From: Plantimonas leprariae
GTDB taxonomy: Bacteria > Pseudomonadota > Alphaproteobacteria > Rhizobiales > Rhizobiaceae
Direction: 5' to 3'
Length of the DNA stretch: 64,000 nt
NCBI RefSeq assembly: GCF_008802405.1
Contig: NZ_VZDO01000010.1
Coordinates: forward strand, 1 to 64,000
The stretch's first letter is position 1, and each line of letters begins with the position of its first letter. The notes under the pieces are model-generated. The model saw only the letters and a list, made by a program, of their open reading frames with translations, was not told the origin of the DNA and made no database searches. This document shows, piece after piece, positions 1-64,000 of this stretch. The translations under genes were made by a program, and so were the position numbers.

Positions 1-1
1 G

Positions 2-103
2 ACGATGTCCTTCGTCTGCCTCGTCGTCAGCAAGGCGGGGTTTAAGCTCGCGAGCTGGATCACGCCGGAACTCAAACAGCTGGGCGGGGGAGGGAATCGC
101 TGA
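2..103 (+). CDS. C-terminal fragment of an unidentified protein (cut by window edge)
   Basis: An open frame enters from the left edge and ends at a TGA. It has about 33 residues ending in a Gly-rich stretch followed by Asn-Arg, with a short hydrophobic patch near its visible start. There is an ATG three codons in, but a gene this short with no visible ribosome binding site is less likely than the tail of a longer gene. No family can be recognised. It is the only + strand candidate next to the SIR2-like gene, which is on the other strand and converges with it. Confidence 0.3.
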   Translation, partial: TMSFVCLVVSKAGFKLASWITPELKQLGGGGNR

Positions 104-247
104 CACCGAAATCTTATCGAGGCTTCGTCTGGAGTTGACGTGCAGCAGGAACTGGTGGCCAGCAATCTCGTCGCGTCGGCGCTCTCGGCGCCTGCGGCAG
201 CTTCGCGGCCGACGGCTCGGCAGACGTTTTCATCGGTGGCTGACCTG

Positions 248-1270
248 TCAGCCCATGATGTCAGCTCGGTAATCTGCCAGCAATTGAAGGCCGCTCAGAT
301 GGACCAGTTGGACATTGCTTGTCCTGAATGCCAGCCGAACTGCGTCAGCCGCGGCCAGCTGATTTGGGGAGGACATTCCCAAACACGATCCAAGGACGCG
401 ACCGACACTGCGTTCGCTTCCCATAAGAGAGAGGAGGTCAAGGTTCATCGGAGCATAGGCGAACCCTATGCATACGACGAGTTCGGCTTCAGCCAATGTA
501 TCCTTCATCGCTTCAAGCATAGCGTGGTCTTCAATCCGCTCCGTGAAAGTGCGGATCTGCGTGGCCAAATTCAGAAGGTGCGGGGGGTGAAGATCGACCC
601 CGAATGGGATGCCATCCGCGTTTCTTGGCCACGGAAGTCGCCCGACCTGCCCATAGGGATGAAAGATGCGCATCTTCGACGCGAGTTCATAAGCCTGCTC
701 TTGGTGGATTAGAAAATAGTTGCGCAGGGCTTCTGCAACGTAATGCTCAATGCATCGATCGTAGTTGAATGTGATAAAGCTTACGTTGTCAAAGATTGCG
801 TCGAGGTTGTCCGCATCGGCATATTCCGCCAGCATCTCAACGAAGATGGTATGCCAGGTAGTAGGTAACCCCTGGAAATCCAAATCGGCACGTCGCCGAG
901 TATCGATGTAAAGGGGTGAACTCTTTTCCGCCTCAAGGATAGACGCTGCGATCGCGAGCTTCCCCACCTCCACGATCTCAGGCTTTTTCGAATGCGTGTG
1001 CAGAAAATTGTCGATAGAACTGGCCTGCGGCATCGCGGCTGAGATCATTCGCCCAGCCGTCCACCACGGGTTAAAATCCCGTATTCCGGCCTGTTCTCGG
1101 CTCCGAATGGCGCTGTAAATTTTCCGGTCGCCAGAAGACAGGTTGAAGCCATCGGCGAAACTAAAATTGACCTTGCCAGCGATGGTATATTTAAGCTCGC
1201 CGCCGACGGGAAAATGGACTTCCTTGCTTCCTCCAGCACCCACGATGAAGACAGTTTTTCGCTTGAACAT
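248..1270 (-). CDS. SIR2-like domain protein, possible NAD-dependent defence effector
   Basis: A 340-residue protein with the layout of stand-alone SIR2-like (SIR2_2-type) proteins. The N-terminus has a Rossmann glycine motif VGAGGS (about residues 10-15). FNYDRCIEHY (168-177) resembles the NxD-containing element of SIR2-like domains. HPYG (204-207) is a plausible equivalent of the catalytic His-Gly, and a hydrophobic strand CIGFAYAP lies near 267-273. No membrane segment or signal peptide is seen. In many anti-phage systems such domains degrade NAD+, but a defence role here is inference. The gene is less GC-rich than the rest of the window, which suits recent transfer, and it lies about 0.9 kb downstream of the 3' end of a tRNA-Arg. 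The family call is fairly secure; the function is open. Confidence 0.75.
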   Translation of the reverse strand: MFKRKTVFIVGAGGSKEVHFPVGGELKYTIAGKVNFSFADGFNLSSGDRKIYSAIRSREQAGIRDFNPWWTAGRMISAAMPQASSIDNFLHTHSKKPEIVEVGKLAIAASILEAEKSSPLYIDTRRRADLDFQGLPTTWHTIFVEMLAEYADADNLDAIFDNVSFITFNYDRCIEHYVAEALRNYFLIHQEQAYELASKMRIFHPYGQVGRLPWPRNADGIPFGVDLHPPHLLNLATQIRTFTERIEDHAMLEAMKDTLAEAELVVCIGFAYAPMNLDLLSLMGSERSVGRVLGSCLGMSSPNQLAAADAVRLAFRTSNVQLVHLSGLQLLADYRADIMG

Positions 1271-1487
1271 GGCCGACTCGCGCAGAGACCACCTAGAGCT
1301 TCAACGCTCTTAGCCGGTTTGCCAACCCTCTGTCCTGATACTTTCATGGCGCGGTTAGGGGAGCGCCCCTCTGACGTCGGGGGCATGAGCGCCCCCGCGA
1401 TCAGCCGATCCGCGATCCTCTTCGCGCACTGGTCGATGCGCGTCGGCCGGGACGCGCCGGCATACGGCGCGGCGGTCTGGGCGAAGG

Positions 1488-1982
1488 TCAACGCGGTTCG
1501 GCTGTAACGAAAAGGCCGATTTCGCTATTGTTGCGCTTGTAGCGCACCTTTTTGGTGGTCGTCTCGACCTTGGTAGTGTCGGCAAGATCGTCCAGCAATG
1601 CTTTGACGACACGGCTGCGTCCGTTTGGCGTCAAACCAGGCTGGGTGACATCCACTAAGAGGCCGATCGACGCCAGCATGCTCATAGGCTCGCTGCCGCT
1701 CCCGAAGATGAGCGTCAAGCTCTCAGCCGGCCCCTGCGGTGCGTCAGCGACTGCGGTGAGTGCCAACTTGCCTTCGAGGGTGTAATTGCAAACCGCCTTC
1801 ACAGCCGCCCTACATTCCTCCTTTCGAATCCAGAAGTCTGGAAGATCGAGTTTCTCGGCGACGTCCTGAAACGCATCGTCGACCGCGTCGATCGTCAGGT
1901 TCTTTCTGAACGTCGGATCCGCTGCGCCAGCGGTCGAGACAGAAAGGCCGATCAGAAACGGCAACAGCAACGATCGAAGCAT
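1488..1982 (-). CDS. Small exported protein of unknown function
   Basis: A protein of 164 residues with a clear Sec signal peptide: positive start, hydrophobic core LLLPFLIGLSV, and a likely cut after AGA near residue 20. The ATG at 1982 is chosen because a GGGAGG ribosome binding site lies four to five bases upstream; a GTG four codons earlier is possible. The mature part has one pair of cysteines about eight residues apart (EEC...AVC, near 55-65) that could form a disulfide, and a basic region KKVRYKRNN near the C-terminus. I do not recognise a family. It lies between the SIR2-like gene and the tRNA on the same strand, in the lower-GC part of the window, so it may be island cargo. Confidence 0.7.
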   Translation of the reverse strand: MLRSLLLPFLIGLSVSTAGAADPTFRKNLTIDAVDDAFQDVAEKLDLPDFWIRKEECRAAVKAVCNYTLEGKLALTAVADAPQGPAESLTLIFGSGSEPMSMLASIGLLVDVTQPGLTPNGRSRVVKALLDDLADTTKVETTTKKVRYKRNNSEIGLFVTAEPR

Positions 1983-2111
1983 CGGACCTCCCACGCGGCA
2001 ACTCTAGCGCGACCTTTCGCAAAACAGCCAGAGTTCGGATCCGGAATCCATAGCGTGCGTCGCTGCGACGGACGGACGGCAGGCCGTTCAACTTTTGTCG
2101 GCAGACGATTT

Positions 2112-2133
2112 CGGGACCACAGCGGGACCACAG
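2112..2133. repeat. Perfect tandem 11-bp repeat beside tRNA-Arg
   Basis: CGGGACCACAG occurs twice back to back with no spacer. Each copy contains CGGGACC, which is also present on this strand at the tRNA-Arg 5' end (2249-2255). The repeat sits between the tRNA 3' end and the island-like genes, where recombinase or excisionase sites of an integrated element would lie. That reading is inference; only the repeat itself is seen. Confidence 0.6.
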
Positions 2134-2178
2134 GCCCCATCCGTCGCCCTACCGTTCGCCGTAGATCATTGATTTTTA

Positions 2179-2255
2179 TGGTGATCCCGGCGCGATTCGA
2201 ACGCGCGACCCTCAGATTAGGAATCTGATGCTCTATCCTGCTGAGCTACGGGACC
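2179..2255 (-). tRNA. tRNA-Arg, anticodon CCT
   Basis: The reverse complement folds into a full cloverleaf of 77 nt with an encoded CCA. The acceptor stem GGTCCCG pairs with CGGGATC (one G-T pair). The anticodon stem is TCAGA/TCTGA around the loop TTCCTAA, giving anticodon CCT for codon AGG. The T arm contains GTTCGAATC. The 3' end points toward the lower-GC segment 1-2178. tRNA 3' ends are frequent integration sites for genomic islands. Confidence 0.97.
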
Positions 2256-2397
2256 GCCGGTCCGATCAGTAGACCATGCCGGCCGGTCCGCCAAGCGGTC
2301 CGTTTCCGGGGTCGCCCGGCGGACTTGTCGAAGCTGCCGATCCCTTGAGATTCGGATGCCGGTAGGCCGGATGCGCGAGTTCGCACGGCGACATGCC

Positions 2398-3045
2398 TCA
2401 AATCCGCTCCGGCGCGGTCTGCACGAGGAGGACGGCCCGCCCGGCTCGGAGGCGGACGACGATCTCGTCGCCCGCCGCCTCGTTGGATTGCGTCAGGATC
2501 GAATCGAACGGCAGGTCGACGTCCCGCAGCGGCCACCGGGCCCCGTCGATCGACAGGCCTTCGAGGTCGTCGAATTTCAGGATCGAGAAGGCCGCGCCCG
2601 GCTCGGCGGCAATCCGGTTTTCGCCGGGAAGTAGCGGCACGGCGCGCTCGCGGCCGTCGAACAGTTCGATCTCGAAGCCCGCCGCAGCATAGCGCAGCGC
2701 CAGCACCAGATGCGCGAAGGCATGGTCGGTGCGCGGGCCGCCGAGCGCGCCGACGAGCAGGAGCCGGCGTGCCCCGCGCCGGATCGCCGCCTCGATGGCG
2801 AGTTCGCCGTCGGTCCGATCCTTGGCGGCCGGAAATGTTTCACGTGAAACATCGGCGTGCCGTTCGAGAAGGTCCGGCGGGGCCGAGTCGAAGTCGCCGA
2901 TCCAGAGTTCTGGCACGAGGTTTAAAGGTTCGGCATGCGCCATGCCGCGGTCGGCGGCGATCGAGCGACAGCCGGCGACGGCCGCGCGCAAGGCCGGGGT
3001 CGGGTCGATGGAGCCGGCGAGGAGGATGGCGAAGCGATCGGTCAT
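2398..3045 (-). CDS. thiN: Thiamine diphosphokinase
   Basis: A cytosolic enzyme that transfers pyrophosphate from ATP to thiamine, making thiamine diphosphate (TPP) directly. The 215-residue length is normal. Family motifs are visible: GDFDS at 50-54, KDRTDGE at 75-81 and GGPRTDH at 102-108, which form the nucleotide and metal site. It is transcribed divergently from thiBPQ, whose products import thiamine, so the pair forms a salvage route: import, then pyrophosphorylation. The TPP riboswitch is oriented only toward thiBPQ, so thiN is not obviously under its control. The ATG at 3045 is the only start in the right place; its ribosome binding site is weak. Confidence 0.93.
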   Translation of the reverse strand: MTDRFAILLAGSIDPTPALRAAVAGCRSIAADRGMAHAEPLNLVPELWIGDFDSAPPDLLERHADVSRETFPAAKDRTDGELAIEAAIRRGARRLLLVGALGGPRTDHAFAHLVLALRYAAAGFEIELFDGRERAVPLLPGENRIAAEPGAAFSILKFDDLEGLSIDGARWPLRDVDLPFDSILTQSNEAAGDEIVVRLRAGRAVLLVQTAPERI

Positions 3046-3106
3046 GCCCGGCCAAGATTAGGGGCGCGCGCAAGGAAAAGCAGCGGCAGCCGGAACCTTC
3101 ATGGGC

Positions 3107-3135
3107 TTGCGCCCAGCGCCGCTCTCGCCTAGCGT
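3107..3135 (+). promoter_or_regulatory. Candidate housekeeping promoter for thiBPQ
   Basis: TTGCGC, a 17-bp spacer, then TAGCGT, located just upstream of the TPP riboswitch. The spacing is ideal but the -10 box is weak, as is common in high-GC alphaproteobacteria. Confidence 0.35.
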
Positions 3136-3148
3136 CCGCTTCGCTCAC

Positions 3149-3228
3149 ACGGGGTGCCTTCCTGGAAGGCTGAGAGGCGGCGTCGCCAACCCGATGAACC
3201 TGATCCGGTTCGGACCGGCGGAGGGATG
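3149..3228 (+). promoter_or_regulatory. TPP riboswitch (THI element)
   Basis: The conserved TPP aptamer landmarks occur in order: GGGGTGCC, then GGCTGAGA, then ACCCGATGAACCTGATC, followed by CCGGTTCGGACCGG and the closing GGAGGGA. It precedes thiB by about 95 nt. Between aptamer and start lies a perfect short hairpin (CCGGCC-CTT-GGCCGG, 3273-3287) with no U-run after it, so control is more likely at translation initiation than by a Rho-independent terminator. Binding of TPP should shut off thiamine import. Confidence 0.93.
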
Positions 3229-3321
3229 GAGGGCGGCCCGCGATGCGCGACGCGCGAACCTGCGGCGGCTTTCCGGCCCTTGGCCGGGACGAGCCCTGCC
3301 TCTTCGCGAAAGGTGCCTTCG

Positions 3322-4344
3322 TTGCGTCCTCGTCTCGCCTCCCTCCTCGTCGCGGCCGCTGGCCTCGCGGCGGCAGGAGCCCTTCCCGCCCTCGCGCAGG
3401 ATGCCGGGAAGCCGGTGCTCACCGTCTACACCTATGAGAGCTTCCTGCCCGACTGGGGTCCGGGGCCGAAGATCGAGGCGGCGTTCGAGACGACCTGCGG
3501 CTGCGATCTCCAGTGGGTGGGTCTCGGCGACGGCGTCGCGATCCTCAACCGCCTGAAGCTGGAAGGCGCTGCCACCAAGGCCGACGTCGCCCTCGGCATG
3601 ACGGCCGAGCTCGTGCCGGAAATGAAGCGGACCGGCTTCTTCGCTCCGAGCGGCGTCGACCTCGCAACGCTGAAGGTGCCGGGCGGCTGGAGCGACGACA
3701 CCTTCGTGCCGTTCGACTACAGCTACTTGGCCTTCGTCTACGACAGCGAGAGCGTGAAGAACCCGCCGAAGAGTCTCGACGACCTCGTCAACGGCGACCC
3801 GGAAGAGAAGATCGCGATCGAGGATCCGCGCAACTCGACGCCCGGCCTCGGCTTCCTGCTCTGGATGAAGGCGGTCTACGGCGACAAGGCGCCCGAGAAG
3901 TGGCGGACGCTGTCGAAGCGCATCCTCACCGTCACGCCCGGCTGGAGCGAGGCCTACGGCCTGTTCACCAGCGGCGAGGTGCCGATGGTGCTGAGCTACA
4001 CGACCTCGCCCGCCTATCACGAGATCGAGGAGAAGACAGAGCGCTACAAGGCGGCGGCCTTCAGCGAGGGACACTACCTGCAGGTCGAGCTCGCCGGCCG
4101 GCTCGCCGGCTCGAAACATCCGGAGCTGGCGGAGGCTTTCCTGCGCTTCCTCGTCTCGCCGGAAGCGCAGGGCATCCTGCCGACCACCAACTGGGCCTAT
4201 CCGGTGACGGAGCCGGCGACGCCGCTGCCGGCCGCCTTCGGCAAGCTGGTGCAGCCATCGAAGCCGCTCGCGGTCGACGCGGCCGCGGTGGAGGCGAACC
4301 GCCGCGCCTGGACCGACGAGTGGCTGCGGGCGATCGGCCGCTGA
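3322..4344 (+). CDS. thiB: Thiamine ABC transporter, periplasmic binding protein
   Basis: A periplasmic thiamine-binding protein (TbpA/ThiB family) of about 340 residues, the usual length. The frame is open through the riboswitch, so the start must be chosen. TTG at 3322 is preferred because AAAGG lies eight bases upstream and it begins a compact signal peptide (MRPRLASLL..., cut after ALAQ near 26). GTG at 3313 is the alternative. The mature protein starts with the family-typical VLTVYTYESF, and conserved blocks such as FDYSYLAFVYD and PRNSTPGLGFLLWMK follow. It is the first gene of thiBPQ behind the TPP riboswitch, and its end overlaps thiP by 25 bp. Confidence 0.92.
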   Translation: MRPRLASLLVAAAGLAAAGALPALAQDAGKPVLTVYTYESFLPDWGPGPKIEAAFETTCGCDLQWVGLGDGVAILNRLKLEGAATKADVALGMTAELVPEMKRTGFFAPSGVDLATLKVPGGWSDDTFVPFDYSYLAFVYDSESVKNPPKSLDDLVNGDPEEKIAIEDPRNSTPGLGFLLWMKAVYGDKAPEKWRTLSKRILTVTPGWSEAYGLFTSGEVPMVLSYTTSPAYHEIEEKTERYKAAAFSEGHYLQVELAGRLAGSKHPELAEAFLRFLVSPEAQGILPTTNWAYPVTEPATPLPAAFGKLVQPSKPLAVDAAAVEANRRAWTDEWLRAIGR

Positions 4345-5975
4345 GCGCGCACGCGTTTCCCGATCCGGATCGCGGCTGGAAGCTCGGGCTCGGGCTCGGG
4401 GCGGCGGCGCTGCTCTGGCTCTTCCTCGGCACCGCCTTCGCCGCGCTCCTCGCGAGCGGCGCGGGGGAGACGTCGCGCTTCGCGGCGCTCCTCGGCGACC
4501 CTTACCTTCGCGGCGTCGCCGTCTTCACGCTGGAACAGGCGGCGCTGTCCGCGCTCCTTTCGGTCGCGGGCGCGCTGCCGCTGGCGCTCGCCCTGCACCG
4601 GACGCGCTTCTTCGGCCGGCGGGCGGTGCTGCGGCTGTTCCTCCTGCCGCAGGCGCTCCCCGTGCTCGTCGGGGCGCTCGGCATCCTCGCCGTCTGGGGG
4701 CGCGGCGGGATCGTGTCGGAGGCGCTCGCCGCCCTCGGCCTGCCGCGCCTCGACATCTACGGCCTTTCCGGCATCCTCCTCGCCCACGTCTTCTTCAACC
4801 TGCCGCTGGCGACGCGGATGATCTTCGCGAGCCTCGACGCGGTGCCGGCCGAGAGCTGGCGGCTGGCGGGCCAGCTCGGGATGCCGCCGGGCGCGGTGTT
4901 CCGGCTGGTCGAATGGCCGGCGGCGCGGCAGGCGCTGCCGGGGGCGCTCAGCCTCGCCTTCGCGGTCTGCGTCACCAGCTTCACGCTCGTCCTCGTGCTC
5001 GGCGGCGGTCCCGGCGCGACGACGCTGGAGGTCGAGATCTACCAGTCGCTGCGCGCCGACTTCGACCCGAACCGCGCCGTGGCGCTGTCGCTGGCGCAGG
5101 TTCTTCTCGCCGCTGTCTTCGCCGGCGCGGCGGCGCGGCTCGGCGGGCGGATCGACGCCGGCTTCGCGCTCGGCCGGCCGGTCCGACGCTTCGACCGCCG
5201 CGGCGCGGGAGCGCACGCGTTCGACACCGTGGTCCTCACCTTCGGGCTCGGCTTCGTGGCTTCGCCCTTCGCGGCGATCCTCGTCCGCGGTCTTCGCGCC
5301 GATCTCGGCCGTCTTCTCGGCGAAGCCGGCGTCCTAAGGGCGATCCTCACCAGCTCCCTCGTCGCGTTCGCCGCCGCCGTCCTTGGCCTCCTCGTCGCCC
5401 TGGCGCTTCTTCTTGGCGAGGAGGCGGTTTCGCGGCGGGGCCGGCGCGGCGGCGCGCTGCTCCTCGCCGCTTCCGGCCAGCTCGTCCTCGTGGTGCCGCC
5501 GCTGGTGATCGGCGCCGGCTGGTTCCTCGCGCTGCGGGGCTGGACCGACGCCTTCGCCTTCGGGCCGATCCTCGTCGTCGCGACCAATGCCGTGATGACC
5601 CTGCCCTTCACTCTCCGCATTCTTGGGCCTCCCTTGCGGGAGGCGCTCCAGCGCCACGAGCGGCTCGCCGCCCACCTCGCCCTGCGCGGCTGGACGCGCT
5701 TCCGGCATGTCGAGCTGCCGGCGCTCGGCCGCCCGCTCGGTCTCGCCTTCGCGCTCGCGCTCGCGCTGTCGCTCGGCGATCTCGGCGTCGCCGCGCTGTT
5801 CGGCGATCAGGATTTCACCACACTGCCTTTCCTGCTCCTGCAGCGCATGGGCAGCTATCGCACCTCGGACGCGGCGGGGCTGGCGCTGATTCTCGGGGCC
5901 TTGAGCCTCCTGCTGGTGCTCGGCGCGGAAGGGCTTTTCGCGCGGCGGCGAGGGAGCGACACGGATGCCGACTGA
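4320..5975 (+). CDS. thiP: Thiamine ABC transporter permease
   Basis: An inner-membrane permease of about 551 residues, made of two fused permease halves with roughly a dozen hydrophobic segments, as expected for ThiP. Each half carries an EAA-type loop that contacts ThiQ: around AESWRLAGQLGMPPG in the first and HERLAAHLALRGW in the second. The GTG at 4320 is the only plausible start near the end of thiB; the frame is open far upstream, but that part is noise inside thiB. It overlaps thiB by 25 bp and thiQ by 11 bp, so the three are translationally coupled. Confidence 0.92.
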   Translation: MAAGDRPLSAHAFPDPDRGWKLGLGLGAAALLWLFLGTAFAALLASGAGETSRFAALLGDPYLRGVAVFTLEQAALSALLSVAGALPLALALHRTRFFGRRAVLRLFLLPQALPVLVGALGILAVWGRGGIVSEALAALGLPRLDIYGLSGILLAHVFFNLPLATRMIFASLDAVPAESWRLAGQLGMPPGAVFRLVEWPAARQALPGALSLAFAVCVTSFTLVLVLGGGPGATTLEVEIYQSLRADFDPNRAVALSLAQVLLAAVFAGAAARLGGRIDAGFALGRPVRRFDRRGAGAHAFDTVVLTFGLGFVASPFAAILVRGLRADLGRLLGEAGVLRAILTSSLVAFAAAVLGLLVALALLLGEEAVSRRGRRGGALLLAASGQLVLVVPPLVIGAGWFLALRGWTDAFAFGPILVVATNAVMTLPFTLRILGPPLREALQRHERLAAHLALRGWTRFRHVELPALGRPLGLAFALALALSLGDLGVAALFGDQDFTTLPFLLLQRMGSYRTSDAAGLALILGALSLLLVLGAEGLFARRRGSDTDAD

Positions 5976-6696
5976 CGATGCGCCTCCGCCGGCCCTCGTC
6001 CTCGACGCCGTCGCGCACCGCTACGGCGCGGACCGGATGCTGTTCGATCTTGCCGTGGCCCCGGGCGAGTGGCTGGCGGTGATCGGCCCGAGCGGCGCCG
6101 GCAAATCGACCATGCTCGACCTCGCGGCCGGGTTCCTTGGCGCCGACGGCGGCCGGGTGCTGATCGCGGGGCGCGACGTGACGCGGGCGCCCCCGGCGGC
6201 ACGGCCGCTCACCTGCGTCTTCCAGGACAACAACCTCTTCCCGCATCTCGACGTCTTCGCGAACGTCGCGCTCGGGATCGCGCCGGACCTGAAGCTCGAC
6301 GCCGCGCAGCGCCGGCGGGTCGGCGAGGCGCTGGAGCGGGTCGGGCTCGGCGGCTTCGAGCGCCGGCGGCCGGCGGCGATGTCCGGCGGCGAGCGCCAGC
6401 GCGTCGCCCTCGCCCGCGCCGCCCTGCGCGACCGGCCGCTGCTCCTTCTCGACGAGCCCTTCGCGGCGCTGGGGCCGGCGCTCCGCCGCGAGATGCTCGA
6501 CCTGCTGGCCGGCTTGCGGGACGGCGCGCGCGGCGCGCCGCCGGCGATCCTGATGGTGACGCACCACCCGGAAGACGCGCGGGGCCGCGCCGCCCGCACC
6601 GCCTTCGTCGCGGACGGGCGAGTCGCGGCGCTCGGGGCCACCGAGACGTTGCTGGCGATGCGGGACGGGCCGGTCGCCGAGTATCTCGGACGGTAA
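5965..6696 (+). CDS. thiQ: Thiamine ABC transporter ATP-binding protein
   Basis: A cytoplasmic ATPase of the thiamine importer, 243 residues. Walker A GPSGAGKST (41-49), Q-loop FQDNN (86-90), signature MSGGERQRVALARA (from 139), Walker B LLLLDEP (159-165) and the switch His in MVTHHPE are all present. The D-loop reads ALGP where ABC ATPases usually have ALDP, so the D-loop aspartate is a glycine. This may weaken but need not abolish ATP hydrolysis. It overlaps thiP by 11 bp and ends the thi operon. Confidence 0.93.
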   Translation: MPTDDAPPPALVLDAVAHRYGADRMLFDLAVAPGEWLAVIGPSGAGKSTMLDLAAGFLGADGGRVLIAGRDVTRAPPAARPLTCVFQDNNLFPHLDVFANVALGIAPDLKLDAAQRRRVGEALERVGLGGFERRRPAAMSGGERQRVALARAALRDRPLLLLDEPFAALGPALRREMLDLLAGLRDGARGAPPAILMVTHHPEDARGRAARTAFVADGRVAALGATETLLAMRDGPVAEYLGR

Positions 6697-6911
6697 GGGA
6701 GAGTCATCCGCCGGACGCATTTCGGGCGAAATCCCGGCTTACGCGGGACTCCCGACCCAGCGGAACCGAACGCGAACGAGAGAGTGGGATTTGGCGGCGG
6801 CTGTGTCCTTCGCGTCCTTCACCGCTCCCTCGGACCTGCGCTAGGCGAAAGGGTCGAAAAGCCGTCAGGGTCCGCCCGGACGGGCGGATCCGAGAGGGAA
6901 CGACGCCTCGC

Positions 6912-8465
6912 ATGCTCGCGACGCATTCCATGTCCGACTGCCCCGGCCGGACGGACATTCCGGCGGCCCGGACGCTGCGCACGCTCCTGGCGGTCGGGCT
7001 CCTCGGCATGCTCGCGGCCTGCACCTCGATCGAGTCCGGCCTGCAGGAAGCGGCGGACGCGGAAGCCGCGAAGACGAAGACGGCCTACATGCCGGGCCCC
7101 TCGCGCGATCCGGTCACCTTCGAGGGCGCCCAGAAGGGCGACCCGCAGTCGACCATCGGCATCTCGCAGCATCCGAAGATCCTCGCGGCCTATGGCGGCG
7201 CCTACAACGATCCCGAGCTCGAACAGACGCTGGCGGCGATCGTCGGCCGGCTCGCGACGGTGACGGACGATCCGAACCGCGTCTACCGCATCACGGTCCT
7301 CAACTCGCCGAACGTCAACGCCTTCGCGCTGCCGGGCGGCTACGTCTACGTGACGCGCGGCCTCCTCGCCCTCGCCAACGACTCCGCCGAGGTCGCGGCG
7401 GTGATCGCGCACGAGATGGGACACGTCACCGCCAATCACGGCATCGAGCGCCAGCGCCGCGAGCAGGCGGCGGAACTTGCCGGCCGCGTCGTCTCGGAGG
7501 TGCTGGACAGCGATTCGGCCGGGCGCGCCGCGCTGGCCCGCGGCCGGCTCAGCCTCGCCTCCTTCTCGCGCAACCAGGAACTCCAGGCGGACGCGCTCGG
7601 CATCCGGCAGATCGGCCGCGCCGGCTACGACGCCTTCGCGGCGGCGCGTTTCCTCCGGGCGATGGACGCCTATTCGCACTTCCGCAACGCCTCGCAGGCC
7701 GAGAACCCGAACCTCGACTTTCTCGCCTCGCATCCGAGCACCCCGCAGCGGATCGAACTGGCCGAGAACCATGCCCGCCAGTTCGGCGCGCCGGGCACGG
7801 GCGCGACCGACCGCGACCGTTATCTCACCGGTATCGAGGGCATGCTGTTCGGCGACTCGGCGGTAGAAGGCTACGTGCGCGGCCACGACTTCTTCCATCC
7901 CGGCCTCGGCATCACCTTCCGCGTGCCGGAAGGCTTCGTCATCGACAACACGGCGGAAGCGGTGCTGGCGACGGGGCCGGGCGACACGGCGATCCGCTTC
8001 GACGGCGTGGCGCTGCCGCAGACGACGCCGCTTCGCGACTACATCACCAGCGGCTGGATCGGCGGGCTCGATCCGGTGAGCATCAAGCTGGAGCGGATCG
8101 GCGAGCTCGAAGCCGTCTCGGCGCGGGCGGCCGGCGGCGAATACGTCTTCGACGTGACGGTGATCCGCATCGGCGGCGAAGTCTACCGCTTCCTGACGGC
8201 GATGCCGACATCCGCCAGCGGCGACATCCAGCGCATGGCGCAGACGGTCGCCGGCTCGTTCCGCCTGCTGACGCCGGAGGAGAAGGCCTCGCTGAAGCCG
8301 CTGAGGATCCGGATCGTCACCGCCAAGGGCGGCGACACGGTCGCCTCGCTGTCGCGCCGCATCGTCGGCATCGACCGCAAGGAAGAGATGTTCCGCCTGC
8401 TGAACGACATCGGCGCGAACGACGGCGTTTCCACCGGCACCCGCTACAAGATCGTCGCGGAATAG
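6912..8465 (+). CDS. M48 family metalloprotease lipoprotein (BepA/YfgC-like)
   Basis: A zinc metalloprotease of about 517 residues, probably lipid-anchored in the outer membrane facing the periplasm. A hydrophobic signal ends in the lipobox LAAC (Cys 37 from the ATG at 6912); an ATG at 6930 is also possible. The zinc site is HEMGH (167-171) with the downstream ligand in QELQAD (222-227). The C-terminal 50 residues (GDTVASLSRRI...NDI...GTRYKIV) look like a LysM-type or related carbohydrate-binding repeat. Related proteins degrade misassembled outer-membrane proteins. It converges with rpoH, and its neighbourhood suits an envelope-stress role; the exact substrate is unknown. Confidence 0.88.
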   Translation: MLATHSMSDCPGRTDIPAARTLRTLLAVGLLGMLAACTSIESGLQEAADAEAAKTKTAYMPGPSRDPVTFEGAQKGDPQSTIGISQHPKILAAYGGAYNDPELEQTLAAIVGRLATVTDDPNRVYRITVLNSPNVNAFALPGGYVYVTRGLLALANDSAEVAAVIAHEMGHVTANHGIERQRREQAAELAGRVVSEVLDSDSAGRAALARGRLSLASFSRNQELQADALGIRQIGRAGYDAFAAARFLRAMDAYSHFRNASQAENPNLDFLASHPSTPQRIELAENHARQFGAPGTGATDRDRYLTGIEGMLFGDSAVEGYVRGHDFFHPGLGITFRVPEGFVIDNTAEAVLATGPGDTAIRFDGVALPQTTPLRDYITSGWIGGLDPVSIKLERIGELEAVSARAAGGEYVFDVTVIRIGGEVYRFLTAMPTSASGDIQRMAQTVAGSFRLLTPEEKASLKPLRIRIVTAKGGDTVASLSRRIVGIDRKEEMFRLLNDIGANDGVSTGTRYKIVAE

Positions 8466-8515
8466 GCGGCGGCGGTCGGAAAAGCGCCGGTCCCGCAGCG
8501 ACGGGCCTTGCAAAC

Positions 8516-8542
8516 GAAAACGGCGGCCCGTCGGGACCGCCG
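8516..8542 (-). terminator. Rho-independent terminator after rpoH
   Basis: An inverted repeat CGGCGG...CCGCCG with one internal mismatch (8521-8542). Read on the minus strand it is followed by TTTTCGTTT. It lies between the convergent M48 and rpoH genes and may stop both. Confidence 0.75.
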
Positions 8543-8564
8543 CTGGTTCAGGTGACGCGAGGTC

Positions 8565-9431
8565 TTAGCTGACGAAAGCGGCGCGGTCCGGGATCGCGGT
8601 CAGCAGCGCGGCGCGCAGCTTCTCCAGCGCCCGCGTCTCGATCTGGCGCACGCGTTCCTTCGAGATGCCGAGCTTGGTGCCGAGCGCTTCCAGCGTCTCG
8701 CCCTCGTCCTGCAGGCGGCGCTCGCGGATGATCTTCAACTCGCGGTCGCTGAGAACGTCGAGCGCGGTGTTCAGCCAGGTGACGCGGCGCTCGTCGTCGA
8801 TCGAGGTCGAGACCATCTCGTCCGGCAGCGGGTCGTTGGCGACGAGGAAGTCCTGCCGGTCGGCGCTGCCGGAATCGTCCTCCAACAGCGGGGCGTTCAA
8901 GGAGGAGTCGGGACCGGACAGCCGCGAGTCCATCAGGGCGACGTCACCCTCGGACACCTTCAGCGCCGTCGCGATCTCGCGGTACATGGCGGTGGAAGAC
9001 AGTCCCTCCGAGCCTTGGCTCAGCCGGGCGCGCAGCCGCCGGAGGTTGAAGAACAGCGCCTTCTGGGCCGAAGACGTGCCGCCGCGCACGATCGACCAGT
9101 TGCGCAGGATGTAGTCCTGGATCGAGGCGCGGATCCACCAGGTGGCATAGGTCGAGAAGCGCACCTCGCGCTCCGGCTCGAAGCGGGCGGCGGCTTCCAG
9201 AAGGCCAACATGCCCTTCCTGGATGAGGTCGTTCATCGGCAGCCCGAAGTGGCGGAACTTCGCGGCCATCGAGATCACCAGCCGCATATGGGCCGAAGTG
9301 ATCTTATGCAGCGCCGCCTGATCCTTCTTCTCCTTCCACTGAACCGCGAGTTCGTACTCCTCCTCGCGCTCAAGGTAGGGCGCCGCCATCGCGGCCCGGA
9401 TCATGGTGCGCCGTGCGGATTGGGATCTCAT
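8565..9431 (-). CDS. rpoH: RNA polymerase sigma-32 factor (RpoH2-type)
   Basis: Heat-shock family sigma factor, 288 residues. Region 2 is typical (DLIQEGHVGLLEAAARFEP, then FSTYATWWIRASIQDYILRNWS), followed by the RpoH box QKALFFNLRR (123-132) that marks sigma-32. Region 4 has a helix-turn-helix with LGISKERVRQIETRALEKL. The ATG at 9431 has GAGG six bases upstream. Alphaproteobacteria often have two rpoH copies; the neighbourhood and the EcfG-type promoters upstream favour the RpoH2 type, which in Sinorhizobium is under the general stress sigma RpoE2. That assignment is inference from context. A hairpin with a U-run follows the gene. Confidence 0.93.
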   Translation of the reverse strand: MRSQSARRTMIRAAMAAPYLEREEEYELAVQWKEKKDQAALHKITSAHMRLVISMAAKFRHFGLPMNDLIQEGHVGLLEAAARFEPEREVRFSTYATWWIRASIQDYILRNWSIVRGGTSSAQKALFFNLRRLRARLSQGSEGLSSTAMYREIATALKVSEGDVALMDSRLSGPDSSLNAPLLEDDSGSADRQDFLVANDPLPDEMVSTSIDDERRVTWLNTALDVLSDRELKIIRERRLQDEGETLEALGTKLGISKERVRQIETRALEKLRAALLTAIPDRAAFVS

Positions 9432-9511
9432 CGCTCACCTCGTGCTCGTGGGAAAGCCTCACGGCCTCCTCGCGCAAACGCCGAACGGCCCCCACGCGTC
9501 GGTCAGACTCC

Positions 9512-9536
9512 AACGCGGGGGGACTGCAAACGTTCC
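9512..9536 (-). promoter_or_regulatory. EcfG-type promoter of rpoH, proximal
   Basis: Read on the minus strand: GGAAC, exactly 16 bases, then CGTT. This matches the alphaproteobacterial general-stress consensus GGAAC-N16/17-CGTT at every position. It lies about 80 bp upstream of the rpoH ATG. Confidence 0.8.
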
Positions 9537-9580
9537 CGGAGGGTGAAACTTTCGAAGATCGGAAGACGAGCCACCTACGC

Positions 9581-9605
9581 AACGGCGAGTCGGCGGTTTC
9601 GTTCC
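9581..9605 (-). promoter_or_regulatory. EcfG-type promoter of rpoH, distal
   Basis: A second perfect GGAAC-N16-CGTT on the minus strand, 69 bp further upstream than the proximal one and in the same orientation. The two together make chance matches unlikely. Confidence 0.78.
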
Positions 9606-9681
9606 GCAGCTTCAAAAGGTTAACGGATCGAGGCGGTTTCCGGCCGCGGCCCTCGGACCCCGGAACGCCGTGCAAAGTCTC

Positions 9682-9713
9682 AAAAAAAATCGGCCGCGCT
9701 CGTCGCGCGGCCG
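9682..9713 (-). terminator. Rho-independent terminator after carD
   Basis: A nine-bp perfect stem CGGCCGCGC / GCGCGGCCG with a five-base loop (9691-9713), followed on the minus strand by a run of eight T residues. This is a textbook intrinsic terminator 27 bp after the carD stop. It shares the 308-bp interval before rpoH with the two stress promoters. Confidence 0.92.
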
Positions 9714-9739
9714 ACCATAAAGGCAAATGGCAGGGGCGT

Positions 9740-10330
9740 TCAGGCGGCCTGCACTTCCGCGTCGGCCGCATCGCCCTCGTCGTTGGCCTCGTCGCCCGGC
9801 TTCACGCCGCGGCGCGGTCCCTTGTTCAGGTTGACCTCGATCAGGCGGACGGCTTCCGTTTCGGACACTTCCTGCACGGCGGCGAGCTCGCGCGCCATGC
9901 GGCCGAGCGCGGCCTCGTAGAGCTGGCGCTCGGAGTAGGACTGCTCGGGCTGCGACTCGGCGCGGTAGAGGTCGCGCACCACCTCGGCGATCTGGATCAG
10001 GTCGCCCGAATTGATCTTGGCGTCGTATTCTTGGGCGCGGCGGCTCCACATCGTCTTCTTGACGCGCGCACGACCCTGCACGACCTTCAGCGCCCGCTCG
10101 ACGAAATCGGTCTCCGACAGCTTGCGCATGCCGACGCTCTCGGCCTTCGCCACCGGCACCTTCAGCCGCATCTTGTCCTTCTCGAAATCGATCACGAAGA
10201 GTTCGAGCTTCATGCCCGCGACGACCTGTTCCTCGATGGCGACGATCTGCCCGACGCCGTGCGCCGGATACACGATGCTCTCGCCGGTCTTGAAGGACGG
10301 ACGCTGCGGCTTCTTCTGAATCGTGGTCAT
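9740..10330 (-). CDS. carD: CarD family transcriptional regulator
   Basis: An RNA-polymerase-binding transcription factor of 196 residues. The N-terminal RNAP-interaction domain (about 10-70) starts FKTGESIVYPAHGVGQIVAIEEQ, the hallmark of the family, and the helical C-terminal part binds DNA near the -10 region. A short acidic tail (EANDEGDAADAE) ends the protein. CarD proteins stabilise open complexes, especially at rRNA and stress promoters. The ATG at 10330 is preferred; a TTG four codons upstream is too close to AGGGAG. It is preceded by a promoter about 260 nt upstream and followed by a strong terminator, so it is monocistronic. Confidence 0.93.
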   Translation of the reverse strand: MTTIQKKPQRPSFKTGESIVYPAHGVGQIVAIEEQVVAGMKLELFVIDFEKDKMRLKVPVAKAESVGMRKLSETDFVERALKVVQGRARVKKTMWSRRAQEYDAKINSGDLIQIAEVVRDLYRAESQPEQSYSERQLYEAALGRMARELAAVQEVSETEAVRLIEVNLNKGPRRGVKPGDEANDEGDAADAEVQAA

Positions 10331-10593
10331 TACGCTGCCCAAACTCCCTGTTGTGCCCGGCCGCGACAGCCGTTAGACACGGGTGACGGTGCTTCGCACC
10401 GCCGATTTGCGAGGCGCCCCGCCCTTCGGCGGGGGAACAGTTTGATCCTTGTCTAGGGATGCGACCAGCCGACAGCCGGAACCCCGCGCACGACTGGACG
10501 CGAGAGCAAGCGCGGTAAAGGAAGATCGCCCTTCGGAAGGCTCGACGGGCGGGGAAACCTGCGGCGCAGGCTTTTCGCTCGACTGTTGCAGGA

Positions 10594-10622
10594 ATAATAC
10601 CTTATCGCAGCGCGAAATTCAA
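10594..10622 (-). promoter_or_regulatory. Sigma-70-type promoter for carD
   Basis: On the minus strand TTGAAT, 17 bp, TATTAT, in a locally AT-rich stretch. This is among the best housekeeping promoters in the window. Transcription from it would give a leader of about 255 nt before the carD ATG. Confidence 0.75.
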
Positions 10623-10786
10623 GTTTTCGCGCGTTGACACCGCCTGCCGACGCTCCATGCGCCACGCCGCCGGGGCGGATCGCGCGGCGAAAGGCTTGCG
10701 GTGCAAGGCCTTCGGGTAAAACCTTAATTATTCGTTAGGCTTAACGGCGCCTCCGCGCCGACCGTCGTCGCCGCGAATCACCGCGG

Positions 10787-10818
10787 CCGCCCGCATCGCG
10801 CGCGGTTCTCGCGGGCGG
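10787..10818 (-). terminator. Hairpin after fdxA, possible terminator
   Basis: An eight-bp perfect inverted repeat CCGCCCGC / GCGGGCGG with a 16-base loop, four bases after the fdxA stop. No U-run follows, so it may be a Rho-dependent stop or an RNA-stabilising hairpin instead of an intrinsic terminator. Confidence 0.4.
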
Positions 10819-10822
10819 TGGC

Positions 10823-11164
10823 TCAGCCGTCGCCCTGGCCCGGGTCGGCGGAGAAATACTTCTCGAACTTCTCCGGCTCGCCGTCGTGCTCCTCCGCATC
10901 GGCCGGCGCATCACGCTTGATGGTGATGTTCGGCCATTGCGGCGCGTACTCGGCGTTCAGCTTCAGCCATTTGTCGAGCGCCGGCTCGGTGTCCGGCTTG
11001 ATCGCCTCGGCCGGGCATTCCGGCTCGCAGACGCCGCAGTCGATGCACTCGTCCGGATGGATGACGAGCATGTTGTCGCCTTCGTAGAAGCAGTCCACCG
11101 GACAGACTTCGACGCAGTCCATATACTTGCACTTGATGCAGTTGTCGGTGACGACGTAGGTCAT
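10823..11164 (-). CDS. fdxA: 7Fe ferredoxin (3Fe-4S/4Fe-4S)
   Basis: A 113-residue cytosolic electron carrier of the FdxA type. Cysteines at 9, 17, 21, 40, 43, 46 and 50 fit the 3Fe-4S plus 4Fe-4S pattern (CPVDC and [12 protein letters not shown] blocks); Cys 12 and Cys 25 are extra. The tail after residue 60 ([18 protein letters not shown]) is the C-terminal extension usual in proteobacterial FdxA. The ATG at 11164 gives the standard N-terminus [14 protein letters not shown]; an open frame further upstream is not used. It follows the S4 gene on the same strand with a gap of about 220 bp. Confidence 0.95.
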
Positions 11165-11384
11165 GCGATCCTCGGGGCGGCGCCGCGCGGCCCGTTTGCC
11201 GGATGTCGGGCGGCGCCTCTTCTCGTCTGTTGCGTCCCCCAACCGTGCCGGAAACGCAGGGACGTCGCTGCGGGGGACGTAGCGGCTGCGCCCGCCGCCC
11301 GCAAGGGCAAAGCCGGCTGCCGGAACGCCCGGAAGCGGAACGGCTTTCCTCGGGACGCGCGGCACGATGCCGCCCTTCGGCCCC

Positions 11385-11705
11385 TCAGGGCGTTCGTGCC
11401 GGGTCGCCCTCGTCCGGCACCGGCGGCGCGGCGTCGGGCGGGCGGCCGAGATCCTCGTAGAGCAGGCGCGCTTCGGGTGCCGGGCCGCGCCGCGTGCCGG
11501 AAGCGAGGATGCGCAGGACGCGCACGTCGCGCGCCACCGCGACGGTGAGGACGTCGCCGAGGCGGACGGTGCGGGCCGGGTTGTCGATCTTCTCGCGGTT
11601 GACGCGAACCGCGCCGGCGAGGACGAGCTTCTGCGCCAGCGAGCGCGACTTCACCAGCCGCGCGAAGAACAGCCACTTGTCGATGCGCTGCGCTTCGCCG
11701 GCCAT
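11385..11705 (-). CDS. S4 domain RNA-binding protein (Hsp15-like)
   Basis: A small basic protein of 106 residues with an S4 RNA-binding fold at 7-55 ([21 protein letters not shown]...VRVNREKI...VRLGDVLTV), as in Hsp15/HslR, which recycles stalled 50S subunits carrying nascent chains. The C-terminal 40 residues are proline and acid rich and look unstructured. The gene starts nine bp after the helicase stop on the same strand, so the two are almost certainly cotranscribed, linking two RNA-handling proteins. Confidence 0.88.
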
Positions 11706-11714
11706 CCGCCGCCG

Positions 11715-14700
11715 CTACTTGCCGCCGAGCTTGTCGCGGAGCGCGGCGAGCTTGGCGAAGGGTGAATCCGGATCGATGCGCTTGGGCGCCGCTTGCGGCT
11801 TGTCGAAGCGGCGGCCCTCGCCTTGACCGCCGCCGCCCTTGCGCTCGCCGCCTTCCGGCCGGCCGCGGTTCCGCTCGCCGCCGCCCTGCCCGAAGCGCTT
11901 GCCCTCGCCCTCGGTCTTGTCGAAGTGCGGGCGCTTGCTGCCGAACGGCCGGTCGCCGCGCGGGGGCCGGTTCTCGCCGACGCCGCCGCCAGCCGCCGCT
12001 TCGCCCTGACGGCCGCGACGGTTCTCGTTCCCCGCGGCGCGGTTGTTGCCGCGCCCGTGCCGCGGCGCGCCGCCTTCGCGGCGGTTGTCGTGCCGCCCGC
12101 CCGGCCGCCAGACCTGGATCAGCTTCGGCGGCTCCGGCGCGGCAGCGGCGGAAGCATCGGCGGCTTCGGGCGCTGCGGCTGCGACGGACTCCGCTTCCGG
12201 CGCCGTCTCCGGCTCGGCCGGCGCGCCTTCCGGCCCGGCTTCGGCGGCGGGGGCTTCGGTGGCTTCCACCGGCGTTTCTTCGGGAGCCGAGGCTTCCGCC
12301 GGTTCCGGCGCGGCGTCGGCAGCCTCCGGCTCCGGCTCGGAAACGGCTGCCGGCGTTTCGGTTTCGACCTCGTCGGCCGGCACCGCTTCCACATCGTCGG
12401 AGGCCGAAACGCCCGGCTCGTCGGTCGCCGTCGCCACTTCGCCATCGTCCGCCGGCGGCTCCGCGGCGGCCGGCGCTTCCGTCGCGGAGGCGGCGGCCGC
12501 AGCCTGCTCGGCGGCGGCGCGGGCCGCGGCTTCCGTCGCTTCCCGGTCGAGCCGCGCCAGGGTTTGCGTCACCGCGTCGGCTTCCATCGGGCGCGAGCGG
12601 TAGCCGAGGCCGCGCAGGATCTCCTCCATGTCGTCGGCTGTCGCACCGAGGATCGACATCATCGCCGGGGTCGCGACGAACTGCGCGCCGTCGAGCGCGC
12701 CGTCCGGGCGCTTGGCGGTGCCGGGCTTCCAGGACAGCGCCGGGCGGATCAGGTCGGCGAGCCGCTCCAGGATGTCGACGCGCACCGCGCGCCGGCCGAG
12801 GATGCGGTAGCCGGCGAGCGCATAGAACACCGGATCGTAGCTCGTATCCGCGACGGCGGACGTGCGGCCCGTCGCGAGGAGACCGGTAACGTCGCCGAAG
12901 CCGGGCTTGTCGCGCCCGTCCTTCGCGATGCCCCAGAGCAGCGTCAGGAGGTTGGCGGGCGCGGGCTTCACCAGCGCCGGCACGAAGATGTGGTAGGCGC
13001 CGAAGCGCACGCCGTGGCGGCGCAGCGCCGCGCGCGCCTCCTGGTCGAGCGAGCGCACCTCGTCGGAAATCTCGCGGCGCTGGAGGAGGCCGAAATTCTC
13101 GACCAGCCGATAGGCGAGCCCACGCGCGGTGCCGGTCAGCTCCTCCGCGCCGGCGAGGTCGGCAAGCGGCTTCAGCAGCGTCGAGATCTGGAAAGTGACG
13201 TAGCGCTCGGCCCGCGCCTGCACCTTGTCGCGCGCGGGACCGGCGAGCTGCTCGTCGGCGAGGAGCACGAGGCGGGGCTTGAGCGCCGACTCGCCGGCGG
13301 TGAGCGAGGCCACCGGCGCGCCGAGCCAGCGCAAGAGCCCGTCCGACCCGAGCGCCAGGTCGCCGTTCGGCGCGTTGGAGAACCGCTCGGATCGCCGCTC
13401 GAATTCGGGCGACAGGGCGCTCTGGGCCGCCGCGCGCACGGCCTTCGCGTCGGGCCCTTCGGCGCCGACATCGGCCGAGAAGCGGAAACCCTGCAGCTCG
13501 CCGACATGGTGGCCTTCCACCGAGACCTTGCCGTCGCTGCCGACTTCAGCTTCCATGAAGGCCTTCTCCCGCAGCCGTTTCATCAGGACGCTTGTCCTGC
13601 GGTCAACGAAGCGTTTCGTCAACCGCTCGTGCAAGGCGTCGGAAAGCCGGTCCTCGATCGCGCGCGTCTTTTGTTGCCAGTGTGTCGGATCGGCCAGCCA
13701 GTCCGGGCGGTGCGAAATGTATGTCCAGGTCCGGATTTCGGCGATCCGACGCGACAAGGTATCGATGTCGCCTTCGGTCCGGTCGGCGCGCTGCACTTCC
13801 GCAGCCATGTAGTCCTCGGCGACCGAGCCATGCTCGACGAGGTCGCGGTAGACGGTGGCGATGATCTCGGCGTGCTGGGCCGGCGCGATGCGCCGGTAGT
13901 CGGGAAGCTTGCAGGCCTCCCAAAGCAGCGCCACCCGCGCGTCGCCGACGGCGCGCTCCGCCACGGCCGGGTCGCGCGAGACGTTCTCCAGCGCCCGCTG
14001 GTCGACGGAAGGCAGTGCGCGGGTCAGTTCCGGCACCGGCGGCGACACCTCCAGGCTGTCGCGAAGCGCGCGGACGGACGAGAAGTCGTGAGCGGCCGAG
14101 CGCCATTGCAGGTTGCGCACGGCCGGAAAGTTGTGCGCTTCCAGCGCCTCGACGATCTCCGGCGGGAACGGGTCGACCTGGCCCGTCACGCCGAAGGTGC
14201 CGTCGCGCAGGTGCCGCCCGGCGCGACCCGCGATCTGGCCGAGCTCGGAGACGGTGAGCTGGCGGTACTGGAAGCCGTCGAACTTCCAGTCCTGCGCGAA
14301 GGCGACGTGGTCGAGGTCGAGGTTGAGGCCCATGCCGATCGCGTCGGTGGCGATCAGGAAGTCGACCTCGCCGGACTGATAGAGCTCGACCTGGGCGTTG
14401 CGCGTGCGAGGGGAGAGCGCGCCGAGCACCACCGCCGCGCCGCCGCGCTGGCGGCGCATCAGCTCGGCGATGGCGTAGACCTCGTCGGCCGAGAAGGCCA
14501 CAACGGCCGAGCGGCGCGGCAGCCGCGTCGCCTTCTTCGAGCCGGCATAGAGGAGCTGCGACATGCGCGGCCGGCCGACGAACTGCGCGCCGGGCAGCAG
14601 CTTCTCCAACGTGCCGCGCATCGTACCGGCCCCGAGCAGCAGCGTTTCCTCGCGGCCGCGCAGGTGGAGGATGCGGTCGGTGAAGACATGGCCGCGCTCG

Positions 14701-15038
14701 AGATCGGCGGCGAGCTGCACCTCGTCGATCGCGACGAAGGCGGCGTCGGTGCGCTGCGGCATCGCCTCGACGGTGCAGACGTGGAACCTCGCCTTCGGCG
14801 GGCGGATCTTCTCCTCGCCGGTGACGAGCGCCACCTGGTTCTCGCCGACCCGCTCGCAGACCCTGGCATAAACCTCGCGCGCGAGGAGCCTCAGCGGCAG
14901 GCCGATCACCCCCGACGAATGCGCCACCATGCGCTCGATGGCGTAGAAGGTCTTGCCGGTATTGGTGGGTCCGAGAACGGCGGTGACGTTCGTGCCGTCG
15001 AAGCGCGTCGTCGCGCGGGGGCTCGGGTGGAAATTCAT
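11715..15038 (-). CDS. SUV3-like DEAD/DEVQ-box RNA helicase with long disordered tail
   Basis: A superfamily 2 helicase of 1107 residues, related to mitochondrial SUV3. Walker A GPTNTGKT (23-30), motif II DEVQ (105-108), TDAIGMGLNL (231-240) and motif VI QIAGRAGR (268-275) are intact. The folded part runs to about residue 800. After that comes an Ala/Glu/Pro-rich acidic stretch (about 840-960), then a Gly/Arg-rich basic region with RGG-like repeats (about 980-1075), a layout like the scaffold tails of RNase E. SUV3-type enzymes work with 3'-5' exonucleases in RNA decay; a degradosome role here is inference. It is cotranscribed with the S4 gene. The long open frame opposite it is a GC-driven shadow. 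Confidence 0.9.
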   Translation of the reverse strand: MNFHPSPRATTRFDGTNVTAVLGPTNTGKTFYAIERMVAHSSGVIGLPLRLLAREVYARVCERVGENQVALVTGEEKIRPPKARFHVCTVEAMPQRTDAAFVAIDEVQLAADLERGHVFTDRILHLRGREETLLLGAGTMRGTLEKLLPGAQFVGRPRMSQLLYAGSKKATRLPRRSAVVAFSADEVYAIAELMRRQRGGAAVVLGALSPRTRNAQVELYQSGEVDFLIATDAIGMGLNLDLDHVAFAQDWKFDGFQYRQLTVSELGQIAGRAGRHLRDGTFGVTGQVDPFPPEIVEALEAHNFPAVRNLQWRSAAHDFSSVRALRDSLEVSPPVPELTRALPSVDQRALENVSRDPAVAERAVGDARVALLWEACKLPDYRRIAPAQHAEIIATVYRDLVEHGSVAEDYMAAEVQRADRTEGDIDTLSRRIAEIRTWTYISHRPDWLADPTHWQQKTRAIEDRLSDALHERLTKRFVDRRTSVLMKRLREKAFMEAEVGSDGKVSVEGHHVGELQGFRFSADVGAEGPDAKAVRAAAQSALSPEFERRSERFSNAPNGDLALGSDGLLRWLGAPVASLTAGESALKPRLVLLADEQLAGPARDKVQARAERYVTFQISTLLKPLADLAGAEELTGTARGLAYRLVENFGLLQRREISDEVRSLDQEARAALRRHGVRFGAYHIFVPALVKPAPANLLTLLWGIAKDGRDKPGFGDVTGLLATGRTSAVADTSYDPVFYALAGYRILGRRAVRVDILERLADLIRPALSWKPGTAKRPDGALDGAQFVATPAMMSILGATADDMEEILRGLGYRSRPMEADAVTQTLARLDREATEAAARAAAEQAAAAASATEAPAAAEPPADDGEVATATDEPGVSASDDVEAVPADEVETETPAAVSEPEPEAADAAPEPAEASAPEETPVEATEAPAAEAGPEGAPAEPETAPEAESVAAAAPEAADASAAAAPEPPKLIQVWRPGGRHDNRREGGAPRHGRGNNRAAGNENRRGRQGEAAAGGGVGENRPPRGDRPFGSKRPHFDKTEGEGKRFGQGGGERNRGRPEGGERKGGGGQGEGRRFDKPQAAPKRIDPDSPFAKLAALRDKLGGK

Positions 15039-15099
15039 CTCGGGGCGAAGATGGGCCGGCGTGGGCGAAAAGAAAAGGCGGGCGGCCCGGCCGTTTCCG

Positions 15100-15441
15100 T
15101 CAGTGGGGAACCGTTTTCGACAGGAGGTTCACCACGAGGACGCCGGCGACGATCAGCGACAGCCCGACCACGGCCGCCAGATCCAGCACCTGCCCGAGGA
15201 ACAAAGCGCCGAAGGCGGAAACGAGGACGATGCCGACGCCGCTCCAGATCGCGTAGGCGACGCCGACCGGAATGGTGCGCAGCGAGATCGCCAGGAAATA
15301 GAAGGCGGCGGCATAGAACAGCAGCGTCAGGAGGCTCGGCACCAGGCGGGTGAACTCCCGCGACTGCTGCAGGAACATCGTCCCGACGACCTCGCAGACG
15401 ATCGCGACGGCGAGGACGCCGTAGGTGAGAGCGGCACTCAT
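15100..15441 (-). CDS. SMR family multidrug efflux protein (EmrE-like)
   Basis: A four-helix inner-membrane transporter of 113 residues. The essential membrane glutamate is Glu 17 (VCEVVGT), and the family block PVGVAYAIWSGVGIVL follows at about 58-73. The ending NLLSKTVPH matches EmrE closely, so drug/proton antiport of quaternary cations is more likely than the Gdx/SugE guanidinium type. It stands alone, 61 bp upstream of the helicase start on the same strand. Confidence 0.92.
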   Translation of the reverse strand: MSAALTYGVLAVAIVCEVVGTMFLQQSREFTRLVPSLLTLLFYAAAFYFLAISLRTIPVGVAYAIWSGVGIVLVSAFGALFLGQVLDLAAVVGLSLIVAGVLVVNLLSKTVPH

Positions 15442-15533
15442 GACGGATTCCCGGGGCGAAGGCCGATGGTCGGGGCTTGCGCGGCGCCTATCGCAGGGCG
15501 GCGGGACCGGTCAAGCCGCCGGGAGCCCGCCGT

Positions 15534-16259
15534 TCAGGCGAAATACTGGCCGCCGTTCGCGGTGATCGTCGAGCCGGTGATGAAGCCGGCCTCGTCGGAC
15601 GCGAGGAACACGACGATCCGGGCGATCTCGTCGGGCTCGCCGAGCCGGCCGACCGGGATCTGAGGCAGGATCCGCTCGGCGAGCACCTTCTCGTCGATGG
15701 CGCGCACCATCTCGGTACCGACATAGCCCGGGCAGACGACGTTGACCGTGATGCCGACGCGCGCCCCCTCCTGCGCCAGCGCCCGGGTGAAGCCGATGTC
15801 GCCGGCCTTGGCGGCCGAATAGTTCGTCTGCCCCGCCTGACCCTTCTGTCCGTTGATCGAGGAGATGTTGACGACGCGACCGAAGCGGCGCTTGCGCATC
15901 CCCGGCCAGACCGGATGCGTCATGTTGAACAGGCCGTCGAGATTGGTGCGCATGACGCTCTTCCACTGGTCGGGCGTCATCTTGTGGAACATCGCGTCGC
16001 GGGTGATGCCGGCATTGTTGACGAGGACGTCGACCGGGCCGATCTCGCCTTCCACCCGCTCCAGCCCGGCGCGGCAGCTCTCGTAGTCGCCGACGTCCCA
16101 CTTCACCGCGGGAATGCCGGTTTCGGCGCTGAAGCGTTCGGCCGCCGCATCGTTGCCGGCATAGTTCGCGGCGACCGTGTAGCCGGCGCTCTTCAGGGCC
16201 GTGGCGATCGCCGCGCCGATGCCGCGCGTGCCGCCCGTGACGACCGCAACCCGTGCCAT
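15534..16259 (-). CDS. phaB: Acetoacetyl-CoA reductase
   Basis: An NADPH-dependent short-chain dehydrogenase of 241 residues that reduces acetoacetyl-CoA to (R)-3-hydroxybutyryl-CoA, the second step of polyhydroxybutyrate (PHB) synthesis. TGGTRGIGA (8-16) binds the cofactor, NNAGITRD follows near 83, and the catalytic Tyr and Lys lie in NYSAAKAG after GQKGQAGQT, the PhaB signature. The ATG at 16259 is preceded by GGAGG nine to ten bases upstream. It lies 70 bp after phaA on the same strand. Confidence 0.95.
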   Translation of the reverse strand: MARVAVVTGGTRGIGAAIATALKSAGYTVAANYAGNDAAAERFSAETGIPAVKWDVGDYESCRAGLERVEGEIGPVDVLVNNAGITRDAMFHKMTPDQWKSVMRTNLDGLFNMTHPVWPGMRKRRFGRVVNISSINGQKGQAGQTNYSAAKAGDIGFTRALAQEGARVGITVNVVCPGYVGTEMVRAIDEKVLAERILPQIPVGRLGEPDEIARIVVFLASDEAGFITGSTITANGGQYFA

Positions 16260-16329
16260 GTCCTTGCCTCCTCCCATCGGCCGGGCGTCTCCCGCGCCCG
16301 CTGCCGGATCCTCGACGACCTTTCCGCTA

Positions 16330-17514
16330 CTATAGCCGCTCGACGCACATCGCGACGCCCATGCCGCCGCCGATGCAGAGCGTGGCGAGACCCTTGTTCG
16401 CGCCCCGGCGCTTCATCTCGAACAGGAGCGTGTTGAGGCAGCGCGCGCCCGATGCTCCGATCGGGTGGCCGATGGCGATCGCGCCGCCGTTGACGTTGAC
16501 GATGTCCGGATTCCAGCCGAGGTCCTTGTTCACCGCGCAGGCCTGCGCCGCGAAGGCCTCGTTGGCCTCCGCGAGGTCGAGGTCCTCGATCCGCCAGCCG
16601 GCCTTCTCCAGGGCGCGGCGCGTCGCCGGGATCGGACCGGTGCCCATCACCGCCGGATCGACGCCGACCGTTGCCCAGGAGGCGATCCGCGCGAGGGGCG
16701 CGAGGCCCCGCCGCCCGGCTTCCTCCTCCGTCATCAGCACCACGGCCGCCGCGCCGTCGTTGATGCCGGAGGCGTTCGCCGCCGTCACGCTGCCTTCCTT
16801 GTCGAAGGCGGGCCGGAGCCTCGCGACCTTGTCGAGCGTCGTGCCGTCCTTGATGTATTCGTCGGCGTCCACCACCGTGTCGCCCTTGCGGCCCTTGACG
16901 GTGAAGGCGACGATCTCGTCGCGGAACCGCCCTTCCCGCCGCGCGGCTTCCGCCTTGTTCTGCGAGCGGACGGCGAACTCGTCCTGCTGATCGCGCGTGA
17001 TCTGCCACTGCCGCGCGACGTTCTCGGCGGTGATGCCCATGTGGTAGCCCTGGAAGGCGTCGATCAGCCCGTCGCGCAGCATGGTGTCGACCATCTTCAG
17101 GTCGCCCATCTTCGCGCCGGCCCGAAGGTGCGCCGCGTGCGGGGCCATCGACATCGACTCCTGCCCGCCCGCGACGACGACCGCCGCGTCGCCGGTGGCG
17201 ATCTGCTGCAGCCCAAGCGCCACCGCCCTGAGGCCGGAGCCGCAGAGCTGGTTGAGGCTCCAGGCCGTCTTCTCCTTCGGCACGCCCGCCGCCATCGCCG
17301 CCTGCCGGGCCGGGTTCTGCCCTTCGCCCGCCTGCAGCACCTGGCCGAGGATCACCTCGTCGACCTCGTCCGCCCCGACGCCGGCTCTCGCGAGGGCCTC
17401 CCGGATCGCCGCCGCGCCGAGCTGGTGGGCGGGCACGTCGGCAAAGGCGCCGTTGAACGCGCCGACGGGGGTGCGGGCCGCGCCGACGATCACCACGGAT
17501 TGGGCATTCGACAT
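16330..17514 (-). CDS. phaA: Acetyl-CoA C-acetyltransferase (beta-ketothiolase)
   Basis: A thiolase of 394 residues joining two acetyl-CoA to acetoacetyl-CoA, the first step of PHB synthesis. The nucleophile is Cys 91 in [12 protein letters not shown]; the His and second Cys lie in [11 protein letters not shown] and [14 protein letters not shown] at the C-terminus. The ATG at 17514 has GGAG nine bases upstream. It heads phaAB and is transcribed divergently from phaR across 189 bp, a region where PhaR could bind, though no clear operator was found. No phaC synthase lies in the window. Confidence 0.95.
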
Positions 17515-17703
17515 GGAATCGGCTCCTTCGACCGTCTCGCGCCGCAGCGGCTCCCGTATGCTCCAGATAGGCGGGCGCACGATCTTTTCACCAGATTAAT
17601 CCGCCGTGATGGGTATCGCGCGGGAAAAATCGCTCTAGTCTGTTGTGCACCGCCGAAACGACCGGCCGCCCGTCCGGCGGCCGCGCCGGGAAAGAACGAG
17701 CCG

Positions 17704-18288
17704 ATGTCGAAGCCTGCGGAAACCACGGTCATCAAGAAGTACGCCAACCGGCGGCTCTACAACACCGGCACCAGCACTTACGTGACGCTGGAGAACCTCG
17801 CCTCGATGGTGAAGACCAACGAGGAATTCGTGGTGCAGGACGCCAAGACCGGCGAGGACATCACCCATTCGGTGCTGACGCAGATCATCTTCGAGCAGGA
17901 GAACAAGGTCGGACAGAACATGATGCCGATCGCCTTCCTTCGGCAGCTCATCCGCTTCTACGGCGACCAGATGCAGATGGTCGTGCCGACCTTCCTCGAA
18001 CATTCGATGGCGGCCTTCTCGCGCGAGCAGGAGGGATTGCGCGAGAAGGTGATGGGCCGCGACGTCGCGAAGCTGATGGACGAGCAGGTGCGGCGCAACA
18101 CCGAGATGTTCCGGCAGGCGATGGCGATGTTCAATCCGTTCATGGCGAACGCGATGATGCCGAAGGCCTCAGAGGAGAAGGACGCGGCGGGCGGCGGCGG
18201 AGACGATCTCGCCGAGATGCGCCGCCAGCTCGCCGAGATGCGCGAGCGGATCGAGGCCTTGGACGGGCGGAAGGACCAGAACCCCTGA
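17704..18288 (+). CDS. phaR: Polyhydroxyalkanoate synthesis repressor
   Basis: A DNA- and PHB-granule-binding repressor of 194 residues. The N-terminal domain (about 8-70) is diagnostic: IKKYANRRLYNTGTSTYVTL. The middle part is the PHB-accumulation regulator domain (DITHSVLTQIIFEQEN...), and the C-terminus has an Ala/Met-rich amphipathic segment and a short coiled coil (LAEMRRQLAEMRERIEAL). PhaR senses PHB and represses phasin genes and itself. It is divergent from phaAB and converges on rpmF with a hairpin between them. Confidence 0.95.
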   Translation: MSKPAETTVIKKYANRRLYNTGTSTYVTLENLASMVKTNEEFVVQDAKTGEDITHSVLTQIIFEQENKVGQNMMPIAFLRQLIRFYGDQMQMVVPTFLEHSMAAFSREQEGLREKVMGRDVAKLMDEQVRRNTEMFRQAMAMFNPFMANAMMPKASEEKDAAGGGGDDLAEMRRQLAEMRERIEALDGRKDQNP

Positions 18289-18290
18289 CG

Positions 18291-18320
18291 AAAAAGGCCG
18301 GCGCCTCGCGGCCCGGCCCT
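18291..18320 (-). terminator. Rho-independent terminator after rpmF
   Basis: AGGCCGG / CCGGCCCT hairpin followed on the minus strand by TTTTTCG. It lies 27 bp past the rpmF stop and immediately past the convergent phaR stop. Confidence 0.75.
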
Positions 18321-18346
18321 TCGTCGCTCAGTGAGGCGGATGGCGC

Positions 18347-18532
18347 CTACGCGTCTTCCTTCACGGTGAGGATCTGCTTGCCGCGGTACATGCCGGTCTT
18401 CAGGTCGATGTGGTGCGGTCGACGCAGCTCGCCCGAGTTCTTGTCCTCGATATAGGTCGGGGCCTTCAGCGCGTCGGCCGAGCGGCGCATGCCGCGCTTC
18501 GAGGGGGAGGTTTTTCGCTTCGGAACGGCCAT
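18347..18532 (-). CDS. rpmF: 50S ribosomal protein L32
   Basis: A 61-residue ribosomal protein. The N-terminus [20 protein letters not shown] is the classic L32 opening. The zinc-binding cysteines found in some bacterial L32 proteins are absent, as usual in alphaproteobacteria. It is a single gene with its own terminator. In rhizobia it is typically followed upstream by mtgA; here a regulator/exporter pair sits between them. Confidence 0.97.
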
Positions 18533-18708
18533 GTCTGTTTCTCCGTCGGATCGGCGGAAACGGACGACACCGCTCTTCCGCTAGGGATTGGTCCTGCCCG
18601 TCAGAAAGCGCCGCCGCGCGACCGGATCGATCGCGGACGAGCGACGCCATGACGGGAATTGGCGGTGCCCATACCAAAAGCCGCGCCCGATGCCAAGGCC
18701 GCGGAGCC

Positions 18709-19422
18709 TCATCCGGGAGCAGGACCGCTCGCGGCCGGCCGGTCGGGCATCCAGCCGCCGATCCAGGCGTCGCGCAGCCTGTCGCCCTCGCCGCGGAAAT
18801 ACGCGTCGACCGCCTGGCTCGCCAGGACGCGCTCCGCCCGGAACTGGCGTAGCGCCGAGCGCAGCTCGCACCACGCGACGATGTTGGTCGTCTCGGGATA
18901 GTAGATCAGCGCGATCGGGCGGATCGTGCGTTCCGTCTCCCGGCCGGCCTCGTCGCGGTAGCTGAGCTTCAGCTTCCGCTCGTCCCGGACGGCCCGCCGG
19001 ACGGTGGCGAGGTCGACGCCGGCCGGCGAAGCCGCGACCTCGCCCCAGGCGTGGATCGCCCGTCCGTCGATCGCCCGGGCGAGCGGCGCCGGCATCGCGG
19101 CGGCGACCTTGGCCGCGACTTGGCTCGCGGCCGCGCGCAGTTCCTCATCGCCCGTGCGGCGGAGCAGCGACAGGGCGAGAACCACGGCCTCGGTCTCCTC
19201 GATCGTGAACATCAGCGGCGGCAGCGTGAAGCCCGGCCGGAGCACGTAGCCGATGCCGCGGCCGCCCTCGATCGGCACCCGCATCGCCTGGAGGGCGGCG
19301 ATGTCGCGGTAGACCGAGCGCTGCGAGACCTCGAGCGCCGCCGCGATCCGCGCCGCGGTGACCGGCCGCCTGGCGAGCCGCAGGGTCTGGACGATCTCGA
19401 ACAGGCGCGATGCCTTACGCAT
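18709..19422 (-). CDS. HTH and WYL domain transcriptional regulator (YafY type)
   Basis: A 237-residue regulator. The N-terminal HTH_11 winged helix (about 5-60) contains ITAARIAAALEVS-type helices followed by QRSVYRDIAAL. The C-terminal WYL domain runs from about 130 to 205 (LKLSYRD...RPIALIYYPETTNIVAWCELR). WYL domains sense small ligands or nucleic acid; this architecture usually controls a divergent neighbour, here the LysE exporter. A short inverted repeat lies between the two starts. Ligand unknown. Confidence 0.88.
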   Translation of the reverse strand: MRKASRLFEIVQTLRLARRPVTAARIAAALEVSQRSVYRDIAALQAMRVPIEGGRGIGYVLRPGFTLPPLMFTIEETEAVVLALSLLRRTGDEELRAAASQVAAKVAAAMPAPLARAIDGRAIHAWGEVAASPAGVDLATVRRAVRDERKLKLSYRDEAGRETERTIRPIALIYYPETTNIVAWCELRSALRQFRAERVLASQAVDAYFRGEGDRLRDAWIGGWMPDRPAASGPAPG

Positions 19423-19434
19423 CGATCAGTCCTC

Positions 19435-19446
19435 GTCACAACTGAC
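19435..19446. promoter_or_regulatory. Inverted repeat between WYL regulator and LysE exporter
   Basis: GTCA-CAAC-TGAC, a perfect four-bp-arm palindrome 13 bp upstream of the regulator ATG and 61 bp upstream of the exporter start. It is the only symmetrical element in this 84-bp divergent region and a candidate operator. Confidence 0.4.
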
Positions 19447-19506
19447 ACGACCCTGGCCATTGCGAGCGGGTAAGGAGCCGCTTCGACGCGAAGAAGGGCC
19501 GCCGCT

Positions 19507-20151
19507 TTGACCTACGCCGAAAACCTCTGGCTCTATACCGCCCTCGTCTTCGGTATCATCGTCGTGCCGGGCATGGATATGCTGTTCGTGCTGACCAACG
19601 CGCTGACGGGCGGGCGCCCGGCGGGCCTGTCGGCGACGGCGGGCATCATGGCGGGGGGCGCCGTGCATACGCTGAGCGGGGCGGTCGGCGTCGGCATCCT
19701 CCTCCGGACGGCGCCGTGGCTGTTCACCGTCGCGCTCTTCGCCGGGGCGGCCTACATGGTCTGGATCGGCGTGACGCTGATCCGCAGTTCGATCACGGTC
19801 CAGGCCGTCGGCGCGGCGGCGAGCCGCTCGCGGTGGACCGCCTTCCGGCAGGGGCTCGTCACCTGCCTCCTCAACCCCAAGGCCTACCTCTTCGTCGTTT
19901 CCGTCTTTCCGCAGTTCATGAAGCCGCAATACGGCCCGCTGTGGCGGCAAGCCCTGGCGATCGGCGCGATCACCGTCGCCATGCAGTTCGCGGTCTATGG
20001 CGCCCTGGCGCTCGCGGCCGGGAGGAGCCGGACGGTGCTGACGTCGTCGCCGGGTGCGACGATCCTGATCGGCCGGGCGGCGGGCGTCCTGTTCGTCCTC
20101 GTGGCGCTGGTCACGGCCTGGCACGGCCTCGGCGGCGCGGTCTCGTCGTGA
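19507..20151 (+). CDS. LysE/RhtB family exporter
   Basis: An inner-membrane exporter of 214 residues with about six hydrophobic segments. The family opening VPGMDMLFVLTNALTGGRPAGL and the second block GLVTCLLNPKAYLFVVSVFPQF (about 115-140) are clear. Such proteins pump out amino acids or derivatives such as homoserine, threonine or cysteine; the substrate cannot be told. The start is a TTG at 19507 with AAGAAGG about ten bases upstream; no ATG suits. It is divergent from the WYL regulator and converges on mtgA. Confidence 0.88.
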   Translation: MTYAENLWLYTALVFGIIVVPGMDMLFVLTNALTGGRPAGLSATAGIMAGGAVHTLSGAVGVGILLRTAPWLFTVALFAGAAYMVWIGVTLIRSSITVQAVGAAASRSRWTAFRQGLVTCLLNPKAYLFVVSVFPQFMKPQYGPLWRQALAIGAITVAMQFAVYGALALAAGRSRTVLTSSPGATILIGRAAGVLFVLVALVTAWHGLGGAVSS

Positions 20152-20173
20152 GCCGCGCCCGCCGGGGCGAGCG

Positions 20174-20881
20174 TCAGCCGTCCGCCTTCGCCTGCCGCTG
20201 CGCCGGCTCGACCACGCAGTCGGAGAAGCCGCCGGCCCGCTTGGCGCGCCCCTCGATGCGGCTCGCGATCTGCGAAAGCATCCGCGAGGGCTTGCCCGGA
20301 TTGCGTTTCGAGGGGGCGGGGAGGGTCTTCGCCAGCAGCGCCGCCTCGCGGGAGGAGAGCGCGAAGGCCGGCTTCTCGAAATAGTGCCAGGACGCCGCCT
20401 GGACGCCGTAGATGCCCTCGCCGAACTCGGCGACGTTGAGGTAGATCTCCATCAGGCGCGGCTTGGAGAGGATCAGGTCGGCGTAGAGCGCCAGCGGCAC
20501 TTCGAGGCCCTTGCGCACGAAGCTCCGGCTCGTCCAGAGGAAGAGGTTCTTCGCGGTCTGCATCGGGATGGTGGAGGCGCCGCGCGTCGACTCGCCCTCC
20601 AGCGCGTCGTCGATCACGCCGTTCAGCTCGCGCCAGTCGACGCCGCGGTGGTAGCAGTACTGCCCGTCCTCCGACAGCATCACGGTGCGCACCAGCACCG
20701 GCGAGATGTCGGCGAGCGGCACCCATTCGCGCGCGACCGGCTTCAGCCGCGCCCAGTCGAACAGCATCAGCGTCGAGACGGGATGGACGGCGGGAATGGC
20801 GTAGACCGGCACCAGCGCGATCGGCAACAGCGCGAGCACCGCGAAGGTGACGAGAAGGAAGCCGAGAACGCGTCGGATCAT
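20174..20881 (-). CDS. mtgA: Monofunctional peptidoglycan glycosyltransferase
   Basis: A GT51 enzyme of 235 residues, anchored by an N-terminal membrane helix (about 5-25), that polymerises lipid II into glycan strands. The catalytic Glu is in VMLSEDGQYCYHRGVDW (about 70-86); the second motif is RGASTIPMQTAKNLFLW and a third is KPRLMEIYLNVAEFGEGIYG. There is no transpeptidase domain, which separates it from class A penicillin-binding proteins. Adjacent to ispA, divergently transcribed. Confidence 0.95.
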   Translation of the reverse strand: MIRRVLGFLLVTFAVLALLPIALVPVYAIPAVHPVSTLMLFDWARLKPVAREWVPLADISPVLVRTVMLSEDGQYCYHRGVDWRELNGVIDDALEGESTRGASTIPMQTAKNLFLWTSRSFVRKGLEVPLALYADLILSKPRLMEIYLNVAEFGEGIYGVQAASWHYFEKPAFALSSREAALLAKTLPAPSKRNPGKPSRMLSQIASRIEGRAKRAGGFSDCVVEPAQRQAKADG

Positions 20882-21010
20882 CGGGGTCTTTCGGAAGAGA
20901 CCGGAAAGTCATAGCCGCCCGCCCCTCGCCCCGCAACGAGGACGCGCGAACATGCTTGACGCTTCGCGCCGGTTCGGCGAAGCCCGCGCGGAAATCTCGA
21001 GGGACATGCG

Positions 21011-21922
21011 ATGGCGGACAACGATGCGGGCTTCGAGGCGCGCCTGGCGGAAGCCGCGCGGCTGGTGGTGGAGCGGCTGGAGCGCTGCCTGTCGGAGGGC
21101 GAGCCGCTGATGGCGGGCGTGCCGGCGCGGCTGCGGGCGGCGATGCGGCACGGCGTCCTCAACGGTGGCAAGCGCCTCCGCCCGTTCCTCGTCATGGAGA
21201 CCGCCCGGCTCTGCGGCGCGCCGGAGGCCGCCGCGCTCGACGCCGCCGCCGCGCTCGAATGCATCCACTCCTATTCGCTCGTCCACGACGACCTGCCGGC
21301 GATGGACGACGACGACCTGCGGCGCGGCCAGCCGACCGTCCACGTCGCCTTCGACGAGGCGACGGCGATCCTCGCCGGCGACGCGCTCCTCACCCTCGCC
21401 TTCGGGCTCGTCGCCGCCTCGCACGACGCCGAGCCGCAAGCGCGGCTGCATCTCGTCCACGCCCTGTCGCGGGAAGCCGGCGCGGCCGGCATGGTGGGCG
21501 GCCAGCTTCTCGACCTCGAAGCGGAGGACGAGACGAGCCTCCCCGAGGCTGCCATCGCCCGGATGCAGGCGATGAAGACCGGCGCGCTGATCGCCTTCGC
21601 CTGCGAGGCGGGACCGCTCCTGGCCGGCGCGCCGGCCGAGAAGCGCGAGCGCTTCCGCCGCTTCGGCGAGACGATCGGCCTCGCCTTCCAGCTCGCCGAC
21701 GACCTCCTCGACGAGACGGCGGATGCTGCGACCCTCGGCAAGGCGGCCGGCAAGGACCGGGCGCGCGGCAAGAAGACCCTGCCCGCTCTCCACGGCCACG
21801 ACTGGACGCGAGCGCGCCTCGACGCGCTCGTCGCCGAGGCCGGCGAGCTCCTCGCGCCGGAAGGCGCCGACGCGGCGACGCTCGTCGCCGCCGCCCGCTT
21901 CATCGCCGAGCGGACGCGGTAG
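21011..21922 (+). CDS. ispA: Farnesyl/geranyl diphosphate synthase
   Basis: A polyprenyl synthase of 303 residues condensing isopentenyl diphosphate with allylic diphosphates. The first aspartate-rich motif is DDLPAMDDDD (93-102) and the second QLADDLLDET (about 220-229); GGKRLRP (52-58) binds substrate. Two residues between the motif aspartates and no bulky residue blocking at once suggest a C15 or C20 product; farnesyl diphosphate is most usual. It supplies quinone, hopanoid and undecaprenyl precursors and shares the pathway with ispG further on. Confidence 0.92.
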   Translation: MADNDAGFEARLAEAARLVVERLERCLSEGEPLMAGVPARLRAAMRHGVLNGGKRLRPFLVMETARLCGAPEAAALDAAAALECIHSYSLVHDDLPAMDDDDLRRGQPTVHVAFDEATAILAGDALLTLAFGLVAASHDAEPQARLHLVHALSREAGAAGMVGGQLLDLEAEDETSLPEAAIARMQAMKTGALIAFACEAGPLLAGAPAEKRERFRRFGETIGLAFQLADDLLDETADAATLGKAAGKDRARGKKTLPALHGHDWTRARLDALVAEAGELLAPEGADAATLVAAARFIAERTR

Positions 21923-21990
21923 GTTCCTTCCGGCTTGCCTCGCGCCTATGTTAAACGCACGAGGGGGCGTAGGTCGGGAAGGTCGCATCC

Positions 21991-22248
21991 ATGGCTCACC
22001 GCATTGAGGTTTCGGCCGACGGCACCGTGCGGCTTCCCGCCGAGGTGATGGAGCGTCATGGTATTTCCGAAGGCGGTATGATGGTGCTCGAAGATCGCGG
22101 CAGCTCGATCGTCATGCGGACTTTCGCGGAGTTCGTCGCCGACATCCAGGCGTGGAGTCGTGAGGTTCTCGGCGACAAGAACCTGACGGTCGACGATTTT
22201 CTCGCCGAACGCCGCCGCGATGCGGCGCGGGAGTTTTCGGAGGATTGA
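21991..22248 (+). CDS. AbrB/MazE-type antitoxin
   Basis: An 85-residue protein with an N-terminal SpoVT/AbrB swapped-hairpin domain (about 5-45: VSADGTVRLPAEVMERHGISEGG) and a C-terminal acidic tail (LTVDDFLAERRRDAAREFSED) that would wrap the toxin. Antitoxins of this type bind their own promoter. The gene overlaps the downstream PIN toxin by four bases (start TTG inside the stop), as usual for toxin-antitoxin pairs. Confidence 0.88.
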   Translation: MAHRIEVSADGTVRLPAEVMERHGISEGGMMVLEDRGSSIVMRTFAEFVADIQAWSREVLGDKNLTVDDFLAERRRDAAREFSED

Positions 22249-22634
22249 TCCGGGCGGTTCTCGACGCCTCCGCGCTGCTGGCGCTCATGCTGGACGAGAA
22301 AGGCGCGGAGCGGGTCGCGGCCTATGGCGACCACGTGGCGATGGCGTCGCTGAACGTCGGCGAGGTCGCGGCGATCTATGCTCGACGCGGCGTCGATGAT
22401 GCCAGGATCGCGGCGCGACTGAAGACCCTGCCGTTCGATGTCGTGCCGCTCGATCGCGACCTCGCGATCGAGGCCGGATTGCTCGGATCGAGAACCAGAC
22501 GGTTCGGCCTGTCGCTCGGCGATCGCGTCTGCCTTTGCCTGGCACGGCGGCTGGGCGTCGTCGCCGTCACCGCGGATCGCGTCTGGGCGAAGGCGGCGGC
22601 GGAACTCGACGTCGCGGTCGAGCTGATCCGCTGA
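22245..22634 (+). CDS. vapC: PIN domain toxin (VapC type)
   Basis: A 129-residue PIN-domain ribonuclease. The four acidic residues of the metal site are present: Asp 7 (VLDASALL), Glu 40 (NVGE), Asp 93 (LGDRVCLCLA) and Asp 111 (VTADRVW). VapC toxins cut tRNA or rRNA when freed from antitoxin. The start is a TTG overlapping the antitoxin stop. It ends only four bp from the convergent lytic transglycosylase stop, so the pair is tightly wedged between ispA and that gene. Confidence 0.9.
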   Translation: MIRAVLDASALLALMLDEKGAERVAAYGDHVAMASLNVGEVAAIYARRGVDDARIAARLKTLPFDVVPLDRDLAIEAGLLGSRTRRFGLSLGDRVCLCLARRLGVVAVTADRVWAKAAAELDVAVELIR

Positions 22635-22638
22635 AGGC

Positions 22639-23505
22639 TCAGTTCCGGAGCACCACACAGGCGCCGCCCGCGCCGCGGTACTTCGCGCAGAAGCTGTTCG
22701 CCTCGCGGCGAGAGTCCGCGCCGATCCGGATCGCGGTGATACGGCGCGGGCCGGACAGGGGGCGCACCCGCATCACGATCGGCTTCAGATCGCCGAGCAC
22801 GGACGGGTAGCGGTCCTGCAGCTTGTGGAAGATGTTCACCGCGATCGCCTCGTTCGGATTGCCGGCGATCTGCGCGCCCCAGGGCCGCATCGGCGCGCTT
22901 TCGGCATAGGTGAAGACGGCGCGGGTGGTGAGGACGGGCAGGCGGCGGCAGCCCGCGGCGAAGTCGAGCCCGTCGACCAGCGGCCGGACCGCCGCCTCGC
23001 GCCGGTCCTCGCGGAAGAAGGACGCCGGCTGCGCGGTGATCGACAGGACGTAGTCCTCGGTCTCGTAAGGCAGGCGGCCGCCGCTCGCCACCCAGCGCTT
23101 CACCCGGTTGATCCCGCCGTTGTAGGCCGCCGCCGCGAGGCCCCAGGAGCCGAGTTCGGCGCGAAGATCCCGGAGATAGGTCGCCGAATGGTAGAGCGCC
23201 TCTTTCTTGTCGTAGGGATTGGCGAGCCCGCGCTCGCGGGCCGTATAGGGCATGAACTGCGCGATGCCTTCGGCCCCGACCGGCGAGCGCGCCGATTCGT
23301 CGAAGCGCGACTCCTTCCAGATCAGCCGCGCGAAGAAGTCCGGCGCCATGCCGACTGCGGTCGCGTTCTCGGCGATCAGGTCGCAAATCTCGCCGACGCG
23401 CGGATCGCTTTTCTCGCCGGTCTTGTCCTCGGCGAGAGCGGGAGTGGAGATCAGGAGCGCGACGAGGGCCGCGCCGGCGGCGAGGCGCAGCCGGCTTCGC
23501 CTCAT
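22639..23505 (-). CDS. Lytic transglycosylase (SLT domain)
   Basis: A periplasmic murein-cleaving enzyme of 288 residues. A signal peptide ([21 protein letters not shown]) is followed by an SLT domain. The catalytic Glu is in [12 protein letters not shown] (about 62-73), followed by [17 protein letters not shown] and the Tyr motif [14 protein letters not shown]. The remaining C-terminal 100 residues are not recognised. The ATG at 23505 overlaps the ispG stop by four bases, so the two genes are translationally coupled, which is common in this group although the functions differ. Confidence 0.92.
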
Positions 23506-24779
23506 TCCGCCGCGGCGGCGGGCGCGGCGGCGACGCCGAAGCGCCGCTCGATGTAGTTCTGCACCATGGCCTCGAAGTCCTCGGCGATGTTCGGGCCGCG
23601 CAGCGTCGCGACCTTCTTGCCGTCGACGAAGATGGGAGCGGCCGGCGTCTCGCCGGTGCCGGGGAGCGAGATGCCGATGTCGGCGTGCTTTGACTCGCCC
23701 GGCCCGTTGACGATGCAGCCCATGACCGCGACCTTCAGCGTCTCGACGCCGGGATAGCGGGTGCGCCAGACCGGCATGTTGCGGCGAAGGTCGCCCTCGA
23801 TCCGCTCGGCGAGTTCCTGGAAGACGGTGGAGGTGGTGCGCCCGCACCCCGGGCACGCGGCCACCACCGGCACGAACTGCCGGAAGCCCATGGTCTGCAG
23901 GAGTTCCTGCCCAACCTGCACCTCGCGCGTCCGGTCGCCGCCGGGCTCGGGCGTCAGGGACACGCGGATCGTGTCGCCGATGCCCTCCTGCAGCAGGATG
24001 CCCATCGCGGCGGACGAGGCGACGACGCCCTTGGTGCCCATGCCGGCCTCGGTCAGCCCGAGATGCAGCGCGTGGTCGGTGCGGCGCGACAGGTCGCGGT
24101 AGACGGCGATGAGGTCCTGGACGTTGGAGACCTTGGCGGACAGGATGATGCGCTCGCGCGCGAGGCCCGTCTCCTCGGCGAGCTCGGCCGACAGGAGCGC
24201 CGAGCGGATGATCGCCTCGCGCATCACCGCCCGCGCCGAGACGGGGCGGGCGGAAGCGGAGTTCTCGTCCATCAGGCGGGTCAGGAGTTCCTGGTCGAGC
24301 GAGCCCCAGTTGACGCCGATCCGCACCGTCTTGTCGAACCGGATCGCGGTCTCGACGATCGCCACGAACTGCCGGTCCTTCTTGTCCTTGAAGCCGACAT
24401 TGCCGGGATTGATCCGGTACTTCGCCAGCGCCTCGGCGCAGGCCGGATGGTCGGCGAGGAGCTTGTGGCCGATATAATGGAAGTCGCCGACGAGCGGCAC
24501 GTCGACGCCCAGCCGGGCGAGGCGGTCGCGGATGTGCGGCACGGCCCTGGCCGCCTCGTCGCGGTCCACCGTGATGCGGACGATCTCGGACCCGGCCCTC
24601 GCCAGCGCCGCCACCTGCGCGACGGTCGCGTCGGCGTCGGCCGTATCGGTGTTGGTCATCGACTGCACCACGACGGGCGCGTCGCCGCCGACGAGAACGC
24701 CGCCGACATCCACCGCGACGGTGCGGCGGCGGGGAAACGGCTCGGCTTCGTCGGTGTCGATCGGGGCTTGGCTGTTCAT
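23502..24779 (-). CDS. ispG: 4-hydroxy-3-methylbut-2-enyl-diphosphate synthase
   Basis: An iron-sulfur enzyme of the MEP isoprenoid pathway (also gcpE), 425 residues, converting the cyclic diphosphate MEcPP to HMBPP. The TIM-barrel half begins [16 protein letters not shown], and the 4Fe-4S site is in ACPGCGRTT and the later [13 protein letters not shown]. Electrons come from flavodoxin or ferredoxin. Length and motifs are normal. With ispA about 1.6 kb away this is a small isoprenoid neighbourhood. Confidence 0.95.
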
Positions 24780-24902
24780 GGGTTCCGTCCGCGCGGCGGA
24801 GAATGTGGCCGATCAGGCCTCAAGCTCCGCTTGTCGTGTTGCATCGCTCCGGTGTCAAGGTCATGACGGAGCGGCCCTTCCGCAAGCACCGCGTATCGCC
24901 GC

Positions 24903-25070
24903 ATGACCCTCAGCTTCTCCGTCTTCGCCTTCGCCCTCATGCTCGCCCTCGTGGTCGCGAGCGCCCCGGTCTGGCCGTGGTCGCGCCGGCTCGGGCCCCG
25001 GCCGATGCTCGTCGCCGGCCTCTGCCTTCTCGTCTACGCGCTTCTCGCCGTCTGGACGGCCGGCGCGTGA
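24903..25070 (+). CDS. Small membrane protein of unknown function
   Basis: A 55-residue open frame with strongly GC-biased third positions and two hydrophobic helices (about 3-22 and 36-53) separated by a basic loop, WPWSRRLGPRP. The central part resembles the WPHSRGWGYGPSG-type hinge of DUF3309 proteins, and a DUF3309 gene follows 90 bp downstream, so it may be a diverged relative. No strong ribosome binding site is visible. Confidence 0.5.
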   Translation: MTLSFSVFAFALMLALVVASAPVWPWSRRLGPRPMLVAGLCLLVYALLAVWTAGA

Positions 25071-25089
25071 ACTGTGGCGGGAAAGCGGC

Positions 25090-25115
25090 GGAACCTCACG
25101 CGGGTCTCGCGGGTT
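25090..25115 (+). promoter_or_regulatory. Candidate EcfG-type promoter upstream of DUF3309 gene
   Basis: GGAAC, 17 bp, GGTT: a one-base deviation from GGAAC-N16/17-CGTT, 45 bp upstream of the start. Many DUF3309-type small membrane proteins belong to the general stress regulon, which lends weight to this weak match. Confidence 0.4.
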
Positions 25116-25159
25116 TGTGAGGCGTCCGCCGATGGGGCGGAGTCAGAGAAGGTGTTCAG

Positions 25160-25318
25160 ATGTCCCTCGGCACGATCCTCATCATCATTCTCATCCTGCT
25201 GCTCATCGGCGCGTTCCCGGGTTGGGGCTATTCGCGCGGCTGGGGCTACGGCCCGAGCGGCATTCTCGGCGTGATCCTGGTGGTGGTGCTGGTCCTGCTC
25301 TTGCTCGGCCGGATCTAG
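25160..25318 (+). CDS. DUF3309 family small membrane protein
   Basis: A 52-residue protein with two membrane helices around the conserved hinge GYSRGWGYGPSG, ending in LLLGRI, as is typical of DUF3309. GAGAAGG lies about nine bases before the ATG. Function unknown; such genes are widespread in alphaproteobacteria. Its stop overlaps the convergent MFS gene by four bases. Confidence 0.85.
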   Translation: MSLGTILIIILILLLIGAFPGWGYSRGWGYGPSGILGVILVVVLVLLLLGRI

Positions 25319-26574
25319 CGGGGCCGCCGCGCCCCGTCGGCGATCGCCATCAGGGGCGCGGCAGCGAGCGTCACGACCAGGAAGGCCGAGAGGCCGAGGA
25401 ACACCACGGCGAAGCCGAGATGCTCGCCGAGGAAGCCGATGGCCGCCGGCGCGATCAGGATGCCGGAATAGCCGAGGGCGGTGACGGTCGAGAGCCCCGC
25501 CCCCGGCTTCAGGCCGCCGACATTGCCGGCCGCCGAAAAGGCGATCGGCACCATGTTGGAGATGCCGATCCCCATCAGGGCGAAGCCGAGGATGGCGACA
25601 GGCGGGTTGGGCGCGAGCCCGGCGACGAGAAGGCCGATGCCCGCCGCGCCGGAGCACCAGCGCATGGTCGAGACCGCGCCCAGCCGGTCGCGCACCATGT
25701 CGCCGGCGAAGCGGAACGCCGCCATGGTGAAGGAGAAGCCCGCGAAGGCGAGACCGGACACGGTGGCGCTCGCCTGCAACTCCTGCTTGAGGTAGAGCGC
25801 GCTCCAGTCGATCGCCGCCCCTTCCGGGATCATCGCGAAAAGCGCGAAGAGGCCGATCAGGACGGCGCCCCGATAGCCGGATATCAGGCCGGCCGCCGCC
25901 GTCTCGGCCCCGGGCGCGGTCCCGTGCGGCACGCCGGCGACGGCTTCCGCCGCGGTCTCGCCGCTCGGCGCGTCGGACAGCGCCCAGCGGGCGACGACGA
26001 GGAAGCCGAGGAATATCACCGTCCCCGCCAGGAGCCCGTGCGTCACCGGGCCCGCATGCGCGATCACGAAGCCGCCGAGCGCCGAGCCGATCACGCCGCC
26101 GACGCTCCAAAAGCCGTGGCAGGACGACATGATCGCGGATCGCCGCCGCCGCTCCACCGCGACGGCGTTGGCGTTCATCGCGACGTCCATGCCGCCCGTC
26201 GCGGCGCCGGCGAAGAGCACCGCCACCACCGCGAGCGGCACGTTCGGAGCGAGCACGAGGAACGGCAGCGCGAAGACCAGCGCGACGTTCAGCGCCAGCA
26301 TCGGCAGGCGCGAGCCGTGCGAGCCGATGATCCGCCCCGCGACCGGCATCACCGCCACCGCGCCGATGCCGAAGGCGAGGATCATCAGCCCCATCCGGCT
26401 GGCTGAGAGTTCGAGCCGTTCGGCGAAGCTCGGGATCAGCGGCGCCCAGCTTCCGGTGAACATGCCGTTGGCGAGAAAGGCCGTCGACACCGCGGCGCGG
26501 TGCGCGGCGGACGAACCGCCGGCGGCTGTCCGGTCGAGGCGCGCGGCACCCGCCGTCTTCTCGGCGATCGTCAT
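25315..26574 (-). CDS. MFS transporter
   Basis: A 419-residue, about 12-helix major facilitator permease. The stretch SFAERLELSASRMGLMILAFGIGAVAVMPVAGRIIGSHGSR contains the loop 2-3 motif of the family. It belongs to the branch that includes fucose/sugar permeases and YbjJ-like exporters; the substrate is unknown. It follows a DeoR-family regulator by 28 bp on the same strand, suggesting a sugar or sugar-phosphate signal. The ATG at 26574 is chosen because the open frame before it runs through the regulator's stop. Confidence 0.88.
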   Translation of the reverse strand: MTIAEKTAGAARLDRTAAGGSSAAHRAAVSTAFLANGMFTGSWAPLIPSFAERLELSASRMGLMILAFGIGAVAVMPVAGRIIGSHGSRLPMLALNVALVFALPFLVLAPNVPLAVVAVLFAGAATGGMDVAMNANAVAVERRRRSAIMSSCHGFWSVGGVIGSALGGFVIAHAGPVTHGLLAGTVIFLGFLVVARWALSDAPSGETAAEAVAGVPHGTAPGAETAAAGLISGYRGAVLIGLFALFAMIPEGAAIDWSALYLKQELQASATVSGLAFAGFSFTMAAFRFAGDMVRDRLGAVSTMRWCSGAAGIGLLVAGLAPNPPVAILGFALMGIGISNMVPIAFSAAGNVGGLKPGAGLSTVTALGYSGILIAPAAIGFLGEHLGFAVVFLGLSAFLVVTLAAAPLMAIADGARRPR

Positions 26575-26602
26575 CGGTTCGTGTCTCCCCGCTTGCTTCC
26601 TG

Positions 26603-27412
26603 TCAGGCCCGGCCCGCCGGCCGCGCCGCCGCTGCATCCTCGGAACCGGCCCGGACGATCGGGACGCCCCGCGCCGCGAAGGGTTCCAGCGTCGCCGCGT
26701 CGCAATCCGCCTCGACGAAGAGCGTGCCGACCCAGCCCGCCGGCGCGACGCCGTAGGGCGCGGCGGTGCCGAGCTTGTCGTTGGTCGCGGCGACGAGCAG
26801 CGTGGCGCTCCGCGCCGCGACCGCGCTCTTCAGTTCCGCTTCCTCCAGCCCGTGCGCGGTGATGCCGGCTTCCGCGTCGACGCCGCAGACGCCGAGCACG
26901 GCGACGCCCGGCCGGAAGCGCTCGGCCTCGCGCAGCGTCGAACTGCCGAGGCAGGCGCCGGTGCGCGGATCGAGCCGGCCGCCGAGCACGATGCATTCGA
27001 TGCCGGGGCGCTCGCCGAGCCTCGCCGCGACGCTCGGCGCGTTGGTGACGACGGTCAGCGCCGCGTCGTCGTCCAGCGCTTCCGCGATCGCGAGGTTGGT
27101 CGAGCCGGCGTCGATGAAGACCAGCGATCCCCTGGGGATCGCTGCGGCGAGCGCCCGGCCGAGCGCCGCCTTGCGGCCCGCTCCCCCGGCCTGCCGGAGC
27201 CCCAGCGACGTGTCCGCCCCCGGTGCGATCGGCAAGGCGCCGCCGTAGACGCGCCGGCAAAGGCCGGCCTGCGCCATCTCCCGCAGGTCCCGGCGCACGG
27301 TGTCTTCCGAAACGCGGAAGGTTTCCGCCAGCGCCGAGGCGATGACGCGCCCCTCGCGGGCGAGGAGTTCGCCGATCGCCGTCCGCCGCTGCAGGGCAAG
27401 AAGGTCCGACAT
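26603..27412 (-). CDS. DeoR family transcriptional regulator
   Basis: A 269-residue repressor. The N-terminal winged helix (about 3-57) reads LALQRRTAIGELL...VSEDTVRRDLREMAQAGLCRRVYGG, the DeoR signature. The C-terminal DeoRC sensor domain (about 75-235) has the ribose-phosphate-isomerase-like motif IDAGSTNLAIAEAL and NDKLG near its end. It likely senses a phosphorylated sugar and controls the downstream MFS gene and itself: a promoter with an overlapping direct repeat lies just upstream. The ATG at 27412 is preferred to the GTG further up. Confidence 0.9.
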   Translation of the reverse strand: MSDLLALQRRTAIGELLAREGRVIASALAETFRVSEDTVRRDLREMAQAGLCRRVYGGALPIAPGADTSLGLRQAGGAGRKAALGRALAAAIPRGSLVFIDAGSTNLAIAEALDDDAALTVVTNAPSVAARLGERPGIECIVLGGRLDPRTGACLGSSTLREAERFRPGVAVLGVCGVDAEAGITAHGLEEAELKSAVAARSATLLVAATNDKLGTAAPYGVAPAGWVGTLFVEADCDAATLEPFAARGVPIVRAGSEDAAAARPAGRA

Positions 27413-27443
27413 GGCCGATCCAAAACAGGAAATAATCGGCTCA

Positions 27444-27472
27444 ATCGTGCACAAACGTGCAGACTATGTCAA
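27444..27472 (-). promoter_or_regulatory. Promoter of deoR-MFS operon with overlapping operator repeat
   Basis: On the minus strand a perfect -35 TTGACA, 17 bp, then CACGAT as -10, giving a leader of about 25 nt. Within it CGTGCA occurs twice on the + strand (27446-27451 and 27456-27461), exactly ten bp apart, one helical turn. This is the layout of an autoregulatory repressor site. Confidence 0.6.
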
Positions 27473-27568
27473 CTGTCGGAATGCGCGGCTTTTGCCGACG
27501 CGAGGAAGCATCAGCTTAAGCCCCTTCCAGCAGAATGGGCGAGGGGCCGATCGAAAGCGACAGCCGTC

Positions 27569-27898
27569 TTGACCCGAGTCAATAGGGAACGTTTTTTCGA
27601 GCGCTGCAAACCCGCCGCCAGTCTGACCTTTTTTGCGGGTCTCGCCGGTTTTGCCGCTTACGCGCTCTGGGGCGCCTGGGCCCATGGGGAAATCTGGGTT
27701 CGCCATGGAGGGTCGGTGTCGGTGACCGAACATCCGGGCGCCTTCTGGTTCGCTGTTGCCGTCAACGTCTATGGACTGGCGATCATCCTCGGCGGCATCG
27801 GACTGGTTCTACGGGTGCGAGCCGGCCGGGAACCTTCCAGGCCGCCGCGTCCACCGTTCGTGGACGAGGCGCGGGTCCAGCCTTTCGACGAACGATAG
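27569..27898 (+). CDS. Small membrane protein of unknown function
   Basis: About 109 residues with two hydrophobic helices (about 19-38: LTFFAGLAGFAAYALWGAWA; about 59-82: GAFWFAVAVNVYGLAIILGGIGLVL), a short loop between them, and a cytoplasmic tail rich in Arg and Pro. The start is uncertain: TTG at 27569 is the best candidate and no ATG is in frame nearby. I do not recognise it. It converges on pyruvate carboxylase with a hairpin between. Confidence 0.55.
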   Translation: MTRVNRERFFERCKPAASLTFFAGLAGFAAYALWGAWAHGEIWVRHGGSVSVTEHPGAFWFAVAVNVYGLAIILGGIGLVLRVRAGREPSRPPRPPFVDEARVQPFDER

Positions 27899-27924
27899 GC
27901 GGCACCGCGGTTCGGACGCCGCCT
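27897..27924. terminator. Hairpin between convergent genes, possible terminator
   Basis: AGGCGGC / GCCGCCT with a 14-base loop between the small membrane gene and pyc. There is no U-run, so confidence is low. Confidence 0.35.
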
Positions 27925-27933
27925 CGACTCGGA

Positions 27934-31395
<3,462 letters not shown>

Positions 31396-31415
31396 GAAAC
31401 AGCCTCCGACGCAGA

Positions 31416-31439
31416 GGACCGCGAAGCAGAACGCGGTCC
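31416..31439. promoter_or_regulatory. Eight-bp inverted repeat in the pyc leader
   Basis: GGACCGCG, eight bases, CGCGGTCC: a perfect palindrome 21 bp upstream of the pyc ATG. In RNA it would form a stable hairpin just upstream of the ribosome binding site; in DNA it could be an operator. No U-run follows on either strand that would make it a simple terminator for the upstream DMT gene. Confidence 0.5.
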
Positions 31440-31469
31440 GGACCGGCGCGGGACTTTGCGTCGGGTCAC

Positions 31470-31489
31470 GTCTTTTCGCAAGTGCGAAG
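31470..31489. promoter_or_regulatory. Palindrome TTCGCA-N2-TGCGAA upstream of pyc
   Basis: The core TTCGCA-AG-TGCGAA is embedded in a 20-bp element that, apart from the two central bases, is identical to one at 42737-42756. It lies 75 bp upstream of the pyc start. The shape is that of a dimeric regulator's operator. Confidence 0.55.
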
Positions 31490-31507
31490 AAGCCGTGCCG
31501 CCTGGGA

Positions 31508-32395
31508 TCAGACGCGGTTTCTAAGCAGGGGTGTGCGGTGCCACCAGGAGGTGCGCTTCTCCTCGCGCAGGAAGGTGAAGAGGCCGGACAGGCCGACGAC
31601 GCCCATGCCCGCCACCGCGACGCCGTCCGGGAATTCGGCGAAGAACAGCGCGCCGATCACCGCGGCCCAGACGATCTGGCTGTACTGCGTCGGCGCGACC
31701 TCGGCCGCCGGCGCGAGCCGCGTCGCGAGGACGAGGCACAGATGCCCGATGCCGCCGCAGATGCCGCCGAGCACGAGCACCGGCCAGAGATGCGCGGAGG
31801 GCATCACGAAGCCGGGGATCATCAGGATGCCGTTCACGACGATCGAGGAGCCGAGCGCCGAGCCGATCAGCGTCAGACGGCGCTCGGTCGGCCCCAGCAC
31901 GCGCAGGATGATCACGGTCAGCGCGCCGACGAGGGCGACGCCGACCGCCGCGAGATGGCCGGGCAGAAGCTCGCGGAAGCCGGGCCGCACCACGAGGATC
32001 ACGCCGCAAAGGCCGGTCAGCACCGCGCCCCAGCGCTTCAGCCCGATCGGCTCCTTCAGGATCGTCGCCGAAAGAACGGTGACGAAGAGCGGGACGAGGA
32101 AGATCAGCGCGTAGGCTTCGGCGAGCGGCAGCGTCGAGAAGGCGTAGACGCCCATCATGCCGCCCACCGTGCCGCTCGCCATGCGCAAGGCCACGAGCTT
32201 CGGGTTCTTCGGGATGAAGACGTTGCGCCACGTATCGTCCGGCCGCTTGGTGAGGAGCGTCGGCACGAGGGCGAAGAGCGAGATGAAGAAGCCGACCTCG
32301 AAGACGGGCAGCGAGGCACCGGAGAACTTCACCGCCGCGTCGCCGCAGGAAAAGGCGAAATACGACAGAAAGGCGATCAGGACGCCGGCTTGCAT
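31508..32395 (-). CDS. EamA/DMT family permease
   Basis: A drug/metabolite transporter of 295 residues with about ten membrane helices in two EamA repeats (about 5-135 and 150-280). Repeat motifs are visible, such as LAEAYALIFLVPLFVTVLSA in the first and APAAEVAPTQYSQIVWAAVIG in the second. The substrate is unknown. It is on the same strand as pyc, 112 bp upstream of it, but the palindromic elements between them suggest that pyc has its own promoter. Confidence 0.88.
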   Translation of the reverse strand: MQAGVLIAFLSYFAFSCGDAAVKFSGASLPVFEVGFFISLFALVPTLLTKRPDDTWRNVFIPKNPKLVALRMASGTVGGMMGVYAFSTLPLAEAYALIFLVPLFVTVLSATILKEPIGLKRWGAVLTGLCGVILVVRPGFRELLPGHLAAVGVALVGALTVIILRVLGPTERRLTLIGSALGSSIVVNGILMIPGFVMPSAHLWPVLVLGGICGGIGHLCLVLATRLAPAAEVAPTQYSQIVWAAVIGALFFAEFPDGVAVAGMGVVGLSGLFTFLREEKRTSWWHRTPLLRNRV

Positions 32396-32588
32396 GGGAT
32401 GGCTCGGGAGAAGCTGGACGCCGCGGGAGGGTGCGACCGGGCGTTAAGCTCCCGCTTCACCCGGCACAAGCCGCCCGAACGATCACCTCTTGTGATGCGG
32501 CTTCACGCGGCGGGAACCGGCCGGAGCCACGCTTGTCCATTTCCAGGCGACGCGCCATCTTGAGCCGCAAGCATCAGGATTCGCCCGC

Positions 32589-33050
32589 ATGCCGGACAAC
32601 GATCTCAGAGCCCTGTTCCCGCTGCTCGAAGCGGTGATCGAGGGCCAGAAGCGCAGCGCCAACCAGTTGGCGGCCTTTGCCACGCGTTACGATTTCATCG
32701 AGTCGAGCTACGATCGGCTGGCCCGGCAGATCAATCGCCTGCAGGAGGGACAGATCGAGATCGTCGCGGAACTGCGAAAGCACGACGCCGAGTTTCAGCG
32801 GTTGTACGGAGAATCCCAGCGCCTGAGCAGCCGGCTCGACGCGATGTTGCAGCGGCTCGACGAGATGGACACCCGGATCGACCGTCTGTCCGATGACATT
32901 CGCTCGCTACGCGTGGAACTCGTCGGGCAATACAACGAAATCCTCAACGCCGTGCAGGCCGGCACGCTGAACAAGGTCGAAATCGCCGACCTGACCGAGC
33001 GGGTCGAGCAGTTGGAACGGCAGTTCGCGGCGCGCTTCGGCTCGTCCTAG
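32589..33050 (+). CDS. Coiled-coil protein of unknown function
   Basis: A 153-residue, almost entirely helical protein. From about 45 to 145 there are repeated heptads with Leu, Ile or Val at core positions (for example LSSRLDAMLQRLDEMDTRID, then LTERVEQLERQFAARF). No signal peptide or membrane helix is seen. Such proteins are often cytoskeletal adaptors or phage/plasmid structural helpers; nothing here decides. It stands alone between a DMT permease and thuB, whose stop it overlaps by four bases tail to tail. Confidence 0.7.
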   Translation: MPDNDLRALFPLLEAVIEGQKRSANQLAAFATRYDFIESSYDRLARQINRLQEGQIEIVAELRKHDAEFQRLYGESQRLSSRLDAMLQRLDEMDTRIDRLSDDIRSLRVELVGQYNEILNAVQAGTLNKVEIADLTERVEQLERQFAARFGSS

Positions 33051-34099
33051 GAAACCCGGAGTTCGCGCCGCTCCTCGTCGGCGACGAAGCAGAGGTCGAG
33101 GAGCTTCTGGATGCCGGCGGCGTGCCGGAAGTTCGGCTGCTCGTGCTCGCCGGTGACGAGCGAGCACACGAAGCGCTCGTTGTTGTTCGGCGTCGGCGGG
33201 CATTCGACGGGCCGCCACGTCTGCGTCTGGATGTCGTCGCCGAGGCAGGCTTCGAGGTTCGAGGTCTCGTGATCCGACCAGACCTTCAGCGCGCCCTCCG
33301 TGCCGTGGATGGTCAGGTCGAGGTCGTTCTTCTTGCCCGTGCCGTAGCGCGACATGTGGACGACGCCGAGCGCGCCGTTCACGAATTCGACGGTCATCAC
33401 GCAGCTATCGTTGACGTCGAGCCGGTAGGCGCCGATCGCATCGCCTTCCGCCTTGTGGAAGGTCTTCAGCCGCGCGTTCATCGCGGCGACGTCGAGGCCG
33501 GTGCCGAAGGAGACGAAGTCGAGGATGTGGACGCCGATGTCGCCGACGACGCCCTTCGAGCCGTGGGCGGCGGAGAGCCGCCAGAGCCAGCGCTCGTCGG
33601 TGTGCCAGTCGCCCCAGTGCGCCGCGGTCAGCCAGCTCTGCAGGTAGCTCGCGTCGACATGGCGGATCTCGCCGATCTCGCCCGCATCGACCATCCGCCG
33701 CGCCATCTGGATCGCGTGGGCGTTGCGGTAGGTGAGGTTGACCATCGCGATGATGCCGGCGCTTTCCGCGGCTTCCGTCATCGCCATCGCGTCGGGATGG
33801 TTCACCGCCAGCGGCTTCTCGCAGAAGACGTGCGCGCCCGCGGCGATCAGCTTCATCGTGGTCGGATAGTGCGCGGCGTCCGGCGTCGAGTTCACCGCCG
33901 CGTCGAACGCCCCCCAGCGCAGCGCCGCGTCGAGATCGCCGAAGCTGTTCGGGATGGCATGCGCTTCGGCGAAGGCCTTCGCCCGCTCATCGTTGACGTC
34001 GACGGCCGCGACGAGTTCGCAGCCCGGGATCGCCTTGAAGCGCTTGGCATGGGTGTGGGCGATCGAGCCGGTGCCGAGGATCAGGATACGCTTCGACAT
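33047..34099 (-). CDS. thuB: Gfo/Idh/MocA family dehydrogenase, ThuB-like
   Basis: A cytosolic NAD(P)-dependent sugar dehydrogenase of 350 residues. The Rossmann motif is ILGTGSIAHTHAKRF (about 6-20), and EKPLA (about 93-97) holds the conserved Lys. It follows thuA with a one-base stop/start overlap. In Sinorhizobium, ThuA and ThuB together turn trehalose and related disaccharides into 3-keto derivatives. Here the pair ends a trehalose-synthesis operon, which supports the name; a different sugar substrate is possible. Confidence 0.82.
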   Translation of the reverse strand: MSKRILILGTGSIAHTHAKRFKAIPGCELVAAVDVNDERAKAFAEAHAIPNSFGDLDAALRWGAFDAAVNSTPDAAHYPTTMKLIAAGAHVFCEKPLAVNHPDAMAMTEAAESAGIIAMVNLTYRNAHAIQMARRMVDAGEIGEIRHVDASYLQSWLTAAHWGDWHTDERWLWRLSAAHGSKGVVGDIGVHILDFVSFGTGLDVAAMNARLKTFHKAEGDAIGAYRLDVNDSCVMTVEFVNGALGVVHMSRYGTGKKNDLDLTIHGTEGALKVWSDHETSNLEACLGDDIQTQTWRPVECPPTPNNNERFVCSLVTGEHEQPNFRHAAGIQKLLDLCFVADEERRELRVS

Positions 34100-34884
34100 C
34101 AGCGGAAGCCCTCCTCGCCCTTGGCATGCAGCGAGCCGCCGCGCTTCTCGATCTTCTCGGGCGCCTTGTCGACCGGCACGTTCGGCGCCTGGGCGACGTC
34201 CGCCCAGGGCTTCGCCGGGTTGTAGGCCCACCGCACCGCGTTGCGCAGCACGGTCTGCACCGTCGCGTCGTGATAGATCGGATAGGTCTCGTGGCCGGGA
34301 GCGAAATAGAAGATGCGCCCTGCGCCGCGCTGATAGGTCAGGCCCGAGCGGAACACCTCGCCGCCCTGATACCAGGACACGAACACCGTCTCCATCGGCT
34401 CGGGGACGAGGAACGGCTCGCCGTACATCTCGGTGTTCTCGATGGTGATCGAATCGCCGACGCCTGCCGCGATCGGGTGCGAGCGGTTGATCGCCCAGAC
34501 GCGCTCGCGCTCGCCGGCCTCGCGCCAACGCAAGGAGCAGGGCGAACCCATCAGCCGCTTGAACGCCTTCGAGAAATGGCCGGAATGGAGGACGATCAGC
34601 CCCATGCCCTGCCAAACGCGTTCGACCACGCGCTCCACCACCGTGTCGTCGACGGCCCCGTGCGCCTTGTGTCCCCACCAGAGGAGCACGTCGGTTTCGG
34701 CGAGCCGCTCGGCCGGCAGCCCGTGCTCCGGCTGGTCGAGGCTGGCGGTGGAGGCCTCGATCTGCCCATCGTCCCGCAAGGCGGCGGCGATCGTTTCGTG
34801 GATGCCGTCCGGATAGATGCCCCGGACGGTCTCGTTCTCGCGCTCGTGGATGAACTCGTTCCAGACGACGGCACGGATGGGCAT
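34099..34884 (-). CDS. thuA: ThuA family trehalose utilisation protein
   Basis: A 261-residue protein of the ThuA/glutamine-amidotransferase-like fold. WNEFIHERENETVRGIYPDGIH opens it, and LLWWGHKAH, IVLHSGHFSKAFK and YFAPGHETYPIYHD are the conserved His-rich blocks. ThuA homologues act with ThuB on trehalose; the chemistry of ThuA alone is less clear. It starts 43 bp after the treY stop and is coupled to thuB (TGATG). A frame extending 26 codons upstream has no better start. Confidence 0.88.
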   Translation of the reverse strand: MPIRAVVWNEFIHERENETVRGIYPDGIHETIAAALRDDGQIEASTASLDQPEHGLPAERLAETDVLLWWGHKAHGAVDDTVVERVVERVWQGMGLIVLHSGHFSKAFKRLMGSPCSLRWREAGERERVWAINRSHPIAAGVGDSITIENTEMYGEPFLVPEPMETVFVSWYQGGEVFRSGLTYQRGAGRIFYFAPGHETYPIYHDATVQTVLRNAVRWAYNPAKPWADVAQAPNVPVDKAPEKIEKRGGSLHAKGEEGFR

Positions 34885-34927
34885 GGGATGGTCCTTCTGG
34901 CGTTTCGCGGGATCGGCTACGGCACGA

Positions 34928-37627
34928 TCATGACGAAAGCAGGAAGCCGAACGGCAGGCCACCCGGCAGGTCGCGCAAGGGAAGCTCGTCGTCGAGGCTG
35001 AGCGTCCCCTCGTCGAGGACGTCGCGCCAGTCGCGGCCGATCAGCCGGTCGCTCAAGCTCACGCGCGTGTCGTCCCAGCAGCCCTCGCCGGGCATGATCG
35101 TGCCGCAGTCCGCAAGCAGCTTCAGCGTCATGCGGGGCGCGACCGCGATGGCGGCGGCTCCGTCGCCGACCCGCGCGAAGGCGACGACGTGGTCGGCCTT
35201 CGCGCCCTTCACCTCCAGCGGCACGTAGGCGCCGCGCGTGAAGAGTTCAGGCTCGACGATGCGCGCCTTGAGGCCGGCCGCCGTGATCTTCGCCTTGATC
35301 CGCCCGTCGCGCCAGTTCTGCAGCGCCTCCGGCATCGGCACCGCCTCGTCCATCGCCTTCACGCGTGCGGCGAAATCGATCGGCCGGCGGTTGTCAGGAT
35401 CGACGAGGGAAAGGTCGTAGAACTCGGTGCCCTGGTAGATGTCGGGCACGCCGGGCGCCGCGAGCTTGACGATCAGCTGGCTGAGCGAGTTCAGCGCGCC
35501 CGCGGCGACGAAGGGCTGGACGCCCTGCCAGAAGCCTTCGAGGAAGCCGCCCTTCGACGGGTCGAGCGCGGCGGAGACGAAGCCGCGCAGCGCCTCCTCG
35601 TAGCCTTCCGCCGGCGCGGTCCAGGAGGTGAAGCGCTTGGCCTCGCGCACCGCCTTCTCGACGAAGGCAAGGAGCCGCTGCTCGATCGACTTCAGCTCCT
35701 CCGTGTTCTTCAGGTCGAGATCGGCCGGCAGCACGCCGAGCAGCGACTGGTAGAAGCCCCATTCGGTGGCCGGATCGGGCGAGACGAGCAGCGGCTCGAC
35801 TTGGCGGCGATGGGGAGCCAGCGTCTCGGCGCTTGCTGCGACGATGCCCTCCCAGCGCTCCGGGTCCTCGCTCAGCGTGTAGAGGCGCGCCCGCGCGTCC
35901 TCACCCCGCTTGGTGTCGTGGGTGGAGGTCGCGAGCAGGCCTTCCGGCTGGTCCTCGACGCGGATCTGCATCGCAGCGTGGAAGGTCGAGACCTTCGCGC
36001 CATAGTGGTCCGGCTCGCCGCCGACCTCGTTCAGGGCGATCAGCCGGTTGTAGCGGTAGAAGACGGTGTCCTCCACCGCCTTCGCCATCACCGCGCCGGT
36101 GGTCTGCTGGAAGCGGCGGGTGAAGTTGAGGGCCCCGGCGACGTCCTCGCCGTCGACGAAGTCGAGCTTCAGGAGGCGGCCGATGAACTCGATCGGCTCG
36201 TCGGCCTCGACCTCGCGCCCGGATTTGGCGTCGGCCACCGCGTCGTCGATGATCTCGACATCCTTCGTCGGCACGCCGTCGACGCCGCAATAGGTGCGGT
36301 AGACCGGCAGCGAGGCCGCGACTTCGAGGATCGAGCGCTGGATCGTGTCCGGCCCGAGATCACGGGTGGAGAGCCCGCGGCCGGCGACGGCGACCGCCTC
36401 GGCCGTCAGGTAGGCGAGCTCGCCCGCGAGGTTGCGCGCGAAGATCGCGCGCTTCTGCCGGCGGATCATGCCGCGCAGGTCCTCGACCTCGCCGAGGAAG
36501 TCGGCATAGGCCTCGGTCATCCGATCCTCCTGGTCGGGATCGACGTAGAGGCCGCTCAGCGCGGTGATGAACTCGTAGCCGGTGGTGCCCTGGATCTCCC
36601 AGGAGGTGCGCAGCCGCTCCTCGCCGGTCAGGATCTTCTCGACCCAGATGCCGGGATCGCGCCGGTTCGCCTGGAAGGCCTGACGGAGGTCGAGGAGGTA
36701 GTTCTTCGGGTCGGCGACGCCGTCGACATGGTCGATGCGGATGCCGTCGAGCCGCCGCTCGCGCGCCAGCCGGATCACGGTGCGGTGCGCGTCGCGGAAG
36801 ACGTGGCGGATCTCCTGCCGGACGCCGATCAGGTCGGCGATCTCGAAGAACCGGCGATAGGTCAGCTTCTCGCGCGCCGTGCGCCACCAGGCGAGCCGCC
36901 AGTTCTGCGCCTCATGGAAGCTGTGGAGAGCCTGCTTGTCGGCGTCGATCGCCTCGACGGCCTTGGCGAGAGCCGTCTTGAAGCTCGCGTCGCCGAGGTG
37001 CTCGCGCAGCCGCTCGGTCAGTTCCTCGCCGTCCACCGGCGTCGCGACCGCGAAGCGGCGGATCAGCCGGTCCTTCTCGCTGTGTTCGAGGAAGCCGAAG
37101 ACGTGGCCGAGCGAGCGCGGCTCGACCGGCAGCTGGTAGCCGCCGGCATCGAAACGGAACCGGGCGCGCTCGGGGTCGACGACGACCTTCAGGTCGCCGT
37201 CCTCCAAGGCGTCGCCGTAGGGCTTGCCGAGCACGGGAACGAGGATCTTCTCGGCGTCCCAGGCGATGTCGAAGGTCGAGGCGTAGCGGCTCTCGCGCCC
37301 CCAGGCGAGGACGTCCTCCCACCAGGCGTTCTCGGGGCTGACGCCCATATGGTTCGGCACGAAGTCGAGGATGATGCCGATGTCCTCGGCGTTCATCGCG
37401 TCCGAGAGCTTGCCGTAGCCCTCGTCGCCGCCGAGATCGGCCTCGAAGCGGTTGTAGTCGACGACGTCGTAGCCGTGCGTCGAGCCCGGCGAGGCGGCGA
37501 AGATCGGCGAGGCGTAGAAGTGGCTGACGCCGAGCTTCTTCAGATAGGGCGCGAGTTCGGTCGCGCTGGCGAAATCCGTCCCCTCCCGGAACTGGAGGCG
37601 GTAGGTCGCGACGAGGGGTCGGTTCAT
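34928..37627 (-). CDS. treY: Malto-oligosyltrehalose synthase
   Basis: A GH13 enzyme of 899 residues that isomerises the reducing-end alpha-1,4 bond of a maltodextrin to alpha,alpha-1,1, making maltooligosyl trehalose. The N-terminus VATYRLQFREGTDF is a TreY marker. Active-site motifs are DFVPNHMG, GIRIDHVDGVADP (nucleophile Asp), WVEKIL (acid/base Glu) and STHDTKR. A length near 900 is normal. The ATG at 37627 overlaps the malQ stop by four bases. TreZ then releases free trehalose; the two form the TreYZ pathway. Confidence 0.95.
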   Translation of the reverse strand: MNRPLVATYRLQFREGTDFASATELAPYLKKLGVSHFYASPIFAASPGSTHGYDVVDYNRFEADLGGDEGYGKLSDAMNAEDIGIILDFVPNHMGVSPENAWWEDVLAWGRESRYASTFDIAWDAEKILVPVLGKPYGDALEDGDLKVVVDPERARFRFDAGGYQLPVEPRSLGHVFGFLEHSEKDRLIRRFAVATPVDGEELTERLREHLGDASFKTALAKAVEAIDADKQALHSFHEAQNWRLAWWRTAREKLTYRRFFEIADLIGVRQEIRHVFRDAHRTVIRLARERRLDGIRIDHVDGVADPKNYLLDLRQAFQANRRDPGIWVEKILTGEERLRTSWEIQGTTGYEFITALSGLYVDPDQEDRMTEAYADFLGEVEDLRGMIRRQKRAIFARNLAGELAYLTAEAVAVAGRGLSTRDLGPDTIQRSILEVAASLPVYRTYCGVDGVPTKDVEIIDDAVADAKSGREVEADEPIEFIGRLLKLDFVDGEDVAGALNFTRRFQQTTGAVMAKAVEDTVFYRYNRLIALNEVGGEPDHYGAKVSTFHAAMQIRVEDQPEGLLATSTHDTKRGEDARARLYTLSEDPERWEGIVAASAETLAPHRRQVEPLLVSPDPATEWGFYQSLLGVLPADLDLKNTEELKSIEQRLLAFVEKAVREAKRFTSWTAPAEGYEEALRGFVSAALDPSKGGFLEGFWQGVQPFVAAGALNSLSQLIVKLAAPGVPDIYQGTEFYDLSLVDPDNRRPIDFAARVKAMDEAVPMPEALQNWRDGRIKAKITAAGLKARIVEPELFTRGAYVPLEVKGAKADHVVAFARVGDGAAAIAVAPRMTLKLLADCGTIMPGEGCWDDTRVSLSDRLIGRDWRDVLDEGTLSLDDELPLRDLPGGLPFGFLLSS

Positions 37628-39476
37628 GGTCTCTCTTCGCGCATGGCGGCGGCGGCCGACTGGAAGCCCGGATGGGAGGCGAGTTCCTCCAGCGGGACCG
37701 TCAGGCGGATGCGCCAGTTCGGATACTGGTCGGTGGTGCCGGGGAGGTTCGGCTGCTTCTCGGAGCCGAGCATGTCCTCGATCTGCAAGGCGACGAGGAC
37801 GCTCGGCGCTTTGGCCATGAAGCGGTGGACGGCATCCGCCATGTCCTGCTCGAGCCGCTCCGGCAGCGGGTCCTCGCCGCTGGCCGCGCGGTCGAAGCGC
37901 TCCGGCAGGACGCCCTCCTCCTTCAGCGCGATCACCAGCGAGCGGCGGTCGCGCTTGCGCTCCTCGCGCTGCTCGGCGGTGCGCTCGGCGTTCTGCGTGC
38001 CCATCTGGAAGCGCAGGTCGAGGTCCGCGCCGTTCCACCAGCCTTTCAGCGTCGGCAGGTCGTGCGTCGAGACGCAGGCGAGCGAGAGTTCCGGATAGGC
38101 CGAGGCCGGGATGAATTCCGGCGAGGATTTCCGCTCGAAATAGAGCACCCGGTAGGAGAGGACGCCCGCCTCCGACATCGTGTGGCGGAAGCCCGGCGGC
38201 ACGGTGCCGAGGTCCTCGCCGATCACGATGCAGCGGTTCTCCTCCGAGACCTTCGCGATCGTGTCGATCATCCGCCCCAGCGGATAGCGCATGTAGCCGC
38301 CGTCCGCCGAAGACGTGCCTTCCGCGATCCACCAGAGCCGGGCGAGGCCCATCGCGTGGTCGATCCTGACCGCTCCCGCGTGGCGCGTCAGCGCGTCGAA
38401 GGAATGGCCGAGCGGCTGGTAGTCGCGCTTCGCCAAGGCGTCCGGCGAAAGCGGCGCCAGACCCCAGTCCTGCCCGCTCGAATTGAACATGTCGGGCGGC
38501 GAGCCGACGCGGGCGGTGGCGACGGTCAGTTCCGGGTCGGCCCAGGTCTCCGCCCCATCCGGCGACACGCCGACCGCGAGGTCGAGGTAGAGGCCGATCC
38601 GCATGCCGGCGCCGCGCGCCCGCGCCTGCGCCTCGGCCAGTTGCGCGTCGCAGAGATATTGCAGCCAGAGGTGGAACAGCACCTCGTCGGCGCCCTCGCC
38701 GTTCTCGAACGCCACGACCGTCTCCCCGCGCCGGGCGCGCCATTCCTCCGGCCAGGAATGCCAGCCGGCATGGTGGCCTTCCGCCACCATCTTCGCGGAG
38801 ATCGCCTCGAACAGCGCGAAGTCGCGCAAGGGTTCGCCGTTGCCGGCGACGAAGCGCTCGAACTCGCTCTCGCTCCGGATTTCCTCGACCCTCGCGTCGA
38901 AGATGCGGTGGAGCAGCCGGTGCTTCAGCCGCACCGCGGCGGGATAGTCGACGAGTTCGCCGTCGAGGTCCGCGAAGGCGCCTTCGTCCTCGGCGCGCAG
39001 CGCCGCGATCACCGCCTCGCCGCCCTTCACCTTGTCGACCGCGAGATAGGCGGGGAACAGGAAGCGCCGGGTCGAGGGCGAATAGGGCCCGAAGCGGCCG
39101 CCATCGGCCATGAACAGCGCGTGGAGCGGGTTGACGCCGACGAAGCTCGCGCCCGCCTCCGCCGCGATCTCGGCGAAGCGCGCGAGGTCCTCGAAATCGC
39201 CGAGCCCGAGCGAGCGACCCGAGCGCAGCGCGTAGAGCTGGCAGGTCGCGCCCCAGGCCTTGCGGCCGAACAGCGATTCCGGCAGCGCGCAGCGCAGCGA
39301 GGGCTTGTCGGCCGCCTCGTCGAAGGCGCCGTAGTCCGCACCGTCCGGATCGACACCGAGCACGCCGAGCAGGAGGCGCTTCGAATGGTCGGAGATCACC
39401 TTCCGCTCGCCCATCTCGGAGACGTAGCCGATCTGGATGCCGTGGCTTTCCGCCAGTCGGTCGAGATCGCCGCCGC

Positions 39477-39480
<4 letters not shown>
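37624..39480 (-). CDS. malQ: 4-alpha-glucanotransferase (amylomaltase)
   Basis: A GH77 enzyme of 618 residues that moves glucan segments between maltodextrins, making longer chains that TreY can use. Motifs include RIDHAMGLARLWWI (nucleophile Asp), VIGEDLGTVP (acid/base Glu) and CVSTHDLPTLKGWW. The start is a GTG at 39480 inside the treZ stop (GTGA), and the gene ends inside the treY start (ATGA): three genes in translational chain. Because maltose can be a donor or product, this enzyme could also feed maltokinase in the other operon. Confidence 0.93.
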
Positions 39481-41348
<1,868 letters not shown>

Positions 41349-41504
41349 GCCTTCAGTCCCGTTCCCTTCGCCCGGCCGGTCGCCGGGATATGTCCTGCGG
41401 TCGGCATCGTGCCGTCACGGCGGCTAATTGAGGCCGGGGCCGCAAGCGTCCAGCGGTCCGCACGGCTTTTTGCTTGGGCCCCGAAGCGGCGGGGCGAGAT
41501 GTCG

Positions 41505-42611
41505 CTACGCGGCGAGCCGGCGCTGCTCCTCGACCGCCTGGCGGCCATGCCCGACCCGGCCGTGTACGAGGTCGTGGATGAAGCCGAGCTTCGCCACTAC
41601 GGCCGGCGACAGGACGAACGGGTAGAGGTCCTGGTGCCCCATGGCGCGGTTGAACGAGTTCAGCGCGCCCGACAGCGCCAGCCACGCCTCGACGATCCGC
41701 TCGATCGTCGTCGCGTCGTCGTAGACCCGGAAGTCGAGGTCGGTGGTCAGAACCCCTTCCCGGTCGAGCCGCGGATGGATGGCGAGGCCGTAGGCGCCGC
41801 CGACCTCGATCGTGTCGACGATGTGGAGGTAGTGCGCCCAGGTCTCGGCGAAGTCCTCCCACGGATGCGCGCCCGCATAGGACGAGACGTATTCGCTCTG
41901 CCAGTCCGGCTTCGGCCCGGCGGCGTAGTGGTCCTGCAGCGCCTGGCCGTAATCCGCCCTGTCGTCGCCGAAGACGGCGCGGCACTCGTCCAGCGCCCCG
42001 CCGTCGCGCACGAGGAGGTCCCAGTACCAGTGGCCGATCTCGTGGCGGAAATGGCCGAGCAGCGTGCGGTAGGGCTCGCCCATCGCGTGCCGGCGCTCCT
42101 CGCGCACCGCGTCGTCGGCCTCAGCCAGCGCGATGGTGACGAGACCGTTGTCGTGGCCGGTCATCACCTTCTGCCCGTCCAGGTCGCTGAGGAACTGGAA
42201 GCCGAGCCCCTCCGGATGCTCGTTCCTCGTCACCAGCGGCAGCTTCAGCCGCAGCAGCGCGTAAAACAGCTGCTGCTTGGCTAGTTCCATCTTCTGCCAG
42301 AGGAGGACGTTCGCGGGCTCCGACAGGTCCGGGATCACCAGATTGAAGCGCGAGGCGAGCGAAAGCGTCTCCGGGCTCTCAAAGGGCAAGAGCCAGTTGC
42401 AGACGCCGTAGCGGTAGTTGTCGCAGTATTTCCAGCCCTCGCCGGCCGCGCCGCGCCCGACCGCCGTCCAGAAGCCGGTCTCGCGGTTCGGCTCCAGCGC
42501 CAGCATGCGGTTCGAGTCCGGCTCGTAGCCGAGCGCGTGCTTGCAGCGCTCGCAGACGACGTTCGAGAAGAACACCACCTGTTCGCAGGCGGGGCAGGAG
42601 AAGAGCTTCAT
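41505..42611 (-). CDS. Putative zinc metallopeptidase (Peptidase_Mx type)
   Basis: A cytosolic protein of 368 residues. An N-terminal zinc ribbon has CPAC (6-9) and CERC (20-23). A metallopeptidase-like region follows with HEIGHW (190-195), a classical HExxH zinc site, and a later ETWAHYLHIVDT block probably providing another ligand. The opening KLFSCPACEQVVFFSNVVC matches proteins usually called putative zinc-binding metallo-peptidase (PF15887). These are often found next to transglutaminase/DUF2126/ATP-grasp genes; here the divergent neighbour is such a transglutaminase-DUF2126 fusion. The substrate is unknown. The frame stays open for 1.2 kb upstream through the opposite-strand gene, but that part is a shadow. 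Confidence 0.85.
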   Translation of the reverse strand: MKLFSCPACEQVVFFSNVVCERCKHALGYEPDSNRMLALEPNRETGFWTAVGRGAAGEGWKYCDNYRYGVCNWLLPFESPETLSLASRFNLVIPDLSEPANVLLWQKMELAKQQLFYALLRLKLPLVTRNEHPEGLGFQFLSDLDGQKVMTGHDNGLVTIALAEADDAVREERRHAMGEPYRTLLGHFRHEIGHWYWDLLVRDGGALDECRAVFGDDRADYGQALQDHYAAGPKPDWQSEYVSSYAGAHPWEDFAETWAHYLHIVDTIEVGGAYGLAIHPRLDREGVLTTDLDFRVYDDATTIERIVEAWLALSGALNSFNRAMGHQDLYPFVLSPAVVAKLGFIHDLVHGRVGHGRQAVEEQRRLAA

Positions 42612-42736
42612 CGCGGAACCTTGAGCAGCGCGGCGGACGGGAAACGGCGGCGCGCGAGGCACGGCCGGGCAGGCGCGGACGGTGCGTAAATGGCTGGGGC
42701 CGGAGCCGGTTCCCATCCCGCTCCGCTCACTGAGCG

Positions 42737-42756
42737 GTCTTTTCGCAGATGCGAAG
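42737..42756. promoter_or_regulatory. Palindrome TTCGCA-N2-TGCGAA upstream of the transglutaminase gene
   Basis: Second copy of the 20-bp element at 31470-31489, here with central GA. It lies in the divergent region between the metallopeptidase and the transglutaminase-DUF2126 gene, 81 bp before the latter's ATG. Confidence 0.55.
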
Positions 42757-42836
42757 CGATCGAGGCCGAGGCGCTTGGCGACCCCGCGCGGGGTGCCTAT
42801 GGTCATGCGTCGCCGCAGCCGTTCCGCAAGGCCCCG

Positions 42837-45800
42837 ATGTCGATCCTCGCCGCCCTCCACCACGTCACGCATTACCGCTACGACCGGCCCGTCCGGCTGG
42901 GGCCGCAGGTGGTGCGGCTGCGCCCCGCGCCGCATTCGAGGACGCGCGTGCCGTCCTATTCGCTGAAGGTGCGGCCCGAGAAGCACTTCGTGAACTGGCA
43001 GCAGGACCCGTTCGGCAACTGGCTGGCCCGCTTCGTCTTTCCCAAACCGACCCGCGAGTTCCGCGTCGAGGTCGACCTTCTCGCCGACATGACGGTCTAC
43101 AATCCGTTCGACTTCTTCGTGGAGGAATCGGCCGAACGCTGGCCGTTCGCCTACGACGAGGCGTTGGCAAGCGACCTCGCGGCGTACCGTGAGCCGGCCG
43201 AGCCCGCGGGTCCGCGGCTTGCGGCCTTCCTCGCCACCGTCGACCGGACCCCGACACCGGTGGTGGACTTCCTCGTCGGGCTGAACCGGCGCTTCGCCGA
43301 CGAGGTCCGCTACCTGATCCGCATGGAGCCCGGCGTCCAGACGCCGGAGGAGACTTTGGAACGAGCGTCGGGCTCCTGCCGCGACACGTCGTGGCTCCTC
43401 GTCGAGGCGCTGCGGCACCTGGGGGTCGCGGCGCGCTTCGTCTCCGGCTACCTGATCCAGCTCAAACCCGATCTCGTCGCGCTCGATGGGCCGGCGGGGA
43501 CGGTGCACGACTTCACCGACCTCCACGCCTGGGCCGAGGCCTACATCCCCGGCGCCGGCTGGGTCGGGCTCGACCCGACTTCCGGCCTCCTCACCGGCGA
43601 GAGCCACGTGCCGCTCGCCGCGACGCCGCACTACCGCTCCGCCGCCCCGATCACCGGCGCGGTGGACTATGCCGAGACCGAGTTCCACTTCGACATGAGC
43701 GTCGTGCGCGTCGCCGAGCGCCCGCGCGTCTCCTATCCGTTCTCGGAGGAAAGCTGGCAGGCGCTCGACGCGCTCGGCCGGAAGGTCGACGCGGACCTCG
43801 CCGCCATGGACGTCCGCCTCACCACCGGCGGCGAGCCGACCTTCGTCTCGATCGACGACTTCGAGGCGCCCGAATGGAACGCCGAGGCCGTCGGGCCGGC
43901 AAAGCGCCCGCTCGCCGACGACCTCCTCCGCCGGTTGGCGAAGCGCTTCGGCCCAAGCGGCTTCCTGCATCACGGGCAGGGCAAGTGGTATCCGGGCGAG
44001 ACGCTGCCGCGCTGGACCTTCTCGCTGTACTGGCGGCGCGACGGCCTGCCGGTCTGGCGCGATCCGGAGCGGATCGGCCGCGAGGATTCCGCCGCCGAGC
44101 CGGGCGTCGCGGATGCCGAAACCCTCGTGAAGCGCGTGGCGGAACGGCTCGGGCTCGACCCCGGCAACGCCGCACCCGCCTTCGAGGACGCCTCCTACTG
44201 GATCGCCCGCGAGGCGCAACTGCCGGGGAACGTCGAGGCGAGCGATCCGAAGCTTACTGATAAGGAGGAGCGCGCCCGCCTCGCCCGCGTCTTCGACCGC
44301 CGCCTCGACCGGCCGGTCGGCTGGGTGCTGCCGCTGGCGGCCGAGGCGAAGGATGGCGAGGTTCCCTGGCGGTCGGAGCGCTGGCGCGTCCGCCGCAGCG
44401 CCCTGTTCCTCGCGCCCGGCGACTCGGCGATGGGCTACCGCCTGCCGCTGTCCTCGCTTTACCATCTGCCGCCGGAGGACTTTCCCTTCCTCCACCCGGC
44501 CGACCCGACGCGGGACCTGCCGCCGCTCCCGGACGCCATGCGCCAGTCGCTCGGCACCATGGCGCAGTCGCTGGCGACAGGCGGCGGCGAGCAGCGCATG
44601 GACGCGGAAGCGCCGCCGGCGAAACGCGAACCCGTCCCGGAGATCGAGGGGACGGTGCGCACCGCCTTCGCCGTCGAGCCGCGCGACGGCCGGCTCTGCG
44701 TGTTCATGCCGCCGCTGGAGGCGGTGGAGAGCTATCTGGCCCTCCTCGCCGCGGTCGAGGACGCCGCGGCCGGCATCGATCTGCCGTTGCTGATCGAGGG
44801 CTACGCGCCGCCGGCCGACCCGCGCCTGAACGTCATCCGCGTCGCGCCGGACCCCGGCGTCATCGAGGTGAACGTCCACCCGGCCGCGTCCTGGGACGAG
44901 GCGGTGGCGATCACCACCGCCGTCTACGAGGACGCGCGGGCCTCGCGGCTGCGGGCCGACAAGTTCATGCTCGACGGCCGGCATGTCGGGACGGGCGGCG
45001 GCAACCACGTCGTTCTGGGCGGGGCGACGCCGCTCGACTCGCCGTTCCTCCGCCGCCCCGACCTCCTGAAGTCGTTGGTGCTGACCTGGCAGCGGCACCC
45101 CTCGCTCTCCTACCTGTTCTCCGGCCTGTTCATCGGCCCGACGAGCCAGGCGCCGCGCATCGACGAGGCCCGGCACGACGCGCTCTACGAGCTGGAGATC
45201 GCCCTGGCGCAGGTGCCCTCGCCGGCCGACTCCGACGCCGTGCCGCCCTGGCTGGTGGACCGGCTGTTCCGCAACCTCCTCGTCGACGTCACCGGCAACA
45301 CGCACCGCTCCGAGATCTGCATCGACAAGCTCTATTCGCCGGACGGGCCGACCGGCCGGCTCGGCCTCGTCGAATTCCGCGGCTTCGAGATGCCGCCGGA
45401 CGCGCGGATGAGCCTCGCGCAGCAGCTCCTGATCCGCGCCCTGGTGGCCATGCTCTGGAAGACGCCGGCGGACGGCGGCTTCGCGCGCTGGGGGACGGCG
45501 CTCGCCGACCGCTTCATGCTGCCGGAATTCCTCTGGGCGGACTTCGAGACCGTCCTCGCCGAGCTCGCCCGCGCCGGCTATCCGCTCCGGCCCGAATGGT
45601 TCGAGGCCCAGCGCGAGTTCCGCTTCCCCTTCTGCGGCAAGGTCGAATACGAGGGCGTCTCGCTGGAACTCCGGCAGGCGCTGGAGCCCTGGCACGTCAT
45701 GGGCGAAACGGGGGCGATCGGCGGCACCGTGCGCTTCGTCGATTCCTCCGTCGAGCGCCTGCAGGTCAAGCTCGCGAACTTCGATCCGGCCCGCCACGTC

Positions 45801-46178
45801 GTCACCTGCAACGGCCGCGAGGTGCCGCTCACCGCGACCGGCCGCGTCGGCGAGGCGGTGGCGGGGGTGCGCTTCAAGGCTTGGGGACCGGCGACCGGGC
45901 TCCATCCGACGCTGCCCGTCCACGCACCGCTGACCTTCGACATCCACGACCGCTGGTCGCGCCGCTCGCTCGGCGGCTGCCGCTACCATGCCGCCCATCC
46001 CGGCGGGCGAAACTACGAGACGCGTCCCGTCAACGCCTACGAGGCCGAAGCCCGCCGCCTCGCGCGGTTTGAGGCGATCGGCCACACGCCCGGCGCATAC
46101 GAGCCGGCGCGGGAGGCGCCGCATCCGCTCTTCCCGATGACGCTGGATCTCCGCCGTCCGCCGCCGCCGACCGGCTGA
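42837..46178 (+). CDS. Transglutaminase-like/DUF2126 fusion protein
   Basis: A very large (1113-residue) protein. Residues 1-85 form the bacterial transglutaminase-like N-terminal domain ([23 protein letters not shown]). Residues about 150-260 are a transglutaminase-fold domain with an intact triad: Cys 181 (GSCRDTSWL), His 230 (DLHAWAEAY) and Asp 246 (LDPTSG). The remaining 800 residues are DUF2126 (COG4196), with [13 protein letters not shown] near 325 and [12 protein letters not shown] near 722. Such proteins usually occur with a circularly permuted ATP-grasp and an alpha-E protein in a proposed peptide ligation/modification system; those partners are not in this window. No export signal is seen. 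Confidence 0.9.
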
Positions 46179-46286
46179 GGGATGTTTCGAATTCGTTCAC
46201 CATCCGGGCGGACAGCCCGGCAACGCAAGGGAACCTTGGCGATTGCGGCCTAAGGTTGCGCCCGCCAACGCCAGTCGGACGGCCAG

Positions 46287-47468
46287 ATGCGAATCGACGT
46301 CAGCACGCTCTATCTCCTGATCGTGGGAACGACGTTCGTCGGCGCCTGCCTGACGCTCTGGCAGCGCCGGACCATGGCCGCCCACCAGCGCGAGATGGGT
46401 TTCTGGGCGGCCGGCTACGGGCTCGTCGGTCTCGGCTGTCTGCTCCGGATGTTCGACGGCGGCGTCGCGAGCTTCGTGTCGATCGGCCTGTCGAATGTCG
46501 CCCTCCTCCTCGGCTACGCCGCGATCACCGCGGGTGCGATGCTCTTCGGCGGCCGGCGGATCGCCCCGTCCTTCGTCGTCGCGGTGGCCGCCTTCGCGCT
46601 CGGCTGGCTGGTCTGGGGTCAGTACGCCCCGGTTGAAACGCGCATCGTCGTGACCGGGCTCGCGCTCGCGGGGCTCAGCTTCCAGGCGGCCAGCGCGCTC
46701 GGCGAGCGGCACGAGCCGGTCTCGCTCGCCTCGCGCCGCCTGGTGCGCGCGATGTTCGCGGCGCACGGCGCGTTCTTCCTCCTGCGCATCGGCGTGACGC
46801 TGTCCGGCATCGAAGGCGAGGTCCTGTTCAGCGGCGCGAACTTCGCCGCGACGATGATCGAGGGCGTGCTCTGGTCGGCCTTCGCACCCGCCGCGCTGCT
46901 GATGATGGCGCGCGAGGCGACGGAGCGGCGGCTGGTGGCGGCGTCCGAGACCGACTTCCTCACCGGCGTCGACAACCGTCGCGCCTTCACCGCCAAGGCG
47001 ACGCTGCTCCTCGCCGAGCAGCCGCTCGCCGCGCTGGTCGTCTTCGACCTCGACCATTTCAAGACGATCAACGACCGGCACGGCCATGGCGTGGGCGACG
47101 AGGTGCTTCGAACCTTCTGTCGCGTCGTTGCGAAGGAACTGTCGATCGGCGACGTCTTCGGCCGGCTCGGCGGCGAGGAGTTCGCCGCGGTCTTCGCGGG
47201 CTGCGGCGCGGAGGACGCCCGCCGCCTCGCGGCCGCGGTCTCGAAACTCTACACGACCGAAGTGGCGCTGCACTTCACGCTGTCGCTTGGCGCGACCGCC
47301 AGCGCCGGGGTCGCCGCCAACCGGCCGGGCGCCGACCTCGCCCGGCTCCTCGGCGAAGCGGACGGCGCGCTCTACCGGGCGAAGCGCGCCGGCCGCGATC
47401 AGGTGGTGATCGCGGAAGCGCCGCCCATCGTCGCGGCTTCGGCCCCGCTCGCGACGCGCGCCGCCTGA
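46287..47468 (+). CDS. Membrane-bound diguanylate cyclase (GGDEF)
   Basis: A 393-residue enzyme making cyclic di-GMP. The N-terminal 205 residues contain about six hydrophobic helices and form a membrane sensor of unrecognised type; the GGDEF domain (about 220-385) has the active GGEEF (295-299), [12 protein letters not shown] and [10 protein letters not shown]. The inhibitory I-site RxxD that sits six residues before GG in many cyclases reads SIGD (286-289), so the arginine is lost and product inhibition is probably weak. It ends 70 bp inside the convergent glgB gene. Confidence 0.92.
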
Positions 47469-49678
47469 GGCGCGTCCTCCGCGACCAGCACGAGCGTCGC
47501 CAGCGGCGGCAGCGTCAGCGACACCGAGAACGGCCGGCCGTGCGCGCCGACCGCCTCGGCCTGGCGGCCCCCCATGTTGCCGACGTTGGAGCCGGCGTAG
47601 ATCTCGGCGTCCGTGTTCATCCGCTCGACCCAGAAGGCGTCGTAGGGTACGCCGACCCGGTAGTTCTCGCGCACCACCGGCGTGAAGTTGCAGACCACCA
47701 GCGCCGCGCGGCCCTCGCCGTCCTTGCGCAGGAACGCGAGCACGCTCTCCCCTGCGTTCTCGGTGTCGACCCATTCGAAGCCGGCGGGGTCGCAGTCGAG
47801 CCGGTGCAACGCCGGCACCTCGCGGTAGAGCGTGTTGAGGTCGCGGATCAGCCGCTGCACGCCCTTGTGCTCGGGGTATTCGAGGAGGTGCCAATCCAGC
47901 GACTGGTCGTGGTTCCATTCCGCCGACTGCCCGAACTCGCCGCCCATGAACAGGAGCTTCTTGCCGGGATGCGCCCACATGAAGCCGTAGTAGCAGCGAA
48001 GGTTCGCGAACCGCTGCCACTGGTCGCCGGGCATCTTTCCGAGGATCGAGCCCTTGCCGTAGACCACCTCGTCGTGGCTGAGCGGCAGGATGAAGTTCTC
48101 CGAATAGGCGTAGACCATTCCGAAGGTCATGTGGTGGAAGTGGTAGCGCCGGTTGACCGGGTCCTCCTGCATGAAATGCAGCGTGTCGTGCATCCAGCCC
48201 ATGTTCCACTTGAAGTGGAAGCCGAGGCCTCCCGCATAGGTCGGACGCGAGACGTTCGGGAAGGCGGTCGACTCCTCCGCATGGGTCGAGGCGGCGGGAT
48301 AGAGGCCGCCGACGCGCTCGTTGGTCTCCTTCAGGAAGGCGATGGCTTCGAGGTTCTCGCGCCCGCCGAAGACGTTCGGCTCCCACTCGCCGTGCTTTCG
48401 CGAATAGTCGAGGTAGAGCATCGAGGCGACGGCATCGACGCGCAGAGCGTCGATGTGGAAGCGGTCGATCCAGTAGAGGGCGTTGGAGAACAGGAAGTTG
48501 CGGATCTCCGTCCGCCCGTAGTCGTAGATCAGCGTGTTCCAGTCCTGGTGGAAGCCGCGCCGCGGGTCCGGATGCTCGTAGAGCGCGGTGCCGTCGAAGC
48601 GCGCGAGGCCGTGGATGTCGGTCGGGAAGTGCCCCGGCACCCAGTCGACGATGACGCCGATGCCCGCCTGATGCAGCGCGTCGACGAGGCGCGCGAAGGC
48701 TTCCGGGCTGCCGTAGCGGGACGAGGGCGCGAAGAGGCCGATCGGCTGGTAGCCCCAGGAGCCGTAGAACGGGTGCTCGGAAACGGGCAGGAACTCGACA
48801 TGCGTGAAGCCCATCTCCTGCACGTAAGGCACGAGCTGGCCGGCGATCTGGTCGTAGTCGAGGACCGCGTTCCAGTCGCCGCGCCGCCAGGAGCCGAGAT
48901 GCACCTCGTAGATCGAGATCGGCTTGCCCGCGTCCTGCCAGTCCTGGCCTTGCGCGCGGAACTCCCCGTCCCGCCAGTCATGCTCGACGAGGCCCGTGAC
49001 GATCGAGGCGGTGGACGGCGCCTGCTCGTGCAGGAAGCCGACCGGGTCCTGCTTCGTCGGCTGCATGTCGCCGCGGATGCCGATGACCTCGAACTTGTAG
49101 ACCTCGCCCTTGCCGATGCCGGGAATGAAGATTTCCCACGAGCCGCAGTCGTGGCGGAAGCGCATGACGTGCCGCCGCCCGTCCCAGCCGTTGAAGTGGC
49201 CGATCACCGAGACGCGCTGCGCATCCGGCGCCAGCACCACGAAACGCACGCCCTGGACGCCCTCCATCTCGAAGGGATGCGCACCGAAGGCCTCGTAGAG
49301 GCGGTTGTGCGTGCCCTGCGCCAGATAGAAGGCGTCGAGCTCGCCGAGGATCGGGCCGAAGCGGTAGCTGTCCTCCTCCTCCCAGTCGGTGCCCTTGTGG
49401 TGGAAGCGGAAGCGGTAGGGCTGGCCGGCTCCAAGGCCCGGCACGAAGCCGGAATGCAGGCCGTCGTAGCCGAGCGCCTCCAGCCGCGCCAGCACCTTGC
49501 CGCCGGCGTCGATCACCTCCGCCCATTCCGCGCCGGGGCGATAGGCGCGCACGATCATGCCGCCCTCCGCCGCGTGCGGGCCCAGCACCGAGAACGGGTC
49601 GTAGTGCCGCCCGTGCTCCAGCGCCCAGGCCGCGCCTTCGCCCGGATGGTGGTGGATCGCCGTTTCAGTCTGGCTCAT
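47399..49678 (-). CDS. glgB: 1,4-alpha-glucan branching enzyme
   Basis: A GH13 branching enzyme of 759 residues that adds alpha-1,6 branches to glycogen or other alpha-glucan. An N-terminal CBM48-type region precedes the barrel. Motifs are [28 protein letters not shown] (nucleophile), [10 protein letters not shown] (acid/base) and [14 protein letters not shown]. The C-terminal 20 residues (from about 740) extend over the end of the opposite-strand diguanylate cyclase. The ATG at 49678 overlaps the mak stop by four bases. Third gene of glgE-mak-glgB. Confidence 0.95.
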
Positions 49679-51165
49679 GCGAGGACCTGCCGTTTTTCGA
49701 GAAGCGCGGTGATGCCGCGAAGGGGGATCGACAGCCATGCCGGGCGCATCGCGGCCTCGTAGCGAAGCTCGTAGAGCGCCTTCTGCAGCGTGAAGAGGTC
49801 GAGGAGCCGGCCGTTCGCCTCGTCGGCAAGGTCGATGCCGGACGCAGCCTGCCAGGCTTCGAGGAACGCCGCGCTCGTCCGGTCGCGCCAGTCGGTCGCG
49901 GCTGCCCGGAAGCGCACCGCCTCCTCGCCGCCGATCCGGTCGAGCGCCGCGAAGGCGGCGTAGTCGAAGGAGCGCAGCATGCCGGCGACGTCGCGAAGGG
50001 CTGAGAACTTCGCCCGCCGCTCCTCCAGCGAGGCGCCCGGCTCGCCCTCGAAATCGAGGATGGTGACGTCGCCCGCCGCCGAGACCAGCACCTGGCCGAG
50101 ATGGTAGTCGCCGTGGATGCGCGTGGCGAAGCTCGCCACCTTCATGTCGCGGAAGGAGTCGAAGAACGCGCCGATCCGGGCCTTGGCGTCGATGAGACGG
50201 TCGACATCGGCGCGATCGGCTTCCGCCAGATTCGGACGGACGCGCTCCAGCACCGCCAGCGCCTCCTCGGTCTCGTGGCGCGCGCCGGCGACGAAGCCGT
50301 CGAGACGCGCCGCGTCGATCGGCTCCGGCTCGAAGGCCGGATCGCCGGTGCGGGTGGCAAGGCCCGCATGCATCTCGCCGGTGCGCCGCCCGAGCACGGG
50401 ACCGGCGTCGAAACGGTTCGCCGGCGTTTCGCCGTGGAGTTCGAGCACGAGCTCGTCCAGCACCACCGCCCAGGCGTCGCCGCGGTTCTCGACCCGCTCG
50501 AACAGCGCCGCCACCGCGGCTTCCGTGCCGTCGCCGCGACGCAGCACCGCCGAACCGAGGAGGGCCGGCGCGGCGCGAAACTGCGTCCTCTCGGTCAGGA
50601 AGCGCGTCACCTCGAGTTCCGGCTGGATGCCGTCGCGCAGCCGTCGGTAGAGCTTCAGGATCGCCACCGGACCCACCAGAATGGATGTGTTCGACTGCTC
50701 GCCGCTGATCGGGCGGATATGCTCCGGCGCGATCTCGCGCGCCGCCGCCGCCAGATCCTTCGCGGCTTCGGAAACCTCGACGCGCAACGCCGCCCCGCCG
50801 TCCAGCGGCAGGTCGCGCGTTTCCGTCAGGAGCGCGACGAAGGCCGCGACCAGCGCCCCGTCGCGCGCACCGTCGACGGCCCCGCCCGCGACGCGATGAC
50901 TCGGATCGGCCGCCGTCCCGCCGCTCGACAGCGGCAGGAAATAGCTCTGCCGGCCGTCCACCGTGTCGAGCCGGCTTTCCGCCAGCACGTAGTCCGGATG
51001 GCCCGGCAACGTGCCGAGCACGGTCGTGCCGGCGCCGTTCGACGCGCCGGACTTCGCCGCGAACCAGCGCTGCTGGGCGACGAAGGCGGCGACGTCGGCA
51101 TCGGCGAAGGAAGCGGAGGCGTCCGCGGGCGACTGGTCGTGCGGCAGGGAACCGGGCTGGCTCAT
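49675..51165 (-). CDS. mak: Maltokinase (maltose-1-phosphate forming)
   Basis: A 496-residue kinase of the aminoglycoside-phosphotransferase fold. The family N-cap is visible ([16 protein letters not shown]), followed by [23 protein letters not shown], the catalytic loop [12 protein letters not shown] (about 345) and the metal Asp in [16 protein letters not shown]. It phosphorylates maltose with ATP to maltose 1-phosphate, the donor for GlgE. In many bacteria this domain is fused to or adjacent to trehalose synthase (TreS); here it is separate and TreS is absent from the operon. It starts 49 bp after the glgE stop and is coupled to glgB. Confidence 0.9.
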
Positions 51166-51214
51166 CGGTGAACTCGCTGGCGGTATCGAGGGGAGAAACG
51201 CGGGACGCCGCGCC

Positions 51215-53269
51215 TCAGGGAGTGATTCGGAATACGGCGTAGGGCCGTTCGGCCGGGTTCAGCCACCAGTGCTGGATCTTGCCGCGCCATTCGAAGCGCT
51301 CGCCGCTCGCCAGCGCCTCGACCTGGACGGTGGCGTTGTCGGGAAGCCCGAGTTCCCAGAGCGGCACCTCGAAGTTCCCCCCTTGCGCATCGAACGGGTC
51401 GAGCGAGACGATGAACAGGAGGTAGCTCGACCGGTCCGGCGTCCGCTTGGCGTAATAGAGGACGTTGTCGTTCCAGAAGTTGAAGAAGGCGAGATCGGTG
51501 AAGCTCTTCAGCGCCGGTTCCGTGTTGCGGATGCGGTTGAAGAAGGCGATGTCGTCGCGGATGTTGCCGGGCCGCTTCCAGTCGAAGGCGCGGATCTCGT
51601 ACTTCTCGGAGTTGAGGTACTCCTCCTTGCCCGGCACCGGCTTGTACTCGCAAAGCTCGAAGCCGGAATAGACGCCGTAGTTGCCCCCGAGCGTCGCGGC
51701 GAGCGCCAGGCGGATGCGGAAGCCCGGCCGCCCGCTCGTCTGCAGGAACAAGGGGTTGATGTCCGGCGTGTTGACGAAGAAGTTCGGCCGCATGAAATCG
51801 GCGCATTCCTCCGTCGTCAGCTCGCGCAGGTACTGCTCCAGCTCCCACTTGGCGTTGCGCCAGGTGAAGTACGAGTAGGACTGGTTGTAGCCGACCTTTG
51901 CGAGGCGCTTCATCAGCTTCGGCCGGGTGAAGGCCTCGGCGAGGAAGATCGCGCCGGGATCGACCTGCCGCACCTCCGCGATCAGCCATTCCCAGAACGG
52001 GAAAGGTTTCGTGTGCGGGTTGTCGACGCGGAAGATGCGCACCCCCTTGTCGATCCAGAACAGGACGATGTCGCGCAAGGCGGTCCAGATCGACGGGATC
52101 GCGCCACGATAGAAGTGGACGTTGACGATATCCTCGTACTTCTTCGGCGGGTTCTCGGCGAACTTGATCGTGCCGTCCGGCCGCCAGTCGAACCATTCCG
52201 GGTGCTGCTTGATCCATGGATGGTCGGGCGAGCACTGGATGGCGAAGTCGATCGCCATCTCCATTCCATGGTCCTTCGCCGCCTTCACGAGGTGGGCGAA
52301 GTCCTCGAAGGTTCCGAGTTCCTGGTGGATCGCGTCGTGGCCGCCCTCGGCCGAGCCGATCGCGTAAGGCGAGCCCGGGTCGTCGGCCGCGGGGGTGAGC
52401 GTATTGTTCTTCCCCTTCCGGTTGGTCTTGCCGATCGGGTGGATCGGCAGGAGATAGAGGACGTCGAAGCCCATCTCCTTGATGTCGGGCAGCCGCTTCT
52501 CGACGTCGGCGAAGGTGCCGTGCCGGGCAGGATCGCCCGACTGCGAGCGTGGGAACAGCTCGTACCAGGCCGAGAAGGCGGCGCGCTCGCGGTCGACCCA
52601 GACCGGCACGTCGACATGGTAGCGGCTGAGATTGGTCCGGACCCCCGTCCGGTAGAGGAGGTTCACCGTGTCGGTCGCGGTGAGAAGGGCGTACTGCCCG
52701 TCCTTGTCGCCGCCCTTCGCCAGGTCCTCCAGCCGGCGCAGCAGCGCCGTCGTGTCCTCGACGTCCTTGTCCGAGCCGCGGCCGGACGAGAGCGCCGCTT
52801 CCACCAGCTCGCGACCCTCGACCAGTTCCAGCGAGATGTCGATGCCGGCCTCGCGCTTCTTGCCCGCCTCGTAGCGCCAGTAGGCGTTGAGGTCGCGCCA
52901 GGCGATGATGGTGAACTGCGCCGGGCCGTTCTCGGCGAACGAGATCGTCGCTCGCCAGCGGTCGTTCTCGACGAAGCTCATCGGCGCCTCGCTCCAGGCC
53001 GCCTCGCCGACCTCGCGGTAAAGCACCGAGCAGTCGATCTTGTCGTGCCCGTCGGCGAAGACGTCGGCCTCGACGATCAAAGGTTCGCCGGCGAAGCGTT
53101 TCACCGCGAAGCGGCCGCCGTCGATCTCGGGCGCGACGCCCTCGATCACGACGCGGTTCTCGGCGAGCGTCATCAGGCGGGCGTCGTGCGCCGGCTCCGA
53201 GACCGGTCCCATCACCTGCGTCGCGGCCTTCGCCGTCGCCTGCTTCGTCTTCTCGATCACGTTGGACAC
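51215..53269 (-). CDS. glgE: Alpha-1,4-glucan:maltose-1-phosphate maltosyltransferase
   Basis: A GH13_3 enzyme of about 684 residues that adds maltosyl units from maltose 1-phosphate to an alpha-glucan. The N-terminal beta domain (to about 190) is followed by the barrel. Diagnostic motifs include YLLPIHPIGKTNRKGKNN, IFRVDNPHTKPFPFWEWLI (nucleophile Asp), IFLAEAFTRPKLM (acid/base Glu) and FFVNTPDINP, all GlgE-specific. The GTG at 53269 has GAGG five bases upstream; starts further upstream are in frame but lack a site. First gene of glgE-mak-glgB; no EcfG-type promoter was found before it. Confidence 0.93.
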   Translation of the reverse strand: MSNVIEKTKQATAKAATQVMGPVSEPAHDARLMTLAENRVVIEGVAPEIDGGRFAVKRFAGEPLIVEADVFADGHDKIDCSVLYREVGEAAWSEAPMSFVENDRWRATISFAENGPAQFTIIAWRDLNAYWRYEAGKKREAGIDISLELVEGRELVEAALSSGRGSDKDVEDTTALLRRLEDLAKGGDKDGQYALLTATDTVNLLYRTGVRTNLSRYHVDVPVWVDRERAAFSAWYELFPRSQSGDPARHGTFADVEKRLPDIKEMGFDVLYLLPIHPIGKTNRKGKNNTLTPAADDPGSPYAIGSAEGGHDAIHQELGTFEDFAHLVKAAKDHGMEMAIDFAIQCSPDHPWIKQHPEWFDWRPDGTIKFAENPPKKYEDIVNVHFYRGAIPSIWTALRDIVLFWIDKGVRIFRVDNPHTKPFPFWEWLIAEVRQVDPGAIFLAEAFTRPKLMKRLAKVGYNQSYSYFTWRNAKWELEQYLRELTTEECADFMRPNFFVNTPDINPLFLQTSGRPGFRIRLALAATLGGNYGVYSGFELCEYKPVPGKEEYLNSEKYEIRAFDWKRPGNIRDDIAFFNRIRNTEPALKSFTDLAFFNFWNDNVLYYAKRTPDRSSYLLFIVSLDPFDAQGGNFEVPLWELGLPDNATVQVEALASGERFEWRGKIQHWWLNPAERPYAVFRITP

Positions 53270-53386
53270 AAGCACCTCGCCGTTGTTCGCCTGTCGAACG
53301 CCTCCCGGTGGAAGGCGGGTCCTCACGGTTTCGTCTCGGGCAATGCCGGAGCGCCGAGAGGGTTGCGGCCGCGGCCCGGAAAAGCG

Positions 53387-54235
53387 TCAGCCTTCGCCGC
53401 CGAGAACCCGCGCCCGCTGCTCGCCGAGCCGCGTGCCGCCGAGCGCCAGCCGGTCGCCGCCTTTCAGGTACTGCGGCGGCTTCATCCCCGCGCCGACGCC
53501 GGGCGGCGTGCCGGTGGTGATCACGTCGCCGGGTTGCAGCGCCATGAAGTCGGAGATGTACGAGACGAGCTTCGCCACGCCGAAGATCATGTCGCGGGTC
53601 GAGCCGGTCTGCCGCCGCTCGCCGTTGTGGTCGAGCCAGAGGTCGAGCGCCTGCACGTCGCCGATCTCGTCCGCCGTCACCAGCCAGGGTCCGAGGGGGC
53701 CGAAGGTCGGGGCGCTCTTGCCCTTGGTCCACTGCCCGCCGCGGTTCTTCTGCCATTCGCGCTCGGACACGTCGTTGCAGAGCGCGAAGCCCGCGACGAA
53801 ATCGAGCGCCTCGCCTTCGGAGACGTTCAGCGCCCGCTCGCCGATGACGATCGCGAGTTCCACCTCCCAATCGACCGCGGTGGCGCCCTTCGGGATGCCG
53901 ATGTCGTCGTGCGGCCCGTTCAGCGAGGAGATCGCCTTGTTGAAGATCAGCGGCTCCGTCGGCACGTCCGAGCCGGTTTCGGCGGCGTGCTCGGCATAGT
54001 TCCGCCCGATCGCGAGGAAGTTGGTGATGCCGGCGACCGGAACGCCGAGGCGGTGCGAGGGATCGGCCTTCGGCAGGCTCTTCGGGTCGAGGGCGCGGAT
54101 GCGCGCCAAGCCGGCACGGGACAGGTGCTCGCCGCGAAGATCGTCGATCTCGCCCGACAGGTCGCGGAGCACGTTGTCCTTGTCGATCAGGCCGGGCTTC
54201 TCTTGCCCCCGCTCGCCGAACCGCACCAGCCGCAT
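53387..54235 (-). CDS. Fumarylacetoacetate hydrolase family protein, possible ureidoglycolate lyase
   Basis: A 282-residue metal-dependent C-C or C-N hydrolase/lyase of the FAH superfamily. The core motifs are IGRNYAEHAAE, FNKAISSLNGP, DWEVELAIVIG (metal-binding Glu) and LQPGDVITTGTPPGVG. The family includes ureidoglycolate lyases, acylpyruvases and 2,4-diketo-3-deoxy acid hydrolases. Its place at the end of a run of purine-degradation genes on the same strand argues for a role in ureide breakdown, but this is only context, and a gap of about 90 bp separates it from guaD. Confidence 0.82.
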   Translation of the reverse strand: MRLVRFGERGQEKPGLIDKDNVLRDLSGEIDDLRGEHLSRAGLARIRALDPKSLPKADPSHRLGVPVAGITNFLAIGRNYAEHAAETGSDVPTEPLIFNKAISSLNGPHDDIGIPKGATAVDWEVELAIVIGERALNVSEGEALDFVAGFALCNDVSEREWQKNRGGQWTKGKSAPTFGPLGPWLVTADEIGDVQALDLWLDHNGERRQTGSTRDMIFGVAKLVSYISDFMALQPGDVITTGTPPGVGAGMKPPQYLKGGDRLALGGTRLGEQRARVLGGEG

Positions 54236-54324
54236 CGTTTGGCCCCCAAGAAAGGCCGGCCGAAGCCGGCGTCGGCCCTGCACATAGGCGGACGCCGGGG
54301 AATGTCGCGGCGCAGCAACCGTTT

Positions 54325-55710
54325 TTACTGCTCCACCCCCTCCTCGCCGTCCTGCGGCGGCGCGAAGGGAGCGTCGGCCCGGGGCGGCAGCGGGTGTTCG
54401 ACGAAGCCCTGCCGGTCGTGGACGCGGCGGCCGAGCGCGTAGGTCGCGACTACCGCGCGGTCGTCGCCCATCGTCATCAGCGCGAACAGCTCCTCCGCGA
54501 GCGTCTCCACACGCTCCATCCGCCGCCGCATCGCCGGCGTCGCACCGGTGTCGAGCACCACCAGATCGGCCTCCATGCCGGGCCGCAGAAGGCCGATCCG
54601 CGCTTCCATCCCCATCGCCTCGGCATTGCCGGCGGTCATCAGGTGGAACGCCTCGAAGGCGGTGAGCCGTTGCCCGTTCAGCGCCAGCACCTTGTATGCC
54701 TCCGCCGCAGTGCGCAGCATCGAATAGCTGGTGCCGCCGCCGATATCGGTGGCGAGCCCGACCCGGATCCCCGCCGCTCGGGTGGCGGCGAGATCGAACA
54801 GGCCCGAGCCGAGAAAGAGGTTCGAGGTCGGGCAGAAGATCGCCGAAGCGCCCGCTCTTCCGAGCGCCTCGCGCTCGCGCTCGGAGAGGTGGATGCAGTG
54901 GCCGAACAGCGCGCGCGGCCGCACCAGTCCGAAGCGCTCGTAGACGCTCGTGTAGTCCGCCGCCCAGGGAAACAGCTCGGCGACGAAGGCGATCTCCTGA
55001 TGGTTTTCCGACAGATGCGTCTGGATCGCGAGCCCGGGATGCTCGGCGGCGAGCAGCCCCGTCGCGGTCAGTTGCGCGTCGGTCGAGGTCGGGGCGAAGC
55101 GCGGCGTGATCGCGATCTCCAGCCGGCCGCGCCCGTGCCAGCGCCCGATCAGCGCCGTGGTCTCCTCGTAGCCGCGCTCCGGCGTGTCGAGCAGGCGCGG
55201 CGGCGCGTTGCGGTCCATCATCACCTTGCCGGCGAGCATCCGCAGCGACCGGCGCTCGCATTCGGCGAGGAACGCGTCGACGCTGACCGGGTGCGAGGTG
55301 CAGTAGACCGCGGCCGTGGTGGTGCCGTTCCTGAGCAACTCGTCGACCAGGAAACGCGCGGCCGCCTCCGCCACGTCCGGGTCGCCGTAGCGCGATTCTT
55401 CGGGGAACGTGTACTTCGCCAGCCACTCCATCAGCTCGGTGCCGAACGAGCCGACCACCTGCGTCTGCGGCATGTGGAGATGCGGATCGACGAAGCCCGG
55501 CATCACGATGTGCCGGTGGTGGTCGCAGACCCTCGCGCCTGGCGGCAGCGTCGGCAGGAGTTCGGCGGCGTCGCCGACCGCGGCGACGAGGCCCTCGGCA
55601 TCGACCAGCACGACGCCCTGCTCGTGCACCGTCGGCGCGTCGCCCGGCCCGCCGTCGAAGGAGACGATCCGGCCCCGGACGGCGAGGCGGATCTCGGCGC
55701 TCGCGCTCAC
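54325..55710 (-). CDS. guaD: Guanine deaminase
   Basis: An amidohydrolase of 461 residues converting guanine to xanthine and ammonia. Zinc ligands are visible in DPHLHMPQTQVVGSFG, TPRFAPT, IQTHLSENHQE, FGHCIHLSE and LATDIGGGTS, the guanine deaminase order. The start is a GTG at 55710 within the puuD stop (GTGA). The product xanthine is the substrate of xanthine dehydrogenase, encoded at the upstream end of this same strand block. Confidence 0.93.
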   Translation of the reverse strand: MSASAEIRLAVRGRIVSFDGGPGDAPTVHEQGVVLVDAEGLVAAVGDAAELLPTLPPGARVCDHHRHIVMPGFVDPHLHMPQTQVVGSFGTELMEWLAKYTFPEESRYGDPDVAEAAARFLVDELLRNGTTTAAVYCTSHPVSVDAFLAECERRSLRMLAGKVMMDRNAPPRLLDTPERGYEETTALIGRWHGRGRLEIAITPRFAPTSTDAQLTATGLLAAEHPGLAIQTHLSENHQEIAFVAELFPWAADYTSVYERFGLVRPRALFGHCIHLSEREREALGRAGASAIFCPTSNLFLGSGLFDLAATRAAGIRVGLATDIGGGTSYSMLRTAAEAYKVLALNGQRLTAFEAFHLMTAGNAEAMGMEARIGLLRPGMEADLVVLDTGATPAMRRRMERVETLAEELFALMTMGDDRAVVATYALGRRVHDRQGFVEHPLPPRADAPFAPPQDGEEGVEQ

Positions 55711-56954
55711 GAGCCCCCTCCCCGTCCGTCGCCGCTCGCCAGCCACGCTGCCAGCACTTCGCGCTCGGCCGGCTCGAGCCCGGTGACGTTGCCGGGCGGC
55801 ATGGCATGGCTCCGGACCGCCTGCCGCTCGATCAGCGAGGCATTCCTGACGATGTCGCCTGCGGTTTCGAGATAGACGTGCTTCGGCGCGATGCCGACGC
55901 CCGGCCAGAGCGGCTGCCGCGCATGGCACATCGAGCAGCGCGACTGGACGATCCCCTCCGCCTCGTCGAAATGCGCCGAACTCGCGAGCGCCAGTTCCGG
56001 GTCCTTGGTCCAGCGCTCGGCGGCTTCCGGCGGCGGTGCTGGCGTCCGCCAGCCGGGCGCGCCCGATAGCGCCATCACGAGGACGAACAGCGCCCCCGCC
56101 GCCCACCAGCACCACCAGAGCTGTTTGCCGGTCTTGTGCATCGTGTTGAAGTAATGCCGAATCACGGCGCCGATGAGGAGGACGAGGCCGGCGATCGCCC
56201 AGTTCCATGTCGTCGCGAAGGCCAGCGGGTAATGGCCGGACAGCATCAGGAAGACGACGGGCAGCGTCAGGTAGTTGTTGTGGAGCGAGCGCTGCTTGGC
56301 TTCCGCCCCGAGCCGCGCCTCCGGCGTCCGCCCCGCTTGCAGGTCCGCCACCACGATCTTCTGGTTCGGGATGATGGTGAAGAAGACGTTGGCGGTCATG
56401 ATCGTCGCGATCATCGCGCCCGTGTGCAGCATCGCGCCGCGCCCCGAGAACACCTGGCTGAACAGGAAGCTCGCCAGCACCACGTAGACGAAGAGCACCG
56501 CGAGAAGCGCCGTGTCGTTCCGGCGCAGCGGCGACTTGCAGAGCCGGTCGTAGACGAGCCAGCCGAGCGCGATGCCGCCGATGCCGATGGCGCTCGCCTC
56601 GAAGGGCGAGAGGTTCGCCCGCTCCGGGTCGATCAGGAACAGCTCCGCCCCGAGATAGTAGACGAGGAACAGGAGGAACGCGCCCGACAACCACGTCGAG
56701 TACGACTCCCATTTGAACCAGGTCAGGTCCTCCGGCATGCCGGCCGGCGCGACCATGTACTTTTGCACGTGGTAGAAGCCGCCGCCATGCACCTGCCACG
56801 CCTCGCCGCCGACGCCCGCCGGGAGTTCGCGGGGCCGCCGGAGCCCGAGGTCGAGGGCGATGAAGTAGAAGGACGAGCCGATCCAGGCGATGGCGGTGAC
56901 GACATGCGTCCAGCGCACCGCGAAGCTCAGCCAGTCGTAGAAGTAGGTCCACAT
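55707..56954 (-). CDS. puuD: Urate hydroxylase PuuD (membrane urate oxidase with cytochrome c)
   Basis: A membrane enzyme of 415 residues replacing soluble uricase: it oxidises urate to 5-hydroxyisourate. The N-terminal 300 residues have about eight helices, with conserved histidines in FYHVQK and SGHYPL. The C-terminal domain is a periplasmic c-type cytochrome with the heme motif CSMCH (340-344) and a distal Met in AMPPGNVTGL, passing electrons to the respiratory chain. It is coupled to guaD by GTGA. The genes for the next steps (HIU hydrolase, OHCU decarboxylase) are not in the window. Confidence 0.95.
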   Translation of the reverse strand: MWTYFYDWLSFAVRWTHVVTAIAWIGSSFYFIALDLGLRRPRELPAGVGGEAWQVHGGGFYHVQKYMVAPAGMPEDLTWFKWESYSTWLSGAFLLFLVYYLGAELFLIDPERANLSPFEASAIGIGGIALGWLVYDRLCKSPLRRNDTALLAVLFVYVVLASFLFSQVFSGRGAMLHTGAMIATIMTANVFFTIIPNQKIVVADLQAGRTPEARLGAEAKQRSLHNNYLTLPVVFLMLSGHYPLAFATTWNWAIAGLVLLIGAVIRHYFNTMHKTGKQLWWCWWAAGALFVLVMALSGAPGWRTPAPPPEAAERWTKDPELALASSAHFDEAEGIVQSRCSMCHARQPLWPGVGIAPKHVYLETAGDIVRNASLIERQAVRSHAMPPGNVTGLEPAEREVLAAWLASGDGRGGGS

Positions 56955-57169
56955 GGGATGCCTTGCCGTTCCTCTGGCCAAGGACGAGCGACAGGCGACC
57001 GCGCGGCACAGGCCGGCGGTCCGTTGGATCTCGTCAGATCGAACGCCTTTCGTCGAAAGACGGGCATCCGGTCCATTGCGGTTCTTCGTCGTAGCGCCCC
57101 GACATCGTCGCATGCCGAGGCGCAGACCCGAGGCTCGCGCTGGCTGGCCGCCGGCGCGAGCCGTTCCAG

Positions 57170-58252
57170 CTAGCTGCGGACCCCTTCCACGTACCAGTCC
57201 ATCTTCAGGAGATCCCCGTCCGGAATCACCGTCTCGGCCGCGATCTTGTCCTTGCCGGACTGGTCCTTGATCGGGCCGGTGAACACCTTGTACGAGCCGT
57301 CCACCGTGCCGTCGACGATCTTCTGCGCGGCGGCCTTCACGTCGTCGGGCATCTTCGGGTTCCACGGCGCCATCTCGACGAAGTCCTCCTTCATCCCGCC
57401 CCAGACGTCGCCGGGCTTCCAGGTGCCGTCGAGCAGCGCCTGCACCGACGCGACGTAATGCGGCCCCCAATGGTCGACGATCGCCGTCATGTGCGCGTTC
57501 GGCGCGAACTTCGACATGTCCCAGGCCTGCCCGAAGGCGATCGCGCCTCGGCTCTCGGCAGCCTGCAGCGGCCCCGGCGAATCCGTATGCTGGGTGATGA
57601 CGTCCGCACCTTGGTCCATCAGCGCCTTCGCGGCGTCCGACTCCTTCGCCGGGTCGTACCACGAGTTCACCCAGACGACGCTGGTCTGGAAGTCCGGCTT
57701 CACCTTACGCGCCGCCAGCGTGAAGGCGTTGATGCCCATCACCACTTCCGGGATCGGGAAGGAGGCGACGTAGCCGCCTTTGCCGGACTTCGACATCATG
57801 CCGGCGATGGTGCCGAGCACGGCGCGCCCCTCGTAGAAGCGCGAGTTGTAGATGCCGAGATTCTTGCCCGTCTTGAAGCCGGTGGCGTGCTCGAAGGCGA
57901 CCTTCGGGAACGCCCTCGCCACCTTCACGGTCGGCTCCATGAAGCCGAAGGAGGTGGCGAAGACGATGTCGTTGCCGTCCTGCGCGAGCTTGCGGATGAC
58001 GCGCTCGGCGTCCGGTCCCTCCGAGACGCTCTCGACATAGGTGGTCTCGACCTTGTCGCCGAGCTTCTCGGCCAGGAACTTGCGGCCCTGGTCGTGGGCG
58101 AAGGAATAGCCGAAGTCGCCGACCGGCCCGACATAGACGAAGGCGGCCTTGACCTTGTCCTTCTTCGCGGCGAGCGCCATGCCCGGCAGGACGGTGGTGA
58201 GGCCGAGCGCTGCGCCGGACTGGAGCAGGCGGCGGCGGCTGAACTGGATCAT
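57170..58252 (-). CDS. BMP family ABC transporter substrate-binding protein
   Basis: A periplasmic binding protein of 360 residues, PnrA/BMP type, for nucleosides or purine bases. The signal peptide carries SRRRLLQSG, a twin-arginine-like motif, and a cut after ALA near 28. BMP blocks are clear: AFVYVGPVGDFGYSFAHDQGR, IVFATSFGFMEP, GGYVASFPIPEVVMGINAF and DVITQHTDSPGPLQAAESRG. It follows its two permeases by 32 bp and lies within xanthine and urate genes, so purine uptake is the likely job. Confidence 0.92.
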   Translation of the reverse strand: MIQFSRRRLLQSGAALGLTTVLPGMALAAKKDKVKAAFVYVGPVGDFGYSFAHDQGRKFLAEKLGDKVETTYVESVSEGPDAERVIRKLAQDGNDIVFATSFGFMEPTVKVARAFPKVAFEHATGFKTGKNLGIYNSRFYEGRAVLGTIAGMMSKSGKGGYVASFPIPEVVMGINAFTLAARKVKPDFQTSVVWVNSWYDPAKESDAAKALMDQGADVITQHTDSPGPLQAAESRGAIAFGQAWDMSKFAPNAHMTAIVDHWGPHYVASVQALLDGTWKPGDVWGGMKEDFVEMAPWNPKMPDDVKAAAQKIVDGTVDGSYKVFTGPIKDQSGKDKIAAETVIPDGDLLKMDWYVEGVRS

Positions 58253-58284
58253 GCGGGATTCTCCTTGGGAGGGTTGGGCGGGGT

Positions 58285-59211
58285 TCAGGCGTTCGCCCGA
58301 AAGGGTTTGCCGAGGCAGGCCGGCGCGGCGGCGGCGGTGCGGCCCCGGCCGGCGGAGATGAGGGCAAGGACGAGGATCGTCGCCAGATACGGCAGCGCCG
58401 AGAGGAACTCCGGCGCGAAGAAGCTCCAGCCGGCCGCCTTCGCCTGCAGTTCCAGCGTGATCACGAGGCCGAAGAGATAGGCGCCGAACAGCAGCCGCCC
58501 CGGCTTCCACGCGGCGAAGACGACGAGCGCGATGGCGATCCAGCCGCGCCCCGCCGTCAGCCGCTCGGCCCACATCGGCGTCAGCACCAGCGAGTAGCAG
58601 GAGCCGGCGAGCCCGGCCATCGCGCCGCCGAAGAGGACGGCGAGGGTGCGGACGCGCAGCACCGGATAGCCGATGGAATGGGCGGCGGCGTCGCCCTCGC
58701 CGACCGCGCGCAGGATCAGCCCGGCGCGCGAGGCTTTGAGGAACCACCAGACGGCGACGGTGAGCGCGATCCCCGCATAGACCAGCGGCGAATGGCCGAA
58801 GACGACCCGGAGGATCGGATCGGCCGCGAGGCTCGGCGGAAACAGCGGCGGCAAGGTCTCGGTGGTGATGCCGACGAAGGGCGCGCCCGCCAGCGCCGAG
58901 ACGCCGGTGCCGAAGATCGCGAGCGCGAGGCCCGTCGCGACCTGGTTCGCGGCGAGATGGAGGACGAGGACGGCGAAGATCATCGAGGCCGCGGCGGCCG
59001 CCAGCATCGCGGCGAGGACGCCGGCGTAAGGGTGGCCGGTCGAGACCGCGACGGCGAAGCCCGTCACCGCGCCGATCAGCATCATGCCCTCGACGCCGAG
59101 ATTGAGGACGCCCGACTTCTCAGCCACCAGTTCGCCGAGCGCGGCGAGGAGGATCGGCGTCGCGCTGGCGGCGACCGTCATGATCACGGAGACGAGGAAC
59201 ACGGCGTTCAC
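58285..59211 (-). CDS. Nucleoside/purine ABC transporter permease 2
   Basis: A BPD_transp_2 family membrane protein of 308 residues with about eight to ten helices. ELVAEKSGVLNLGVEGMMLIGA near the N-terminus and GLAGSCYSLVLTPMWAERLTAGRGWIAIALVVFA near 210-245 are standard for the second permease of BMP-type importers. The start is a GTG at 59211 overlapping the stop of permease 1 by four bases. Confidence 0.9.
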   Translation of the reverse strand: MNAVFLVSVIMTVAASATPILLAALGELVAEKSGVLNLGVEGMMLIGAVTGFAVAVSTGHPYAGVLAAMLAAAAASMIFAVLVLHLAANQVATGLALAIFGTGVSALAGAPFVGITTETLPPLFPPSLAADPILRVVFGHSPLVYAGIALTVAVWWFLKASRAGLILRAVGEGDAAAHSIGYPVLRVRTLAVLFGGAMAGLAGSCYSLVLTPMWAERLTAGRGWIAIALVVFAAWKPGRLLFGAYLFGLVITLELQAKAAGWSFFAPEFLSALPYLATILVLALISAGRGRTAAAAPACLGKPFRANA

Positions 59212-60317
59212 GCCGCGGCCTCGCGCTTCGCGACGGCGGGTGCGACGGACACGGGTTTCGGCCGGTCTGTCGCGATCCGGTAGCGCACCAGGATGTCGAC
59301 GCCGAGCAGCATGAACAGCATCGTCGCCTGGAACACGCCGATCGCCGCCGCCGGCAGGCCGATCGTGGTCTGGGCCGACTCGCCGCCGACATAGGTCAGC
59401 GCCAGGACGAGGCTGGCGAGGAGGATGCCGAGCGGATGCAGCCGGCCGAGGAAGGCGACGATGATCGCGGTGTAGCCGTAGCCGGTCGGAAAGGCCGGCA
59501 CCATCTGCCCGAACGGCCCGGCCGCTTCCAGGACGCCGGCGAGCCCGGCGAAGCCGCCGCCGGCGAGAAGCGTGCCCCAGACCACCCGGTTCTCGCGAAA
59601 GCCGCCATAGCGTGCGGCGTTGGGAGCCAGACCCACGACGCGCACCCCGAAGCCGGCGACGGTGCGGGCGAGCACGAACCAGACCAGGAGCGCGGCGAGC
59701 GCCGCGATCGGAATGCCGATATGGATCAGCGTGTCCGGCACCGCCATGGGCAGGATCTGCCACTCGGTGAACAGCGCCGTCTGCGGGAAGTTGAAGCCTT
59801 CCGGGTCCTTCCAGGGCCCGCGCATCAGGTAGTAGAGGAGTTGGATCGCGACGTAGTTCAGCATCAGGCTGGACAGGATCTCGCTGACGCCGAGCGCGGT
59901 GCGGAGCAGCGCCGGCACCAGCGCCCAGAGCATGCCGCCGCCGATGCCGCAGAGGATCATCGCCGGCAGGATCCAGCTTCCCTCGCCTCCCATCGTCGCG
60001 AGCGCCACCGCCGTGCCGCCGAGCCCGCCGAGGACGTACTGCCCTTCCGCGCCGATGTTCCAGACGTTCGCCCGGAAGCCGATCGAGAGGCCGGTGGCGA
60101 TCAGCGCCAAGGGCGCGGCCTTCACCAGAATGTCCTGCCAGCGGTAGCTGTCGAACAGCGGCAGGACGAAGATTTCCCGGATCGCGCCGAACCCGTCGTA
60201 GCCGAGAAGCGTGAAGGCGACGGCGCCGAGGAGGAGCGTCAGGACGACCGCCAGCACCGGCGCGCCGAGGCTCATCGCGCGGCTCGGTTCGAGGCGCTTC
60301 TCCAGCCGCATCGCCAT
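59208..60317 (-). CDS. Nucleoside/purine ABC transporter permease 1
   Basis: A BPD_transp_2 family membrane protein of about 369 residues. KAAPLALIATGLSIGFRANVWNIGAEGQYVLGG and GGGFAGLAGVLEAAGPFGQMVPAFPTGYGYTAIIVAFLGR are the typical blocks. Three starts are possible: GTG 60323 (overlapping the ATPase stop), ATG 60317 and ATG 60311; 60317 is given because GGGAG lies ten bases upstream. It pairs with permease 2 to form the channel. Confidence 0.9.
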   Translation of the reverse strand: MAMRLEKRLEPSRAMSLGAPVLAVVLTLLLGAVAFTLLGYDGFGAIREIFVLPLFDSYRWQDILVKAAPLALIATGLSIGFRANVWNIGAEGQYVLGGLGGTAVALATMGGEGSWILPAMILCGIGGGMLWALVPALLRTALGVSEILSSLMLNYVAIQLLYYLMRGPWKDPEGFNFPQTALFTEWQILPMAVPDTLIHIGIPIAALAALLVWFVLARTVAGFGVRVVGLAPNAARYGGFRENRVVWGTLLAGGGFAGLAGVLEAAGPFGQMVPAFPTGYGYTAIIVAFLGRLHPLGILLASLVLALTYVGGESAQTTIGLPAAAIGVFQATMLFMLLGVDILVRYRIATDRPKPVSVAPAVAKREAAA

Positions 60318-60319
60318 CC

Positions 60320-61876
60320 TCACGCGGCTCCCAGCACGTGCGGCACGGAGGGAACCGGCACGGCCTCGCCGGGACCGGCGCCGTGGACGCCGCCCATCAG
60401 GAGGCCGATCTCCTCGATCGAGGCGCCCCGCACGTCCACCGCCCGCGACAGGCGGCCCTCGTTGAGGACTGAGATGCGGTCGGCGAGTTCGAGGAGTTCG
60501 TCGAGGTCCTGGGATACGATCACGATCGCCGCGCCGCGAGCGGCAAGGTCGATCATCGCCTGCCGGATGAAGCCGGCCGCGCCCGCATCGACCCCCCAGG
60601 TCGGCTGCGACACGACGAGGACGCTCGGGGCCTGCTCGATCTCGCGGCCCATGATGAACTTCTGCAGGTTGCCGCCGCTGAGGCTGCCGCCCAGCGCCTG
60701 CGGCCCGGTCGCTTTCACCGAGAAGCGCCCGATCACCTCGGCCGCGAAGCGCCGCGCGGCGCCGGACCTGACGATGCCGCCCGCCGCCAGCCCCTTGCGC
60801 CCGCGCGCCGACAGGACGGCGTTCTCGGCGAGCGTCATCGCCGGCACGGCGGCATGGCCGTTCCGCTCCTCCGGCACGACGCACAGCCCGCGCCGGCGGC
60901 GCTCGGCGACGGAGAGCCGGCCGATGTCCTCGCCGTCGATCGCGATCCGACCGCTCGTCCCGACGCGCTCGCCGGAGAGCGCGGCGACGAGTTCGTTCTG
61001 CCCGTTGCCCGCGACGCCCGCGATGCCGAGGATCTCGCCGGCGCGCACCCGGAAGCCGATGTCGCGGAGGCTCGTGCCGAAGGGCGGCTCGCCGGGAACG
61101 ACGAGTTCCGAGACGGCGAAGCGGTCCGCGCCCGAGGCGCCGGCGCGCTTGTTCGACAGGTCCTTCAACGAGCCGCCGATCATCAGCTCGGCCATCCGCC
61201 GCGGCGTCTCGGCGGCCGGGTCGCAGGTGCCGACGACGCGCCCGCCGCGCAGGATCGTCGCGGCCGAGCAGAGCGCTTTGATCTCGCCGAGCTTGTGGGA
61301 GATGTAGAGGATCGAGCAGCCCTCCCGCGCGAGCTGCCGGAGCGTCTCGAACAGCTTCTCGACCTCCTGCGGCGTCAGCACCGAGGTCGGCTCGTCCATG
61401 ACGAGAAGCTTCGGGCGTCCGAGCAGCGCGCGCAGGATCTCGATGCGCTGGCGCTCGCCGACCGAGAGCGTATGGACGAGGCGGTACGGATCGAGCGCGA
61501 GGCCGTAGGTCTCCAGCACGGCGCGCACCTCGCGCTCCAGCTCGCGCCGTGGCGGCGGGTGGTCGAGGCCGAGCGCGACGTTCTCCAGCACCGTCATCGC
61601 CTCGAACAGCGAGAAGTGCTGGAACACCATGCCGATCCCGAGGCGGCGCGCCTCGCGCGGCGAGCGAAGCGCGACCGGCTCGCCCTCCCAGCGGATTTCG
61701 CCCTCGTCGGCGCGCTGCACGCCGTAGATGACCTTCACCAGCGTCGACTTGCCGGCGCCGTTCTCGCCGATCAGCGCGTGGATCTCGCCCGGCCCCACCG
61801 CGAACGACACGGCATCGTTGGCCACCACTCCGGGGAAGCGTTTCGTGATGCCGGAAAGCTGGAGGCGAGGCGCCAT
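60320..61876 (-). CDS. Nucleoside/purine ABC transporter ATP-binding protein (two-domain)
   Basis: A duplicated ATPase of 518 residues, as in ribose- and BMP-type importers. The first half has Walker A GENGAGKST (37-45), the signature LSVGERQRIEILRAL and Walker B LLVMDEP. The second half has the degenerate Walker A GVAGNGQNELV and signature LSGGNLQKFIMGRE, normal for this class. It lies 11 bp after the xdhC stop, showing that the importer belongs to the xanthine dehydrogenase operon. Confidence 0.92.
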   Translation of the reverse strand: MAPRLQLSGITKRFPGVVANDAVSFAVGPGEIHALIGENGAGKSTLVKVIYGVQRADEGEIRWEGEPVALRSPREARRLGIGMVFQHFSLFEAMTVLENVALGLDHPPPRRELEREVRAVLETYGLALDPYRLVHTLSVGERQRIEILRALLGRPKLLVMDEPTSVLTPQEVEKLFETLRQLAREGCSILYISHKLGEIKALCSAATILRGGRVVGTCDPAAETPRRMAELMIGGSLKDLSNKRAGASGADRFAVSELVVPGEPPFGTSLRDIGFRVRAGEILGIAGVAGNGQNELVAALSGERVGTSGRIAIDGEDIGRLSVAERRRRGLCVVPEERNGHAAVPAMTLAENAVLSARGRKGLAAGGIVRSGAARRFAAEVIGRFSVKATGPQALGGSLSGGNLQKFIMGREIEQAPSVLVVSQPTWGVDAGAAGFIRQAMIDLAARGAAIVIVSQDLDELLELADRISVLNEGRLSRAVDVRGASIEEIGLLMGGVHGAGPGEAVPVPSVPHVLGAA

Positions 61877-61887
61877 GCGGATGGAAA

Positions 61888-62766
61888 TCAGCCGGTTCGT
61901 CGGACGCCGTCACTATGGCACCCCGGATCGGCTCCTGCCAAGCGATCGGGCAGCGATTCCTGTTGGTTGGAAAGCAGGCAGACCGCGACCTCGGCGGCGG
62001 TGAGGGCGGCGATCACCGCCGGGCGCTTGTCGCGCAAGCCCGAGCCGCCGACCGGCAGCGTCAGGCCGGCGACCAGCGCCTCCTCGCCGGTCTCCGCGAG
62101 CGCGCGCCGGAAGGTCTCGCGCTTCGTCGCCGAGCCGATCATCCCGACATAGGACGCGTCGCCCCGGCGCAGCGCCGCGGCGGCGAGGAGGAAGTCGAGC
62201 GGGTGGTCGTGGGTCATGACGAGGAAGGCGCTTCGCGGCGGGGCGCTCGCGACCGCGGCTTCCGGGATCGCCAGCCCCAGCCGCTCGACGCCGGGCGGCA
62301 GGCCTTCCAGCGCCTCCGGCCGGGAATCGACGACGCGGAGGCGGATCGGCAGCGGGCTGAGGGCTTCCGCGACGGCGCGCCCGGTGTGCCCGGCCCCGAA
62401 CAGGAGGGCGACCGGCAGGCTCGCCCGCTCCCTCGCCTCCTGTTCCTCCTCCTCCGCGAGCGCGGCTTCGGTCACGGCTCGGAGGTGCAGCGTCACGTGC
62501 CCGCCGCAGCACTGGCCGATGCGGGGGCCGAGCGGCACGGCGAGCCTCGCCTCGCGTTCACCGCCGGCGATCAGCGCCCGCGCCGCCTCGATGCCGTGCC
62601 ATTCCAGCCGTCCGCCGCCGACCGTGCCTTGTACGGCATTCGCCGTCACCAGCATCGCCGCGCCTTCCTCGCGCGGCGTCGAGCCGAGCGCCTGGCCCAC
62701 ACGCACGATCGCGGCGGGAGTGCCGGAAAGGAGGCAGTCGCGCATAAAGGTAGAAAGCGATTTCAA
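61888..62766 (-). CDS. xdhC: Xanthine dehydrogenase accessory protein XdhC
   Basis: About 292 residues. XdhC binds molybdenum cofactor, helps sulfurate it and inserts it into xanthine dehydrogenase. The N-terminal block GQALGSTPREEGAAMLV and GTVGGGRLEW, the cysteine motif IGQCCGGHVTL, and a Rossmann-like half (LLFGAGHTGRAVAEAL) are typical. The TTG at 62766, overlapping the xdhB stop by four bases, gives the expected N-terminal helix; the ATG seven codons later would truncate it. Confidence 0.92.
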   Translation of the reverse strand: MKSLSTFMRDCLLSGTPAAIVRVGQALGSTPREEGAAMLVTANAVQGTVGGGRLEWHGIEAARALIAGGEREARLAVPLGPRIGQCCGGHVTLHLRAVTEAALAEEEEQEARERASLPVALLFGAGHTGRAVAEALSPLPIRLRVVDSRPEALEGLPPGVERLGLAIPEAAVASAPPRSAFLVMTHDHPLDFLLAAAALRRGDASYVGMIGSATKRETFRRALAETGEEALVAGLTLPVGGSGLRDKRPAVIAALTAAEVAVCLLSNQQESLPDRLAGADPGCHSDGVRRTG

Positions 62767-64000
62767 GCTTCGCCCCGCACATGTTCGACGGCGGCGAGCA
62801 CGCGCTCCGGGGTCGCGGGCGCGTCGAGGTCGGGGAACCGCTTGCCGTCGCCGGCAGCACATACCGCATCCGTCAGGGCCGAGAACACCGAGATCGCCAG
62901 CATGAAGGGCGGCTCGCCGACCGCCTTGGAACGATAGACCGTTTCCGACCGGTTCTCGCCCTTCGCCCAGAGCGCCAGGCGGAAATCGTCCGGCCGGTCG
63001 TTCGCGGTCGGGATCTTGTAGGTCGAGGGGGCGTGGGTGCGCAGCCGCCCGGCTCTGTCCCACCAGAGCTCTTCCGTCGTCAGCCAGCCCATGCCCTGCA
63101 CGAAGCCGCCCTCGATCTGGCCGCGGTCGATCGCCGGGTTCAGCGAGCGCCCGACATCGTGGAGGATGTCGACGCGCAACACCCGGTTCTCGCCGGTCAG
63201 CGTGTCGATCACCACTTCCGAGCAGGCCGCGCCATAGGCGAAGTAGTAGAACGGCCGGCCCGAGGCCGAGGGCCGGTCGTAGGTGATGTCCGGCGTCGCG
63301 TAGAAGCCGGTGGAAGACAGCGGCACCCTTGCCAGATAGGCTTCGCCGACGAGGTCCTCGAAGCGCTTCTCCACGCGCCCGATCCGCACCCGGTTCGGCA
63401 GGAACTCGATCTCCGCCGCCGGCACGCCATAGCGCTCCGAAGCGTAGGCGACGAGCCGCTCCTTGATCGCGCGGGCGGCAAGCAGCGCCGCCATGCCGTT
63501 GAGATCGGAGCCGGACGAGGCCGCGGTCGCCGAGGTGTTCGGCACCTTGCCCGTCGTCGTCGCGGTGATCTTCACGTTGTCGACGTCGATGCGGAACTCC
63601 TCCGCCACGACCTGCGCCACCTTGGTGAACAGCCCCTGCCCCATCTCGGTGCCGCCGTGGTTCAGCATCACCGAGCCGTCCTTGTAGACGTGGACGAGCG
63701 CGCCGGCCTGGTTGAGGTGCGTCGTGGTGAAGGAGATGCCGAACTTCACCGGCGTCAGCGCTAAGCCCTTCTTCAGGATCGGATTGCCCGCGTTGAACTC
63801 CCGCACCGCCTCGCGCCGCCGGCGGTAGTCGGAACTCTCCTCCAGTTCCTCGACGATCTCGGCGATCACCGAGTCCGTCACCTCCATGCCGTAGGGCGTC
63901 ACCCCACCTCCCTCGGCCGGGTAGAAGTTGCGCTTGCGGACGTCCAGCGGGTCGAGGCCGAGCTCGAATGCGATCCGGTCCATCGCGCGCTCGGTGCCGA
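62763..64000 (-). CDS. xdhB: Xanthine dehydrogenase molybdopterin subunit (partial, cut by window edge)
   Basis: The C-terminal 412 residues of the large molybdopterin-binding subunit; the gene continues past 64000. Visible blocks are NHGGTEMGQGLFTKVAQVV and TATTTGKVPNTSATAASSGSDLNG, which bind cofactor, the repeat VLRVDILHDVGRSLNPAIDRGQIEGGFVQGMG, and SKAVGEPPFMLAISVFSAL, where the Glu is the catalytic base. The enzyme oxidises hypoxanthine and xanthine to urate, which PuuD takes further. First visible gene of the operon. Confidence 0.95.
   Translation of the reverse strand, partial: GTERAMDRIAFELGLDPLDVRKRNFYPAEGGGVTPYGMEVTDSVIAEIVEELEESSDYRRRREAVREFNAGNPILKKGLALTPVKFGISFTTTHLNQAGALVHVYKDGSVMLNHGGTEMGQGLFTKVAQVVAEEFRIDVDNVKITATTTGKVPNTSATAASSGSDLNGMAALLAARAIKERLVAYASERYGVPAAEIEFLPNRVRIGRVEKRFEDLVGEAYLARVPLSSTGFYATPDITYDRPSASGRPFYYFAYGAACSEVVIDTLTGENRVLRVDILHDVGRSLNPAIDRGQIEGGFVQGMGWLTTEELWWDRAGRLRTHAPSTYKIPTANDRPDDFRLALWAKGENRSETVYRSKAVGEPPFMLAISVFSALTDAVCAAGDGKRFPDLDAPATPERVLAAVEHVRGEA

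What the first reader, a model, noticed from the sequence alone, without database searches (positions are those of the whole stretch)
41505..46178. Metallopeptidase divergent from a giant transglutaminase-DUF2126 protein: candidate peptide-modifying system
A HEIGHW zinc peptidase with a zinc ribbon and a 1113-residue transglutaminase (triad Cys 181, His 230, Asp 246) fused to DUF2126 share a divergent control region. Homologues cluster with circularly permuted ATP-grasp and alpha-E proteins in a proposed but poorly characterised ligation system. Here the pair sits inside trehalose/glycogen genes, and the usual partners are absent from the window. Target and product are unknown.
Basis: partly seen in the sequence, partly recalled or inferred. 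Interest (0 to 1): 0.62.

Follow-up and report, generated by a model that had tools for sequence, protein, structure and literature searches.

The report
Orphaned transglutaminase-amidoligase beside zinc peptidase
A large bacterial enzyme that looks able both to make and to cut amide bonds sits back to back with a zinc peptidase; both belong to a known but functionally unsolved system linked elsewhere to nitrogen limitation, and this species has lost the enzyme's usual partner genes.

Summary
A 1113-aa protein (transglutaminase triad C181/H230/D246 fused to DUF2126) is divergent, across 225 bp, from a 368-aa zinc-ribbon/HEIGH peptidase. In a predicted model DUF2126 resembles glutamine synthetases, in line with Pfam's 'putative amidoligase'. 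The pairing is real: linked in 11 of 31 order-level genomes holding both families, and divergent in two Caballeronia records. The system is known as a prediction, its function unsolved; published data put homologous clusters under nitrogen limitation/NtrC.

What is unusual here is the reduction. DUF2126 is normally followed by an ATP-grasp/alpha-E fusion and a second transglutaminase. Both are gone: no ATP-grasp or alpha-E remnant lies in the window, and whole-genome family searches find no second ATP-grasp or alpha-E. Four of four genus mates examined keep them; Mangrovicella lost them independently. The genome's only ATP-grasp and alpha-E genes are in a distant Anbu-type operon that itself lacks a transglutaminase. 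The trehalose/glycogen setting is conserved synteny in the clade, not an insertion. I favour a reduced system in which TG-DUF2126 works with that operon; early decay after partner loss is a serious rival, with weak support from substitution counts. No biochemistry is shown.

The parts
41505..42611 (-). Zinc-ribbon + Peptidase_Mx metallopeptidase, 368 aa
   Evidence: aligned with 24 homologues (C6, C9, C20, C23, H190, H194, E252, D253, E256, H260 invariant in all 25)
42030..42044 (-). HEIGH motif (residues 190-194)
42612..42836 (.). 225-bp divergent intergenic region; no conserved sigma-54 site found
42837..46178 (+). Transglutaminase-DUF2126 fusion, 1113 aa
42855..43082 (+). Bact_transglu_N domain (residues 7-82)
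43242..43577 (+). Transglut_core (residues 136-247) with C181 (codon from 43377), H230 (43524), D246 (43572)
   Evidence: the three residues invariant in 34 sequences; fold match of residues 1-297 to 3isr, Z 13.7, rmsd 8.7
43668..46154 (+). DUF2126 domain (residues 278-1106); glutamine-synthetase-like fold in the predicted model over about residues 299-932
46179..46286 (.). 108-bp gap where the ATP-grasp/alpha-E fusion and second transglutaminase lie in four genus mates; no remnant found
39477..41348 (-). TreZ, flanking gene (conserved synteny, not claimed as part of the system)
46287..47468 (+). GGDEF protein, flanking gene on the far side of the loss
47399..49738 (-). GlgB, flanking gene (conserved synteny)

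Best explanation
The pair is the surviving core of an ATP-dependent amide-ligation/removal system that is probably induced by nitrogen limitation. DUF2126, a glutamine-synthetase-fold amidoligase, joins an amine or amino acid to a carboxylate on a peptide or protein. The transglutaminase domain on the same chain cuts or transfers an amide on the same substrate. The divergent zinc peptidase trims the substrate or product. In most relatives a fused ATP-grasp/alpha-E ligase and a second transglutaminase complete the operon. In this species those two genes were lost after divergence from its sampled genus mates, so the fusion protein now most likely works with the only ATP-grasp and alpha-E left, those of the Anbu-type operon on contig C22, an operon that lacks its own transglutaminase. 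SHOWN: gene content, loss, synteny, linkage, intact triad and conserved residues, GS-like fold in a predicted model. INFERRED: ligase and amidase activities, substrate, nitrogen control in this organism, cooperation in trans with the Anbu-type operon.
For: The triad and many DUF2126 residues are invariant in 34 sequences, the window's included. The DUF2126 region aligns to glutamine synthetases and GS-fold ligases (Z 10.0-11.5, 244-283 residues, rmsd 3.8-5.6 A; YbdK among them; Dop at Z 9.2). Pfam calls it a putative amidoligase. The genome has one CP-ATP-grasp and one alpha-E, followed by an Anbu-like gene, with no transglutaminase there. A standalone transglutaminase follows the unfused ATP-grasp gene in 66 of 67 genomes without DUF2126, the 67th apparently cut by a contig end; it is missing in 9 genomes of the Aurantimonas-type clade, all with TG-DUF2126. 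Precedent for pairing with an unfused ATP-grasp/alpha-E: L129 has ATP-grasp, alpha-E and TG-DUF2126 in a row, and one of two Caballeronia records has both in one locus. Peptidase linkage: 11 of 31. Nitrogen: PMC5491218 (passages) lists I35_5080-83 (DUF404/407, DUF403, a transglutaminase, a 'large protein' with transglutaminase-like domain) as targets of both NtrC and sigma-54; PMC8050072 (table passage) gives PP_2685 and PP_2688 of the Anbu operon log2 fold 4.4 and 4.0, and treY 2.2, on nitrate versus ammonium. The ORF is intact; pairwise dN/dS with the nearest relative is 0.25.
Against: No interaction or co-expression data exist for this organism. The loss of the transglutaminase from the Anbu-type operon appears to be one clade-level event shared with members that keep the DUF2126 partners, so it is not a matched compensatory change. 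A further transglutaminase gene pair remains on contig C8, so TG-DUF2126 is not the only candidate for the missing role. The window's TG-DUF2126 shows weak signs of relaxation: nonsynonymous/synonymous codon changes 35/51 versus 16/61 in its nearest relative (Fisher p=0.007), relative-rate test p=0.089, branch-length ratio 1.57 to the relative against 0.96-1.37 for five neighbours (and 3.43 for the maltokinase-like gene, 1.06 for GGDEF). No conserved sigma-54-like site was found in the intergenic region. In Y. bercovieri no specific interactions of the Anbu-operon proteins and no Anbu peptidase activity were detected (PMC6376114, passages). That I35_5083/BCAM1236 is a DUF2126 fusion is inferred from its description, not checked by sequence.
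Confidence: 0.4

Rival explanations
1. The fusion protein is an orphan in early decay: after loss of its fused ATP-grasp/alpha-E partner it has no function left and is drifting.
For: All four genus mates examined keep the partners, so the loss happened within the genus. The window copy has the lowest DUF2126 profile score of the 32 family members with it (1292 bits; next 1310), 7 private changes at otherwise invariant columns among 34 sequences, a longer branch than its nearest relative (ratio 1.57) and relatively more nonsynonymous codon changes (35/51 versus 16/61, p=0.007).
Against: The ORF is intact over 1113 codons; triad and other invariant residues are kept. Pairwise dN/dS is 0.25. The relative-rate test is not significant (p=0.089) and GlgB shows a similar codon-change shift (p=0.031). 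Relatives that keep the fusion partner have as many or more private changes (13 in L105, 6 in L084). The peptidase shows no significant acceleration.
Confidence: 0.27
2. TG-DUF2126 and the zinc peptidase form a self-sufficient two-gene module; the ATP-grasp/alpha-E enzymes and Anbu are separate pathways that merely share ancestry.
For: The divergent pair recurs across Alpha- and Betaproteobacteria. It persists after loss of the fused partner in two lineages (window and Mangrovicella; their monophyly is rejected, p-AU 7.6e-6). Peptidase_Mx also sits divergently beside a standalone transglutaminase in G004, a genome without a DUF2126 match (L033).
Against: 70 of 72 named loci over 20 kb keep the ATP-grasp/alpha-E fusion near DUF2126. 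20 of 31 genomes holding both Peptidase_Mx and DUF2126 do not have them within 12 kb. Among the sampled DUF2126 genomes all but G123 (56% complete) still hold at least one CP-ATP-grasp.
Confidence: 0.25
3. The pair acts specifically on trehalose/glycogen metabolism (for example by modifying its enzymes).
For: Conserved synteny with TreY/MalQ/TreZ and GlgB in the Aurantimonas-type clade and genus mates; a glycogen phosphorylase and GlgB follow the operon in Rhizobium-type loci, and GlgB is near in L029; P. putida treY is itself nitrogen responsive.
Against: 41 of 72 named loci over 20 kb have no such gene in the fetched stretch, Mesorhizobium and Devosia loci among them. Neighbouring strands differ, so no shared operon is implied. 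Synteny mostly within one family is weak evidence.
Confidence: 0.08

Closest known systems
Amidoligase / alpha-E / transglutaminase network predicted by Iyer et al. 2009 (paper not held; known through citing papers and by recall)
   Same: TG, DUF2126, CP-ATP-grasp, alpha-E and an Anbu-like gene all present in the genome
   Different: The fused ATP-grasp/alpha-E and second transglutaminase that normally follow DUF2126 are lost; remaining parts lie at two distant loci
Anbu operon (ATP-grasp, alpha-E, transglutaminase, Anbu; described in PMC6376114 and PMC5666114, passages)
   Same: ATP-grasp, alpha-E and Anbu-like gene adjacent on C22
   Different: No transglutaminase between alpha-E and Anbu, as in other members of the Aurantimonas-type clade examined
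NtrC-regulated I35_5080-83 cluster of Burkholderia cenocepacia H111 (PMC5491218, passages)
   Same: By its annotation holds DUF404/407, DUF403, a transglutaminase and a large transglutaminase protein
   Different: One unsplit cluster; regulation in the window's organism untested; DUF2126 in it not checked by sequence
Depupylase Dop (and by recall Pup ligase PafA), glutamine-synthetase-fold tagging enzymes
   Same: Shared fold (Dop 5lrt Z 9.2)
   Different: By recall no transglutaminase domain there; resemblance of fold only

Membership tests
Type-B DUF2126 operon (my label: TG-DUF2126, fused ATP-grasp/alpha-E, second TG) | TG-DUF2126 fusion | tested here: met
Type-B DUF2126 operon (my label: TG-DUF2126, fused ATP-grasp/alpha-E, second TG) | Fused CP-ATP-grasp/alpha-E next to it or elsewhere in the genome | tested here: not met
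   (one match each, separate genes on C22); assembly 100% complete by the tool's estimate
Type-B DUF2126 operon (my label: TG-DUF2126, fused ATP-grasp/alpha-E, second TG) | Second transglutaminase downstream | tested here: not met
   none in the window. Genome-wide only two Bact_transglu_N matches, the fusion and a gene on C8; the C8 pair is not next to DUF2126 and is about 26-33% like second transglutaminases of relatives, which are 44-48% like the Mesorhizobium one within the clade
Anbu operon | CP-ATP-grasp and alpha-E adjacent | tested here: met
   (C22)
Anbu operon | Anbu gene | tested here: met
   C22, 254 aa; weak Pfam Proteasome match E=9.8e-6; 42-79% identical genes beside or near the same pair in 9 of 14 stretches with that pair that were looked at beyond G000's own; the name Anbu rests on position and recall
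Anbu operon | Transglutaminase in the operon | tested here: not met
   109 bp between alpha-E and the Anbu-like gene
Transglutaminase-like cysteine hydrolases | Cys-His-Asp triad in Transglut_core | tested here: met
Transglutaminase-like cysteine hydrolases | Catalytic activity (peptidase, amidase or transfer) | not testable with these tools
   needs assay
Glutamine-synthetase-fold amidoligases | GS-like fold | tested here: met
   AlphaFold2 model mean pLDDT 67, pTM 0.61; GS matches Z 10.0-11.5. Foldseek alone is weak (best E 0.035) and sequence profiles of PDB chains find no GS
Glutamine-synthetase-fold amidoligases | Metal/ATP ligands of the active site | tested here: inconclusive
   invariant acidic, Arg and His residues exist, e.g. 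E333, E677, E846, R848; assignment to GS ligands is by recall
Peptidase_Mx zinc peptidases | HExxH and zinc ribbon | tested here: met
Peptidase_Mx zinc peptidases | Gluzincin-type peptidase fold | tested here: inconclusive
   model pLDDT 79, pTM 0.83; no Foldseek match at E<0.001; best Z 8.8 to catalytic domains of other zinc peptidases, 6.5 to 4l7a, a putative zinc-binding metallopeptidase

The most novel reading that the evidence does not exclude
Two paralogous amidoligase systems have collapsed into one. TG-DUF2126 has taken over the transglutaminase step of a transglutaminase-less Anbu operon, giving a minimal, genetically clean version (one ATP-grasp, one alpha-E, one Anbu, one TG-DUF2126, one zinc peptidase) of a widespread nitrogen-starvation peptide-ligation pathway; the same reduction arose independently in Mangrovicella.
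Probability: 0.23. Interest if true: 0.62.

Novelty: new variant of a known kind. Interest (0 to 1): 0.4.

Why it matters
DUF2126, CP-ATP-grasp and alpha-E are in 63, 109 and 109 of 150 sampled genomes of this order, and I found no paper giving their substrate or product. Most DUF2126 genomes carry two overlapping systems, so single mutants may be masked. A genome with only one ATP-grasp, one alpha-E and one TG-DUF2126 would remove much of that redundancy and make the question testable by a few deletions and peptidomics. The recurrent link to a zinc peptidase adds a part that should be included in any reconstitution.

Tried and rejected
Recent transfer of the pair into the trehalose/glycogen block: first suggested because identity is higher to f34 loci (72-75%) than to other f1 genomes (67-68%); dropped because the whole block is syntenic in Aurantimonas, Aureimonas, Mangrovicella and genus mates.

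One shared loss of the partners with Mangrovicella: rejected by the tree and AU test (p 7.6e-6) and by genus mates that keep them.

TG-less ATP-grasp/alpha-E pairs in f30 and f44 as further cases of the same loss: dropped. In the three stretches looked at (L128, L129, L132) the pair is a divergent subtype (29-52% identical) with no Anbu match, so they serve only as precedent for association. G087 was also dropped: its transglutaminase lies about 7 kb away on the other strand.

Sigma-54 promoter in the divergent region: the best site scores 14.7 of 17.8 with a home-made weight table; 34 sites in the window reach 14.6, and it is not conserved in relatives. Not claimed. No other promoter scan was made.

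Sequence evidence for a GS relationship: none from PDB sequence searches; only the fold comparison gives it.

Literature: Iyer 2009 is not held. Searches for COG4196, COG4307, DUF2126, Peptidase_Mx, Bact_transglu_N and related terms (listings capped at 20) listed no paper that tests DUF2126 or pairs it with Peptidase_Mx; unheld or unlisted papers may. PMC12239564 (passages) concerns a different system (inactive transglutaminase fused to seven transmembrane helices, retropepsin). PMC13207237 and PMC8407117 (passages) only list an ATP-grasp gene or its COG.

I also ran to replace neighbour names that had rested on recall.


Full report
OBSERVATION. Both genes are as described. The metallopeptidase is 41505-42611 minus, 368 aa; the fusion is 42837-46178 plus, 1113 aa, with C181, H230 and D246; 225 bp separate the start codons. 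Pfam gives Peptidase_Mx plus a zinc ribbon for the first, and Bact_transglu_N, Transglut_core and DUF2126 ('putative amidoligase') for the second. NCBIfam matches neither at E 0.001. Third-position GC of 93-94% in both agrees with real genes. TreY, MalQ, TreZ and GlgB are over NCBIfam cut-offs.

WHAT THE PARTS LOOK LIKE. An AlphaFold2 model of the fusion, from 34 sequences (the other 33 are 65-75% identical to it), has mean pLDDT 67 and pTM 0.61. Residues 1-297 match the cysteine protease-like 3isr (Z 13.7, 230 aligned, rmsd 8.7). Residues of about 299-932 match glutamine synthetases and related ligases (Z 10.0-11.5, 244-283 residues, rmsd 3.8-5.6 A), including YbdK and, at Z 9.2, Dop. Foldseek alone gives only E 0.035-0.07 for the best of these and searches of PDB sequences find no GS, so the assignment rests on the fold comparison plus Pfam's label. 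The peptidase model (pLDDT 79, 10 sequences) has no Foldseek match at E<0.001; VIA-align puts it weakly (best Z 8.8) with other zinc peptidases. In 25 aligned peptidases C6, C9, C20, C23, H190, H194, E252, D253, E256 and H260 are invariant. Catalysis is not shown for any of these.

THE USUAL SYSTEM. In 150 genomes of the order, DUF2126 is in 63, CP-ATP-grasp in 109, alpha-E in 109, Peptidase_Mx in 44, 41 of them over the cut-off, Bact_transglu_N in 110. Of the 63 DUF2126 genomes, 59 have two or more CP-ATP-grasp matches; the exceptions are G000 (this genome), G089 (84% complete), G134 (78%) and G123 (56%, none). In the family sample 32 of 61 have DUF2126; of these 32, all but G000 and G190 have a second CP-ATP-grasp match. 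G190 is Mangrovicella endophytica, judged by matching coordinates with L041. The typical layout is TG-DUF2126, then a fused ATP-grasp/alpha-E gene of about 800-850 aa, then a transglutaminase of about 300 aa. Of 80 named loci, 72 are longer than 20 kb and 70 of these have the fusion; the misses are L041 and L063, a MAG. Of the 8 shorter loci, L035 and L093 show none; both end within 700 bases of the TG-DUF2126 end.

THE PEPTIDASE LINK. Of 41 genomes with Peptidase_Mx over the cut-off, 31 also have DUF2126 (Fisher p=6e-7 for co-occurrence, not corrected for kinship), and in 11 of 31 the two are within 12 kb on one contig, where well under one is expected by chance. Nine of the 11 are divergent; in G104 the peptidase is upstream on the same strand and in G118 it lies downstream and convergent. 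Both Caballeronia records looked at have the peptidase divergent from TG-DUF2126; in one, an unfused ATP-grasp/alpha-E pair is next door. The Azospirillum record has no peptidase match within 9 kb. In G004, without a DUF2126 match, the peptidase is divergent from a standalone transglutaminase. In the other 20 of 31 genomes the genes are not within 12 kb.

THE REDUCTION HERE. All six genomes held for the genus have a DUF2126 match. I fetched four of the five others (the fifth is 65% complete with a fragment); all four have the fusion and second transglutaminase between TG-DUF2126 and the GGDEF gene. The window has 108 bp there and no ATP-grasp, alpha-E or second-transglutaminase remnant was found. 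The end of TG-DUF2126 aligns to the same place in L145 and L144; the GGDEF side aligns to L144 (65% over 168 bp, E=0.003) and only weakly to L145 (24 bp, E=0.12). The nearest relative (L145; GlgB 87%, TreY 85% identical, TG-DUF2126 79-80%) still has the genes, so the loss happened within the genus. Mangrovicella lost them separately: a tree of eight block genes groups it (support 100) with L118 and L119, which keep them, and monophyly with the window is rejected (p-AU 7.6e-6). These trees use genes of the same block, including the pair itself, with some genes missing in some loci.

WHAT REMAINS ELSEWHERE. Contig C22 has CP-ATP-grasp (470 aa), alpha-E (315 aa) and an Anbu-like gene (254 aa) in a row, with 109 bp between alpha-E and the Anbu-like gene where Mesorhizobium (L131) has a transglutaminase. 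In genomes without DUF2126 a transglutaminase follows the unfused ATP-grasp in 66 of 67; in the 67th (G078) the gene lies on another contig beside a truncated alpha-E, apparently a contig break. In the 90 sampled DUF2126 genomes with an unfused ATP-grasp, one follows in 77 (46 and 31 by eye); three of these, in f44, are TG-DUF2126 itself. It does not in 13: nine Aurantimonas-type genomes including this one, three of f30 with a divergent pair, and G087 with a transglutaminase about 7 kb away. The nine look like one clade-level event. Of the nine, the Anbu-like gene directly follows alpha-E in six, lies farther off in two (G190, G185) and was not seen in the stretch of G176. Contig C8 carries two further transglutaminase genes in tandem, so TG-DUF2126 is not the only such enzyme left.

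IS IT STILL UNDER SELECTION? The ORF is intact, and dN/dS to L145 is 0.25, against 0.13 (GlgB), 0.20-0.23 (peptidase, TreY, MalQ, TreZ), 0.35 (maltokinase-like) and 0.50 (GGDEF). On a fixed topology the window/L145 branch ratio is 1.57 for TG-DUF2126, 0.96-1.37 for peptidase, GlgB, TreY, MalQ and TreZ, 1.06 for GGDEF and 3.43 for the maltokinase-like gene. In codons where the outgroups L144, L142 and L143 agree, the window has 35 nonsynonymous and 51 synonymous private changes and L145 has 16 and 61 (p=0.007); GlgB shows the same trend (p=0.031); Tajima's test is 72 versus 53 (p=0.089). So strong decay is unlikely but mild relaxation is not excluded. These tests are uncorrected for multiple comparisons.

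REGULATION AND LITERATURE. In B. cenocepacia H111 a four-gene cluster annotated as DUF404/407, DUF403, transglutaminase and large transglutaminase protein is a target of NtrC and sigma-54 (PMC5491218, passages). In P. putida the Anbu-operon genes PP_2685 and PP_2688 and also treY rise on nitrate versus ammonium (PMC8050072, table passage). Anbu papers describe the operon; [quoted passage not shown] PMC5666114, passages). A metagenome correlation study groups these domains with urea metabolism (PMC3597751, passages). The founding prediction (Iyer 2009) could not be read.

CONCLUSION. A known, unsolved system; a well-supported peptidase partner; and a reduced layout in this species. The most useful reading is that TG-DUF2126 now serves the one remaining ATP-grasp/alpha-E/Anbu-type operon; that step is inference.

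Noticed in passing
L015:7828-9643 (contig C8 of the window's genome): Two transglutaminase genes in tandem (303 and 250 aa, both with Transglut_core); Mangrovicella has a similar pair on its contig C7 (L133). Partners and role unknown.
   Followed up: partly
window 49675-51165: The maltokinase-like gene has diverged much faster than its neighbours: 66% identical to the nearest relative against 87% for GlgB next door; Tajima test p=0.0038.
   Followed up: no
window 46287-47468: The GGDEF protein keeps its position in much of the clade but is only 41% identical to that of the nearest relative.
   Followed up: no
L035:8724-9803 (Aurantimonas marianensis): The peptidase of this relative has the HExxH glutamate replaced by valine in the alignment.
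   Followed up: no
L063: A Hyphomicrobiales MAG with TG-DUF2126 but no ATP-grasp/alpha-E fusion match in the 10 kb on either side: a possible third loss or relocation.
   Followed up: no
G185:C1:51871-52965: The fused ATP-grasp of this Aurantimonas-type genome matches the profile in two pieces (1-277 and 325-374), perhaps with a lost segment.
   Followed up: no
L042, L043 and other Rhizobium-type loci: The TG-DUF2126 operon is followed within about 5 kb by a glycogen phosphorylase (checked in L043) and GlgB, a second glycogen neighbourhood distinct from the window's.
   Followed up: partly
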